Origin: Acephala macrosclerotiorum
Taxonomy: Eukaryota; Ascomycota; Leotiomycetes; Helotiales; Mollisiaceae
Assembly: GCA_014904845.1 (NCBI GenBank)
Contig: MU119216.1
Span: 1-64,000, forward strand
Length of the DNA: 64,000 nt
Direction: 5' to 3'
Position numbers and translations under genes: made by a program
Shown: in pieces, positions 1 through 64,000 of the stretch
Layout: each line of letters begins with the position of its first letter
How positions within the stretch are numbered: the first letter of the stretch is position 1
Notes under the pieces: generated by a model
The model's input: the letters and a program-made list of their open reading frames with translations, nothing else
What the model was told of the DNA's origin: nothing
Database searches by the model: none

Positions 1-261
1 GCAAAACTAGAGAGCTTACGTCTAGGATTAGGTGGTAAAAGGGTATTTAACCCTGATTTTCAGCACCTTCATTACTGGGAAAAGCGCCCTAAAAGTACTT
101 GCGCATGGTGCTCATATAAATTAAGATGCGAAAAGGTCTTAAGAAGGGTAGTAAAGGATCGAGCAAAACGGTCGTACGGTGGCTGTAATTTTTGTAATAT
201 TAACCTTTGCAAGTTGGGGAAGTGCTGGGACCGATTCCACCAGAATGATGTAGCTTACTAA
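1..261 (+). pseudogene. C-terminal end of a piggyBac-type transposase (cut by window edge)
   Basis: Reading from base 1 there are 86 open codons ending in TAA at 259-261. The sequence ends in a cysteine-rich zinc-binding tail: CAWC, then C, then CNFCNINLCKLGKCW followed by FH. This CxxC...CxxC...C..C..H layout is the C-terminal cysteine-rich domain that follows the DDE_Tnp_1_7 catalytic core of piggyBac transposases. In that family the domain binds the transposon ends. The catalytic core lies left of the window, so I cannot tell whether the element is intact. Gene status is therefore uncertain, and it may be a live gene rather than a relic. Base composition is more A/T-rich than in the neighbouring genes, as expected for a mobile element. 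Confidence 0.6.
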
Positions 262-1421
262 CAAATTTGTATGTAAAGATACATAATTTTATGCGGTGCT
301 GTCTGTGCGGACCTCCCCTGCTTAGCGTGGACCATGTCTCAGCAGACGAGGGGATAGCACTTAAATTATACTTCTTGCGATAACTACTTACACAATAAAA
401 TAAATTTTTTATTAATTAATAATTAATATATAATTAATACGATGCGATTATACTTTTTAAATTTTTAAAAAAAAAATTGTGATTTGCGTGCGCTAAAATT
501 GCACTTTGCGCGAAAACTTGAAATTTTCTAAATCAACTTAAGCGATATAAAGCGGCATAGCTGACTTTTGATGTGTTTTTGTTGCTGCCTTGTTACTTGT
601 CGCCATTTTAATTGATCCCGCGAATTCTCATCATCCCGTTCTCGGGTAGTCGATAGAAACCGCGAGCTCGGGCTATTGATGCCCGGATTGAACCCATGAT
701 CTTGCGCCTTCATCTCATACGAAAGAGACACGGGAACTGCCGATTCATCAGCATGAAGGCCATGTAGGTAGATCAGACAAGCATTGAATCCGAAGTTCTT
801 CCAGATTCTTGCATCCCGTGCAATACTTCCGGCCGCAGCTGAATGCAATAGATCCAAGCACAAGGACCTGGAACGTCTTTCGCATAGCCAGAACCTTGCT
901 TATCGCTCACATACCGGTAAAACTGCGGTCAATTCTGCAAACATCCCCTACCAAGAACGCCGTCCCCGTCCCCCGCCTCTTGTCCGACTCCACTATTCCG
1001 GCTTTGAGGGACGCCTCCCGAGTCTCACGGTTCACTTCCTGCAACGTGCTCCGCTGAAGAGCCCCCTCTAGAGCCCCTCCGTTGACTCCGTTCTTCCACC
1101 GTCGGATGATTGTCGGATAAACTAGCTGCTTCCACCAATAGAGTTGCAATTGAAACAGTTTAGCCACCCATAGCATCATCAAAACTAGTTTTCTACCAAT
1201 ATTGAAATGGTGGACGAGCGTCAACGGTTTCCTGTCAGGTCAAGCGATGATAGGTGCTGCTATATCAGGTAAGGAGAGGGAGTGGGAGTGGGGACCTCGC
1301 GAAGAACGTGAGGTGTTCGTAAGTGTGGACCTGGATTGATATCTTTATATATCTTCCCTCCTCTCTTCATACTTCTCATGTTCTTCATCACTTTTGTGTT
1401 TCATAGAGCGAATATACCATA
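262..1421. other. Gene-free stretch: A/T-rich transposon flank, then GH3 upstream region
   Basis: From 262 to about 530 the DNA is strongly A/T-rich with TTAA-containing runs (about 400-490) and probably includes the untranslated end of the piggyBac-like element. No terminal repeat can be paired because the other end is outside the window. From 530 to 1421 open frames exist on both strands but lack codon bias, recognisable domains or splice logic. I see no gene. The last 100-150 bases are C/T-rich leader for the GH3 gene. Confidence 0.5.
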
Positions 1422-4129
1422 ATGACGGCCTCATTTGACGTTGAGGATGTGCTTTCGAAGCTCAACATCGTAGAGAAGGTCTCCTTGCTCGCAGGCAGGT
1501 TTACTCCTCAATCTCACACCGATCTTGCTGACAACCTACAGGTGCTGACTGGTGGCACACGGTTGCCATTCCTAAGCACGGGGTGCCATCAATTCGTGTA
1601 TCAGATGGGCCCAATGGAGTTCGTGGGACCAGATTCTTCAACGGTACTCCCGCTGCTTGCTTCCCCTGTGGAACGGCTCTTGGTGCAACTTGGGATGTCG
1701 AACTGCTCCGGAAAGCAGGCGTTGTCATGGGAGAGGAGAGCAAGGCGAAGGGGTCACACGTGATTCTTGGCCCTACGATCAATATGCAACGTTCTCCGTT
1801 GGGTGGAAGAGGATTCGAAAGTCTGAGTGAGGATCCAGTGCTTGCTGGTCTTGGAGCTGCTGCGTTGGTCAATGGTATTCAGGAGACTGGTGTCGTGGCT
1901 GCAATCAAGCACTTCGTTTGCAATGATCAGGAGCATGAGCGGAATGGGACAGATGCTCTTGTCACGGATAGAGCATTAAGAGAGATTTATGCCCTGCCTT
2001 TTCAGTTGGTGGTCAAAGAGTCTGATCCGGGCTGCTTCATGTCGTCATACAACAAGGTTAACGGTACTCATGTCAGTGAGAATCCCAAGATCTTGGGCGA
2101 TATCCTGAGAAAAGAATGGGGCTGGAAGGGGTGTGTGATGAGTGACTGGTAAGCTCGATCTTCTGTAAAATTTGGAAGCGCTGCTAATTCTCTTTAGGTG
2201 GGGCACTTACTCGACGTCCGAAGCCATCAATGCTGGACTCGATCTCGAGATGCCAGGTGCCACGAAATGGCGTGGTGAATTGTTAATCCAAGCTATTGGT
2301 GTGAACAAAGTGCCAATGCACGTTCTCGATGAGCGAGCACGGAATGTGCTCAACCTCGTTAACCGATGTGCTGCAGCCAAGGTTCCAGAACGTGCTGAAG
2401 AGAAGACAGCGGACACGCCAGAGACAACTGCTTTACTGCGGAAGATCGGCGCCGAGTCTATTGTCTTAATGAAGAATGAGGACAGCATCCTTCCCTTGAA
2501 GAAAGACAAAAAGGTGAGTGCCTCCGATGAGATCAAATTTTGAGTATCGACTCACTATTCATAGACTCTGATCCTCGGTCCCAATGCCAAGATTGCCCAA
2601 TACCACGGAGGTGGATCAGCCTCCCTCGCAGCCTACTACGCCGTGACACCATTCGATGGAATTAAATCCCAACTCTCCAATGCACCAGAATTCACAGTCG
2701 GCTGCTACGCCCACAAGGAACTCCCACTCCTCGGCAACATGCTCCACACCGAAAAAGGCGAGCCAGGTGTCTCATGGAAAGCATACAATGACCCACCCTC
2801 AGTCAAGGATCGAAAGCCCGTCGACGAGCTCGTGCTCAAAAAGACGGAATTCTTGCTTATGGATTACAACCCAGAAACAATCAAGAGCCCCCTTTGGTAT
2901 GCTGATATCGAAGGTTATTTCACCGCGGAAGAGGATTGCGAGTTTGAGATGGGTCTTGGTGTTTATGGCACCGCGAAGCTGCTCGTTGACGGGAAGTTGC
3001 TCATTGATAATGAGACGAAGCAGAAGAAGGGAACACTCTTTTTCAATTGTGGGACTGTGGAAGAGAAGGGTATTGTGCCTGTAAAGAAAGGGCAGAAGTA
3101 CCACGTCAAGGTCGAGTTCGCTTCCGCACCAACCTGCAAGCTGAACCAGGGCAATAATGTGTTGTTTGGTGGTGGTGCGGTGAGGATCGGTGGTGCGAAG
3201 GTCATTGATGCTGATAAGGAGGTTGAGCATGCTGCTGCGTTGGCGAAGGATGCTGACCAGGTCATTATCTGTGCTGGTTTAAACGTAAGCTTTCCCTCTC
3301 TTTCTATTCATACTCAGCTCAAACCTAATGCTAACGAAATCAGTACGACTGGGAAACCGAAGGCTCAGACCGCGAATCAATGAGTCTTCCTGGACACATG
3401 GACAAATTGATCGCCGCAGTCTCAGCAGCAAACCCCTCAACAGTCGTGGTCATGCAATCTGGCACCCCAGTTGCCATGCCCTGGATCAGTTCGGTGAAAG
3501 CACTCGTCCACGCCTGGTACGGCGGGAACGAAACTGGCAACGCCATCGCCGATGTCTTATTCGGAGCCACTAACCCCTCAGCGAAACTCCCACTATCGTT
3601 CCCGAAGCGGCTGCAAGACAATCCTACCTTCCTAAACTACCGTACCGAGCGAGGACGGACACTTTATGGTGAGGATATCTACATCGGCTACCGCTGGTAC
3701 GAGATGCTTGATCTCCCTGTCCTCTTTCCCTTCGGCCACGGTTTAAGCTACACCACATTCTCATACTCCGATCTGTCTGTCACCATAACCGACAAAGATC
3801 TGAAATTCTGTGTCAAAGTCACAAATACTGGCTCCCTCGCTGGAGGAGAGGTGGTGCAAGTCTACGTCTCTCAAGAAAAACCTAGCATCAAGAGACCAAA
3901 GAAGGAGTTAAAGGGATTCAAGAAAGTGGTTTTGGAGAAGGGAGAGAGTAAGGTTGTTGAGGTGAGCGTGGAGACAAAATACGCGACGAGTTTCTGGGAC
4001 GAGGTAAGGAGCGCTTGGATTAGTGAAAGTGGGAAGTATGAGGTTAGCGTGGGAGGGACAAGTGAGGAGGGTGGATTGTTGAAGGCGGGCTTTGAGGTTG
4101 GGAAGACGGGGTGGTGGAATGGATTGTGA
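1422..4129 (+). CDS. GH3 beta-glucosidase, intracellular type with PA14 insertion
   Basis: Hydrolyses terminal beta-linked glucose from oligosaccharides or glycosides. Exons: 1422-1494, 1542-2148, 2198-2513, 2565-3284 and 3344-4129, giving 833 residues. The N-terminal GH3 TIM barrel carries [19 protein letters not shown] and KHFVCNDQE, and ends in VMSDWWG, where Asp226 is the expected catalytic nucleophile. A PA14 carbohydrate-binding insertion follows at about 395-550, then the second GH3 domain ([15 protein letters not shown]) and a C-terminal fibronectin-III-like domain (about 720-800). No signal peptide is visible, so cytoplasmic action is likely, for example on imported cellobiose or plant glucosides. 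The first intron only keeps frame with a GC donor at 1495-1541. An ordinary GT donor at 1499 shifts the frame. Confidence 0.93.
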
Positions 4130-4578
4130 GCGCACGAGAGGTAGCGATGAAATAGATGAGATGATAATTGAATACATAAAGGTTCAAGTTTTCAAGAATG
4201 TAAACGTGCTCTTGCCGTACTATTTCCTCAAAACTCGGTCAATGCTCTCAAGACTTGGTATCCTCAAAATTTAGTACCCTCACTAGCAACAATCCTCTCA
4301 ACAGCAGAGACCATCAAATTAGAGTATCTGCGAAAGCTAGTGGCCTCACAAACGGATACATATGACAGCTGATACCTTCTAAAGACAGGGGTGTTTCTTT
4401 ATTATCGCTCGCTTAGCCCCCATTTTTCGCTTACATTGTCCCAGTTTACTTCACACATTCGAGCTCGATCGCTGGGATTTTAGCAGCTGGACTTTGAGAG
4501 CTTAATGTTTGGGGTTTTAAAGTCTTCGATGTTACACGATGTGAATTCAATGCTTTGGATGTCCGCCATTTGCATTAA
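4130..4578. other. Gene-free stretch between GH3 gene and mariner element
   Basis: 3' untranslated DNA of the GH3 gene running into spacer. No open frame with coding character and no repeat was seen. Confidence 0.5.
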
Positions 4579-4612
4579 CGAGCTGGGCTTCACGGGTCTG
4601 TGCTCACAGGCT
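4579..4612 (+). repeat. Left terminal inverted repeat of the mariner element
   Basis: 34 bp starting CGAGCTGGGCTTCACG. It pairs with 5825-5858 with a single G/A difference. Confidence 0.9.
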
Positions 4613-4708
4613 ACTCAGCAACTTCGAACATTAAATGCATGTCTAATTGATAATTTAATTAGGAGTTGACCACCCATGGCGCTTTATGAGCACAGTGACC
4701 CAATGCTC

Positions 4709-5767
4709 TTACTTCAAAACTAGCTTATTTATCCATTCCTGGGATATAGCATTCCATTCCTCTAAAACTGCTTGCCTTATCTCTGCCTCAGTAGTGAGTT
4801 GGTGCAATCGTCTATAAAAAGTCTGTTTAATCCATCGCCAGCACTTCTCTATTGGATTCATGTCTGGAGAAGTAGAAAAGTGAGACATAAGTATAATGCC
4901 GTGTTTTGTGCGAAAGCGCTAGTAGCAATTAGTGCTGGATTTATGCCCATGAGTCGAGTTTCCATCTTCTATGAATAAAGGTTCTACAGAAGGTCGTAAA
5001 GTATGAGTGATAAGAGCAAAGGCTTCGATGATAGGTTGTATGTGATACTCGAGGACTTGGGCGAGGTAATCGACTTGTTTGAATGCTCTATTCTTCTTTG
5101 TTCCCTCGATAAATAAGAGCGGACTTTTGTAGCCATATCTAATTGCGCTCCAAGAATTTACTGGTATTGTGTGACCGCGGTGAAACTGATGCTGAATACA
5201 ATTCTCACAGTATCTCTCCGTCTTGTCCCTAGTAACTCTCTCTTTGGCAGATCTGCTTCCCACGAGAAATGTAATCTCATTAGACTATAGCACTTTCAAC
5301 CATTCTATCGTCCAAAAGATATGCGCCATAGTCCAAACAAAGCGAGCAGTAACTTGAGCAAGAGTCATATATAGTTTCTAGTAAGTCACATATCGATAAT
5401 AATCTCGTTGGTGGAGCCGGCGTTCCAATATCTAAATAGAGCATTTCAATTTTAGCTCTTCTTGTAGCTTTGGCCATTGTAAAATGCGATATTCCCATGT
5501 TTCGGCACAATATAAGATAATCTTATCTATTTGTGCATTCGATAAGAGATAGGCAGGGCCCGTTCGATTAAAGCGATAGCGCTCGGGGTTGAAGTATCGA
5601 AGGATCTTTCGAATGGTGCTTGCACTTAGTTTATATCGATTGGCAATAGCGCAAATAGGCACTTTTTCGAACTAATGCAATTGGCGAATTGCCTTTTTAT
5701 GCTTCGTTCGTATTTCATCGCTTTTCTTATGCTGGAAGTCAAATAGTAGGGGAGTATTAAGAGTCAT
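4709..5767 (-). pseudogene. Broken Tc1/mariner transposase
   Basis: On the minus strand an ATG at 5767 opens a transposase interrupted by in-frame stops, including one about 33 codons in, one between the HTH and catalytic parts, and one soon after HGHKS. Recognisable pieces in order: a helix-turn-helix segment (AIANRYKLSASTIRKIL); a DDE core with FIEDGNSTHGHKS, the usual second catalytic Asp region; and near the C-terminus SPDMNPIEKCWRWIKQ, the DNPIE-type box holding the third acidic residue. The last two segments share one frame and are separated only by a stop. The protein cannot be made full length, so the element would need an outside transposase to move. Confidence 0.85.
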
Positions 5768-5824
5768 GATGATCAATGAGGTTTTTGATGTTTTTTGGTT
5801 CCTAAAAATTTAGGCAGCAAAAAT

Positions 5825-5858
5825 AGCCTGTGAGCATAGACCCGTGAAGCCCAGCTCG
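5825..5858 (-). repeat. Right terminal inverted repeat of the mariner element
   Basis: Reverse complement of 4579-4612 with one mismatch. TAA follows directly outside, as it does at the left end. Confidence 0.9.
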
Positions 5859-5962
5859 TAAGTAGAGAACAATTCCGCCCCGCTATCAAGATTGAACAGT
5901 CCATCAAAGTCAATGATAGCTACAATCCGCGAAGCCAAGGGCTCTCGCTGCCCATAAACTCT

Positions 5963-7722
5963 TCAAACCCTCTCTCCATCCTTCTCCTCCTCCCTCTCCT
6001 TCTTCTCCTTCTCTTTCCTCTTCGCTTTCTCCCTCTTCTCCCTCCTCCACCTCGGACCCCACCTAATAACCACCCACAACATCGGACTCAAGACCACATA
6101 CAACAACCCAATAAACGTATACGCCCAACCCAACCCTATCGCATCCGTCATCGGTACAATGAGTGCCGTCGCTCTAGCCCCAAGTAAACACCTAATCAAA
6201 TTAAAAGCCGCTGTTGCCGTCCCGGCCCGTCCCGGATTAATATCCACGATGATGATTGAGATGCATTGCGTTGAAGCAATGAGTCCATATCCTTGAGTAA
6301 ACAACATGATAGCTGGACCTGCGACCGAGACTTTGAAATGCATGATCCAGCCGTAGATGATAGTTGATATACAAGAAAGAAGCAAGAATGGGATCGCGAC
6401 TTCGAGTCTTGCTCTCTCAATCGGGAAGTTGGTCAAATCTTGCATCTTCCGTTTCTGAACCACGATTCCGAGTCTCTTTGCATGCCGAGCATAGTTCCAA
6501 TCGATGAATTTTCCCTGCGTGAAAGCTGCCACGATCGATCCTCCGGCGATGGGGAGATACATCAATCCGACTTTTAAATCGTCGTATCCGTAGATTTCTT
6601 TGAGTTGGGACGGCATGCCTGACATCACGGCGTAGAACCCTGCGTAGACAATGCTAGCGAAGAAGAGGATGATGAAACATTCTTTCTCGAAAGCAACGAC
6701 GAGGGTATCGAATGGATTTGGGAATCGTAGTTTACCCCTTTGCTTCTTCAACGCGTCTCTTTCGGCGTAATCTGGTGGGCCGAGACCAGCTTTCTCGCGA
6801 CGTTTCTTATCGATATGGTTCATGAGTGAACGGTTCCAAGTGGGAGGAGGCACCGAACCGTCGCCTACTATCTTTCGGCAAGTTTCCGGCATGAACAGTA
6901 GCATTGGAATGAAGAAAGCTCCTGCGAGGATTGCTAGGAACCAGAATATCCATTTCCAGCCTGCGTACTGACTTAGTATCCCACCTAGAATGGGACCAAG
7001 AGACGGAGCGAGGATGGTTGCGGAAGATGTGATGCCGATGTAGATTCCTCGTTCGGCAGATGTAGCGATATCAGCTATGACAGCATTCGCGAGAGCAACG
7101 GTGCCGGATGAACCTGCTGATTGAACCATACGCAGGAGGAGGAGGGCGACGTAATTATTCTGTAGTGCGAGGGCGATGTCGGCAATGATGTAGATCGTGA
7201 AGCTGACTATGTACCCGGGACGACGACCTGCTGTGTCGGACAAGTTGCCTATGAATGCTGGAGCTATGGCTTGGAAAATCTGTTGCGTTGGAGTGTTAGT
7301 TCTGGGTACGTGAGGCGAATAGGGGTAGCGAGATGTTGAAAAACGAACCATGTAAGTTGTCATCGTTAAATTGATTTTGCTGTTGCTGACGTGGAGATCT
7401 TTGGCGATGCTGGTGATGGCTGGGAAATAGATTTGTGTTGTGAAGGGAGAGAAGAAAGCTCCCATCGTTGCAGAAAAGACGATGAATTTCTTTTCCCAAT
7501 TGGTGAAGCTGGAGTAGTCGTTCTCGGTAGGGACTCTCTGGAGTTCATTGGCTGGGACGACTTGGTCCTCTGTTTCAGGGGAGATCTTTTCCCCTTTGTT
7601 GGTCTTGGTGACTTGACTGCTATCTTGAGAGCCCTTGTTCTTTCGTTGTCGGTCTTTTGATTCTGCTTCTCGTCACGTCCGTCGTTAAGCGACACGCTGG
7701 GTTGCTCTTTGCCATCGCCCAT
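5963..7722 (-). CDS. MFS drug:H+ antiporter-like transporter (DHA1/Qdr-like)
   Basis: A plasma-membrane transporter of the major facilitator superfamily with about 12 membrane segments. It likely exports small toxic compounds or organic cations by proton antiport; the substrate is not deducible. Motif A is seen as GNLSDTAGRRPGY, and the motif C-like LAPSLGPILGG lies in the fifth helix. The basic/acidic C-terminal tail (about 40 residues) is built of K, R and E repeats. A clear intron is 7280-7348. The conserved core starts around FTNWEKKFIVF, in a different frame from the good ATG at 7722 (context CACCATGG). A 107-bp intron at 7570-7676 would reconcile the frames, giving 527 residues, but its signals are weak. 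A frameshift is the alternative. The family call is sure; the first exon is not. Confidence 0.8.
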
Positions 7723-8096
7723 GGTGCTTAAAGCTCAAGAGAGTTGTTGAAAGGGTCGCCCAGTCAGAAGAGAGAGAGAGAGAGCAAAAATCCTGGGAGT
7801 AGAAGTCATATGCTCATCGAGCGGAATGGTTACCAAAGCGTGCTCTTAACCTAATCAAAATTTGATGTCGGAAAGTCTTCAACCGCTGGCTATTAAGGCC
7901 GATGATTATCTCCATATCGGCAGGCTGCAGCACCGTATTTATGCAGGGTCTCGCCGCATACCGCTCTGAGAACAGGCACTGGATTGACCAGTAAGAAGCG
8001 GCCATCGGAGCGACAACGGCATTGGTGAAAAGGGGCCCTTGACTCAATTATGTGCTTGTACTACCAAACACTATTTATCCCGTGAATAGTTGCGCA
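7723..8096. other. Gene-free stretch with a short GA microsatellite
   Basis: Spacer between the MFS promoter side and the 3' end of the caspase/HET gene. A (GA)n run lies near 7769-7783. No gene seen. Confidence 0.5.
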
Positions 8097-10970
8097 TTAT
8101 AAAAGCTCAAACTCTTGCATTCTCCCTTCTCGCGCCTCCTCACTGACAGCCATTGCCTCTCCATCCATCATCCCATAGATAAAGCACTCTCCAATCAACT
8201 TCCAAGCCGCACGTCTTCCTTCATGAGGACGAAGTACGACTGGAACACTGCATCCGTAAAGGATACAAATAGAATCCCCAAGCTTTGTCTCGCTGGGGAC
8301 GAGAGCAAAAAACGGTCCTCCGTTGTTCTTTGATGTCCTGACATACCTCCTATTCCAAATGATATCGCGAACCCGCTTCAAAAACATGGTTGCCATGCTT
8401 GGGTAATCTTGAGTGATCTTCTTCGATAGTGTATTCAAGGGATCATTTGGTAGTGGGTTCTTTAAGCAGAACAAACAAGCAGCATGATACCAATTTGGTG
8501 TAGGCACCCCATCCGGACCTCGATCAGCGACCATTGTTCTCCAGAAGTGATCAGGCACAATGTTATCCAGCTGCTCACAGTCACCAATGGTTAGCCAGTC
8601 TTTGGGTATTCTTCCATTGGTAGCAGTGGATCCAATAAATGTGGCTGTATGGAGCGATTCAAGCTGGAAGCCCCCAACGATCATTGAACGATCACTGACC
8701 AGATCTTCCGCATCTGCTTTAATATGCCCAAAGCTTGCGAGAGGGGTAGTGCCTAGTGCAGCATTATAATACCTTCTAGAAGGTAGTCCGACCAAGCTGT
8801 CTCCATACCAACGGCCATCGTGTTGGAAAGGCAATCCCGATATCGTTCCAATCCATGACGGGAGGTTGGCATATGAAGGAGCCCAGTGGCAACATATGAT
8901 GTCTATTGACTTCGATTCGGTGATGCAATACTTAACGAATCGCTCGAAAGTGTCCAGTGTTGATTCCGCGTAGTCAACGACGAATGGAGTGTTGGTGTAA
9001 GTTGCTAATGAGAGCAAAGAATATATAGTATCAAGTGGAGATGTTGTCAGCAATCCAGGGAACGAGAGTACCAGCGTTTCTAAGCTTGCCAACCTAGTCA
9101 TGCTCGAACCATCAATCGATTTTCGATACAGTCTTCGAGATGCGTCGACTATGGAGTACATGTTATAAGTCCGTACATCTCGTAACCAAATTGGCCTTGT
9201 GATAGCAAACGAACTAATGTGCCCCGGAAAGATTTCTGGCAGTACATCTTCGGATCTGGACAAGAACAGAAGGACTGCTTCAGAAAAGACTGTCCAGTCG
9301 ACCGTATCAGAGCCACAGTGCAGCACAGCCCTCTTCGCAACAATGAACTCTTGTATCAACCAGCGCCTGTCGAAGTAGGGACTAGTCATTAGGATCATAA
9401 GCGCAGTCCATGCCCTTGCGTTCTGATCAGCTGGAGCTTCAACTAATTTTTCCAGTTTCTGGATGTCCAAGAGTTGTGGGATGAGATCGAATGCAAGATC
9501 GCTGTCTGGATATGAATTTCCAAGCCAGACATGGACTATTGAAGCGTTGCAAAAAAAATCTGGCATGTGAAACACCTGCTGACTTAGCTCGCGGGAATCC
9601 TGCCGGTTTATGCAGAGAACATCGACCCATAAAGCCACCGTTTCTGTTTTCTTCCGAAGGTGCCGAAGAGCAGAGTGAAGATGTGAAGAAATATTGGTTT
9701 GATAACCGTCGACTGTGATATTCATCAACCCAGGGCGTTCCCATCGGCAAGACAACGGCTCATACATTCCCTCCGAATGTATGTCCACAAGACTGAAGTA
9801 AGCTTCTAGGTCGGCATCGTCATTCTCGCTGGGAAAGAGATTCAGGACTCTGATCTCATCGTCTTGAAGCGGACAATATACCCTGCCGAACTCCTCAACA
9901 ATGCGAGGCCTCGTAGTTCCTGTCGTGCTGGCAGTTGTAGGAAAATGCAAAGACTTGGTAGGCAGTATCGACTCTTTGGGAACAACCTTGGCTGTCGTTG
10001 GAACCTCGAGTGGCGCTGATTTGTGCGTACTGGCTAAGGTTGCCTCTGGTACCGCGTCTATTTTTCGCTGCTGCTCTTGCGACGGAAGTGAAGGAGTCCT
10101 GGAATTTTGGGACAGTGAGGGTTGGGATTTTCGTTTTTTCTGGCGCTTCCCCAACATTATCATGGAGTTGGGTCGATCGCCGTAAAATACGGAATAATGG
10201 TGATGCTGAGGTGTAACTTTCTTAACGCCTGGTCGAGCTCGTTCATTGGCACGAGTGTTCCTCATTTCTGTTGTCAAATCGGCGGCACTGATTGCGGTCT
10301 CAATGGATCCTTCCAAGTGGTCGAGAAAAAAGGAGGTGAACGAGTCCGGGCCTTGTAACAGTGTCAAGTCTTCTCCATCGGTAGCGCAGATGACTTCAAA
10401 AATACTCGTACCATGAGCGGCGTTAATAAAGGCTCCTGCGTTACAGCAATCCAGAAGGTGAAGTATGTGTCCTTTCCAGCCATCCAAAAACAGGCTTTGA
10501 AGGCTGCTCCAATTTAGCGTCGCTTTGTTGACTGATTCCAACAGGTTTACATCAACATTTCCACTATCGAGGTCATGAGCTGGTGGCTTATATCATTAGA
10601 GTGGGCATAGTTACCGAGTCCAAAATAGGTCGTTCCTGTTAACTTTTCTCTTTGCATGCCCACTGTAGTAGATAACGGACAAAGCTTTCTCGCTATCGTT
10701 GTCGCCTTTGAATCGCAGCAGCTCTTTTGTAAGGCCGATATACGATTCATGAGGGGGCTTAATCGGAAGCGGGTATTCACTACACTCGTAGCCAAAAGAA
10801 CTGAATACGCTCTTCAATCTCAACACCGACTCGTAGAATTCCTTCTCGTCGTCCTCCCAGTATATCGTAAGGACGTTGACCTTTTCATAGTCAAACGTCT
10901 TCGGGACATATTTCTCGGAGCTCGATAGACCAGTATCGGTTCGTCGCAGCTGCGGAGCCTCGCCATCCAT
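8097..10970 (-). CDS. Caspase-like plus HET-domain fusion protein, putative cell-death protease
   Basis: Exons 10970-10615 and 10563-8097 (intron 51 bp) give 940 residues. Residues about 30-200 form a caspase-like (peptidase C14/metacaspase-type) domain. His105 lies in the strand VIYYSGHA and Cys159 in HLLDCCNAGAF, matching the His/Cys dyad positions of metacaspases. A low-complexity basic linker (about 230-345) follows. A HET domain spans about 386-540, with YEPLS, LWVDVLCINRQD and HVWLG, plus the downstream DTIYSLLSLA and VDY motifs seen in HET proteins. HET domains trigger cell death in fungal incompatibility. The gene is divergent from a gasdermin-like gene 596 bp away, which suggests it cleaves and activates that partner. 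I infer a cytosolic sensor/protease; its trigger is unknown. The start is the first in-frame ATG before the domain. Confidence 0.85.
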
Positions 10971-11215
10971 GTTGCACCGAGCCGTCAAATCTTCGACTAG
11001 TCAAAGTGCCAAACTCGCAATTACAGATCTCCTTCTAATCCACTTGATTATACAATCGCCGACAGCATTGCATGTGAACGAAAGTCGAGAGTTGCGGCTG
11101 ATATTCTGGTTTGAGCAGCGATAAGGATGGAAGAGTGTTGCATGGCTGATAATTGTGACCGCAACTGTCAGGTGCGCTTTGTGCCGTGTTTGTGAAACCG
11201 CACCTGAGGGGGGGG

Positions 11216-11220
11216 CCAAT
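11216..11220 (+). promoter_or_regulatory. CCAAT box in the divergent promoter
   Basis: CCAAT directly after a G run, about 350 bp upstream of the gasdermin-like start. A candidate HAP-complex site by sequence only. Confidence 0.4.
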
Positions 11221-11368
11221 CAAGAGAAGGATGAGGTGTCATTGCAGAAAGAAGTGCTGAGATGGATGTGGACTGCTGCACAGATCTCGATTGGGTATTA
11301 TGTCGCAGTGGCAGGGCGTCAGGCTGGCGCCTCACAGCTGCGGAGTACACCCAAGTTCAGGCTTGAGC

Positions 11369-11375
11369 TATAAAT
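11369..11375 (+). promoter_or_regulatory. TATA-like box of the gasdermin-like gene
   Basis: TATAAAT lies about 190 bp before the ATG at 11567 and is followed by a C/T- and CAA-rich leader. The distance is plausible for a fungal TATA box with a moderate 5' leader. Confidence 0.45.
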
Positions 11376-11566
11376 GCAGCCTCTGCATTGGCGGCGGAAG
11401 AAGGCCTGACTCCGCGCGAGTTCCCAACAAGCCGGGCGTTGCATGAATTGAATTGAGGAGCTCCCTTTCTTGTTCAGTTCCCATCCATTCTGGATCTGGT
11501 TAAGAAGTTGGTCTGTCTTCTAGCATTCACCGAACCCACAACAATAACAACAACAACAGCAGCAAC

Positions 11567-12562
11567 ATGGCTCTCTCTGAAGCTTATCGGAAGGCTATGG
11601 GTAGTTGGAACTATGGGTATCCGCTCTACAATCCCCAGTCGACGAAAGACCTCCATACTGGAATTTGCGGCTACCTAGATGGCAACGATGTCTGGCAGAC
11701 AATTGTGGACTTGGAATTCGACGATGTGGAGAAAATGGGCTTTACAGAATTTGTAGACTCGTTTTACCCTAAAACTCCTCAAAATGTCAACTGGAAAGCA
11801 AAGTTTTCTCAGGGCCTTAAAAAGATCGATATCGACCTAAGCGGCGGAGTATCTGCAGCGTCGCTGGGACTACCAGCGACGGTTACCGCCGCCACGAAAT
11901 GGGAGTGTCGCGGTGACGCTGGGGCAATTCTTATGTGCGACAATCCAGTGACGATCGAAGACATTGGAGCAAGCGATATATTCCTAAAATGGGCGAAGAC
12001 AAACTCGAAGAAACTGCGAAAGGATTACCCATCAGTGAAAAAGTTTTACGTCGTCACTCGAACGTATTCCTCCTCAGACATTCATCTCATCGCCTGGAAC
12101 GACTCTGACTTTATTGTTACGCTTGGCGTTTCTGGAAAAGTGGAAGGCGCTGGTGAGGCCAGTGGGACAGGAACATGGTCAAGAAGCAACACAACCCAAG
12201 GTTGGGAAAGCTTCCCTGCAGTATGATACCATCCGAGGCAGTTTAAAAGACAAGCCATTACTGACATTAAGCTTAGGGGGACACTGATGAGAAATATGTC
12301 GTCTTCTTCAGTGGAGTGATGATCAAAGTCATAGCGATAGGCCCAATCAAGACCGTAATTATGCACATTACTCTGTACTACTCTCATCATTCTGAAAGTT
12401 TCATAGTCCCTGGTCACATCTGTGAGCTCTGGCTCCAGCAGATTCCGCGGAGATGGCGACAAATTCTCGGTGGTTGATGAGGAAGAGGGCATGGAATACG
12501 AAGTTGAGCTAGAAAGCTTTGGAAAGACCCCTGAGGACCTTGCCAAAGAGGGTAAATTGTAG
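11567..12562 (+). CDS. Gasdermin-like pore-forming protein, putative cell-death executor
   Basis: Exons 11567-12220, 12277-12354 and 12407-12562 give 295 residues. Introns are 56 bp (branch TACTGAC) and 52 bp. The frame runs open through both junctions to TAG, which supports the model. Shared features with fungal gasdermin-like proteins (HET-Q1 and RCD-1 type), from memory, are ICGYLDG..W near residue 34, VTAATKWE mid-protein, and FYVVTRTYSS followed by a Gly-rich strand. FYVVTRTYSS resembles the VVTE strand of animal gasdermin N-domains. KYVVFFSGV comes next. The C-terminal tail of about 35 residues is acidic (DEEEGMEYEVELE) and could be the inhibitory piece removed on activation. There is no signal peptide. 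Expected role: after cleavage, oligomerises in the plasma membrane and kills the cell. The neighbouring caspase-like gene supports this. Family assignment is by pattern, not by search. Confidence 0.65.
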
Positions 12563-12966
12563 ATCCTATGAGCTGACGGCTACAAGAGCTACGGATCTCA
12601 TCGCCTTTTCCGTAACTTTTCGCATTATGATCAACTAAAACCAACTCCTGTCTGTCCGTTCGACCTTGTCGGCAACCCTTAATTCCTCATAAGGCAAACG
12701 GGTATGCTAGTTACACACCAGTAGTCAAAATACCAGCAGTAACCTTTTGCAACCCAATGAGGCTCACTCGAGTCACTGAGAATTCACCAAGGCGCAACTG
12801 TGAAACAAAGCAAGTAGCAGCACTAAAAATCCATGGATTTAGTATGATCTCAGCAGATCAGTTTCAAAGCAAACGGATATCGTCCCAGAACGCCATGAAA
12901 ATCCCAACCTATCAAACCAATATATCGTTCCCTTGGATATCTAGATCCGGGACCGATATTAAGATC
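12563..12966. other. Gene-free stretch
   Basis: 3' flank shared by the convergent gasdermin-like and GGPP synthase genes. Nothing recognised. Confidence 0.5.
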
Positions 12967-14184
12967 TTAGACCGTCATCTTGTCCAAGATCTTCAAAACA
13001 CCTCTGCCCTTTCCCTCTCCCTCGTCTAGTTCTTCCACTAGTCTTCTCGCTCTATCCAAGAGTGTGCTTAGAACCTTTCTGCAGTACTCGAAACTGCCCG
13101 TGCCTTCCATATAAGACACGGCGTATCGTTTCACTTGCTCGTCATCTGTTTTCTGCTTCAGGATGTTGAGAAGCTGCATATTCTCCGGTTTCGCTCTGAT
13201 GCTGTGAATAATGGGGAATGAAAATTTGCCCTCTGTCAGGTCTTCACAGAGACCTTTGTTGTGAGAGTACTCTGGTGAGGAGAGATTTTGGTAGTCATCT
13301 CGGATCTGGAAGATGATGCCCATGAGGTTGACTAGAGGAACGCAGTCCCTTTGTGATTGTTAGCTACGGAATTTAGGAAGGTTGAGGGAGATATACTTCA
13401 ACTTAGAGCTCTCCGCTTGCATGAGCTTGATCGCCAGTCTGAACAGGCCTCCAGTCTTATTACCGACCATCTCCAGGTAGTCGTCTTCGCTCGGACATGT
13501 AAGGGTATCTCTCCAAAACAGATCCATCCCCTGACCTCTGTGTAGGTTTAACAGCTCCTCGGTATAGATAGAAATAGCCTTCGGATTCTTCAGCTTCGTT
13601 AACTCTTGTAGGGCCAGGAAATAGACATAGTTCGCTGAGTTGATCGTCTGTGCTGTCCCGAAAATACTGTGTGCAACCGGTAATCCTCTCCGTAGTAGGG
13701 ACGAATCCTCCACATCATCCACCAGTAACGAAGCTGTATGTAGCATCCCCACCACCTTCGTTATAACCTCCAAGCTCTCCGCAGGAACACCCAGCCACTC
13801 ATTGAAAGCCATAATCAACTGCGACCGAATATCCTTTCCCGGATGTGCAAACAGATAGTCGTAGGGACCCAGCAAGACCTTCTCCTTCGTCGCAGACCAA
13901 CTACTCTTCCCTGTAAACGCCATATCATTCTTGTAGTACTTCGACGAGTCCGGACCACCCGAAGGCTGTATCGTGGGATTAACCGCATCCATATTCGCAA
14001 TCGACCTCTTCCTCTGAGAAATCCAGTCGCCTTCCGGAACAGGTTTTAGCACAGGCTTCGAAGCAACGTGGTTCAGTGCATTCTGGCCCGTCGAAGACGT
14101 TCTCGGAGGGATGGCGTTGGGAGATCTTAAGTTATCGTGAATCATTGAGGATGGACCTCGCTGAGAAAGGTTACTTTGATACAT
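12967..14184 (-). CDS. Geranylgeranyl diphosphate synthase
   Basis: Condenses isopentenyl diphosphate with allylic diphosphates to make C20 GGPP for protein prenylation, carotenoids and other isoprenoids. Exons 14184-13397 and 13348-12967 give 389 residues. The first Asp-rich motif is [15 protein letters not shown] (Asp156-Asp160), and the second is [10 protein letters not shown] (Asp280-Asp281). GKFSFPIIH and [11 protein letters not shown] are also typical. The roughly 95-residue N-terminal extension is normal for fungal al-3/ggs1 enzymes. Neighbours are housekeeping genes with no terpene cyclase, so I take it as the primary-metabolism enzyme rather than part of a diterpene cluster. Confidence 0.93.
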
Positions 14185-14981
14185 CGGATGGAAGCTCGAA
14201 GAGCCACGTTGCTATGAATCGTACTCGGTGGATTGGGGGGGGGGTCCGGTTCCTGAGCAGGCTGCAGGAATTAGCAAGGCTGATCGCTGTATTCCTTCCG
14301 TTCGATTCTCCGCATCCGCATCCGTTTGTTTGTCAGGATGGTCGTATTCTCGTGTGAAGGTGCAGAAGATGCGGTAGGACTTATATGATAGCAGAAAGCT
14401 GAATCAAGGTTTCTTAAGTGGTTGAGCGAAGTCTCTTGGTTAATGATCGAACGACCAACGTCACAGAGCCCTAATTCGCCTGGTGCCTTTTTTCACATGT
14501 CTACAGCTGACCTTCATCGATTTTCAGCGGCCGTACAGCTGACGTTGCCTGATTTGTGCGCTCACTCATGCTATGGATAATAGCTGTCTACAGCTGCGTA
14601 TTGGTCTTGATATGCCGATGCTGAGAGTTTCATCTTTGCTTGACCCTCAGATCCTTGAGAGACGTCATGAGAGCCGCTAGGCCAAAAAGGTAAGGCGGTC
14701 AGAAGCCCACGCTTTTCCGTTCCAGGCTCCTCGGTTCAATCCGTTGCTATGGTGAACCCTTCTGCCAGCTCACTTGGGGACGTAGACAACTTTGAGACCA
14801 AAGCTCCGGCTGTTTTGCGAAAAAGTCAACACACACAAACACTTTCCTTGCCCTTCTCTTCGCATTTCTGTATTAACATTTTGCCTGGCGTCTTCATTTT
14901 CACTGTTCATACGGCGCATCGAGCGACCTCTTTCCTACATCTGCAAATACCCAACCACGAAAACACAACAAATACATAAAC
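14185..14981. promoter_or_regulatory. Divergent promoter region of GGPP synthase and CDC14
   Basis: 797 bp without a gene. It holds a run of 10 G at about 14235-14244 in the GGPP synthase leader and several CAGCTG-type palindromes at about 14500-14600. No specific regulator site can be assigned. Confidence 0.45.
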
Positions 14982-15924
14982 ATGGAAGCCCTACTCTCAC
15001 TCTCCTTTGACAATCTCTCCTCCTACGACCAAGCCAAGATCCGCAAAGGACTGCGCCAAGTTGAAGGTCTCCTCGCGCAAATCTGCCTATCGTCGAGCAA
15101 TTCGCCCAAGAGCGCTGCAGAGAAGCGTCGTTCAGTCATTGATCCAGGGAAGGAACCACCGCCACGGAAAGCGCTGGCTGAACTTGCAAATGATCCTGCG
15201 TTCAGAGAGTTCTTTAAGCTGCAAGATGGATTCGAGTGGAATGTTGCGATGAGATTGGTCAATTGCTTAGATAGATTGTTGGGAAAGTCGCATGATGGGC
15301 AGAATGATCTGTTGATTATTCAGACGTTGGATTTGATTCAAGGAGCTTTGTTATTGCATCCTCCTTCGCGTACTTTATTCTCGAGAGAACTGTACATGAA
15401 TGTTTGTATTTTTCTCCAAAGAATTCTTGTCTATATACTGACTGTTTCCGTCCCAGCACCTACTCGACCTCCTCGAACCAATCAACTGCCCAGCCATCCA
15501 ATCCGCAACAATCATAACCCTCGTATGCTGCCTGGTTGAAACCCCCCAAAACACCCGCACATTCGAAAACCTCGACGGTCTCCTGACAATCACCTCGCTT
15601 TTTAAGTCCCGCGAAACTAGTCGAGAAGTAAAGCTTAAAATCATGGAGTTCCTCTACTTCTACCTCATGCCCGAGACACCATCGATCCCAACTGCAAACG
15701 GTACAGCATCCGTCCCAGCTATGCTACAGCGCAGTCCAAGCAAGCTTGCGGGTGCTTTCAACCGAAGAGAGTCAACCGGAGGAAGGAAGCGTGCAGACAG
15801 CGAGAGCGAGATTACCAGAACTTTGGATGAAAAGCAACAGCTTCTAAGCAGGTACCTGAGCAATGTGGATGACTTGGTTGCGGATCTGAGAGAAAGCACA
15901 CCATTCGGAGGAGCATTAGACTGA
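14982..15924 (+). CDS. cdc14: Cdc14-type septation initiation network protein (SIN scaffold)
   Basis: This is the Schizosaccharomyces pombe Cdc14 type (partner of Sid1 kinase), not the Cdc14 phosphatase. It helps signal septum formation from the spindle pole body. Exons 14982-15401 and 15457-15924 give 295 residues. The whole protein matches the CDC14 family layout: an alpha-helical repeat-like body (FREFFKLQDGFEWNVAMRLV, then LLDLLEP...LVCCLVETPQNTRTFE and VKLKIMEFLYFYLMPE), a variable insertion with SPSKL phospho-type sites, and a conserved end TLDEKQQLLSRYLSNVDDLV. It is transcribed away from GGPP synthase. Confidence 0.9.
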
Positions 15925-16117
15925 GCTTTCCTTTGTTCTGTTGGTGGCATACATGGCGTTAATTTGGCTGAGCGCGGGCGTTGGCTGCATAGAATACGGT
16001 ACTGGAAAAATGTGTTCCGAGTAATTCATGATGGGGTGGGTGGGTTGGAGGTCCTTGTAATATCACACCCATAACTCCGAATTAGGAGGAAATTTGTCAA
16101 ATAGGCGTAAATGGATC

Positions 16118-17258
16118 TCAAGGTAACTCCACAGGATCTTCTGTCGTACCTGGAGCTTTTACATACTCGAACGCCCCTGGTGTTGTGACATTTGAATGTC
16201 CCCTTGAATCTCTCGAATCGATTTCAACTGGCACAGTGATGTCTCCCGGACTCTGTGGACTTACCGGCACGCCGCGATGGTTTCCAGGACTCGTTGCTGC
16301 CGAATCATGAGGTTCCGTGAAAGGACCATGACCTGCCGTCGGGCCGAAATAATCAGAGCCTCCTCGTCCATTGGAAGGTCTTTTTGTCCCTGATTCAGAT
16401 CCTTGAGAAATGGCTGGAACAGAAGCTGCTTGTTTCGCACGTCTTCGATGGGCCAGACAGAACCACAGAAACCCTGAAATCACAACGAGTGCTCCAACAG
16501 CGACACCAGCACCAATCCCAGCTTTCGCACCCGTTGAAAGGCCAGATGATGGAGACGATCCTGTGGCGAGAATTCCATTGGGGCCTGTTCTTGTAGCCAG
16601 AGCCGTATTACTCGCACAATAATTGGTGTTGTCTACCACCGTACATGACTGCCCTGTACTACAGCATCCTCCTCCAAGAGTACTGGCGCAAGCACTCTGA
16701 CTTGTCGGACATGAGCCTGAAGTCCCCGTTGAAGCTGCACTACTCGACGTTGATGTAGCTACACATTGCGTATTGGCAGCGCAACCAGACTGATAACCAC
16801 AGCATTGTCCTCCATATGCTGATGCGCATAAGTATTGACTTGTGCTCGTGCAGGATCGAGGGCAGCAGGATGAGCTGATCGCAGTACCGCTGATAGTGGT
16901 TGTTCCAGGACACTCGTAATGATTTGCATCGCAGAGGTTCCCACAAGTTGAGCCGATGAAGCAGCAGGCGGCAGTATTGTTCGAGATGATGCAGTAATGA
17001 GTATTCGGGCAGCAGAAGCTGCCAGCATTAACGTCGAGGCCTACCAATGTCAGCGAAGGGTACTCGAGACTTGTAAAGCTACTTACAGGTATGCTCATTA
17101 GCTGATGGGCAATCTCCACTTTGTCTGTCAACCAGATGTCCTGATCCTCCAAGATAGTATCGTGGACTGAGTCCTGGTGCTTCGATTGCTCCATATTGTG
17201 CTGTAGCCGCGGCTAGAAGCAGGGCAAGGATTGCCGTCAGCAGGCGCAGTGAGGCCAT
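16118..17258 (-). CDS. Secreted-entry Cys-rich single-pass membrane protein
   Basis: Exons 17258-17087 and 17040-16118 give 364 residues. A signal peptide is at 1-20 (hydrophobic LLTAILALLLAAATA). The ectodomain has repeated cysteine blocks (GSFCCPNTHYC, AACCFIGSTCGNLC, GGQCCGYQSGC, GGGCCSTGQSC) separated by Ser/Thr-rich, probably O-glycosylated, linkers. One membrane helix at about 230-254 is followed by HRRR. A disordered cytoplasmic tail of about 110 residues follows. This layout resembles fungal wall-sensing surface proteins (WSC/Mid2-like), but the cysteine spacing is not a WSC domain I can name. The role in wall or surface sensing is inferred. Confidence 0.82.
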
Positions 17259-18614
17259 TGTCCTCTCTTCAGATGTTTGGCGAGGTCGCGGTAGCTTGGA
17301 ATGTGAGTTTCTGCAACATCTGCACTCTCAACACGTAGCAGAACTTGACATTATGGAAATACGAATAAAGAAGCAAAGAGAAAGAAGATGCAAGGGAGCT
17401 GATTATACGACACCCTCCCGCAACATCACATGAGGGCCTCATACGGCCTATGGAAATGCAGATTCTGAGCTGTGGCTTAACAATCCGTGGTGCTCAACCC
17501 ACACTTCTGGATAAGCTGAGGAGGCTGCAAGCCACATGGTCGCAGACTCGTGGTTGGTTACATCTGTACCGTTCTGCATAATACTTCCAGCTTTGGTGTG
17601 TCGTTTTCGGTTTTCCCCGTCAATCATAACGAGGCTGAATCCTTCCAGACTATGTGGTGGAGTTTTGAACGCACCTCTTTCGGTAAGATGTGCCGCATTT
17701 GGACAGCTCACCCGGTCTTTGCATCAGGCGGAATGCTCACCCGCATTCGAGGATCGGCTTCCCGGGACGAGGCTTTGGGGAATCGGAAGACTTCGTGAAG
17801 ATGCAGATGGAAGCTGGAGCCTTCGGTCGGGATGTCTTGTGAAGTTGGAGAGAGGGCTGTTTTGAAGAGAGATGGGCTTTTGAACACTCTGGGGAAGGCT
17901 CGGCTCGGTTACTAAGTTCAGTTTAGTAATCTTACTGCTGAAGTAAAACAAGCACCCCCCTTCATACTCTGTCTTCCTTCTCGAATATTCTTAACATATT
18001 AGCTCAGGTCAGCTTCTTCCAATGCCTACTATCATCAAAGTTTGACCCTCTTTTCATTAAGAGAAACAGCACAAGTGATTAGTCGTCTCTTACTCCTTCG
18101 CGCCCGAGGACTTCAGCATTCCCGAAATTTAGAACTCTTCGAAAGACTCCGCCAGATTATCGAATGATGAGAGCGGAATGAGAATGGCAGTTGCTATAGA
18201 GTTTCATGAGATCTGGCCAATTTTCCTCTTTTTAGATTGTCTTCATCAGAGCCGACGAACCCTTGTACTGAGAAGTGTCGTCTATTTAATGTCTGAACGC
18301 GTTTCAAGCCTGAAAATTAGTGGAAATCATGGGGGAGATTGCTAATGCTCATTTCCTCAATCGTTTATTAATACAATCCCAAGATTTAAAAGGAGTAATC
18401 TACACAAGGCGTAGCTTGCTCGCTTGGCGCTTTTAATGCAAGGCAACAATTTGTTCCTTCTCCTTATGTTGAGCTAGCTCAGTTGCCACTTTCGCGGCTT
18501 CCGCCGAGTCAACAGAAACATCCTTCGCTATCAAAAAAACCGTCGTATTCACCAGCACTTATCGACGGATTATTTGGTTGCGAATGTAGCGTAGCAGCAC
18601 AGCACCACGTCGTC
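17259..18614. other. Gene-free stretch of about 1.36 kb
   Basis: Upstream region of the Cys-rich gene and, on the other strand, of the MBOAT gene. Open frames up to 109 codons exist (17536-17865) but lack coding character. I see nothing else. Confidence 0.45.
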
Positions 18615-20019
18615 ATGGACTCAGTCCCGATCTTGCTAAATGCCTGCCAGCGAATGTTGACCATCCCGGCGACTCTCTTCATAGCACTGATGTTCCCGCG
18701 AATTTTCTACCGTCACTGGATAGTGAGGGCTCTTACTCTCCTTGTCATCTACTGCGAGACAGCGTATGGGTTCCGCCCGCATGAAATCTCGAACATCATC
18801 GTCTCGTATCTTATGGGCTTCGGCGGTCCTTTGATGTTCATCTCGTCCGTAAATCTATTATTGTTCAGCAATCCTAGGGACTTTTGCAGATTACGCCGAT
18901 TGCGACCCATAGCCAATCTGGATATGTCCAAAAGGAGGATCAGTCACGAATGGGAGCCTTTCCCCGAAGAGTTCGGGCTAAGACGTGCTTTCTGGATTCT
19001 CGATCTTCTGTTCAACCTAAGAGGAATCGGATGGAGTTACCGAAAGCCATTGTACCCAGTGCCAAAGGACATTCAAATACTTTACCGAGATATCGGTGTG
19101 GACGTTTTAGATGAAAGTCCTTCCTTTAGGCCAACTCGAAGCAACGATGTCAAGAGACCAACATTCTTCAAGCACCAATTCCCTTTGTTGATGACACGAT
19201 ACCTCATGGTCGACTTTTGCATTACCCTCATGGATCTCACCTCTTTCTTCCAAGGATCTGAGCCGCCTCTTGCCTGGGTCCTTCCGCTCTCGATCCGCAA
19301 CTTATCATTATTCCCCTGGAATGCCCTGCTCGCTGCCATAGGCGTCTACGCTGTTCTGGATCTCTACGCCTCATGTACTGCCCTCATTTCGGTAGGTATC
19401 CTCGGACCCAATGTCCTTGGCACATGGGGAGAGCCATTCATGTATCCAAGCATATGGGGGTCTGTTTGGGGAATCTGGGATGATGGACTAATAGGTATGT
19501 TCCTAAGTTGACAAGCGGAATACTTTCTAACACCTCTGACATCCCATCTCAGGCCTCTGGTCCCCAATGTGGCACGATCTCTTCAAGAATATCTTCCAAA
19601 CATTCTCCCGCGGCCTTATTCCCGAGAAATCCAACCTTGACTTTTCAGCCTTTGCATACCACGGTCGCAGTCTTCTCCGCATGCAAATCGTCTTTCTCCT
19701 TTCCGGTATCTGCCATGCCGGAGCATCACACATCCAACTCGCACACACCTACCCAATGTTAACTTTCATAGCTTTCACCTCTCAAGCCATTGGGATCGTG
19801 TTCCAAATCCTCCTTGATGTTCTTTTGGAAATACTAGAAGTGGAACAGGTCAAGAGGAAAGCGTCGATTTTGTTGTACTCGGTGGTGTGGGCTTACTTTA
19901 CGATGTATGTGTTCCTGGGGGATCTGGCTGCCTCGGGAGCATTTAAGTTGAAGCTGGTTCCGGTCAGCGTGTTTGGGTTGGCATGGGGGAGGAACTGGCC
20001 GGGTTGGCTGGGAAGCTGA
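18615..20019 (+). CDS. Wax-synthase-like membrane-bound O-acyltransferase
   Basis: Exons 18615-19494 and 19553-20019 give 448 residues with about eight membrane helices. The C-terminal third has WHDLFKNIFQTFS and FLLSGICHAGASH; His348 is the likely active-site histidine of the wax synthase/MBOAT family. Such enzymes move an acyl group from acyl-CoA to an alcohol. Fungal members acetylate terpenoid or polyketide products, or make wax-type esters. No biosynthetic partner lies next to it, so the substrate is unknown. An open frame continues upstream to 18483 without an ATG; 18615 is the first ATG and fits the hydrophobic N-terminus. Confidence 0.82.
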
Positions 20020-20512
20020 GCAGGGGTTGCGAAGCGGTTGAGGATGGGTGATTGCAAGACAGAAAAATATAAGGAGCTTGTTGTTGCTAGCTATCATGGG
20101 CAGGTTTCCGAAAGCCGATTTTCGAGCCGAGGGAAGGACGCTTTCGGTGTCGAGAATGACCCACATTGCTATCAGTATGAAATTAGGACACGGGTATACG
20201 TCGAGTAGCTAGCTGTATGAGATCGGCCACCTTCAAAATCAACCCCAATTGTGCTTGAACTCTTCAAATGTACAGTGTGAGAATGTACAGGTGAGTATAT
20301 TCTGATGTCGGTTCTGGGACAAACCTTCAAGATTGAGGAACTCTGTACCGTGATTGTGTGAGGAGATGACGCTCATTCTACGCAGCAATGTCCTCAAAGG
20401 AATTCCAGACATTTTGGTATTTATAAGATCTGGATTCACTACTTACATTCGAGTACTTGAAATCAAGTATCCAGCCTCTTATGCCTGGTCCCCGTGCGGA
20501 CTTCAGCGCTCT
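20020..20512. other. Gene-free stretch
   Basis: 3' flanks of the convergent MBOAT and RIX7 genes. No gene or repeat seen. Confidence 0.5.
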
Positions 20513-22968
20513 TCACATCCCCCTCTCCTTCAATCTTCTATACTTCCCTGCATCCTTAACACTAGCCTTCACTTTCCCCAACCCCACATCCCAATCCGCC
20601 CTCACAATCCTCAGTCCAGCCTCACTTCCCACCCCACCAGCGCTCATCTCCCTCTTCAACGCCGCCACCGCCGCCGCCTGATGTAAATTCCCCAAATCAG
20701 CACCACTATACCCCGTACACCTCACATCCCTCGCCACACTCTCCAAACCATCGACTTCTTCCTGTGGGGCTGCTGGGAGTGCTTTCTTGTATAAAGCTTT
20801 TAGGATCTCGACACGTTCGTCGGGTGTAGGCAGATCGACGAATACAGATGTGCCTAGTCGACCTGGGCGGAGCATGGCGGGGTCGATCATGTCGGGACGG
20901 TTGGTTGCTGCTATAACGTAGATTCCTGCTCGGTTGGAGAGGCCGTCGAGTTCGGTGAGGAGGGTGTTGACTACTTTGCTGCTTGCTTCTGATAATGAGT
21001 CCTCTCGCTTTGGTACCAAGGCATCTAGTTCGTCGAAGAAGAGGATACATGGTACGGATGAACGAGCTCGCTCGAATGTTTGTCGGACTGCTCGTTCGGA
21101 TTCACCGACGTATTTGTTGAGTAGTTCGGGTCCCTTGATGGAGATGAAGTTTGCTTTTGACTCGTTGGCTACTGCTTTTGCGAGGAGGGTCTTGCCGCAT
21201 CCTGGTGGACCCCAGAGGAGGACGCCAGTCGGTGCTGTGATACCGACCCTTGCAAAAGATTCTGGTCTCTTGATAGGTTCCACAATGGCCATTTCAAGCT
21301 GATCTCGGACTTCGTGCAGGGCACCAATGTGTGCCCAAGTGGTATCTGGTATTGTAGCAAACCCTTCTCGTTTAGCTGAGGGTTGCACCTTTGATACTGC
21401 TGTGACAAAGTCGTCATAGGTGATGGAGATATCTTCGTCTGGTGTAGGTTTCCCGGCACCCTCAACTAGGGATCTTAGTATCAGCAAAGACGCTGGGATA
21501 CTCTGCTCTTGAGCGGAAGTATCGATATCCATCGCTGACCCGTTTGTTTCCTGTGCTCGTTCCTTCAAAACTGACATCATACGTTTCATAGCTTCTGTGC
21601 CCGCTACTGAAACCACATCGTTTAGATCAGCTCCAACGAATCCGGGGGTCTTTTTTGCCAGGCTTCGGTAATCGAAATCTTCGGCCAAGGCTAACTTCTT
21701 CGTTAGAGCTCTTAGAATCTTGTCCCGGGCTAGCTCATTCGGAACACCTAGATTAATCTCCTTGTTGAAGCGGCCTGCTCTCCGTAGAGCTGGATCTAGG
21801 CTATCCGGCCTGTTCGTAGCAGCAATTATTATGACTGGCTTTCCACCTGTCTTCTCCAGGGCCATATCGTCCATGCAAGTAAGCATTTGAGCAACTATAC
21901 GCTTCTCCATTTCCCTCTGAGCACTTTCTCGCTTGCCCATAATAACATCAATCTCGTCGATGAAGACGAGGCATGGTGCCATCTTCTTGGCTTCATCGAA
22001 TACATCCCTAATCTTCTTCTCGGATTCTCCAGACATGCCTGCTACCAATGAGGGGGCCGACAGAGGTATAAACGACACTTTGATTTCGGCAGCAAAAGCA
22101 TTTGCTATCATAGTCTTTCCGCATCCAGGTGGACCATGAAGTAGCACTCCTCTCGGAGGTTGTATTCCAGTCTTTATGTATGTATCTGGGTAGAGCATAG
22201 GCATAGCCACCAGCTCATTGAGCTCCTCAATAACATCGTCTACTCCTCCAAGATTCTCTAAAGATATGTCTGTTGGTGGTGATCGGTCCACATCTTTCCG
22301 TACCACCTCTGCTTTTCGTCTCTTCTTACTTGGTTCGCCATTTGCTTGTCTCTCGGGTCTTGCAGGGGATTCCATCTCTACTAATTGGGGAGGAGGAAGG
22401 CTGGGAGTAACGAGTCCGCTTCGAACCGGTGATTCTTCTCTCGGAGACGTTGTAGTCGTGGCAGATGCTGATTTTGCCCACATTTTCGTAATGCTCCTAT
22501 TCATGATATTATGTTCCTGCGAAGGTCAGGTCCTAAATTCCTAATTTCAGCAACTGCAACCTGAATTGCCTAACCTTCACTTGGTGCCCAGCGTCATCGA
22601 TCCCCTCAAAATCACCATCCAGGCTCTCACTATCATTCTCGTCGTCCTGCTCCTCTTTCATAACTCGCAGTACACGGTCGATCGAATCCTCAAGTAACTT
22701 CTTACTTTTTCGTTTCAAGCTGGAATTCGAGCGCTTGATACTCTCATATACAGCAGAGACTGTGAGCCGCTTCCCCCCATTTCCATTATCGAATTGTGTT
22801 TGCTCATCAGCCAATTTCCGCACTACCTGATAGATCTGTACCTGATCAGCGTGCTATTTATGATAGTTTCTACCCAATTCGTGCCTGAAGCGGGATCCTG
22901 GGGAATATCATACGTACCTCGCGGTCGAGGCTCTGAGTCAATGAGGATCTGGGACCCCGTGAGACCAT
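20513..22968 (-). CDS. RIX7: AAA-ATPase Rix7 (NVL orthologue), 60S ribosome maturation
   Basis: Nucleolar/nuclear AAA-ATPase that strips factors from pre-60S particles. Exons 22968-22918, 22841-22575 and 22516-20513 give 773 residues. The small first exon ends in LDRE and joins QIYQVVRKLADE, the conserved N-terminal NVL/Rix7 segment. A basic stretch (LKRKSKK) and an acidic patch follow. Two AAA modules carry GPPGCGKT Walker A motifs, Walker B FIDEID in the first and FFDELD in the second, and the second-region-of-homology NRPD motifs. The start was chosen from splicing of the conserved N-terminus. Divergent from VPS20 with 244 bp between the ATGs. Confidence 0.93.
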
Positions 22969-23212
22969 CATTGTCAAGGCATCAAGGTAGGCGTTTTGGC
23001 GCAAGTTCTCAAGGTCCGTGAATTAGGATTGTGCATGTCAAATCCCCAAAAAATTCACACTTGCGTCGGGATTTACCGTTATCGCTTATCGTTACCTTGG
23101 CATTCCGGCACGCGAGCATCAAATGACGCCGACGATGGGGGCTTCAAGGTTCCAGGCTTAAGTTGCGACAGCATGCTTCCTTTCTCCTTTGTCGAGGCAG
23201 GCAGCGACGACG

Positions 23213-23918
23213 ATGGGCAATTCACCGAGCTCTCACAAGATCTCTGCCCAGGACAAGTAAGCGCTGGTAGAGCTCAATGGACATTCAACAGCTGACAAAG
23301 TACAGGGCGATCCTGGATATGAAGAATCAACGTGATAAACTACATCAATACCAGCGTCGCATTACAGTTCTTACCGACCGAGAGAAGGACGTAGCGAAGC
23401 AGATGCTAGCCAAGGGAGACAAGTCTAAGGCTTTGTTGGCATTACGGAGGAAGAAGTACCAAGAATCTTTGCTGGCAAAGACAGATGCACAACTGGAACA
23501 ACTGGAGAAGCTGACCAGCAGCGTGGAATTCGCCCTGGTGCAGAAAGATGTTGTTTTCGGATTACAGCAAGGGACCAGTGTACTACGAGAGATACATAAG
23601 GAAATGGGAGGAATCGATCATGTTGAGAAGTTGATGGGAGACACTGCTGATGCGATTGCGTATCAGAAGGTTAGTTTCATATACATCAGTTTCGGGTTAT
23701 TGTTAATATTCCATTAGGAAATTAGTGAGATGCTGGGCGGAAGAATCTCCAACCAAGATGAAGATGAAGTCGAGGATGAATTAGAGGCCCTCGAGGCAGA
23801 GGTCACAGGTGTTCCCTTACCTGAAGTACCAACCTCCGAACTGCCAAGCAAAGAGAGAGCCAAGGCGAGACAGAGAGAACGTGAGCAGGAGGAGCCAAGG
23901 GAGGCGATTCTGGCATAA
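23213..23918 (+). CDS. VPS20: ESCRT-III subunit Vps20 (CHMP6)
   Basis: Links ESCRT-II to ESCRT-III assembly on endosomes for multivesicular body sorting. Exons 23213-23256, 23306-23669 and 23718-23918 give 202 residues. MGNSPSS at the N-terminus is an N-myristoylation signal as in known Vps20. AILDMKNQRDKLHQYQ begins the basic helical Snf7 core. The C-terminal half is acidic (DEDEVEDELEALEAEV) and holds the autoinhibitory/MIM region. The first exon encodes only the myristoylated leader. Confidence 0.95.
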
Positions 23919-24432
23919 TTCGGTGATATTTGCATTGCGAGGCGTTTTATGCGCATTTTTGATCAGACCAATACCCTAGAATCAAGAGAAGACGGCGAGG
24001 AATGAAATATGAAGTTCAGAAGCACACAATAATGTTTACATGATTGACATGTGATTTGTACAATATGGACTGTTGCCATCTCGGAATACACTACAGAATG
24101 ATGCTCGTTGCCAGGCATCCTCAACGATCCCGGGCATTCTCACCATATAAACATTAATGAATCCTTCCGCCATGATACAATCCATGAACTCCAAGAACGC
24201 CCTTCCTAATGCTGGCAGTCCCAAACTCCTCGCTCATGCAAAAGCGACCGTGCTTGCTATTCTTCGAAGCGACACTTCAGCATTCCTTCCCATGATACCT
24301 TTTGTACATTGTTGCTCGCCATATTTACTCCTTCCAACATCCATTGGCGCGTCCGTTGTATTCATGGCTCCACAATAACACTCCTCCCTTCCTAGCTATG
24401 CACAAGCTTCCTCAATCCATTTCCAAGACAAA
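23919..24432. other. Gene-free stretch
   Basis: Convergent 3' flanks of VPS20 and the DUF2293 gene. Nothing recognised. Confidence 0.5.
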
Positions 24433-27412
24433 TTAGTCGATGATATAGACTGGCTGTCTCGCGTCCGCTGGTCGAATATATGGTGCGTTTCCTTGTGGAA
24501 GTGGGTATCGCTCTCGTGCAATTCTCACAGGCTCTCCAACAGGGTGTCGATAGTCCGGGACCGGGCGATCGTAGTCATATACTGGTTGGCTGTATTCCCT
24601 AGGATAGGAAATTTGATTAGCGGCTTTTCTATTAAATGAAAGTGAACACTTACATAGGTCTCTCGGCGTATCGAGTAGGAGACCTTGCCCGAGCCGTGGT
24701 TGATGGCGCTACAGACCTAGCTGGATAGTTCCCATGCGGTTGGAGATTTCCATGATAAACGCCATTTTGATAAGATCCTTCAGAGACAACATTGAAACCA
24801 CCTCTTGCTTGTGATGACGGTCCATCAAGACGAGACTGAGAGAAGCTATGAATGAAATCCTGATCTGGACCATTTGAGACAGGAACTCCGTGATACGAAC
24901 GAGATATTTGCTGGGAAACAGGATACTCTGGCGACCTCAAAGTACGAGCAGCGTGATCGTAACCAGGCTGAGCTTGTCGAGTATCACGTTCCACCACTTG
25001 AAATCCTTCATGCCCATTCATACTGGTCAAATTCCGCGTGATAGGACCATCAACATTGTAGTCACGAGCTGGCTGGGGATATTCTAGCGGCCGTTCACTA
25101 CGATCCTCAACTTTTCGTCCATACGCAGGCTCTACATCCACTCTCCTGGTGTATTCAGGCTGCGATGCAAAGGGCCTCGATTCTGGTGCGTTATAGATTG
25201 GAAGTCGCTCCCCAGTGACAGGGTCTGTATAGTACTCGGGTTCTCTCATCAAACCTTGAGCAGAATAACTTGACGCTGCAGGACGCCGTACTAGGAAATC
25301 CTCTGACTGAGTAGATGGTGCCGAGATCAAATGAGAATCAGAATGCGCAGCTGAAACACGAACATAATCACGAGATTGAATAGGTCTGAAAGAACCAGAA
25401 TCATCTTCGTAAACAACACGACGACGCTTTATCGGCGGAGTGTCATCATTGATGACAATCACCGAACGAGCTGCAGGGGACTGCAGGCGTTGGTCTATTA
25501 CTCGGCGAGGATAGAAATCCTGCGAGTGACTGAAAGTTTTGTGAGCGCTCGGCCGCTCATCTTTGTGAGGTGTGGCGATATCGCTTGAAGCTGTTTCAAT
25601 GGAAGGTAAAGGCATATCTTCCGGCCCACGTTTGAGCGGAGAACCTCTCACAACTTGTGATGGTCTTTGCTCCCTCATTATACGGGTGGGAGTCCCAAGT
25701 CGTTGAGGGACTTCTTGATAATATACGGGACGATCAGCATGGGATCTTACAGTTACCTCCTCTCTAGTAAATCCTTGGACTGGTCCCTGTTGTGAATAGT
25801 AAGCCTGTTCCTGTTAATGGGACTGAAATTAAAAGAGGAATATGATATGTTCACTTACTGGTCGTACGGCGTTCATCTGCTGCGTGTATTGGACGTCCTC
25901 CTTGCCGTACTGATAAGCAAGATTCGAAGGGCGTGTAACAGCAGGTTGGTGAGAAGGGTGATATGGCATGCTGTAGACTGGTGAAGCGACTGCGTTCTGA
26001 GGTCGTCTGATAGCTGGATCTTCAAACGGGATGCTTGTGAGACTCGGTCCAGATGCAGGGCGTTCTTGACGTCTGTGTACAGCGTCCTCCCAAGCTGCTT
26101 GATAACGCTTGAATCCGCGTTGTGCTTTCTTCTGTGGTTTTGGGTCCGCTTTTGACCGTGTACGAGATGAAATAGCGCCATTGTTGTCTCTCCGTGGGGG
26201 TTGACTTGTACTTGGTCCAGCTAACGGTCTGGGCTGATTGTTTGATGCTGGCATAGATCTTTGTTGATTCCTGGAGACTGGCAATGAAGGGACTTCGGGA
26301 GAGCTTGCAGAGGTGACTTCACCTTCTTCATCAGAGCTATCGTCGTCATCCGAACTGTCGCTCTCATTCTCCGAGTCGGTGATAATGACGACCTCACGAA
26401 GGATTTCGTCCATCTGGTCTCTGCCTGTTTCCTCATCTCCTCGCCATTTGACAAGGACGTCAAGGCATACTGGCTCGACGGCCTTTCGTGCATTCATCCA
26501 TGATGTCTCTCGCAGAAGTTTGTCGTATCTTGTATGGGTGTGCCTGATATGAGCAAGAACTGCCAACTGGACTCGACGAGACAATGGAATGTTAGTTTGT
26601 AACCCGACAGTAGGCTCACCATGAAACATAGCACCCTTCTTGAATGCGTGTTCGATGATCATCGTACGGTCTGTGTTTGGTATTCGTGGGAAGAGATCGC
26701 GTATCGCTCCGTCTGCCTGTTGATTGATCTCATCCTGAGACTCGGGAATTGGTTCTATGAATCCTGGTCTTGTGTTCGGTTTTGAAATGACGGTCTCGCC
26801 GATGATCTCACGGGCTTCTTCAACGATCATTTCTCGAAAATGGTAGCCTGTTCGATGGATGTGTTCGGAAATTTTCGAATTCTCTTCTTTCCACATCTGA
26901 AAAACCGTCAATCAGGGCGCCTATGGAGAATAGAAGATACACTTACCGAGACGATGAATATCATGGCATCTCTTTCTCGCGAGAGCTCTTTGCATTTGTT
27001 GGTCATGATCGGGTCTCCGATCGGGACGAATGTGAATCCCGGTGGCGGGTTTTGGTCATCGGTAACCTGTCGCGAGATTAGTTGTTATGAGTGATAAAAT
27101 CGAAAAATTACCTACCGTGAACTCGAGTTTCTTCTCTTTTCTCTCTGGATTGTCGGCGAATTCAAAGTATGACTGGTACTTGGACTTAACCTTGGGTAGA
27201 TCAAGTTTCGCGACCAAGTGCGACGGAGCTGGGGCAGCCCAGTCATCCGCAGTATAATTTCTCTTTTCTTTCTTGCGACGCTCCAACTTGCGGATGCGAC
27301 GCTCATCCTTGGTTAAGGGCCGCCCGTCTTTGGTTGTTCGGGTGACTCGACCTCCTTTTTTGCTGAGAGTTGCTTGGGCCATGCCAGCCTGCACCTTCTT
27401 CTTTTTCGCCAT
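24433..27412 (-). CDS. DUF2293-domain protein with long disordered tail
   Basis: Exons 27412-27116, 27066-26947, 26896-25859, 25810-24654 and 24598-24433 give 925 residues; all junctions keep frame. The N-terminus is very basic (MAKKKKVQAGM, RRIRKLERRKKEKRN) and may be a nuclear signal. The DUF2293 domain (about 200-290) contains DLFPRIPNTDRTMIIEHAF and VQLAVLAHIRHTHTRYD. After an acidic stretch (SDSSDDDDSSDEEGE) the remainder is low-complexity, rich in R, P, S, Y and Q. The function of DUF2293 is not established; a nuclear role is my inference. The last exon (VYDYDRPVPDY...YIID) was found by splicing past the apparent stop at 24650. Confidence 0.85.
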
Positions 27413-28202
27413 CGCAATGATATTTCAACTCACCATGTTCAGCTCTGCGTATGTTAGTGGGCGTACAAGCGCTGGCTTGTACAATATGAAGTCTCTGTAG
27501 AGATCACCAGCAGGAAATGCGTGGTGGTTGAAAGAAAACGTGTCTCGTTCAAAATGCTGCGAGAAAGACAAGGTTCGACAGTGCAGCCGCTGGGGTTTTA
27601 AATGCCTCGTTCTGCTTTGCAAGTACGCTAGTCTCGAAGAATATAAAAGCACACGTGATCATGAACTGCTTGCCAATCCTCGAAGTTCCGGCTTCATGGT
27701 GAACTTGTCGAAGCCTTTTAGTGATGCGAAGGTAATTTCCATGTTGTTTCCCTATATGATCATGCACCAGTTTGTCGTTGACATTCTAAACTTCAAGATT
27801 ATTCCAGAATACTTGTACTCTCATGGTGGGAAACGCTGTTACTCGAATGATCATGAGGGGTCTCAAATCATCCAATAAGAAAGACAATCACTGCATCGGG
27901 CGGCTGCCTGCCTAAGATTCTCCTTGTGACTTGACATGATTTGATACTTTGATTTCTTGTACTAGGTACTGAAATCCCTGCTTTCCAATCTTGGATATGA
28001 TATTTGGCCTCCGACAACGTGGATATTTGCCCCCATGATAAACCCCTTCCAAATCAAGCCCTTGTGGTTTATAGCTTCGTTTTGTTGCTGTCGTGTATCG
28101 CAAAGCTTGCGTCTCCCACGTCTATTTACAGACATGACCACTCATGTCAACATATATCCAATACATGAATTCGAATAGCTGAACCGTAAAATGCACCCAA
28201 AC
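27413..28202. other. Gene-free stretch
   Basis: Upstream of the DUF2293 gene and downstream of the carrier gene. A 116-codon plus-strand frame (27528-27878) lacks domain, codon bias and splice support. I do not call it. Confidence 0.45.
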
Positions 28203-29405
28203 TCAGTAGTCCTCCATAGCATTTATTTGTTTTTTGATGAACTCGAAAGCTGAAAAGAAAATCGAATTGACAACACATGAACGACCCATTGAAACTCCTA
28301 GTCCCCGATACATCCTTTTGTTGAAAAATTGAATCTTTGGCGCTTTCTCGACCTTCTCTCCTCTGCAGTGTGTAAGACAATTCCTTTGATAAATGCTCTT
28401 GGCTGAGTCGATTGGATATATCAAAGCCCAACTGGCCACACCACATAAGCCACCTGCAAGAACGACAGCGACGGGATTGGTTGGAGATGAGTCCCCACGA
28501 AATGTTGTCAAGAGCTGCTTGCAACTCTCATAGGTCATGAAATAGATTGCTGTGCCCAACGTATCTCTCACTAACGGATATGAGCTTTGTTTCTGTGGAA
28601 CTAACGGACGTACTTACGAAGATGAAGATTGAACCCGGAATAAAGTCCAGAAATCCCACGGTGTTTAACGATATTCTTCGCTGTCTTGAAAGTGCCCTTG
28701 TTCTGATAGCTAGCGGCTACTGCCCTGCCGTTCAATGGATCGGAGACGCTCGAAGCACCAGTGCTGTCAGCCATGAGAACTGACACCTGAGCACTTAGTT
28801 TTGTCAGTTCGAAAGGGCCTATGCCACTGTCAGCTGCGTCCCGCACAAATTTCGGACCGTCCTACTCACAAGCCACCAGTGTAATGAATGACCCCGCTGT
28901 TGCTCCTGCAGCCCCAAAGCATGCAATTGTAGAAAACGTAGGATATGTTCCCGGTGTGTTGACATGGACCAAGGGGTCGAATCCGAAGTTCCGGGAGAAC
29001 CAAGCAGCATAGGTATATTTAGACTTTTGGTAAACTGAGAACGAGACTGTTCGAACCAAGGCAATGGATGCCATGGGAGCTGTGACCCCTCGAAAGAAAC
29101 CCCGCCACCTCTCCGTTCTATATGTGTGTCGAACGCAGTCCGTGAAGTTGTCGTATTTGTATGTTTGCATTCGAGTCTTGACACTGTCGAGGGGGAACTT
29201 CCTTTTGGTCAGCATGTACCAATTGATTGATAAAAGTAAGACAAACAGCAGCGAAAGTGCTGAGAATGCTGGCAGATGAAGCAGCTATCTCAGTCCGATA
29301 TCTCTTCGCCCATTTCTTCTGTTGGCCTTCCGGCTTCAATGTCGATGCTTCTGACAGTCTTTGCTCATCGATTCCACCTTGCGGGCTAGACTTCGCGGGC
29401 ATCAT
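28203..29405 (-). CDS. Mitochondrial carrier family (SLC25) protein
   Basis: Inner mitochondrial membrane solute carrier. Exons 29405-29247, 29197-28870, 28818-28618 and 28570-28203 give 351 residues. Three repeats of about 100 residues carry the signature PxD/ExxK: FPLDSVKTRMQ in repeat 1, ACPFELTKLSAQ in repeat 2 and IYPIDSAKSIYQ in repeat 3. Each is followed by the G...G-type helix. LLRDTLGTAIYFMTYES is restored by splicing. It resembles the carnitine/ornithine branch most, but I cannot name the substrate. The 50-residue N-terminal extension is polar. Confidence 0.9.
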
Positions 29406-30313
29406 GGCAAGTATACAGTTTCACCGGCGAGAGACTCGAGGTCTCTTCAGCGCGGTCCCGATAAGGCCAGAAACCAGGGATAGTCCATGAAGTCCTCTGT
29501 TCGATCGTGAATCGAAAAGAGAAGAGGTTGACTGCTTGTCTTGCAGCCGCGAGAGGCGATGTATCGAAAAGTTGATTCAGGTATGCGGGGTTCGAAGTAT
29601 GTACGAAGAAACAACGAGTTGAATGCGAGTTGTAGAGACGGTAGGGATCACACCGGCCACTTCTAAGCGGGCTTTCACAAGACAAAAGTACCGGGCGTCA
29701 TGGCTTTTAATCGACTGGGGTTGCAGCGGGCTGTGGGTAACTTTAGCCCATTCTTGGAGTGATAATAGGACTGATGAGACCACTTAATCGCCCTATTTTC
29801 TCTCGCTTGTTTCACCTGCATACATAAACGCCAGCAAAATGCTCCGCTCACGCCTACTAACTCAACCCCTCCTTCGAACACCCTCTCGTTCCTGTTGCAC
29901 CAGCTTGAATGCAGTCAGATTACGGTACAGCTACGATACAGATATATATTACACAGTATTAGCACGCGATCTCAAAGGCCCAAGATCGCCATTCTTCCGT
30001 AATCCTAGCAAGTGGCGCCCAACCAGGTATTCATTCATTCTAATTGGATCTGCTTTGCAGACGACCTCTCATCAAGCGCGAGATAATCTCTAGATACCGT
30101 ATATGGACAGAGCTCAGCACGTACCATACATCCTACGTATCACTTCATTTCGGTGATAAGAAAGCTGATATACCTGTTTCATGAAATGGCGATCGACTCC
30201 TGAGAGAATAGGGGACCATACGCTAGTTGCGCCATTTATTCAATTTGTTGGACCTGGAGTTGCGCCATTTCGACGCAAATACCGCTTTGGTCTTCAACGA
30301 CCGCATGCCAACC
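29406..30313. other. Gene-free stretch with one doubtful small frame
   Basis: Carrier promoter side plus spacer. An 84-codon plus-strand frame at 29839-30093 starts with an arginine-rich, mitochondrial-presequence-like segment (MLRSRLLTQPLLRTPSRS). It has no recognisable mature protein and no good intron. It could be a remnant of a mitochondrial protein gene or chance. Confidence 0.3.
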
Positions 30314-32104
30314 TCAAATTCGTCTGCTCATTCTGACTCGCGTTTGCGATTTGGGATTTGCACTACCAGTACCGTTGTAAAAGCTCTGTGGTATGTTCCA
30401 TTTTCCACCTACTGGCGTGAAGTCCCAGACAGAGATCAGTCCAGCCACGAATATCATCACCTCCCTCTCTGCAAAGAACCTTCCCTTACAAACGCTGTGC
30501 CCACCACCGAATGCAAACAGATGAAGTATGTCCACGGTCGTCTTCTTGGGATCCTGCTCATCTGGTACCAGGTATCGCCCGGGCTTGAACACTGAAGGCT
30601 CTTCCCAAAGTCGTTCATCCATCTGGAGCGTTGCTTCAGGAATGACCAGGAAATCTCCAGCCTTGACATGATACTTCTGAGGCCTTGGCTTGCCAAATTT
30701 CGCAGCATCTTCAGCACTTTCTGTGAGGTCAAGATCCTGGAGGACCTTCTTATACGACGTTCCAGCGGTATATAGACGCATTGCCTCAAAGAAGGACCCT
30801 TTGAGGGTGGGACAATTCTTAAGTAGACCTTCGACGTCCAGTTTCAAGGAGCCGCCATCAGAACCGCTTCCAACTTTTGCGTAAGGTCTGATCTCCTTCT
30901 GAATACTCTCCAACAGGTCTGGGCTGGAGATAATGTTGAGTAGCAACCAAAAGATGACTTTGTTTGCCTAATGGTGGTTAGCCTAATGTTTCATAGCAAA
31001 ATCTGAGGAAGTAACTCACATTGACCATGAGTCCCCAATAGATTGAAACGGTCGATGAGATAGCAAATAGTTCATCGGAATCGATTTTCTGCAGCGCTCG
31101 AAGCCGCAAACGCATCGTCTCAGACACATCAGAAAGATCTTCCCACTTGCCCACTGTTTCCCTTCCATTCAACATATCCATGGCAGCATGGTTCCATTCC
31201 CCGACTGCGGCGTTAATCCGTGAACGGGCAGCTTTAGCTTTCGCTACACCTCGCGTTACGTGTGGGATACCTGTCAATAAAGCATTGAAGCCGCTATCAA
31301 ATGCCCATAGATCTTGCATGATCTCTGGATTGTTATCGAGGAATGCTTTCCCCATCAGAGCTGTGCCTGCAATGTCTCCAACAAAGTTTATAGTTAGAGC
31401 GAAAAGGTCAACTTCGACGACAGACTTCTCCATCGGCACAACTCTAGCGTAGCGTTCCCATTCGAACTGGCTGGCTCGTTCTGAGGAAAAGGTGAACAGG
31501 CGAGGCGTACGTTCTTCCACAAGCTGAGCCGTTCTGTTTGTCGCAGTGGAAAGGAAGGGCTCTTTCATGAGAGAATTGAAAGTGGAGTGAACGGTGCGCC
31601 ATCTTTCTGTCCCAAGATTTCTCGCAGCACCTCCATCACCGAAGTATTTATCGTGGATCCAGTGTATGAAGTCCTCCGATGCGAGCACCGTAGGTCGTTG
31701 CAGAAAGATCTGTCTTGCGAGAGAAGGCATGAGGACAAAGTTGTGTTGTGAGCCCATCAAGTGTAACCCGAAAATGCCATCAGTGCTTGTATCTCTATAA
31801 CTACATTAGTCATGAGCATTATAGGTAACATGAGTTAAATTGACCTTCCCCAGGCAAGCAAATCGTCGAAAGACCAGGCGAAAGATGGTGCATGGCCGAT
31901 GTAGGGAATCCAATACGGCAGAATTGGGATCTTCTTTTCAGATGGGCTAGTGTTATGTTGCTCTCTGAATTTTGCGTAAGCAGTCCATGTGCGCGTGAAT
32001 GTAACAAGAAGTGCCAGTGATGCAAAAATAGTCAGAAAAGGAGCAGCGTGAGCCTGTGCTGCAACCCATGAAAGGGCTGTTGTTAGTGGTGATGTCTCAC
32101 CCAT
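30314..32104 (-). CDS. Cytochrome P450, CYP7/CYP8-like (prostacyclin-synthase class)
   Basis: ER-anchored haem enzyme. Exons 32104-31845, 31794-31020 and 30967-30314 give 562 residues. An N-terminal membrane anchor (APFLTIFASLALLVTF), K-helix EAMR (406-409), and haem loop FAFGGGHSVCKGR (Cys505) are present. The I-helix reads YWGLMVNANKVIFWLLL and lacks the usual A/G-G-x-D/E-T oxygen-activation motif. CYP7 and CYP8 enzymes also have an altered I-helix followed by FWLL. The reaction could thus be a sterol or fatty-acid hydroxylation, or an isomerase-type rearrangement. No biosynthetic cluster adjoins. The ATG at 32104 is the first in frame. Confidence 0.88.
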
Positions 32105-32350
32105 GACTGTTCGATGCCAAGACAGACTATAAATAAGGAGATGAAAAGAGTTGAGCAATGTAGCACAAACAAGACTGTAAAAAGAGAGGTTCTTGGAGAT
32201 ATTATACCCGCCACCACGACATTCTCGTATAGCATATCAAGGATGCTTGTCTCCAACCTAAGTGCTTATTTGGATATTGAAGATAGAGACATCACCATTC
32301 AAGTACTGATTGGTCAAAGATACGATCTTTAATAGAAGCTTCACGTCCTA

Positions 32351-33094
32351 CTCGTATCGTCGGGGCAACCGCCAACCGCCTAACCAAAAAATCGCGACTT
32401 TTTTAAAAACACTATAACTTTGCCAAACCTTAATAGATTTGGGTCCAGTCAAAGTAGAATTGTTCGCTCATTTAAGCGCTATTCTCTTATATTGATTTCC
32501 AAATGGAGAGTGTGTCCATTCCCTAATATTACAAGCTCCCAAACACCCACTCCCCACCAAAGCTCACGACAGCGACTATTCCACCTTCTCAAAACTCTTT
32601 ATCCTACTTCTACGGAGGTACAGCACAGCCCATAAGTATTTGAACAGCACTAGCAGGGGCACCCATGATGTAAACACAACTTACCCCAAGTAGGAAATGA
32701 AAAGGCTCGGTAGGCTTTATTATACTGCTTAACAGAGATAAGTGCTTGATCGCCACGGTAGCCCTTGCTAGTACTGTTCAAATACTTATGGGCTGTACCT
32801 CCGTAAGGCCTCACTTCTTGCTAGAAGCACCGCAGCACCTTTAGCACCCTTAGTAGCACTGCTCTTAACAATACCGCTGCCCTTTGCCCTCTGCCTTATT
32901 CGCCGTAGCCAACTCCTTCCTAACCCTCAATATTAGCATGTATTTATAACGCTGCGAAATAAAACCCGCTTCGTGGAATTATAGTATCAACCTTCGCGCA
33001 TCTTTTACAGGTCGAATAATGCAAATAAGTGTTATCGCTGCAATTTTTTGGTTGGGCGGTTGGTGAGACTGGGCGCTTGCCCTGACGATACGAG
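32351..33094. mobile_element. Non-autonomous TA-flanked inverted-repeat element, about 744 bp
   Basis: The left end CTCGTATCGTCGGGGCAA (from 32351) recurs inverted at the right end (to 33094) with one mismatch over those 18 bases. The arms stay similar for about 50-60 bp, including the run CCAACCGCC(T/C)AACCAAAAAA, with a short gap in the left arm. TA lies directly outside both ends (32349-32350 and 33095-33096). There is no transposase inside. This fits a Tc1/mariner-type miniature element. Confidence 0.75.
32613..32803. mobile_element. Miniature inverted-repeat element (191 bp), nested in the larger one
   Basis: Left arm 32613-32660 and right arm 32761-32803 are inverted copies starting CGGAGGTACAGC. 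They share CCATAAGTATTTGAACAG. The left arm carries an extra ACAGC. TA flanks both sides (32611-32612 and 32804-32805). It is too short to encode anything, so it is a typical MITE. Confidence 0.85.
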
Positions 33095-33679
33095 TATCGC
33101 GGGGCACCGAGAATAAAGTTGAAAAGCTAAGTGCAAAGTTTCCACAACATCCGCATGAAGTAATTTGAGCTTGACTAAAATCATCCTATGGCAGACTAGC
33201 CAAAGAATCGTTGAATATCGTGTTTCGATGGCCAATGAGAGCAATGCCTTCATTCAAGCTAAAAGATGACAGGTTAGCTATTGTGATACGCACCCGAAAG
33301 AGTCCATAAGAGTTGCTGCTCTTGGCTGAGAAATGATCCAGTCCAGCCAGCTCTTGGCTGGCCGACAACGACTTGAGAGAAGCGTCTCAATTGTTTTCAG
33401 ATTCACTTCTATAGACGTTGGAGAAATATTGAGCCTCCAAGATGAATTTGGGAAATTGAGGGTTTTCACGTGATGGATGGTGCTAACTTTACGCATGACG
33501 CACCGCCACAAAAGTCAAGCCACCGCGTCAGGCCTTCCTCCTTGAACGCGACGACTACATACGATATCCATTAGGCATCAGAGTTGGGGGAAAGAATCTC
33601 TTCCCTTCGAGAGCCATTGACAAAAGAAAATCATTCGAATCAAGAATAGTCTGAACACTGTGTTCGAAACGACAACACC

Positions 33680-35163
33680 ATGTCTGGAACAACGAAAACT
33701 ACGGATAGTGAAGTAAGCTTGACACATGTTGGAGACTGCATTCATGCACTATTTCAAGCTTCCAAGAACCTTCTAACAACCATCTTCTAGGTCAAAGGTC
33801 TAACTGCAGAATCACCCACAACCGCCAAACCTTTCTCGATGGACGACGACGATGTTCAAGAATCAGGCGTGTTGAGCGGCGATGCGCCAGCTGCAACAAA
33901 GCACGCAACAGTCGAAGATGAACCTCCTGCGAAGCCTCCTCGTCCACTCAGTCCCCAGAAGCAAGCCGAAAATACATTGAAAGAAGCATTCCCAAGCATC
34001 GATGCCGCTGTCGTCAAAGCCGTCTTGATGGCCAGTGGTGGTCGCGTTGAGCCAGCCTTCAATGCTTTGCTTGGTCAGTCCGCCATAGCAGAACACCTTC
34101 TTTTACCTTACTAACTTCACCGTACAGGCATGTCAGACCCTGATGCCGTACGAGAGCCAACCCCCCCACCACAACCTCCCCGACCTCAAGCTCAACGCGT
34201 GGGATCCACCCCGCAGTCACAACTCGAAGCCGATGAGCAATATGCTCGCCAGCTTGCGGAACATTATGGCGGCGGATGGGGAAGTGGTGAAGGGCCTCGT
34301 AACACCAGTAGAGGAGCTCAACCTCGCCGGCAGCAGACTGGGCTCAGACCAAATGAGAATTATCAAGAGAATGAGCGTAGCTTCATTGATGATGATCTGC
34401 CAGTAATCAGAGATAACTTGAAGAAAGGATTTCTCGAGACACAGAGCAAAGTCAATGGTTGGATTACCAATTTAAAGAAGCGAATTGACGGTGAAGATCT
34501 TGATGAACCACAACAAGGTTATGCATCTGGCTCATCCAATCAATATCGTCAACGCAGAAGTGGTGATGGTAGACAGAGTGGAGACTATGCCCGTTATGAT
34601 GCCGACCCTGAGGTATTGAGTGACGACTTCGCGGGTATTCAGATGAACGCAGATGGCAGTAAGTGACATTGTCAAAGCTTCCTTGATCATGGTCTAACGC
34701 AGACGCAGCTCCCGCACATAAGCAACGTTCCACACGTCCTCTTGCCAACCCGGATCTCTTCAAACCCACCCCTGTTGCTCCCAAGTCATCTGATGGTCGA
34801 AAAGTCTCGTTCCAGGGTGGTCCACCGGAAGAGATGGACATTTATCGTACTTCTCCAAAGCTTGGGGCCAAGGAGAATGCGCCACCATCAGGCAAGCAAA
34901 GCAAGTGGCAACCCTTATCAATTGTTGATCCAAGCCCCATCGGCGAAGCTGAGAACGATCCATTCAGTCTTGGAGACAGTGAAGATGAGAAAGAGTCCAA
35001 AGATCGCGTTGGCGGAAAGGAGGTCAAGATGGACGACGCTGAGAGACTCAAGAAAGCTGCTGCCGAAGCAATGGCTGACAATATTGGCGAGCCAATACGG
35101 AAGCCAGAGACGATTAGCACTAAGGACAAGGTCGCTGACGAAAAGCTGACCGGAAAGTCCTGA
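33680..35163 (+). CDS. CUE-domain ubiquitin-binding protein (Cue5-like)
   Basis: Exons 33680-33712, 33791-34073, 34128-34658 and 34709-35163 give 433 residues. The CUE domain is at about 66-109: AENTLKEAFPSIDAAVVKAVLMASGGRVEPAFNALLGMSDP carries the F-P motif and the closing leucine pair that contact ubiquitin. The remainder is disordered and charged. A conserved helix-like region (FIDDDLPVIRDNLKKGFLETQSKVNGWI) sits in the middle. In yeast, Cue5 is an autophagy receptor for ubiquitinated aggregates; the same role is inferred here from domain layout and length. Confidence 0.87.
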
Positions 35164-35618
35164 GCGTGAAGGGTGGGTGGTTGATGAACGTCCTGTGTTT
35201 ACTAGCGGTCTATTTCCTCATGCGAAGGTCAATGATACCGTGTGGTTTGCTCTCACAATTGAATTCTATCTTGGTCTCAAAGTATGAATGTACCGATTAA
35301 GTGTGTAAAGACTTCCTATTGACGTATTGCCAGCACATCCAGGCCATTTCATTGGACGCTAAATCCAGCCTTCTTATGGCGACATGAGCGCGAGTCGATT
35401 CCTCCCTCAGCCTCGTATTCTAGATGATGTACAAGTAGCCATGCAACAGCTTTCAAGATCGCCCTTGACATTAACGCTGTCACTCATAAACCCACAACTC
35501 TCAGCGACTCGAGCTGCAATTCAAGCTTCTATGCCCCTGACTCGGTTTCACATATTTTCTTAGCCCCTCATTCTCAGCCTTGTGATCGGGATGTCGTAGC
35601 CTTGCGCCCCTCCATCGC

Positions 35619-35624
35619 CACGTG
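35619..35624. promoter_or_regulatory. CACGTG box upstream of PHO81
   Basis: CACGTG in the context GCCACGTGCG, about 700 bp before the PHO81 start. A candidate site for a Pho4/NUC-1-type bHLH regulator. Confidence 0.45.
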
Positions 35625-36045
35625 CGTCGGATGATTGGAGGAGAGCGAAAGAAAAGAAAATCCAAATAATCTAAGCGCAAGTGCCGAGGACGCCTTCCAC
35701 GGCCTGGTGAAGTTCAATGCACAAAGTTGTGTACACTGGTAACAGGATATTTTTCACCTAGAAGCAGAGAGTCATAGGAGCAGCAAGCGCTCGAGACTCT
35801 AGCTGTCTGCGTTGTTGGCCGTTCCCCTCACTAGTCCCTCTTTGGCCTCGAGCTCCATAGACTTTACTTTAGTCGAGACGATACAAAGGGTCTCTTCCTT
35901 CATCATCTCACCTGCATCTATTCTTCACGGCCAACTGGTACTCGCGCGTCTATTATCTAAGACTAGTCCTTACCGTCTTCAGGCAATATTTCCCCAAGCC
36001 CGCTTCTTGTGCTTCCGCTGCAACCACCCATCGGTGCTGGTGCTG

Positions 36046-36053
36046 CACGTGGG
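36046..36053 (+). promoter_or_regulatory. Pho4/NUC-1-type site CACGTGGG upstream of PHO81
   Basis: The octamer CACGTGGG is the high-affinity Pho4 recognition form in yeast. It lies about 270 bp before the split start codon of the PHO81 gene. This suggests feedback control of the phosphate regulator by its own pathway, an inference from the motif. Confidence 0.55.
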
Positions 36054-36321
36054 ATTCAACTTTTATCCTGCGCTGTATCTGACATACCACCTAACTATCC
36101 CCTCACACGCGGCTCGGTCACATCCATTCGACGTCATTTGGCGACTGCTCCCTTACTGAGTGTGAGCTCAGAGCTTACTACTTTCTAGACTAGACACTGC
36201 GAGAATGAATATCCGCATGTGACCGTGCTAGTACTTACCTTTGAAATACCTGCCTTTTCGCTCTCAAGTCCTCTCGCTCGCTCACAGCCCCTCAGGGCTC
36301 TGCGGGTGCCAACACCGCATT

Positions 36322-39300
36322 ATGTACGTTTTCCACCACCCCGTTTCGGAATGCTGCATAGTCTTTTATGCATATTTGATAACTTAAGAGAAGCTGACCA
36401 TTGTCTCCGCACCTGCAGGAAGTTTGGCAAGCAGATTCAGAAACGGCAGCTCGAGGTCCCAGAGTATGCCGCCAGCTTCGTGAACTACAAGGCTCTTAAG
36501 AAGGTGAGTTGATCTTACCTCCATCTGCAGCGAAAAAGCAATAAGCTCGCCACTTACTCAGGGTCTTCGTAACCAAGAGCTTGCCCATGTGCGCTAATAC
36601 TTTGTCGGCAGCTCATCAAGAAGCTCTCTGCGACGCCCACGCTGCTCGCGCAGAATGATGTTCACCGCCCGTCAGGCATCGTCGATTCTCAAGCTGCCTT
36701 ACAAGCTAATAAGGCCACCTTCTTCTTCCAACTAGTAAGCCAGCACGCCATGAGCTATCATATTCGCAATGCTGAAGAGTCCACAGGAACGAGAGCTCGA
36801 GAAAGTCAATGCTTTTTACTTGCAGAAAGAAGCCGAGGTTTGTGACTAATTTGCTTATAGACTTCCAAAATACTAATTATTACATAAGCTTAAAATCCGA
36901 CTCAAGACTCTCCTAGACAAGAAGAAAGTACTCCAGTCGCGGAGCCAAACCACATCTCGAAGATCCGCAAAGTTCACGACTTTAGAAGAGGGCTTCCAAC
37001 AATTCGGTAACGATCTAAACAAGCTTCAGCAGTTCGTCGAAATCAACGGCACAGCATTCTCCAAGATTCTTAAGAAGTGGGACAAGACGTCTAAATCGAA
37101 AACCAAGGAGCTCTATCTTTCGCGCGCCGTCGAAGTACAACCATTCTTTAATGCGACCGTTATCAGCGAATTGTCAGATCAGGCTACCACAAGTTTACAA
37201 GAGCTTGGTGCTTGGTCGGAAGGAGATCACGTTAGCTTCGACAGAAGTCCCGATCACATTGTCAGCAGTCAACACCTCCTTGGGACAGATGAAGGCGATG
37301 CGGATACCTTATTGCTCGAAGCTGTCATTTCTGGAAATCTCGAATCTCTCAAGGATCTGCTACTGCGCTTAAGGACTGCCGCTGATCCGAATGGCTCCAG
37401 AGATGTCGCATTGCTGGAGAGAATCACTAGAACCTTTTTGGCTGCCATAAATGAAGGTCCACAACAATCACTCCAACTTCTGCTAGATACTGGTCTCGTG
37501 GATGTGCAGTCTGAAGACGACATAAATGAGCGGAATTGTCTTCACCAAGCTACAATTTACGGCAACAATTTCGTTCTAAGTGTTGGGCTTTCAAGAGATG
37601 TCGCAGTTAGTCGCACTGATGTCTATGGTAGAGTACCTCTGCATTATGCTTGTATGCATGGCCGTCTCGATATGGTAGAGGCTCTGCTCAATGGTGAAGT
37701 ACCCGTACATGTGCTATTTAACCCAATGCACTAACAATTACTAGCTGATCAATCTACTATTGATCTCATCGACCACGACAACTTTACGCCTCTGATACAT
37801 GCTATCATTCATGGACATCTCGAATGCGCTGAACGATTACTTGCACGATCTGCCAGGATTGACCCAATATCCGATGCTGATCATGTACCTCTCAACCTGG
37901 CTTGTGAACATGGCTCTGTGGCTATAGTAGAGTTGCTGCTCAAGCATGGAGCTGCCATTCTGCCAGATGCTGAAGGCCTCTTCCCTCAACATCTCGTTGC
38001 TCGGTCAGGCCAAACTCCTCAACTGCTTCTCCTGCTCAAGGACTACGGCGCGGACCTGGACCAGATCGACAAGCTTTACTCCTGGACTCCGCTCTTTCAC
38101 GCCGCAAGTGAAGGTAATGTTCCCTGTATGCAGACACTTCTCCAAGTTGGTGTGAAAACCAATATCCTTGATGAGAAGGAGCTCTCAGCTATGTATTACG
38201 CCGCGTGGGAAGGTCACTTAGAGTGTATGCGACTCTTATCATCCATACCTATAACTGCTCGAAGCAGCCGATCAGGTCTTCCATCAGGACAAATTGCGCC
38301 AATGACGGGAGGTAGCAGTGCCCCGATGCCAATGAGCCTGGACGCAGACGCGATTCCCGAACTCGAACTTCCGCCTCCAATTATACCCTTACGACGCTAC
38401 GGCCATAATTTCCTCGACACGAAGACCTTCATCCAAATCAGCTTTGAAGAGAACGGTGACCAGCCCATGGTGTTCTTCCATGATAGCAAATACCCTGCAG
38501 CTCGTCTTACCATCTCGTCTAAACTTTCGGACCTCATACCCAAGAACATTCTACTACCATTTCAGGAAGATACCCGGCTTGTTTCCTTTCAGATTGATAA
38601 TCTAGATTCCTTTGCCATCGATTTCGATGTCTTTCCTACTTATGGCGCTAAGGTTATTGCGAAGACTGTCGCGCTCCCGAGCACTTTTCGAGCATTGATG
38701 AGCAGTTCAGGTCGCTGCTGCTTACCGCTCTTCGACCCAAGGTTGAGAGCCATCGGACAGATCACCTTTAATTTTCAAGTGATTAAACCATTCTCGGGGA
38801 GACCACTGGAAATCACGGACTTCGAGACATACTGGAAGGCTACAAGCCAATTCGATCATAAGCCCAGCGCCTTCATTACCGGCTCTAGTTTATCAGGAGA
38901 CTATGTACAATTGTTTGTACAGCACACTTGTGATGGAGTACCCGTCCTTTGGCCAAGATGGACCATAGACTACATGGATATCGAGTTTCCTGTGAGCCGT
39001 CTCACATATGCGCAATTCATCAGCGCCGGTTCTCGTCATGCCAGCAAGACAGCAGAGCTGACTGAATTGCCCAAGTACCCAGCTAGTAATATTGCTGAAG
39101 TCCACGGTGTACTGGCAAGCTCCGCAGTCTCCCTGCAGGATGCCTTCACGCTATTGCCTGCAGGTATGCACGTCAATCTTCATATCCTGTATCCATCTAC
39201 AGAAGAAGAGAAGACCTTGCGTCTGGGACCAACAGTGAACATCAATGTCTTCGGAGACGCCATACTAGGAGTTGTGTTCAATCATGCCAGAGCTTTGAGG

Positions 39301-39783
39301 GAACAAATGCCAGATCAGATGAGATCTATTGTCTTTAGCTCCTTCAATCCGACCGTGTGTACGGCGTTGAACTGGAAACAACCAAATTACCCCGTCTTCT
39401 TGTGCAATGATTTAGGTCGTGAAGCCAGAGCAGCGGGCTCTATCTCAACTCAAAGCAGTGGAAGGAGAACAACTTCCATCAAAGAGGCGGTGAGGATTGC
39501 TCAGAACAACAACTTCATGGGCTTGATATGTTGTTCAAGACTTCTAGTAAGCCCTGTCAGATATATTCATAGATATGTCGGAGATGCTCACAATACGCAG
39601 GATATGGTTCCAGCATTGATTGAAGCCATCAAGGCGCAAGGACTTGTGCTGGTTATAGACAAGAGTGCAGAGACAGACGCGATGGCACAACTCGATGATC
39701 CGTTCCCAAGACTTCCGGCAGGCATCGATGGTGTCCTAAAGGCGGGTGGTGTTCTTCGTTTTAATGAGAGTATTGACATGTAA
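36322..39783 (+). CDS. PHO81: Pho81/NUC-2 CDK inhibitor of phosphate signalling
   Basis: Senses phosphate status (through inositol pyrophosphates in the known family) and inhibits the Pho80-Pho85 kinase. Exons 36322-36323, 36419-36503, 36612-36734, 36787-36837, 36889-37693 and 37745-39783 give 1034 residues. The SPX domain starts at residue 1 with KFGKQIQKRQ and includes NYKALKKLIKKL and KILKKWDK. Ankyrin repeats occupy about 230-490 (DVYGRVPLHYACMHGRLDMVEALL, LLKHGA). The C-terminal third resembles a glycerophosphodiester phosphodiesterase fold without visible catalytic HR motif. The SPX start demands that ATG be split AT|G by a 95-bp intron (donor GTACGT at 36324). Confidence 0.93.
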
Positions 39784-39924
39784 TGAACACGTCCCTAAAA
39801 GTTCTGCATAGCGATTAGATTCGTGCAAGAATTTGAATAATTACGAGGACCCATTCTCGCACCGTATGTGATGAAAACTGGCTTTGATTTCTCCACCTTT
39901 CCAAGACCTGATGACTCGCCCCTC

Positions 39925-40608
39925 TTAAGCGCCTTTAAATCCATACCTCAACTCTCCCAGCTCTCCTTCCGGATCAACACTGCCCATAACCCACTTCGCC
40001 AGCATCATAACCCCATAAACCCCAGCTGGCAACCATCCAAACCCCATCCAAATCTCCCCTCTTCCCCCCACCAAAGCCCCCAGCGGTACTAACACAACAC
40101 ATAATCCTAAATTCAGATACGGCAAATACTTCCTCACCGGACCATCATCTCCGCCTACTAACAAATCAAGCCTTCCAGCCACACCCTTTCCCTTCTTAAG
40201 AGGAAGAGGAGCATTCAAGTGATCTAGGAAAGCGATCCCGATCTCCCCTGGAGGTAAGACGTAAAGTAAGAATGCCGTACTCAAAAGACTCGTAACACTT
40301 AACAGTGCTAGGAAAGCTGTTCTCGCCACCAATAGAGAAGGAAGGTATGGTATCAGGCTGAGTAGTGGAAGTGAGAGGAGAGCTAGGCGGTAGGTGTTGT
40401 TTGTTTGAATGTTTTGTTGGTGAAGAGTATGGATCAGTTGCTCTTGTTCTAGATAAAAACGTGAGTAAAACAAGATATCTTGAGATGAAAGTGTAGATAG
40501 ATAAATATGCATACCTTCCTCATCCAAGGCTTCAGGAAGGTCATCCTCCTCGTCGTTGTCTGTGGGATAATGGAACGTTTTTCTGAGGCGAGCTGTTGTT
40601 TGATACAT
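39925..40608 (-). CDS. Small four-helix membrane protein, function unknown
   Basis: Exons 40608-40515 and 40448-39925 give 205 residues. The 66-bp intron is in frame, so both spliced and read-through forms are possible. The N-terminus is acidic (DNDEEDDLPEALDEE). Four hydrophobic segments are at about 55-75, 80-100, 135-155 and 165-185. I do not recognise the family. It is divergent from the APH-type kinase gene 384 bp away. The gene-free spacer contains only a C/T-rich leader. Confidence 0.72.
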   Translation of the reverse strand: MYQTTARLRKTFHYPTDNDEEDDLPEALDEEGMHIYLSTLSSQDILFYSRFYLEQEQLIHTLHQQNIQTNNTYRLALLSLPLLSLIPYLPSLLVARTAFLALLSVTSLLSTAFLLYVLPPGEIGIAFLDHLNAPLPLKKGKGVAGRLDLLVGGDDGPVRKYLPYLNLGLCVVLVPLGALVGGRGEIWMGFGWLPAGVYGVMMLAKWVMGSVDPEGELGELRYGFKGA

Positions 40609-40992
40609 TTTCTCTATCTTTATTCTCACCTTCTCGTCAAAATGACGAAGAAAATATGAGTTTGGATTTGAAGTTATCTTGTGACAGGTCCTCGACGTGG
40701 CCTCGCGTTCTTGGCAATAAGATTGTGCATTGGCAGTATAAATCGGTTAACGTATCCACCCGCTCCACAGATGCTAGAGCTCGGAGAAGAAGGATCGCGG
40801 GATGTACGGACCTTGGGCATGATCCTAAGGTGCACCACGCTCCCGCGGCGGGAAGGCTGGAGCTTAAGAAAAAGCTTCGTGGCCCTACTTCGTAATGGCC
40901 GCCCTTTCAATCGGAACTGATCCCCGCGCTTCAACCCTTTCTATTTAATTCGCTCCAGAATCTCGATACCGTCACTATCACATCAACCTAAA
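40609..40992. promoter_or_regulatory. Divergent spacer of the membrane protein and APH-type kinase genes
   Basis: 384 bp between two start codons facing away from each other. Open frames here are shadows. No named site is evident. Confidence 0.4.
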
Positions 40993-42305
40993 ATGGCTCT
41001 CCAGCAAGTCGAGAAAGACCAGTTCGGCATTGAGGTCGCAAAGGAACTATCGCAGACTCGATATGCGTGCTCTTCGTTGTCACTCCTCAGCGGCGGGACC
41101 GCCAATTTCCTCTTTCGTGGGATCCTGGCTCAACCACTGCAAGATGGTAGGAAGACCGTTATCATCAAGCATTCCAAGGAATTCGTTTCAGAGAACCGGA
41201 ACTTCCACTTGGATATTTCACGATGTGTAGGCTACCTCTTTCTTTTTCTTCGCTGTACTTCAATGGGGTTTCTGTTGATAGAAATATGCTGATGTTGGAT
41301 GATATATCTACCAGCTCTTTGAAGAGGCCATGCTCAAGGCCTTGGATACTTTTCCATCCACCACAGTAGACAACCTCTGCCTCAGAACACCACATATGTA
41401 CCTATTTGATCGGAAGACAAATACCCAGGTCCTAGAAGATCTGTCGGGCGCGATCGATATGACAACAGTGTTGGAGTCCCCAACAACCTTGAGTGTCTTA
41501 CCCCAGTCCATTTCAACTGCCATAGGCCGCGCTCTAGGGGCCTGGCTTCGGTCTTTCCACTCTTGGGCTTCAGAGCCGGCGCAGGCTGATCTTCAAAGAG
41601 TAATGGTCGACAACAAGCCAATGTGACAAATAAGATATGCGATTAGCTATGGAGCGTTCACAGAAGTCGTTCAAAATTCCCGGAGGTTTGGGAACGCAAT
41701 AGGAAGACCTTGGAAGAGGTTAGGGACATGGCGACTGCGGAATATGCGAAAACCACCGAAGACAAAGCAGGGGAGGACTGGGGAATTATACACGGCGACT
41801 TCTGGTCTGGGAAGTAAGTTCTGTTCTGCTCTACTCTTCTCTCTTATCACCAACGATGATCTTGACAATGCTTGAACTCAGTGTCCTGATACCAAACACC
41901 CCATCGCTTGAGAAGCAGCAGCCAAAAGGAATAAACCTCTTCATTATTGACTGGGAGCTTGCTCAATTCGGTCGCAGAGAGTATGATCTCGGTCAGATGA
42001 TTGGTGACCTCTATGAGCGGAAGCATTTTATGGATATTGAGAGCTCTCTCTGGCTTATTCAAGGTTTTGTTGCAGGTTATGGCGCCCTGAGTGATGAGAT
42101 GGCTTTCCGGATTGCTATCCATGCAGGGGTACATTTGATCTGCTGGTATATCAGACGGGACCCGACAGCTCCTTTCACGGAGCCTCCGAAGCAGATCCAG
42201 GACGCGATCTGTATTGGAACCGACTTCATCGTGAAGGGGTGGGAGAAGGATCGGATATGGTTTGAGGGCAGTGACTTAGCGTACTTGTTCAACAGGAGAC
42301 CCTAG
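40993..42305 (+). CDS. Aminoglycoside-phosphotransferase-like (APH fold) small-molecule kinase
   Basis: Exons 40993-41226, 41315-41599, 41647-41813 and 41882-42305 give 369 residues. The catalytic loop is IIHGDFWSGN (Asp224, Asn229) and the metal-binding motif is IIDWELAQFG (Asp252). The N-lobe has LSGGTANFLFR and the Lys in TVIIKHSK. This is the APH/choline-kinase superfamily. Fungal members phosphorylate unknown small molecules and are not antibiotic-resistance genes as such. The catalytic residues are spread over exons 3 and 4, whose junction restores SGN. No substrate can be named. Confidence 0.85.
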
Positions 42306-42719
42306 ACCAAGCCTGATTTATAGGAGTCCAAGACGGGAAAGGAGAACTCTTGACATTGTGTCTCGGTATAACATTTAAAAGAAGTTTGCCACTTCCATAT
42401 TATTTTGCCCTGTGCCGTTCTATTATGTCAACCGGGCAGGGAGCCCTGACTTGATCAAAACATCGTGTAAACCCTGAATTACATTGAAACAAAATTAAAA
42501 AATTTCTCGTAGGAGGCCTGCAAGCCGTTTGAACAGCTTGGGAATTACTTGCCATGTTTGATAGAGCTTAGATGATACATAGGGCGCACATTTTTGCTCC
42601 CTTAGCCACATGAAATTTAGCAGCCTCGCCAGATGCAACCGAACCTCGAATGATCTCAGCACCACATTTTCCCTCCCCACCAACACCTTTGACTCGCCAT
42701 TGCGAGGCGACGAAACAAG
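42306..42719. other. Gene-free stretch
   Basis: 3' flank of the kinase gene and upstream region of COA1. Open frames on the minus strand here are shadows of the COA1 first exon. Nothing else seen. Confidence 0.45.
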
Positions 42720-43390
42720 ATGCTGCTTCGATTATTACGGTCGCGGGCTCTGCCCAGATACAGAGCTGTAAATTTGAGGAATTTTGTGCAGAGAAGGACG
42801 TTAATTGCTGCGCCGAAAGAAGGACAAGGACCTCTGATGGAGAGGAGAGCTGATCGCGAATTACCTGGTACCCCAAACTGAACTCCTACTTTCCAATACA
42901 CATATAGCTAATTCAAGCTACAGATCTCCCAGAAAACGGCATGAAATGGATGCGCACCGTCCCCATCTTCCTCATCGTCCTCGTCTCCTCCACCCTCGCT
43001 ATCTTCAACTACCAAAAATCCTCCAGCTCCGTCGTATCCTCCACCATGTACGCCCTCCGCACCTCCCCAAAAGCCCGTGAATATTTAGGAGATGAGATAT
43101 ACTTTGCACATAAGATGCCTTGGATTTGGGGAGAGATGAATCAATTGCATGGCAGGATTGATATTCAGTTTGAAGTTAAGGGGAGTAGGGCTAGTGGTAC
43201 GATGCGATTCAAGAGTTTTAGGGCGACGAGGCAGGGCATGTTTGAGACTACGGAGTGGAGTTTGGAGACGAAGGATGGGAGCAAGATTGATCTCTTGGAT
43301 GGGGCGGATCCGTTTGTAGGGATTGAGGTTGATGAGGATGAGCCGAAGCAGGTTGGGAGAGGAAGCTATGCGCCGAATTTGTCGAGTTGA
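42720..43390 (+). CDS. COA1: Cytochrome c oxidase assembly factor Coa1
   Basis: Acts at the mitochondrial inner membrane in early Cox1 maturation. Exons 42720-42867 and 42924-43390 give 204 residues. Exon 1 is an arginine-rich presequence (MLLRLLRSRALPRYRAVNLR), then RTLIAAPKEGQGPLMERRADRELP. Exon 2 begins the membrane helix FLIVLVSSTLAIFNY and the conserved ALRTSPKAREYLGDEIYF and LHGRIDIQFEVKGS (Coa1/Tim21-like fold). Without the first exon the protein would lack import signal and matrix segment, so the splice model is well supported. It is convergent with uL3m. Confidence 0.92.
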
Positions 43391-43544
43391 GCAGTTGGAG
43401 TTGTATAAGTGAGGATTGAGTTTGGTGTGTGGGAAAGATGGTAGGGAGCATGGCATTGGAATGGCGTTATAGGAATTCTGCTCTCCCAAAACGCCGATAT
43501 ATGCCACACGTATTGTACAATATCTAAGTGTACAAAGTTCTGCT

Positions 43545-44474
43545 CTATGCAGTCGCTGTTTCCTTCAATGTCTCTTTTACCTCTAAAGCAGCTGGAACAA
43601 CGGGCCACGGCTTCTTAATAGCGTCCTGAACCTTCACAATACACCCCTTCGGTCCAGCCACACACCCATTTACCACAATCAACCCTTTCTCAGAATCCAC
43701 CTTCAACACCTTCACATTCTGAATCGTAACCTGCTGTCCACCCATATTTCCCGGCATCCTCTTCCCAGGATGAACTCTTGAACCACCACCCTGCGAAGGA
43801 CCTGAACTACCCATTGTCCGATGATTCTTCGAATTACCATGAGAAGCCGGCTGTCCCTTAAACCCATATCTCTTCATACCACCCGCAAACCCCATTCCCC
43901 TACAATTACTCCTCGTATCCACAAACTGTCCTTCAAGAAACCATTCCGGTCCAACACTCTGTCCAACCTTCAGCAATCCCCTCTCATCCTTGACTCTGAA
44001 TTCCGTCAAGTATCGTTTAGGACTGATTCCCGCACTAGCAAAATGCCCGAGGACAGGTCTTGTAACATTACTCGGATGCTTCCACCCAGCTCCCATCTGC
44101 ACAGCATAATACCCATGCTTCTCCCTCGTCTTATGAGCCACAACCTGTAACCTATCAATCTGCAACACCGTACAAGGCGTCCTTATCCCCGTCTCTGGGT
44201 CATAGATAGCAGTCATTCCTTTCTTAACCGCCAAAGCACCAGTTCGTAATGGTAATGTGAAGGCTTTTCGTTTTAGGGCAGCAGCGGGCGAGTGTTCGAG
44301 GGTTGGGAGACCGGCGGTTTGCTGGTTGAAGCGGTTGGGTTTTCCGCGTGCTGGGGCGGTTGTCCATCCGTATTTTATGCCGCGTTTTGCGACTATCGGG
44401 AGGAGAGAATCTGGTAGAAGGAATGACGGGGGCAATTGGATGGCGCCCCACGTTGTGGGAAGTTTGGGCGCCAT
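43545..44474 (-). CDS. Mitochondrial ribosomal protein uL3m (MRPL9 type)
   Basis: Structural protein of the mitochondrial large ribosomal subunit. A single 309-residue frame without introns. The uL3 signatures are GMTAIYDPETG, FVDTRSNCRGMGFAGGMKRYGFKGQPASHG and the Gly-rich loop GSRVHPGKRMPGNMGG that reaches the peptidyl-transferase centre. The N-terminus is arginine/lysine-containing, compatible with import. It shares a 168-bp divergent promoter with the JLP2 gene. Confidence 0.95.
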   Translation of the reverse strand: MAPKLPTTWGAIQLPPSFLLPDSLLPIVAKRGIKYGWTTAPARGKPNRFNQQTAGLPTLEHSPAAALKRKAFTLPLRTGALAVKKGMTAIYDPETGIRTPCTVLQIDRLQVVAHKTREKHGYYAVQMGAGWKHPSNVTRPVLGHFASAGISPKRYLTEFRVKDERGLLKVGQSVGPEWFLEGQFVDTRSNCRGMGFAGGMKRYGFKGQPASHGNSKNHRTMGSSGPSQGGGSRVHPGKRMPGNMGGQQVTIQNVKVLKVDSEKGLIVVNGCVAGPKGCIVKVQDAIKKPWPVVPAALEVKETLKETATA

Positions 44475-44642
44475 TGTGAGGTTTGGTGCTTGAGGTGTTG
44501 TAGTGGTGAGAGCTCTTGGACTTGAGGATGATTTTCGCTACGGGCGGTGTGAGAGGCCAGGTGGGAAGCGAATATCAAAATGCATTTTGGCGAATGGAGA
44601 AGAATGACCAGAATACAAAAGTATGGAACTCAGATTCACAAA

Positions 44643-45491
44643 ATGGTTTATTATTTCACGTCGAATGTAGTGACTCCTTCTGCCAGTATTTATGTTGGAA
44701 AGGACAAAGTCGAGAGCAAGTTCTTTATTTTTCTTCTATCTGTCCAAGCATGCTAATAAAATCTAGATGAGGATCTGATCAAATATGGACTTGAGGAGGA
44801 TGTCTGGTTCCATGCAGACAAATTGTCGAGCGCTCATATCTATCTTCGGATGAAAGAAGGCGAAAATTGGGAGTCTATCAATGAGGAAGTTCTCACAGAT
44901 CTCGCACAATTGACAAAGGCCAATTCGATCGAAGGTGCGGAATTCTTCATATCGTATTCGCACGTGATACTAATATTTTATAGGCAATAAGAAGGATAAT
45001 GTCACTATTATCTATACGCCATGGTCGAATCTCAAGAAGGATGGGTCTATGGCTATTGGTCAGGTTGGCTTCAAGAATCCAAAAATGGTTCGTCCCACAA
45101 GCGAGGATCTCAAAAGCATCCATTACTCAACTTTGTTGCTTAGGTGAAGAGAATCCTTGTTCCTCAAAGAGAGAACCCGATCGTCAACCGCCTGAATAAG
45201 ACCAAGGTTGAGAAGTTCCCAGATCTTGCCATGGAGAAGGAGGAGCTCTTGAAGGCTTTGAGGAAGAAAGACCAAGCTGCAAGACTTGAGCGAGTGAGTC
45301 TACTCCAACAGCTCGAAAGTTTCCAATATTGACGGACAGTGCAGAAGAAAGAAGATGCTAGAATAGCTAAGGAAAGGCAAGAGAAGAAGTGGCAGAAGGA
45401 TCATGCATATGATGAGATGTTCCAAGAAGCAGATCCTGAGGAGGCCAACAACCAAGACCGTGGAGAAGACTGGGAGGATGACTTCATGTAA
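44643..45491 (+). CDS. JLP2: CCDC25/Jlp2 orthologue (NFACT-R/DUF814 protein)
   Basis: Exons 44643-44715, 44767-44934, 44984-45087, 45144-45293 and 45345-45491 give 213 residues. The NFACT-R domain (about 1-110) reads [40 protein letters not shown] and [23 protein letters not shown] text. A charged helix follows and ends [13 protein letters not shown]. The family is conserved in eukaryotes. The human protein binds nucleic acids and the domain is shared with ribosome quality-control NEMF/Rqc2, but the fungal role is unclear. Intron 1 (44716-44766) has the donor GCAAGT, a GC-AG intron. GT alternatives break the frame. Confidence 0.92.
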
Positions 45492-45749
45492 ATTCATACT
45501 AAGTCTGTAGATGCAGCGCTGAGTTCATCATCCAATTCATGCTCCGTGAAAATGCCCATACAGCTCGCCACTAGGGCTTGGTATTATTGACTTTTTGTCC
45601 CTCCTAGGACCCTAGTAAGAGATGGATTGCAGGAACTCAAGTAACTGAACAACGCCTTACCCAATGCTTTTACCATACCAGTGATGCATGCCTCTCTCAT
45701 CTTCCGAATCTCTCTATCATCCATCGAATTCTCACATTCCATACTCCTC

Positions 45750-46457
45750 TCACCCGAGTCTGCTACCCATCTGATTAACACTCGTCCCTTTCACCGCATG
45801 ATCACTCGGATTCGCCGCCGCCTCGTACAAAATATTCGTCGGGGCCCTTCCCAGCTGCATCCAATCGCCCTTAAACCCCAAATAGCTAATTCTCGAAACG
45901 TCCTCTCCATAATTATCAACAACGAACAACGTCAAGCTCTGCACCTTCCCAAAAAGCGCTCTCTTGACTTGGATATCTTGGATCTCGGACGTCTGCGAGA
46001 GCGCAAATTCTTGTGTAGCGGATAAGTCGCTGGCGGTCGAGAAGTCGAGATCATCGCGGTTGATGAATACTTTGAGTGTCTGGGGCGCAGAGTCGGAATT
46101 TGAAGTTCGAATCATGATTGAATGTAGCTTTACTTGTCCTGTAAATCTATCTGTACATTAGCGGCAGTAAATAGCAAGCCAGAACCAAACGCACGGAATA
46201 TGCATCAACAACTGCTCATCAGCATCACTCTCAAGCTCTGGCTCGGCCTGCAACCGTTCCGCCCATGTCTTCTTCACAATAGCTTTGCCAGAGTGAGCTT
46301 CGCTTTCGTTAAGGGTGGTTATGTCGTCGAAATTGATGTGTTGGTAGAGGGAGTATTGGAGGGCTGGGGCTATGTCGTCTGTGTGGTCGTGACCGGCATG
46401 ATCGTGTCCGTGGTCATGGCTCGAATGGTCGTGCTCGTCGTGGCAGTGTCCTGACAT
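45750..46457 (-). CDS. PITH-domain protein with His-rich N-terminus
   Basis: Exons 46457-46195 and 46146-45750 give 219 residues. The PITH domain (about 30-200) has the family features LYQHINFDDITTLNES, IPFTGQVKLHSIMIR, LFVVDNYGEDVSRISYLGFKGD and the closing YEAAANPSDH. The domain was named from proteasome-interacting thioredoxin-like protein TXNL1; this member lacks the thioredoxin part, as in PITHD1. Before the domain lies a run of alternating His, Asp and Gly (CHDEHDHSSHDHGHDHAGHDH) that could bind metal ions. Role inferred: a proteasome-associated cytosolic factor. Confidence 0.88.
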
Positions 46458-46907
46458 GTTTGCGTAGTTGTGGAAACTATGGTGGTGTTTGTTGAAGAGC
46501 CAGAGTTGCGCGAGGCTGAGCTTGGGATTTGGAGAGCTTCGGTGGCGGGGCAAATGAGGGGCAACTCCAGCAAAATGTAAACAGCTACCTTTTTGACAAA
46601 GACTTGCGCGACTGTTCTTCTTGAAGACTTGGATGTGCTCTTAATAATTAATTAGGGTAACAGCATAGATACAAACCTAAATTGAACTGTACGGTAGTTC
46701 AAATTCATCACTTGGGGGGAAAGCTTTGTAGCTCCTGATTGTCCCAGCTGAAGATGAACATCGATGAGATCATAAATTCTCAGCTAACCCTCAACAATAG
46801 AAACCCACTATATAGCAACGGATTCAAGCCGAGTGGATGATTGTGACAAGTTCAGCAGTCACCAAGTCATAATTTGCCCGAGCTGTTTCATTAAAGCTTC
46901 TACCACA
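46458..46907. other. Gene-free stretch
   Basis: PITH-gene promoter and the 3' flank of RRN6. Nothing recognised. Confidence 0.5.
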
Positions 46908-49900
46908 CTATCTAAACCCAGCGGTCCTAGGCTTCTTGCTCTTCTTCTTCGCCTTCTGTCCAACTCTACTTCCAAAAGTTCCCAGCTCAGGTTGGGTCAT
47001 CGGCACGTCATCCACGGTTTGTGAGCTTGCGAAATGACGGGAGACAGCTGGCTGACTGCCAGAAGGTTTGAACATCGATTGAGCAGCCGCTTCTACGGCC
47101 CTGGATCTCTCTTGTCGCAAGAACTTCTCCGTCCTTCTGCGGCGTCTGGCTTCCTCTTTGCTATTCCGATGCTCACTTTCGTCGCCACTTTCTGCCGCAG
47201 CCCTAGCTTTCTGTGCCTCCTGATATGAGTACTCATAGGGATCAGCTCCAGGCTTCCACTCAGACCTGAGACGGGACGAGCCGATATCTGATTCGGCTTT
47301 TATGGAAGGTGCATATTGCCGCAGTCGGCTAATCGTAGGATCTTCCTTAAGGTCGGATGCTGAAGTTGCATGAGAATATAGTGATGGGGTCTTCGCGGGT
47401 GTCGGGAGACGATGGTCTACCTCCCTGTCCGGAATCGTAGCTAGTTGAGATGAAAAGTACGTAGGCGAGGTATCCCTACCGAACCTGCTATCTCTTCCGA
47501 GGGTCGGTAGAGACAATCTGTCATCTTCTCCTTCCTGTGGTGGGCCTGCAGCGCTGACTAACTTGTTCTCGATAGATATTCCAACAGAGCTTAAACAAAC
47601 ATCAATTGCGAGCTGACGAATGACCCGATATCTCGCTACTCGGGCCCAATTTGACACATTCGGGGGTAAGCTAGTCATCCAGTATTCTGCCATTTGATCA
47701 TACAAAGTTGACAGATCAGAATACCCGGGAATTTCAGAGTTCGGAAGATGACTTCTGGCGGACATCGCGAGATTGGACACAACTAAAGTCGTAGCTGCTT
47801 CGGAATCTGGTTCCAGTTCTAAGGATCGAAAGAACTGACGGAGTGCCTGAGCAGCCTCCTCAATGTCTTCAGAAAGAACTTCAAATCCAGACATTTCGGC
47901 GCTATCAGGCTAGTTAATGGATGAAGCTTTATCTTGAGAGTGTGGACTTACAATGTGCTTGTTGCAAGTTCATTATCCTCCATTCCGTGACGGATGTGAT
48001 CAGAAACACGAACGAAGAGTTCTGCCATAGTCGGAATTGCCTTAGGCGCAGGTAGCTTCTCTCCTAGATCTAAGCCAAAAATTCGTCTATAAACCCTCCT
48101 CCAATTTATCCTGAAACGAAGATCGTCTTGCCATTCATCCAACAGCATGATTTGCATATCATGCTCTAGACTGTCTCTTTGAATACGATCCAAGTCATCT
48201 TCTTCCTCCATTCCGTCCTGGACAATGAACGACTCTTCTGCAATTCGTGATCCAAATCGATTTACACTCTTTCGCACCCTTGAAGTTGGAGCAGTGATAG
48301 GCAGTATTTTGTTGGCTTCCGACGGTTGGCTGTGCGTTGCACAAAGGATAGAACTCATTTCAAGGCCCGCCCCCAAGATCCACGCTTGGAAGAACTTGAC
48401 CTCGCTGTCCATATACTCAAGTCCTGGCCCGGCCGGTGTGACAGAAGTGCTTGGTGTAAGCGCAAGAGGCAAAAAACAAAGGTGCGAAAGAGCGGCTCCA
48501 ACATGTTTCTTCTCCACTTCATTGGACCAGCTGAAGGAACCTTGACATGAGCTAGGAACGTCCAATGGGTCCATGAACTCGCCGAAGCGGTAGAAGAGTA
48601 CCAAGGGGCTTGTAGATGAGGTGATCAAGACAGATATTTTGTGATCGTTCAGTGCCACTAGCTTCATCGTCTCATCATCGGCATTCTTGAAATGTCGATA
48701 TGAGAGTAGGACTTTTAACCCCAATGCTCTTTCGCCTTCTCCTCCCTTGGGGACCACCTCAACCCAGAAGATTCGCGAAGTGGTGAGCACAAAGAGATGG
48801 CACTCGTTAGTACCACTTCGCTTGATGTCCAGAATCCAGTCATGGCTCTTAGGTAGCACAATGTCCTCGCCTTGAAGCCGACTTTGGTTCGCGCTCAAGT
48901 CAATTACAGCAAGCTGCCGTCTGTTGCATATGACAAGTGTGCTGATGTTGCAAACCCAGAGGATCTTATACCATCCATCAAAGTGGCCAGGAGCAGGAGC
49001 TGTGTGAATTGGGTCCGGCTCGTAATTGTCGTAGATTCCTCCACGCCCTCCAGGGACTAAAAGTTGACGTTTGCTCTTGCTATGAGGCTTTTCTAGATCC
49101 CAAATGCTCCAGATGCCTTGGGTATCCACCACTGCGAATTGTCGTGCATACCATGGATTGAAAGCAGTGTCCGCGTGCATCCGGGATTGAGATTTCTCTG
49201 TCGTCAGGGTGGCCACGGGATTCGGATTCAGCTGAGAGGCCGGAAACCTCTCCGGAAAATTATTCGGTCTCGTAGAAGCGTCATGAAGTCTGCCATACTG
49301 GGGTCGGAAGATTGTCGTCGCTGTGTCTTGTCGTACAGCTAGCCAAGCACCAGATTCACCCTCGCTATCTGCCGCCAGGATCTGTCGAATTGCACCTCCT
49401 TCACCGACCCAATGGCCATATTCCGGCGATTCGGATTCAAGCAGAGTAAGCCTCGCTGCACTACGTTTTCCCCATCCTCGCGTCTCAGCACGAGGTTTTA
49501 TCAAACGAAGAATGTGCCCAGCATCTCCATGTGGAACAGCTAGGATCCGAGTCGTTCGCGATCCAGATACTCGGTCGGGGTCCACGGCGCGTCCTACTGC
49601 TAACAGCGACCCAACATGCGGTGAAGTCTCGCTTTGCTCTTTACTGAGATTCAAAGCTAGGCAGTTCGCAGGAAACAATTCTGGGCGAGCTTTCGAAAGC
49701 CATCTTCGCTGCGACTTGAGGATCGCAGAAGGCGGCTCCTTGCCCTGGGGTATATTTCGAATTGAAGGTGGATGCCATTCTTTGAACGGTGTAAGTTGCT
49801 GAATGAAGGACTCTGCGGTAATGTTAGTGTCTTCACATAATACTCCGGAAGAATACGAACTCTGGTCCAAGTTCACGGAGAACTTCCACTCATTCTCTTC

Positions 49901-49963
49901 AGTGTCGTAGGATGCCTTTCCTAGGTGACCATAGGAAAGGTCAGTGACGCGATGGTCAGTCAT
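46908..49963 (-). CDS. RRN6: RNA polymerase I core-factor subunit Rrn6-like (TAF1C)
   Basis: Recruits RNA polymerase I to rDNA promoters. Exons 49963-47952 and 47901-46908 give 1001 residues. The N-terminus MTDHRVTDLSYGHLGKASYD is the usual opening of ascomycete RRN6-like proteins. The first half is beta-propeller-like (GAWLAVRQDTATTIFRP, FAVVDTQGIWSIWDLEK). A helical C-terminal region (RFRINWRRVYRRIFGLDLGEK, then DIEEAAQALRQFF) ends in a basic nuclear tail (KKKSKKPR). The intron joins two long frames otherwise read as separate genes. It is divergent from SPC25 over 331 bp. Confidence 0.88.
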
Positions 49964-50294
49964 TTGGAGCACGTCGCGTTGCACAAGTCGCCGTCAAGAT
50001 CATTTCCATAGTTTGAATGAGCTTGAAATGCTGCTGGGCTTCTTACGCCTCAATATTCAAAAGCGGATATCCAAGGTGAGTTGTAGTTCGAGCGACAAAG
50101 TTTTGGAGAAAGGATTTCGGTACCAGTTTCTTATCGAAGCTGTATCATCGAGCTAGCCTCGAACACGGCGAAAATACGGGCCAAGGTTTCCCTGACAACT
50201 ATCTCACCAAAGAAAACAATCGCGAGACTTTCTTCATCGCGAACACACAGAAATCAGAACAAATTCGATCGCAAGATACACAACATCAAGAGCA
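49964..50294. promoter_or_regulatory. Divergent promoter of RRN6 and SPC25
   Basis: 331 bp between the two start codons. No named motif stands out. Confidence 0.4.
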
Positions 50295-51123
50295 ATGACT
50301 ACCGTATTCGAACCCTCTCTGTCAACCGGCGCTATGCGCCCACCTTTCTCATCCGCAGACGCGCCATCAATGGCGGACTCGCTGCCCAGCATCAACTTTG
50401 GTTTCGATGAGCTGCGCGACAGGATGGCCAAGTTCAGCGCAAAGTTTGATATCTTCATTGAGGAAGGACGAAAGAGAGTGTTGGAGGAAAGAAATCAGTT
50501 CCGCATGAACGTCGCAGAATTGAAAGGTACATGGGTATACAAATTTAACACTGGACGTGACTGACATAAACACAGAGGACCAGCGCATGAAGAAGAGAGA
50601 TATCGAGATTATGGCCCAGAAATCGAGCGCACATCAACAAACATTGGCAAAGGAAGCTGCAGAGACGAACGAGATGAAAACTGCCATCGCTTCACTGAGC
50701 GCACAAAGAGATGCACACCTCACGACGAAAGAAGCTTTGAAGCAGCAGATCGCGGAAACCCAGAAACAGATTGATGCCAAGCTGGCAGCACAGAGAGCTT
50801 ATGCACAACATCTCGAAACCCAATCTCGCTTTAACATACCCGAGCTTGATTTCTGGTCCTCGACTCTATGCATGACGATTGATGGCGCCGGCTTGAACGA
50901 CAGACTCAAGTTCATCTACACGCACATTGATGACAAGGACTGGACCAGAGAGGCGTGGTTTGAGCTGGATTGTTCAAAGAGAGAATATGAGATTCCGTAC
51001 TGCAAGCCCAAGTTGGAGAAGGAGGTGGTTGAGAGGATGGTAGACAGATTGAACGAGGGAAGGGATTTGAAACACTTGTTGAAGGGTATGAGAGAGCTCT
51101 TCGTGGAATCTTTCAAAAGTTAA
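50295..51123 (+). CDS. SPC25: Kinetochore protein Spc25 (Ndc80 complex)
   Basis: Together with Spc24 it anchors the Ndc80 complex to the inner kinetochore. Exons 50295-50526 and 50576-51123 give 259 residues. A short disordered N-terminus is followed by a coiled coil (about 40-170; EEGRKRVLEERNQF, QIAETQKQIDAKLAAQ). The C-terminal globular RWD-like domain carries CMTIDGAGLNDRLKFIYTHID and WFELDCSKREYEIPYCKP, as in Spc25. The intron falls inside the coiled coil at ELK|EDQR. Confidence 0.92.
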
Positions 51124-51324
51124 GCTTAGAGAGAGATTTTGCCTAGGAGTTCGGAGTCGTTGGCATCGATTGTGTATGGAAGCTCATGGGTTGAAAGCTG
51201 GAGTATTGTACCGTATATTCAAGACGCTAATGAAACTCCCACCCTTGACAGACATTTCTGCTTCCATCCCAGGTAACCCCTCGCTCCACGTTCAAAACAT
51301 CATCCATCCCAAATCTCGAACTTC

Positions 51325-51981
51325 TCATCCCAACCCAGGTGAAGTCAACACCTTCTTCCAAGCATCCATTCTCTTCTGAAAGGCACTAGAAAACCTTGAG
51401 TACCTAGCTACACCATCATCTTTCGGCTCATCATACCAAGTCTTCACCTTCTCATCCAAGAAGATATGCTGCTTAACCCTGGGTAACTGTCCCCTAATAC
51501 TCTCCTCATCAAACGTCCCCGCTGTAATACTGATAAAGTCTGGCTCACACTTATAAGTCATACTGATCGGACTCCCGCATTCAGCGCAATGCGTTCGGTC
51601 TGCTATATCGGAATAGGTTTTCTTCTTGAGAGAGGCCTCGCCTGAGGTCCATGTTAAGGCTGAGATGGGGAATTGCCCGAATGTGAGGAAGGGTGCTCCA
51701 GAGAGGCGACGACAGGTTTGACAGCTATAGATAGATCAGTATGGGGTCTAAAGTATACTTTGGGAGTCGAAGAGTTGAGGAGCCGAGTTCGCATTACTCG
51801 CGAAGAGCTCAGCTCTGAATATCTGCCCAATCAAGGGGCAGAATTTCACGTACTAGCAGTTTGTGAGGGAGTCGGGGAGGACGGAGGAGCTGTACGTGAC
51901 GTTTCCGCACATGCAGTGGCCGGTGAGAGCTGGAGGTTTGTTGTCTACCAGCGTGAGACTTGAGCGTGAGGACTTCGACAT
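51325..51981 (-). CDS. GFA/CENP-V-family zinc protein (glutathione-dependent formaldehyde-activating type)
   Basis: Exons 51981-51854 and 51724-51325 give 175 residues. Zinc-binding cysteines are at GHCMCGNV (Cys23, Cys25), NCYCQTCRRLSGAP (Cys42, Cys44, Cys47) and CAECGSPI (Cys89, Cys92), the full GFA set. The intron (129 bp) splits the NCYC motif. Fungal genomes carry many paralogues and most have no proven substrate, so the formaldehyde name is only a family label. It is divergent from MZT1 over 275 bp. Confidence 0.87.
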
Positions 51982-52256
51982 TGTGATGCTCAATCCCCAA
52001 AACAAAGTAGAACCCGGTAGCAAGAAATGTTAATTATAATACGAACGGAGGTTGATCCGTTTTATGAGAATTTGTGCTTATCTCACGAGCTCATCATCGA
52101 TAAGGCGCACGATTACGGCGCGGGGCATGGTGTTGAGGAATCATTCTCCCGAATATGGGGGCCGACTTTAAACGCGCCAAAACTTCCGAGGCGCGTTCGG
52201 ACATCCACAACCTTCAGCCTCGTCGCCTTGCATCTAACAACTCCACAACCTCAAAA

Positions 52257-52593
52257 ATGCCGGGAGAAGACAGCAAGCAAGATAAGCAAGCCAGCGCTGC
52301 GCAAGCACGGCAGGTGATTGACGTCTTTCATGAGATCTCTACTTTGCTGGTAAGTTCGCAGATTCTGGTGGAGCTTGGGTTTGATTGTTGACTTTGTTTA
52401 GAATGCGGATCTGGATCGGCAGACATTGTCTATTTGCATATCGCTGATTGAGAATGGGGTTAATCCTGAAGCTTTGGCGGTATTTTATCTGGTAAATCTA
52501 CCTTGAGATGGAGCTGACGGTTAGCAGACTGTGATTAGAGAGTTGAGGAAGGATGCTGAGGAGACGAGAAGGGAACTCCAATCCGAGAGTTAA
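52257..52593 (+). CDS. MZT1: Mitotic-spindle organizing protein Mzt1 (MOZART1)
   Basis: Tiny subunit that binds gamma-tubulin complex proteins and recruits them to microtubule-organising centres. Exons 52257-52349, 52402-52479 and 52528-52593 give only 78 residues. The conserved body is [14 protein letters not shown], then [26 protein letters not shown] and VIRELRKD, as in fungal MOZART1. Introns are 52 and 48 bp. No single exon is long enough to stand out, so frame-based annotation misses it. Confidence 0.95.
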
Positions 52594-53019
52594 TGAGAGG
52601 AAGTCTATCAGACGACCATTACGACGAGATGAATACCTATGGAGGACTTGAACATTGGCGTTAGGTGCTACTCCGACATTAGAAGGGGAATTGAGTGTTA
52701 TCATTCAGCAGGACATTGAAGCCCCCTTACACGGGCGAACACCAACTGATGTGATGAGATGAGCGCCGGGGAGCCAAATATGATCTCAGCAGAAACGCGA
52801 TCAAATTTGTGTATTAGAAGGCTAGTTCATGAAAGTCATGCAAGTTTCATTCAACTTTCTACACTACAGTATGAGGACCGTTACACCTCATAAACCATGC
52901 CTCTTAGCCCCCTATCCAAACTCCCCCATATCATGTAATGTCCAGGCCCAGTGGTCCCCTATGCAGATGTACAAACGCCAAAACCAATGCGTGACAGCTC
53001 TTCCAAGTCCCAAGTGACA
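52594..53019. other. Gene-free stretch
   Basis: Convergent 3' flanks of MZT1 and the CHY-RING gene. Nothing seen. Confidence 0.5.
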
Positions 53020-55196
53020 TTATCGATGCCCGAATAATTCGAACCGATCGTCATCATCCCCTTCTTCATCACAGTCGTCCATTACAGAGTCTTGATCAGA
53101 CTCTTCATCATCTTCATCTATTTCATCGTCAATGCTCCTCACCGAGGTCACACTTCGCCGCTCCTCTCTGCCCCAAAAGTCCAAGTCATCTTCCTCACCA
53201 GGATCATCAGTCTCCATAGCTTGAGGTACAACAGGGGCCTCGAAGAATCCAGGTCCTCGAACCGGGGAGACTGATCTTACGATGCGTTGTGGTCGCGCAT
53301 ATGGAGAGAACCGATTTGAAACTAGCTCTGCTGGCAAAGGCGGCGTATGTGTGTGCGACGAATGCCTCCTGCTGCGTGTCGGCCCAGGCGGAAGCAGTTG
53401 TGAAGACGAGGCTTGACCGTTGCTCTGGTCAGGGGGTGATATGGTTTCGTTCTCTGTGTTTTCCATTGGTGGAACCTCGACCGCTGGATCACTCAAAATT
53501 GAGAGTTGCGTAGTATTGTAGGAGTCGCAGATGGCACACTTGAGACCCAGCCAGTGATACATGACAGCACTTTTAGCATAGCAATCATTGCAGGATACCA
53601 TAGCCTTCGTATCTTGAAATTGAGGTGGCATTGGCTGCTCCGCAATGGCGCGGTCTAGGTTTCGGAACTGAGTCTCCATGTTGACGGCGCTTTTGTTGCA
53701 GATAGGACATCTGTAGGCGGTCTTCATGTGCTCGTCATAGCATTTCTTGTGAATACCGTGCATGCAGGGCATGAAGACAACCGGAGAGGGAGACGTATGC
53801 ATGTATTCCCCACAAATGGGACAATCACTCTCAGCAACTCTTTCGATGCATTTATGAGACTTCTCTACTGCTATCGAGATGCAGGTTCCACAAGTCTGGG
53901 GAAAGAAGTTAGCTTGCGTTGTAGGTTGGGGTCATTAATGCCTACCTTGCAGTGGAAGAAGTCCTTCCCTAGACCACGTCCTTTTCGACAAATGCCACAG
54001 TCATTGCAGTGATATATACTCTTGTTGGCATCGTTGTCCCACAGCTTACACGTACCGCAGTAATACCAAGCTGCTCTCTCACCACAGCCGACACAGAACT
54101 CTCCAGCTCGTTGTGCGCAACCACATATCATGCAAAGCATGTTCTTGGTCTCTTTACGGATGAGAACATGACTTTCTACCTCGTCATGACACAATCGACA
54201 GGTGTACCATTTATCGCATGTTGAACATTGCAGCTTCACATTTCTCTTATAGTGCTGGCACCCAAGCACTTGCTCTTGTTCCACAACACCAATATCTCCA
54301 TCCTCATCTGTTTCCGAGGGATCGGGAGGTGCGTATGTTCGTTTCAAATCATCTGGGGAAAGGTGAAATGTATACTGCTGCTCGGGTGCAGCAGGGTCGA
54401 AGGCCCCATTCATCTGCCAAATAAAAGAGCTCAAGGATCCTGGTGTGCTTGGCCTTTCCTGGCTGATTGTGCCCGCTAGTAGGGGCGCAGTTGCTTGCTG
54501 CTTAGCGTGAGCCTGGTCCTGAACTCGGGAGTAGTCCCGCGTTAACAGCTGATGCATCATACGAGCTTTGGCTTCTGGGGCAATGTCCATAGACTGTATA
54601 CGTATGATCTGCTGTCGCAAAAGACCCATTCCATCGTCTTCAGGGAGAGAATTGTTCCTTGGGCAATTGCCAGACGCAGATTGTGCCACGTCTTGGGTTG
54701 ACCGTCGTGATGGTCCCTCAGCAGGACTCATCCTCGCATCTATCATTTGACTCCCACCCCCAAAGGTCGTACTCGCGCCAGAATTTGTTCGAAATCGGCC
54801 AGGGATGCCATAGTCTGGATTATCAGACATTTCGTCGTCGAAGTGACCGGAGTGGTAGGAGAGACGATGCGGTACTACAGAGCCAACAGTCGCCGGTGTG
54901 CTGGGAGGTCTGCCATTTTGTAGAGCCTCTAACTCAGCCTCGAGTCCTTCATTCTCTTCAATGGGCGAAGTCGTCAAAGCCGCACCAGATATGCTCGCGT
55001 CTGCCTCATTATTTGGTCCGCCCAGGCCCTCTAGACGTTCTGCTATACCCTCAACCGCGAGTTCATGGCTATGGCGGATGGGTAATTGCCGGTTCGTGAT
55101 AGGATCTCGAGGCTCAGCTTGAGGAGTCGAACGAGAGAATCGGCGAGCTTGGCGTAAAACAGGATTTATAAGAAAGTCAGATACCAGAGAGCTCAT
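53020..55196 (-). CDS. CHY zinc-finger/RING ubiquitin ligase (RCHY1/Pirh2-like)
   Basis: Exons 55196-53946 and 53895-53020 give 708 residues. After a disordered 285-residue front come, in order, the CHY finger (GCQHYKRNVKLQCSTCDKWYTCRLCHDE...CMICG), the CTCHY finger (WYYCGTCKLWDND...YHCNDCGICRKGRG), and a RING-H2 (CPICGEYM, MPCMHGIHKKCYDEH, YRCPICNKS). A zinc-ribbon (CNDCYAKS, LKCAICDSYN) follows, then an acidic C-terminus (DEIDEDDEESDQD). This is the eukaryotic Pirh2 architecture with long fungal extensions. The intron lies between CTCHY and RING. Expected E3 ligase; targets unknown. Confidence 0.92.
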
Positions 55197-55443
55197 TTGG
55201 TGAACATGTGTCTCATAAAGACAACATTGATTTTTCAAATAATTGATTTCCAGAGTTGATGCTCTGGGTAAGAAAGAGCAAGAGCCTCGAAGGAGCCGAT
55301 GACGCTTCAGCCCCCTGCCGCCTTAGCGCAAAGCAAGCCGATCAACACGTGCAAGGTGCTTGAAAACAAAAAATATTTTCTGGGGAACCTGCATCTCGTT
55401 TACTTCCATTCAGGAACAAGGCCTCGTGCTCGCTCTCATCAAA

Positions 55444-55887
55444 ATGTCGACCCCGAATCCTATTGACATTGTTCATTCATATCGAGCTCTGTACAGAGGA
55501 CTTCTTCACGCCGTGCAATATTCCAAACCGGCCAGATATACGGCAAGAGATCAACTTCGGGATGCTTTTAGAAAGGAGCATCCTTCTACGTACAACCAAG
55601 AGAAGATTGACAAGACTATCGAGTTCCTTGCATTAGCAACGCAATACAGCGGCCTTGAGCATCGAATTCTTAAGAATTTGCTTCATACAAACTACATGTT
55701 TCGCCGTAATAATCACTACTTGCATGCCCCCCCTAATGTCTGTCTATAGGAGATATCTGCTAACATCAGAACCAGTTTGAGCAAAGCTAGGACACCACTT
55801 CAGAAAGAGATCCGGCAAACGACCAAAGTACACTATGACATGACTCTGGCTATGCTTAATGACAGTATGAATCTCTGCCTGCGGTAA
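55444..55887 (+). CDS. Small LYR-like mitochondrial protein (DUF1763-like)
   Basis: Exons 55444-55697 and 55770-55887 (intron 72 bp, branch TGCTAAC) give 123 residues. HSYRALYRGLLHAVQYSKPARYTARDQLRDAFR opens with an LYR-type tripeptide in a basic helix, followed by FLALATQYSGLEHRILKNLL. It ends HYDMTLAMLNDSMNLCLR. It resembles the fungal DUF1763 family and LYR adaptor proteins, which bind acyl carrier protein and help assemble respiratory complexes or mitoribosomes. That role is inferred. The second exon was found by splicing beyond the apparent stop at 55749. Confidence 0.78.
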
Positions 55888-57239
55888 ATGAAGATGACTT
55901 TGGTCGACCCTGAACAGCTTCAGCTGGTCTCATCATATTCTGGATATAACCGAAGCAACATTTGCATCCGACCTCGTTTCTTCTTCGACTCCAAGCTTGA
56001 TATTCAAGACATCTTCAACGCCCTGGCTTGCACGATACCGCCAGCACTTTTAGCTCTATCACACCACCAGTACAAATTCGCCAATCCTGCCCACCAGCCA
56101 GTTCCCTTCCCTCTTCCTTTTGCCCTCTCGTCCATTTTCGACATGAAGCCCACCCCCCAAACCTCGGGGTAGCTTGCCAGGCTGCTAGTTCAAATCATCA
56201 ATTCTATTACTCAACACTGGGATAGCATCCTCGATACCCTTGTGGCCGAGATTAAGATACTGCAGGATCTAGTTGGTGAACATCTGTTCCACCGTCTCTG
56301 GTTAAAGAAGTTCAAAACCGCTGATAGGACACGTGCTGTTACTGAAAAGGACAGAAATCAGTTTTGCGTACGGAAGCGTACCGAAAAGTTCCGTTCCCAC
56401 TTCGTGCAGGGTGCTGTCATACTCTGGGCCGAAAGTTTGAACTATGAGAGGGCGTCAATGTGCGTGATCTCTTGCTGAGATCTAGCCATTGATATGATGG
56501 TGTGCGTGCAGGTAGAGAAGCCGGGACTTCATTGAGGGCGTTGGGAACATAGAGAGGTCGGATATTCCTAGTTGTCTGAATATGTGCTACTGGAAGTAGC
56601 CGTTCAGGCGGGCCCAATCTATGTTGACCGAGAAATTTGAGCTTTAAGGTTATGGTGAAGAGGTTAGGGATCTAGGACGCGAACGCCATAGTTGAAGTCC
56701 GTCCCTGGCTCGAACAGAAGCGGGGTTGTGATGTCGTATAACAGGCAGGGGGATCGTTGCCGCAGGTTGGATGGCCAGCTTTGATAAGCTCAGGGTTGAA
56801 GGACGTATTTCCAAAGCCGGCTATCAGACAAGAATATCATCCTGGTTCGATATTGCTGCATGAAAGAAATGTTGTCAATGTCCAAGATCCACTTGGGGAT
56901 TCATTTGTGGATTCATACATTCTGTCTACGGATGAAATTTTTGGGAATTGGGCAAGTGTCACCCTCTGGCGAACACTGCGGTGAATGTTCAGCTTTGGAT
57001 CAACTTTGTCCGTTTAGCTCCTGGTCACAATCCTCAAACATTAAAATTCTCAAATGTTCAACTCTTCAAACATTCAAGCCCTGGAAGAGTTGGTCAAAAT
57101 ATGCCTCGGTCTATCCACAACTTTATGGCAGAATCTCAGTCTAGCTGAGGCCCAGATTTTGGCCACGAGAAAAAGAGAGACTGGGGAGCTCAAGAACGGA
57201 CAATAACGAGAGCTGAGATCCAATTAATCCCTGAGCACT
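55888..57239. other. Decayed region without a recognised gene
   Basis: A plus-strand frame from 55888 to 56478 is open apart from a single TAG near 56170. Its second part (DTLVAEIKILQDLVGEHLFHRLW) looks protein-like, but I cannot name it. It may be a dead gene. 56480-57239 has only short frames. The missing end of the beta-lactamase-like relic would be expected here and is absent. Confidence 0.35.
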
Positions 57240-57742
57240 TACCTGTACGAGTCAATAGTATTCTCAATGTGATCATGATCTTTTTCTCAACTAGTACCAC
57301 GTTGCCAGTTTTATCAAAGCCCTTCAGGATCTTGATATATCTCAGGTTAGGCACAACTCCTCGACTATACCCCGCATCATCAAGAGCCAACTTTCCCTAC
57401 CCAACAAGCTCCATACACGCAATAATCGTGACCAACTTGGTGCAAGAAGCCAACAAAACACGCTCTCAATCGTGATAGGTTCATCTCCATCAAACTTTCG
57501 CCTCCAGAAGCGTGCGAGAAGATCTCATTTCCAGCGCGATCGACAATCACAGCAACCACACCCAGAATATCGGTCGCATGTGAGGCCGATGATCTCTCGA
57601 TAGCTGCGTTGCCATCAGCACTCGTCTGACCAGTATCGTATCCAAGGAAGATGCTCTCGCGGATCTTGTGTTCACACTCCTCCAAGATCTTGTATTCTGG
57701 ACTACCAGACAACCGGTCCGCAGCCATGTTGCTAAGTGACAT
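57240..57742 (-). pseudogene. Truncated beta-lactamase-like (EstB/class C type) gene remnant
   Basis: The start at 57742 (MSLSNMAADRL) leads into GVVAVIVDRAGNEIFSHASGG. Then comes a frame change near ESVF, after which the other frame gives LLASCTKLVTIIACMELVG, a TAG stop, and GKLALDD...ILKGFDKTG..LVEKK and TLRILLTRT. SCTK is the SxxK catalytic motif of beta-lactamase/transpeptidase-like serine hydrolases. The stop replaces what is usually Gln (CAG to TAG). The remaining two-thirds of the protein is gone. The gene is therefore dead. Family members in fungi act as esterases or hydrolases, some in secondary metabolism. Confidence 0.78.
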
Positions 57743-58479
57743 CTTGTCTCTTTAGACAGTTTGTGATAGTTTCATTGAAGAAAACAAACATCTTCAGCTC
57801 ATGTGGGAGGAAAGCCATAGACGAAAAGAGGAAGTGGGGTTTGTGAGCTCTTATCAAAATCAAAAGTGGGCGTTTTCCTGATTCAACTCATCAGACACCT
57901 CGTTTGGCAGTGTGCCACGATTCGGAAGAGCCAATGGCGACTGCCGTAGTCTCGGAGAATAATATTTCTCCTTCTGGTTTGAAGATCCAGGGGCTGTAGG
58001 ACATCTTCATTGTCTTGTGTGGCCTAGCAATGATGTTAGTACTCGTAGCAACAATGTTTGGTTGGACATGGCGGAATGTGTTTATGATGGTGCCGAAGGT
58101 TACATTTCGGGTGTGAATAGCTTCAATGTTCACGCGTATGGTTCGCGATCCGATCTGATATCAATAATATAGGGCAATTGCTAGGATGATGCTGAAATGA
58201 CGTCCCCGCCGTAGTTGAAGATTCAGCGTGGCCAATCGCTCTCAAACTTTGTTCCTGGTTGAAAACAGGGTGCCCGCCGCTAGACGAAATGAGCCAACCC
58301 ACCAAAGCCTACCCCAGCCACATCAACCTTTCAGTACGATTACAATCCCACACTTTCAAACTCAACACAACAATTCGATCACCTTCCCAGGCTTTGCTTT
58401 TGGTCGCAACTATGGTCCCAGTACGACGCGCCACAAGGTCCCCAAGAAAGTCCTTCGTCGTACCGTGTAGCCAGTGAAT
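57743..58479. other. Gene-free stretch
   Basis: Upstream region of the coiled-coil gene. Short overlapping frames on both strands lack coding character. Nothing recognised. Confidence 0.45.
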
Positions 58480-60841
58480 ATGGCGGCCGAGGATGACCTC
58501 GACTCCTTGATAGGCCGCATTCCAGCTTGTACTTCGCACTCCCTTCGAACACCAGATCTCCGATGCTGTTGCGGGCGCACAGATTGTGCATACCTAAGAC
58601 ACAACTGTCTAGCTTTGGACGACTTGGAAAAGGAAGTGAGGACGGCCGCTCAACTGGGTCAGGTACGCATTCCACAGTCCCACCTCTTCCCTATCTCGTA
58701 CTCCCTTCGCAGATAATGCGTGACCTGTGATCCCTTCACGGGTCTTATATATGGATTCTTCAGTCCTTCGACGATTGGAATATCAGAAAGCATTCTTGCA
58801 AGCAGAAATGAGTAAATCGCTGACTTTCGCGTTGCAGGCGCTGCTTGTGAGGCATGAACAATACATGCAGGATGCCGAGCGCGATCGGAATGAGATGACT
58901 GCTAAGATCGAGAAGCTGGGGGCCGACAAGAAGGAGCTAGAAACACAAAATGCGAAAACGATTGAGGAGAATCACGACTTGCTGGATCAGTTAGAGAGTG
59001 TGAACGGAACACTGGCTGAGTCGGAAATACACGTCAAGTCCTTGGAGGAGACCCTCCATACGACACGCCAGGAACTTCGACGACTGGAAGGGTTGGCCTC
59101 GAGGACCCGGGACTTGGAAGCGCAGATGGCACAGTTAGAGCTGGAGCAAGAGTTGTTACAGAAGACCGTTGCGACAACCCAAGAGGAGGAGCGATGCGCA
59201 GTGCAGAGATGGAGAAAGGCAGAGCGTAGCCTAATCAACCTTCATGATCAGTTAGAAAGGATTGAGCGTGAGGCTAGAGAGGAAAGAGAGAAGCATGTCG
59301 AAGTTCTAGGACGAATGGAAAGGCAGAGAGCCGTCGAGCGAGAGCTGGACACAGCAGCGGGCAGATTGAAGGGTGCGGCTGCGGCCACGGCTAACGGGAA
59401 GCACGGCAGCAGTGTCGTGTCACACTTCGTCAAGGACATCTTGCAGGATAATGTGAATCTCCAGATGGGTATCGTGGAGTTGCGAGAGATGCTCATGAAC
59501 TCGAACGACGAGGTGCAGATGCTTCGGGAACAGTTGCTCATGCATCAACCTGTTGTCGAAAGTAAAGTGGATGGAAGTGCCCCATCAACTTTGAGAGCGG
59601 AACTTGGTCCCGAAGAGCCTGCTGAGACCAAGGAGGAGAAGTCGATGCCTCACGTTGTATCTCAGGCTCTCCACATCCACCACCACTACCATGCACCGAA
59701 GAAGGACGAAATCCGCCGGCCCAAGAAGAAGCGCACATCTCTCAACACTGCACTCTTCACTCCACCGAGGCATATGCAGTCTCCAAGGACATCGAGAGAT
59801 GTTGCGAGTGCGATACTGTCACAAACATCCGTCACTGTACCCTCGCCTATCACCCCGACGAACCGATGGTCAGTGCAGTCTGGTCAAATGTCTGACTTTG
59901 CGCCTTCTTCAGTTCCAAGCTCGCCACAGTCATACAGGAATAGCAATCTTTTCGATAGAGGATATGATTTTGATTCTTCCAGACCAACATCTCCAGGATC
60001 CAGTGTCGACCCAATGTCACCACAATTCCAACCTCAGTGCCACAAGAAGAGAGGCTCCGATGTATCTGGGCAAAATTTTGCAGCGCCGATCAACTTCCAA
60101 TCTCATGTCATTCATGAAGAGGAAGATAGCGACGTTGAGAAGTTCCCGGACCTTCAGGCACCAAGCATACCTTCACTCGACGATGGAACCACCCCTTCAG
60201 ACGTGTCCCACGAGTCGGAGTCTGATACCCAGGATCATCAATGGTCGACAAGCTTCCAGCCGAGTTTGAGACGTACCTCATCCCATGAGTCTATTCTCTC
60301 GATCTCGGGCCTCGACATCCACACGCTCAAGTCTAGGCCCTCGCAGATGACAATTACAGGCGATAGCCTCCACTCTCGACCACGAACAAGGTTTGGAACC
60401 CCTTCGAGTATTGTATCAGTCGAGACAATGACCAGCGCATCTATGATCACGGCTCGGCCGACTCTATCTCGTCAGGGACACAACAGCACATCTTATTTGC
60501 GGTCCCAGGTTCTTGCCAACAGCGACGCTCGTTCCATCTCATCATCTGGCTCAAATGAAAACAGCCACCCCAGAACTGGTGGTTGGCTTTTTAGTCGCTG
60601 GGGAGTCAGTCCTGCCAAGTCTATTGCAAACTTGAGAGGTCCCCCTCCAGCTGCACCATCTCAGCAAAGAGTTGTGAGCGCACCTGTCGATCCATTGAGA
60701 GCATTCATGGGCCGACCACCTGGCATCAACCAAAAGGGCCCAATTCCAGGATTTATCAAAAAGGCTGAGAAAGCACCAAGCAAAGTGACTACCGAACTAG
60801 TCGATCACGATGCACTTCAGGAAGTGCTGATGGAAGATTGA
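58480..60841 (+). CDS. Coiled-coil protein conserved in filamentous ascomycetes, function unknown
   Basis: Exons 58480-58662 and 58838-60841 give 728 residues. The N-terminus has a small Cys motif (CCCGRTDCAYLRHN). A long coiled coil spans about 65-230 (EKLGADKKELETQNAKTIEE, RIEREAREEREKHVEVLGR). A conserved block FVKDILQDNVNLQMGIVELREML follows, then a His-rich segment LHIHHHYHAP. The C-terminal half is Ser/Pro-rich and disordered. The layout suggests a cytoskeletal or spindle-pole scaffold, but I have no family proof. The 175-bp intron is long for this genome. A start inside it (58800s) is an alternative, but the exon 1 / exon 2 join AAQLGQ|ALLVRHE reads naturally. Confidence 0.78.
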
Positions 60842-61648
60842 TTTCCGTAACATGTTGTATGATTACAGACGTTCATTACAATAATTTCTTTATGTATACT
60901 GGGGTCTCTTTTCCTACGAGTTTGATCATATAGGCGGCGTTTCGGATGCACGGAACAGGAAGGGATACCCATGGATGTTGGAAATATTTGTAGAGTCACA
61001 GAAATAATCTAATTTCTAAATCACACAATACAGCAGCATCTGAGTATCAGATTTTCCGCTGTTATCAAGGCAGCTCACCTTCCAACCTTTGCTGCTTCCC
61101 CATGAAGTTTCATAGTGGTCTAGATTCCTTCCCAGCAGGACCCCTATACTTCCGTCTCATTCGCTCATGCGCTTTCCAAATAAGCTCGGTAGCTCACACC
61201 GCAAGCTGACCAAGAGCTTTACTCCAGATCTCTTTGTATTATTCGGATTGGATCGTCCCAAGCAATGATAAAGATGATTGGACAAATATTACGAGTGCGA
61301 GTGATCCCTAAACTGTAAGCGATCAAGCCCCGCATTACCGAGATACAGGGCTAGCATGCCGTGGAGACTAATAGCCGCGCTGCAGCTCTTTCATCTCCCT
61401 TCAAAACTTTGTATTGCTGCACATCACAAGAGTCACAGACTCAAGATGCGAAGATTAGACGGTTAATAACAGTTAATTCATGAATTGACAACCCCGAGAC
61501 TTGGAACTGCATGATGATTTCACAAACGATTGCATTTCGTCCAGCCACGCCCACTTCCAGGTAACACAAAGAAGACTACAAGTCCTGCAGGAATTCAAAT
61601 CCTCCGTTCGGATGTTCACTTCTTGGCTCAAGCATTGGACTTTCAAGG
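60842..61648. other. Gene-free stretch
   Basis: 807 bp of 3' flank and upstream region of the Zn2Cys6 gene. No repeat or gene seen. Confidence 0.5.
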
Positions 61649-63338
61649 ATGTCAGCGCCTTCGACGACTAAGTCTAAGAGGAGAGGGTTGCCAAAAAGCA
61701 AATTAGGCTGTCGAACTTGCAAGTCTGTTAATAAAACTTCATTATCGTTATCCATGTGCTGACATCGCCCCTAGGATTCGTCGAGTCAAATGTGACGAAG
61801 AGAAACCAGAATGCCGCCGGTGTATCAAGTTTGGCATTCCTTGTGATGGCTATGGTCCGGTGGCAAGCGTTTCAAAGACCGTAGTCAAGAAGATCCAACC
61901 TCTGCTGCCCAAAGAAACGGGCAAAAGGCTATCGTTCTCCGTTCTACAATGCGAGCCCTCGCAGTCATTATTCTCTACAGAACAGGATCACCGGTACTTC
62001 GAAGTCTTTTGCTCCAAGACAGCCTTCGAGATTCTACCTTCATTCGACTCCAGCAACCTAAGAGAGGTACTGCTCCAAGCATGTGTCTCGGAACCTTCGA
62101 TTCGCCATGCAGTCGTCGCACTAGGTGCTCTGGACTTGACAGCCGAAAGTCTCCAGGACTTTGAGAAATTATCTCTCGATGATCAGAATGAGAATCCCCA
62201 TCAACACCACCAAAACGCCTTACGACAGTACACCACTGCTATCAAAGAGATGCGGGCGGCGTCAGCGAGAGGAGAGCAGGACTTACGAACTACGTTACTC
62301 ACGTGCCTCGTCATTCTCTGCTTTGAAGCATGGAATGGGAATCAGGACTTAGCTGTCCGGCAGATTCAAACCGGCCTCAGGCTCGTTCAAGCTTGGCGAG
62401 AAGAGATCCTCATCAACCGAAAACGCCAAACCATCACCGACGACGAGCTAATCAAGACATTTAGCAAGCTCGACGTACAAGCCATATCATTTGCAGAAGA
62501 GAGCACGCCAGAACGCCACGCCTTAGCCATGAACGGCGAACGAGAGCTCCTCGATAACATGCCAGCATCATTCTCAACCATTCGAGAAGCAGAAATATAT
62601 GAGAGCGCTCTACTCCGAAAATCGATGCGCTTCCTAGCAGTCCAAGTCCCGCTCTCAAAACCACCTCCGCCAAAACGTGCCTTCCCAGTAAATGGCTGGT
62701 GGGGACTTCAAGATCCTCAAGCTGTTTCTATACAACAAATGATCGTAGCTGGTATTTCAAATTGGGTTGCTGCTTTCGAGCCTTTATGGACACGGCTCAA
62801 GACGGAGAATACGTGTGAGAAATCCCTCATGATAGCTTCGATGCTGAAATTGCATATGGAGGCCTGTTTCATCGCTTTGCTTTCCGTGTGCGCCACCAGC
62901 GAAGAGATCTTCGATGAGTACAATACAACCTTCTCGGAAATGATCGACCTCGCATCTTTCACCCTCCAAGTCATTGATCAGAACAGGAGCAAGAAACCGA
63001 AATTTAGCTTCGATTCTCACGTCGTCATACCGTTACATATGGTTGTGCATAAATGTCGAGATAAAGTGATCAGAAGGAGAGCGATTGACCTGTTGATTCG
63101 AAATCCGAGGAGGGAAGGGGTGTGGGATAGTACGCTAGGGGCGAAGGTCGGAGGTTGGGCGATGGCTGTTGAGGAGGAATTCTGTGATACAAATGGGAAG
63201 GTACTCGGTTGGGCGAGGATTCATGGGGTTTTGTTTGAGAAGGACCAAGATAGGAGGAGTGCATTACTGACGTGTGAGCAGAGGACTGGGTCAGAGAGTG
63301 AGGAGGTGGTGGTCAGGAGGAAGATTGTTACTTGGTGA
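61649..63338 (+). CDS. Zn2Cys6 fungal transcription factor
   Basis: Nuclear DNA-binding regulator. Exons 61649-61722 and 61775-63338 give 545 residues. The zinc cluster is C-x2-C-x6-C-x6-C-x2-C-x6-C (Cys21 to Cys48), preceded by basic KSKRRGLPKSK. The intron lies after the second cysteine (CRTCK|IRRVKC), a common place in this family. The C-terminal part is a helical fungal-specific regulatory region (ALGALDLT, LLTCLVILCFEAWNGN). No metabolic cluster adjoins, so targets are unknown. The ATG is immediately upstream of the cluster. Confidence 0.93.
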
Positions 63339-64000
63339 ATGAGGCTTCTTGCTCTATACTAAGCGTGGAGACATTGATCGAAAGTCATACCCATTATTGA
63401 AGATACGGAAAACGTATTATCTCTGGGATTTGATGACAGTGGATGGACCGATACTCTTCCCGACGACTTGGAAGAAAATTATGGTACCCAGCAGAGGCTA
63501 CCCAAGAACAAAAGCCACGGAAGATGAAACCTGAGGAAAGTGGGGTCGAGAAAGGCTGTGACTGAGAAAGGAGGAAGATGGGTAGCTCGAAACTGATCTC
63601 AGTCCGACTTTCTTTCCAAACCACTTCGGGGTCTAGTTATCACTGATGGTCCACAGAAATATATTAATAGGAAAATATCACATGGGATAAGTCTTGCCTA
63701 ACTAAAATGGGTTGAAAAGGTGGAAATGGGGAACAGCTGCTTACTTGCAATACTCGAGAAGTATTGTAGATGGTCCCAATGACCGTTGGCTACCACAGGC
63801 AATGAACCGCAAACCAATATCTTCTCAAGGATGTCTCAGAAACTATCGAACCACAGCATTTTATAGCCACGAGAACTCTGTTCTGACGAATGCCATTCTT
63901 GAAGAAATTTCCTTTTTCCTATTCGAAAATCAGAGTCGGAGGATCCTCCAGCTTGTGGAACTCGTTCTTGTGACTTGAGGAAAGTGGATAAAAGAAAATC
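63339..64000. other. Gene-free stretch to the window edge
   Basis: 3' flank of the transcription factor gene. Frames up to 88 codons (63712-63978) show no coding support. Confidence 0.45.

Follow-up and report, generated by a model that had tools for sequence, protein, structure and literature searches.

Two divergent genes of Acephala macrosclerotiorum (contig MU119216.1) are best read as a two-gene unit of regulated cell death of the fungal gasdermin/protease kind, in which a sensor-protease combining a caspase-like domain and a HET domain, the latter of the fungal self/non-self type, would gate a tail-inhibited pore protein; a probability of about two in three is assigned to this reading. 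The pair is best interpreted as a variant of an established arrangement, the gasdermin gated by a neighboring protease, where a divergent caspase-HET protein replaces the usual S8 or CHAT protease and the 295-aa partner probably makes the cell-killing pore. In published reviews, approximately 80% of fungal gasdermin genes are described as clustering with proteases (S8 ~63%, CHAT ~19%), and a TPR-bearing CHAT protease of Podospora as activating its neighboring gasdermin (PMC10197012, PMC12881547). As a model, such fungal pairs are still young; they bear on the gating of pore-forming death and on fungal self/non-self recognition. If the proposed reading is true, a receptor with HET and caspase domains would link the abundant, poorly understood HET family to pyroptosis-like pores in two genes, and a single pair together with a mutant of the catalytic site would suffice for a direct test of the role of HET domains upstream of death.

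Organization of the gene pair

The window, i.e. the whole stretch of 64,000 nucleotides that was analyzed, harbors two intact genes in divergent arrangement. The caspase-HET gene (BDZ45DRAFT_101627; P0003) occupies 8097..10970 of the minus strand and encodes 940 aa, with exon 1 at 10970-10615, a 51-nt GT..AG intron at 10614-10564, and exon 2 at 10563-8097. The gasdermin-like gene (BDZ45DRAFT_722268; P0001) is located on the plus strand at 11567..12562, its exons (11567-12220, 12277-12354, 12407-12562) encoding 295 aa. Both splice models, each one of several options, are identical to the respective GenBank protein (100% identity, 100% length). The shared intergenic region (10971..11566) measures 596 bp between the two ATGs, exactly the head-to-head spacing given in the original prediction, and it places a protease-domain gene, in divergent orientation, well within 10 kb of the 295-aa gene.

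The caspase-HET protein

The C14-like caspase domain (approximately aa 27-220; 10260..10892, minus strand), which is split by the intron, was assigned by homology and a weak profile match. Alignments locate the codon of the catalytic His105 (YYSGHA) at 10656..10658 and that of Cys159 (LLDCCNAG) at 10443..10445, both on the minus strand, so that the dyad is intact at the very residues predicted and sits in SGH and DxC motifs. His105 and Cys159 are invariant in a four-sequence alignment (4/4); with six sequences aligned, the His is present in all six and the Cys in five, being lost in L030. The domain is homologous to 23 other matches from the same genome, and the homologue L026 matches Peptidase_C14 over the cut-off (E 1.4e-6). 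For the 940-aa protein itself, the Pfam scan yielded no C14 match at E≤10, and no CHAT or S8 match, i.e. none to the reported protease classes, at the same threshold. The NCBIfam model caspase_w_EACC1 covers aa 96-173 with an E of 6.7e-6, but with 25.7 bits against a curated cut-off of 140, and a PADLOC row (a caspase, E 0.022) and the best PDB row (metacaspase-4, E 0.26) are weak. Since Pfam is blind to this domain, surveys based on Pfam could miss such a class of proteases, and would be shown capable of doing so if the proposed reading is true.

The HET domain (aa 386-524; 9348..9764, minus strand) is recognized by PF06985 with an E of 3.8e-21 and 76.4 bits (cut-off 22.5). Protease dyad and HET domain thus reside in one polypeptide, as had been proposed. 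The linker between them (aa 221-342) is modeled with low confidence, block means of pLDDT ranging from 30 to 38 up to residue 340. The C-terminal region (aa 525-940; 8100..9347, minus strand) has a mostly confident predicted structure, and the precomputed annotation of the protein lists PF26639, a HET-6 barrel family; structure searches with this region were uninformative. A second caspase-HET gene, bearing an in-frame stop, was found at L036, giving two such genes among the 21 caspase-like loci examined (the window and 20 others).

The 295-aa protein and its relatives

With 295 aa, the partner fits the size range of fungal gasdermins (~240-300 aa); lengths of 278 aa for HET-Q1, from which 40 C-terminal residues are removed (PMC10989679), and of 257/244 aa for RCD-1 (PMC11760362) have been published. 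Apart from the query gene itself, protein searches, one of which scored the 7992 candidates sharing most words, retrieved just two relatives: P0002 from Monosporascus and P0123 from the same genome. Within this genome (69.66 Mb), three family genes were detected, namely the window gene and two others on C47 (L024) and C113 (L025). None of 180 pattern matches in viral contigs was a relative.

The last exon (12407..12562, plus strand) encodes a basic linker (SSRFRGDGDKF) followed by an acidic tail, together a putative removable inhibitory segment. The acidic tail noted originally was recovered, residues 260-283 having a net charge of -9 and the C-terminal 50 residues one of -7. Linker and tail are common to P0002, including R258, G259, D262, K263, and F264, but not to the paralogue P0123, which carries a net charge of +3 over its last 50 residues.

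The gasdermin-like strand motifs of the original prediction found no direct confirmation: amphipathic-strand (beta) moments were not above those of shuffled sequences in any of the three family members tested, and known gasdermins were not matched by any of the tools. AlphaFold, supplied with 3 sequences, returned an unusable model (pLDDT 30.4). P0001 had no match in Pfam, PADLOC, or NCBIfam; scanning P0002 and P0123 against these libraries yielded just two weak rows, to a glycosyltransferase (E 0.32) and a LysR regulator (E 0.043), both unrelated. When the PDB was searched by sequence, neither exon 1 of P0001 nor a four-sequence profile, P0002, or P0123 produced a credible match. The sole row for the profile was a capsid protein (E 0.037), and the top row for P0123, among the matches listed (60 of 71 rows), was an antibody chain (E 0.065); both were rejected as not credible.

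Protease pairing across the genome

The kinship of the 295-aa protein with two genes that face CHAT regions is the strongest support for a pair of a protease gene and a small partner. At L025, the family gene lies head to head with a 1127-aa ORF bearing a CHAT domain (E 4.7e-28), with ~386 bp between the first in-frame ATGs. At L024, the ORF opposite the family gene, on the minus strand, has weak TPR matches, and the next ORF carries a CHAT domain (E 1.2e-31); these two ORFs are tentatively read as one gene. The CHAT ORFs of both loci are related to each other. As the window gene faces the caspase-HET gene, all three detected family members face a caspase-clan protease. The genome contains at most 51 protease matches (15 CHAT, 13 C14, 23 C14-like), from which the chance of a protease neighbor is calculated as 51 x 600 bp / 69.66 Mb, or ~4e-4 per gene; the 3/3 pairing is therefore far beyond chance.

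Recurring neighbors were sought among 762 ORFs of at least 80 aa (E≤1e-5) from the window, L024, L025, and the 20 other caspase-like loci. After setting aside the caspase genes, small ORFs overlapping them in a different frame or on the opposite strand, and the two CHAT ORFs, the 295-aa family (window, L024, L025) was the sole recurring neighbor family. None of the 20 other caspase-like loci has a detectable family member in its 9.9-kb stretch. Of the pyroptosis-like module originally envisaged, the divergent layout of protease and small partner, as published for fungal gasdermin clusters, is supported; the loci lacking a family member speak against a fixed module of the two genes.

Proposed mechanism and alternative explanations

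It is proposed that the short acidic tail keeps the 295-aa protein inactive, while the HET domain and the long C-terminal region of the 940-aa protein would perceive a non-self or damage cue. Upon this cue, the 940-aa molecules may cluster, thereby activating the N-terminal caspase domain. Metacaspases prefer Arg or Lys at P1. The activated caspase would cut the tail off its partner. The likely cleavage sites are Arg256 or Arg258 of the basic linker, which is conserved; 37-39 residues would be lost, and the freed N-terminal part could then oligomerize into lytic pores.

An unlikely alternative is that the two genes are chance neighbors in a loose cluster, the gasdermin-like gene having lost its own protease and the caspase-HET gene merely adjoining it with no joint action. 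HET genes are indeed extremely abundant in this genome (620 first-look candidates, ~1 per 112 kb; 150 were scored and listed, all 150 over the cut-off), and L036 encodes a caspase-HET protein with no 295-aa family member in its 9.9-kb stretch. However, genes of the combined caspase-HET type number only two among the loci examined, which renders an accidental head-to-head caspase neighbor improbable (~4e-4), and CHAT neighbors occur at both other detected family members.

The remaining alternatives accept that the genes belong together. A true protease-effector pair in the same genomic layout, in which the 295-aa protein is a non-gasdermin executioner or substrate, would agree with the gasdermin fold and sequence tests, every one negative or inconclusive, but is considered quite improbable, given that size, short tail, and CHAT pairing in 2/3 detected members fit fungal gasdermins, which are assumed to be divergent enough to escape sequence models. 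Less probable still is a scheme in which the HET domain itself is the executioner, released when the protein is cut by its own caspase domain; the 295-aa protein would then not be the substrate but act in parallel, as an effector or regulator. The low-confidence linker could be self-cleaved, and overexpression of HET domains can suffice for death (PMC12881547); this scheme does not, however, explain why genes of the 295-aa family are paired with proteases. A caspase-gated gasdermin-type pair stays the preferred reading.

Comparison with known systems

Caspase-HET/gasdermin pairs were absent from the literature titles and abstract openings among the matches listed, but may figure among the architectures of Clave et al. 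2022, who reportedly distinguished 18 protease architectures. HET-domain proteins (PF06985, with PF26639) resemble the caspase-HET protein in best local alignments of 27-42% identity (119 other relatives among the matches listed, 120 of 162), but 0/119 of them carry an N-terminal caspase, L036 being the other such gene here. With metacaspase/C14 proteins it shares the SGH and DCC dyad motifs; its own-genome relatives reach detection by Peptidase_C14, whereas the 940-aa protein itself stays below it.

The HET-Q1/HET-Q2 system of Podospora anserina likewise encodes a small gasdermin-type protein beside its activating protease (PMC10989679). HET-Q2 is a 388-aa S8 subtilisin-like serine protease, whereas in the Acephala macrosclerotiorum pair a caspase-like domain, of the cysteine type, is joined to HET. 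The fungal gasdermin/CHAT-TPR clusters also consist of a divergent caspase-clan protease sensor and a partner of 240-300 aa, and this very genome has two CHAT pairs whose partner belongs to the 295-aa family. The caspase-HET protein differs from them in its C14-like, N-terminal protease and in a sensor half made up of HET and the C-terminal region instead of TPR repeats. It is tentatively suggested, though rather doubtful, that caspase-HET proteins represent a third class of fungal gasdermin-activating receptors beside S8 and CHAT, uniting a caspase and the TIR-like HET module in a single polypeptide. With a C14-like domain below Pfam detection, such partners might account for part of the ~20% of gasdermin genes reported with no protease neighbor.

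Anatomy of the gene pair

Two genes lie head to head in the genome of the helotialean fungus Acephala macrosclerotiorum (Mollisiaceae; 69.66 Mb in 778 contigs, the window being C15:1-64000), with 596 bp between their start codons. The minus-strand gene runs from the ATG at 10970 to the stop at 8097, is interrupted by one 51-nt intron (10614-10564) and encodes a 940-aa protein identical to BDZ45DRAFT_101627. Its plus-strand neighbor (ATG 11567, stop 12562; introns 12221-12276 and 12355-12406) encodes a 295-aa protein identical to BDZ45DRAFT_722268. Both are GenBank entries of this fungus, and the spliced models bear out the coordinates and lengths of the original prediction. On one side of the pair lies the gene for an MFS transporter (5966-7672), and on the other that for a polyprenyl synthase (13363-14211), followed by a CDC14 gene; the transporter and synthase genes are both on the minus strand. 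Between the GH3 and MFS genes lies a decayed transposon (4580-5857), presumably of the Tc1/mariner type. Its transposase-like frames, all minus-strand, are broken, and its inverted ends (4580-4613 and 5824-5857) differ by eye at one of 34 positions.

The HET domain of the 940-aa protein, as predicted, is unambiguous (aa 386-524; PF06985, E 3.8e-21). A Pfam scan of the protein yields no caspase match even at E 10; an NCBIfam caspase model matches aa 96-173 with E 6.7e-6, below its curated cut-off. A genome search with the N-terminal domain gives 25 matches, two of which are the exons of the gene itself, and the domain is homologous to the other 23; one of these homologues (L026) matches Peptidase_C14 with E 1.4e-6. 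The proposed catalytic residues, His105 and Cys159, are present and invariant in a four-sequence alignment, and the cysteine is kept in five of six sequences of a larger one, being replaced at locus L030. In the AlphaFold model, residues 343-940 are mostly of high confidence and the caspase part is poorly placed; structure searches with this model were uninformative.

The 295-aa family and its protease neighbors

No tool gave a credible match between the 295-aa family and solved or modelled gasdermins, structure prediction of the 295-aa protein was unusable, and the strand amphipathicity of the family does not exceed that of shuffled sequences; the gasdermin-like strand motifs originally claimed were not directly confirmed. 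For these reasons the label "gasdermin" has no basis in fold; it derives from the size and tail of the protein, its family context, and the layout of the locus.

Among the relatives found, the one closest to the 295-aa protein comes from Monosporascus sp. GIB2 (DL765_011723; E 5.5e-32, with 35% identity over 95%). Two more family members were detected in the A. macrosclerotiorum genome, on C47 (277 aa) and C113. These two are the key evidence for the reading of the 295-aa protein. The C113 gene (minus, first ATG at about L025:3442) faces a plus-strand ORF of 1127 aa with a CHAT domain (first ATG L025:3829). The C47 gene (plus, first ATG at about L024:6547) stands head to head with a minus-strand ORF (L024:4907-6229) in which TPR matches are weak, and next to which lies an ORF with a CHAT domain (L024:1543-4731); we take these two ORFs as one putative gene. 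According to two reports, fungal gasdermin genes adjoin protease genes of the S8 (~63%) or CHAT (~19%) class, and in Podospora a TPR-bearing CHAT protease activates the adjoining gasdermin (PMC10197012, PMC12881547). With the caspase of the window, all three detected members in this genome therefore face a caspase-clan protease; the calculated chance of such a protease within 600 bp is ~4e-4 per gene, given at most 51 matches of this kind in the genome.

Only the anatomy is observed; each step of the mechanism that we favor is inferred. The HET domain and C-terminal region of the 940-aa protein would sense a cue, leading to clustering and thereby to caspase activation. The caspase would then remove the 37-39 C-terminal residues of the 295-aa protein at its basic linker (Arg256 or Arg258), and loss of the tail would permit pore formation. 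R258-G259 and DKF of this linker are common to the Monosporascus protein.

Is the pairing a fixed module?

A profile built from four known members detected no 295-aa family gene near other caspase-like loci (0/20). This covers 20 of the 23 other matches, each as a 9.9-kb stretch with uneven flanks (at L036, ~4.2 kb upstream of the gene and 1.4 kb on its downstream side; L037 starts 1.2 kb before the match), and counts against a fixed module. Likewise, none of the 119 other proteins among the best 120 of 162 matches to the 940-aa protein carries an N-terminal caspase domain. The pieces of a second caspase-HET gene (L036:4219-8491) sum to ~287 bits, compared with 214 for the last match listed, yet this gene is absent; the list is thus incomplete for caspase-HET genes and the negative a limited one.

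In the L036 gene, the predicted intron agrees in phase and place with that of the window gene, between the SGH and DCC motifs. An in-frame TAG separates ORFs 4759-7128 and 7132-7782, both matched by the HET profile, and indicates either a pseudogene or an unrecognized intron. By eye, a hydrophobic stretch lies between the domains and the flanks are AT-rich. The C14-like set is modular, its domain partners differing between loci: HET at L036, a zinc finger at L026, a GMC oxidoreductase at L040, and a weak kinase match at L044. On four contigs (C184, C33, C159, and C357), Pfam C14 and CHAT matches are no more than ~7 kb apart (~0.04-0.06 expected by chance, as calculated); these are possible CHAT/C14 protease modules. 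On C159 (19800-23400), a CHAT reading frame with one internal TGA stands tail to tail with a 657-aa C14 ORF. HET genes are expanded, with 620 first-look candidates and at least 150 over the family cut-off (all 150 scored).

Comparison with known gasdermin clusters

A caspase-HET/gasdermin pair is described in none of the open-access titles and abstract beginnings listed; priority is uncertain, the main survey lying outside this scope. Since its caspase domain escapes Pfam, the pair described here would be scored as protease-less in a Pfam-based survey, which yields a testable prediction on gasdermin genes reported without a protease neighbor. The two-gene gasdermin/protease cluster is of an already known kind. 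In contrast to the reported S8 and CHAT clusters, the protease here is C14-like and fused to a HET domain.
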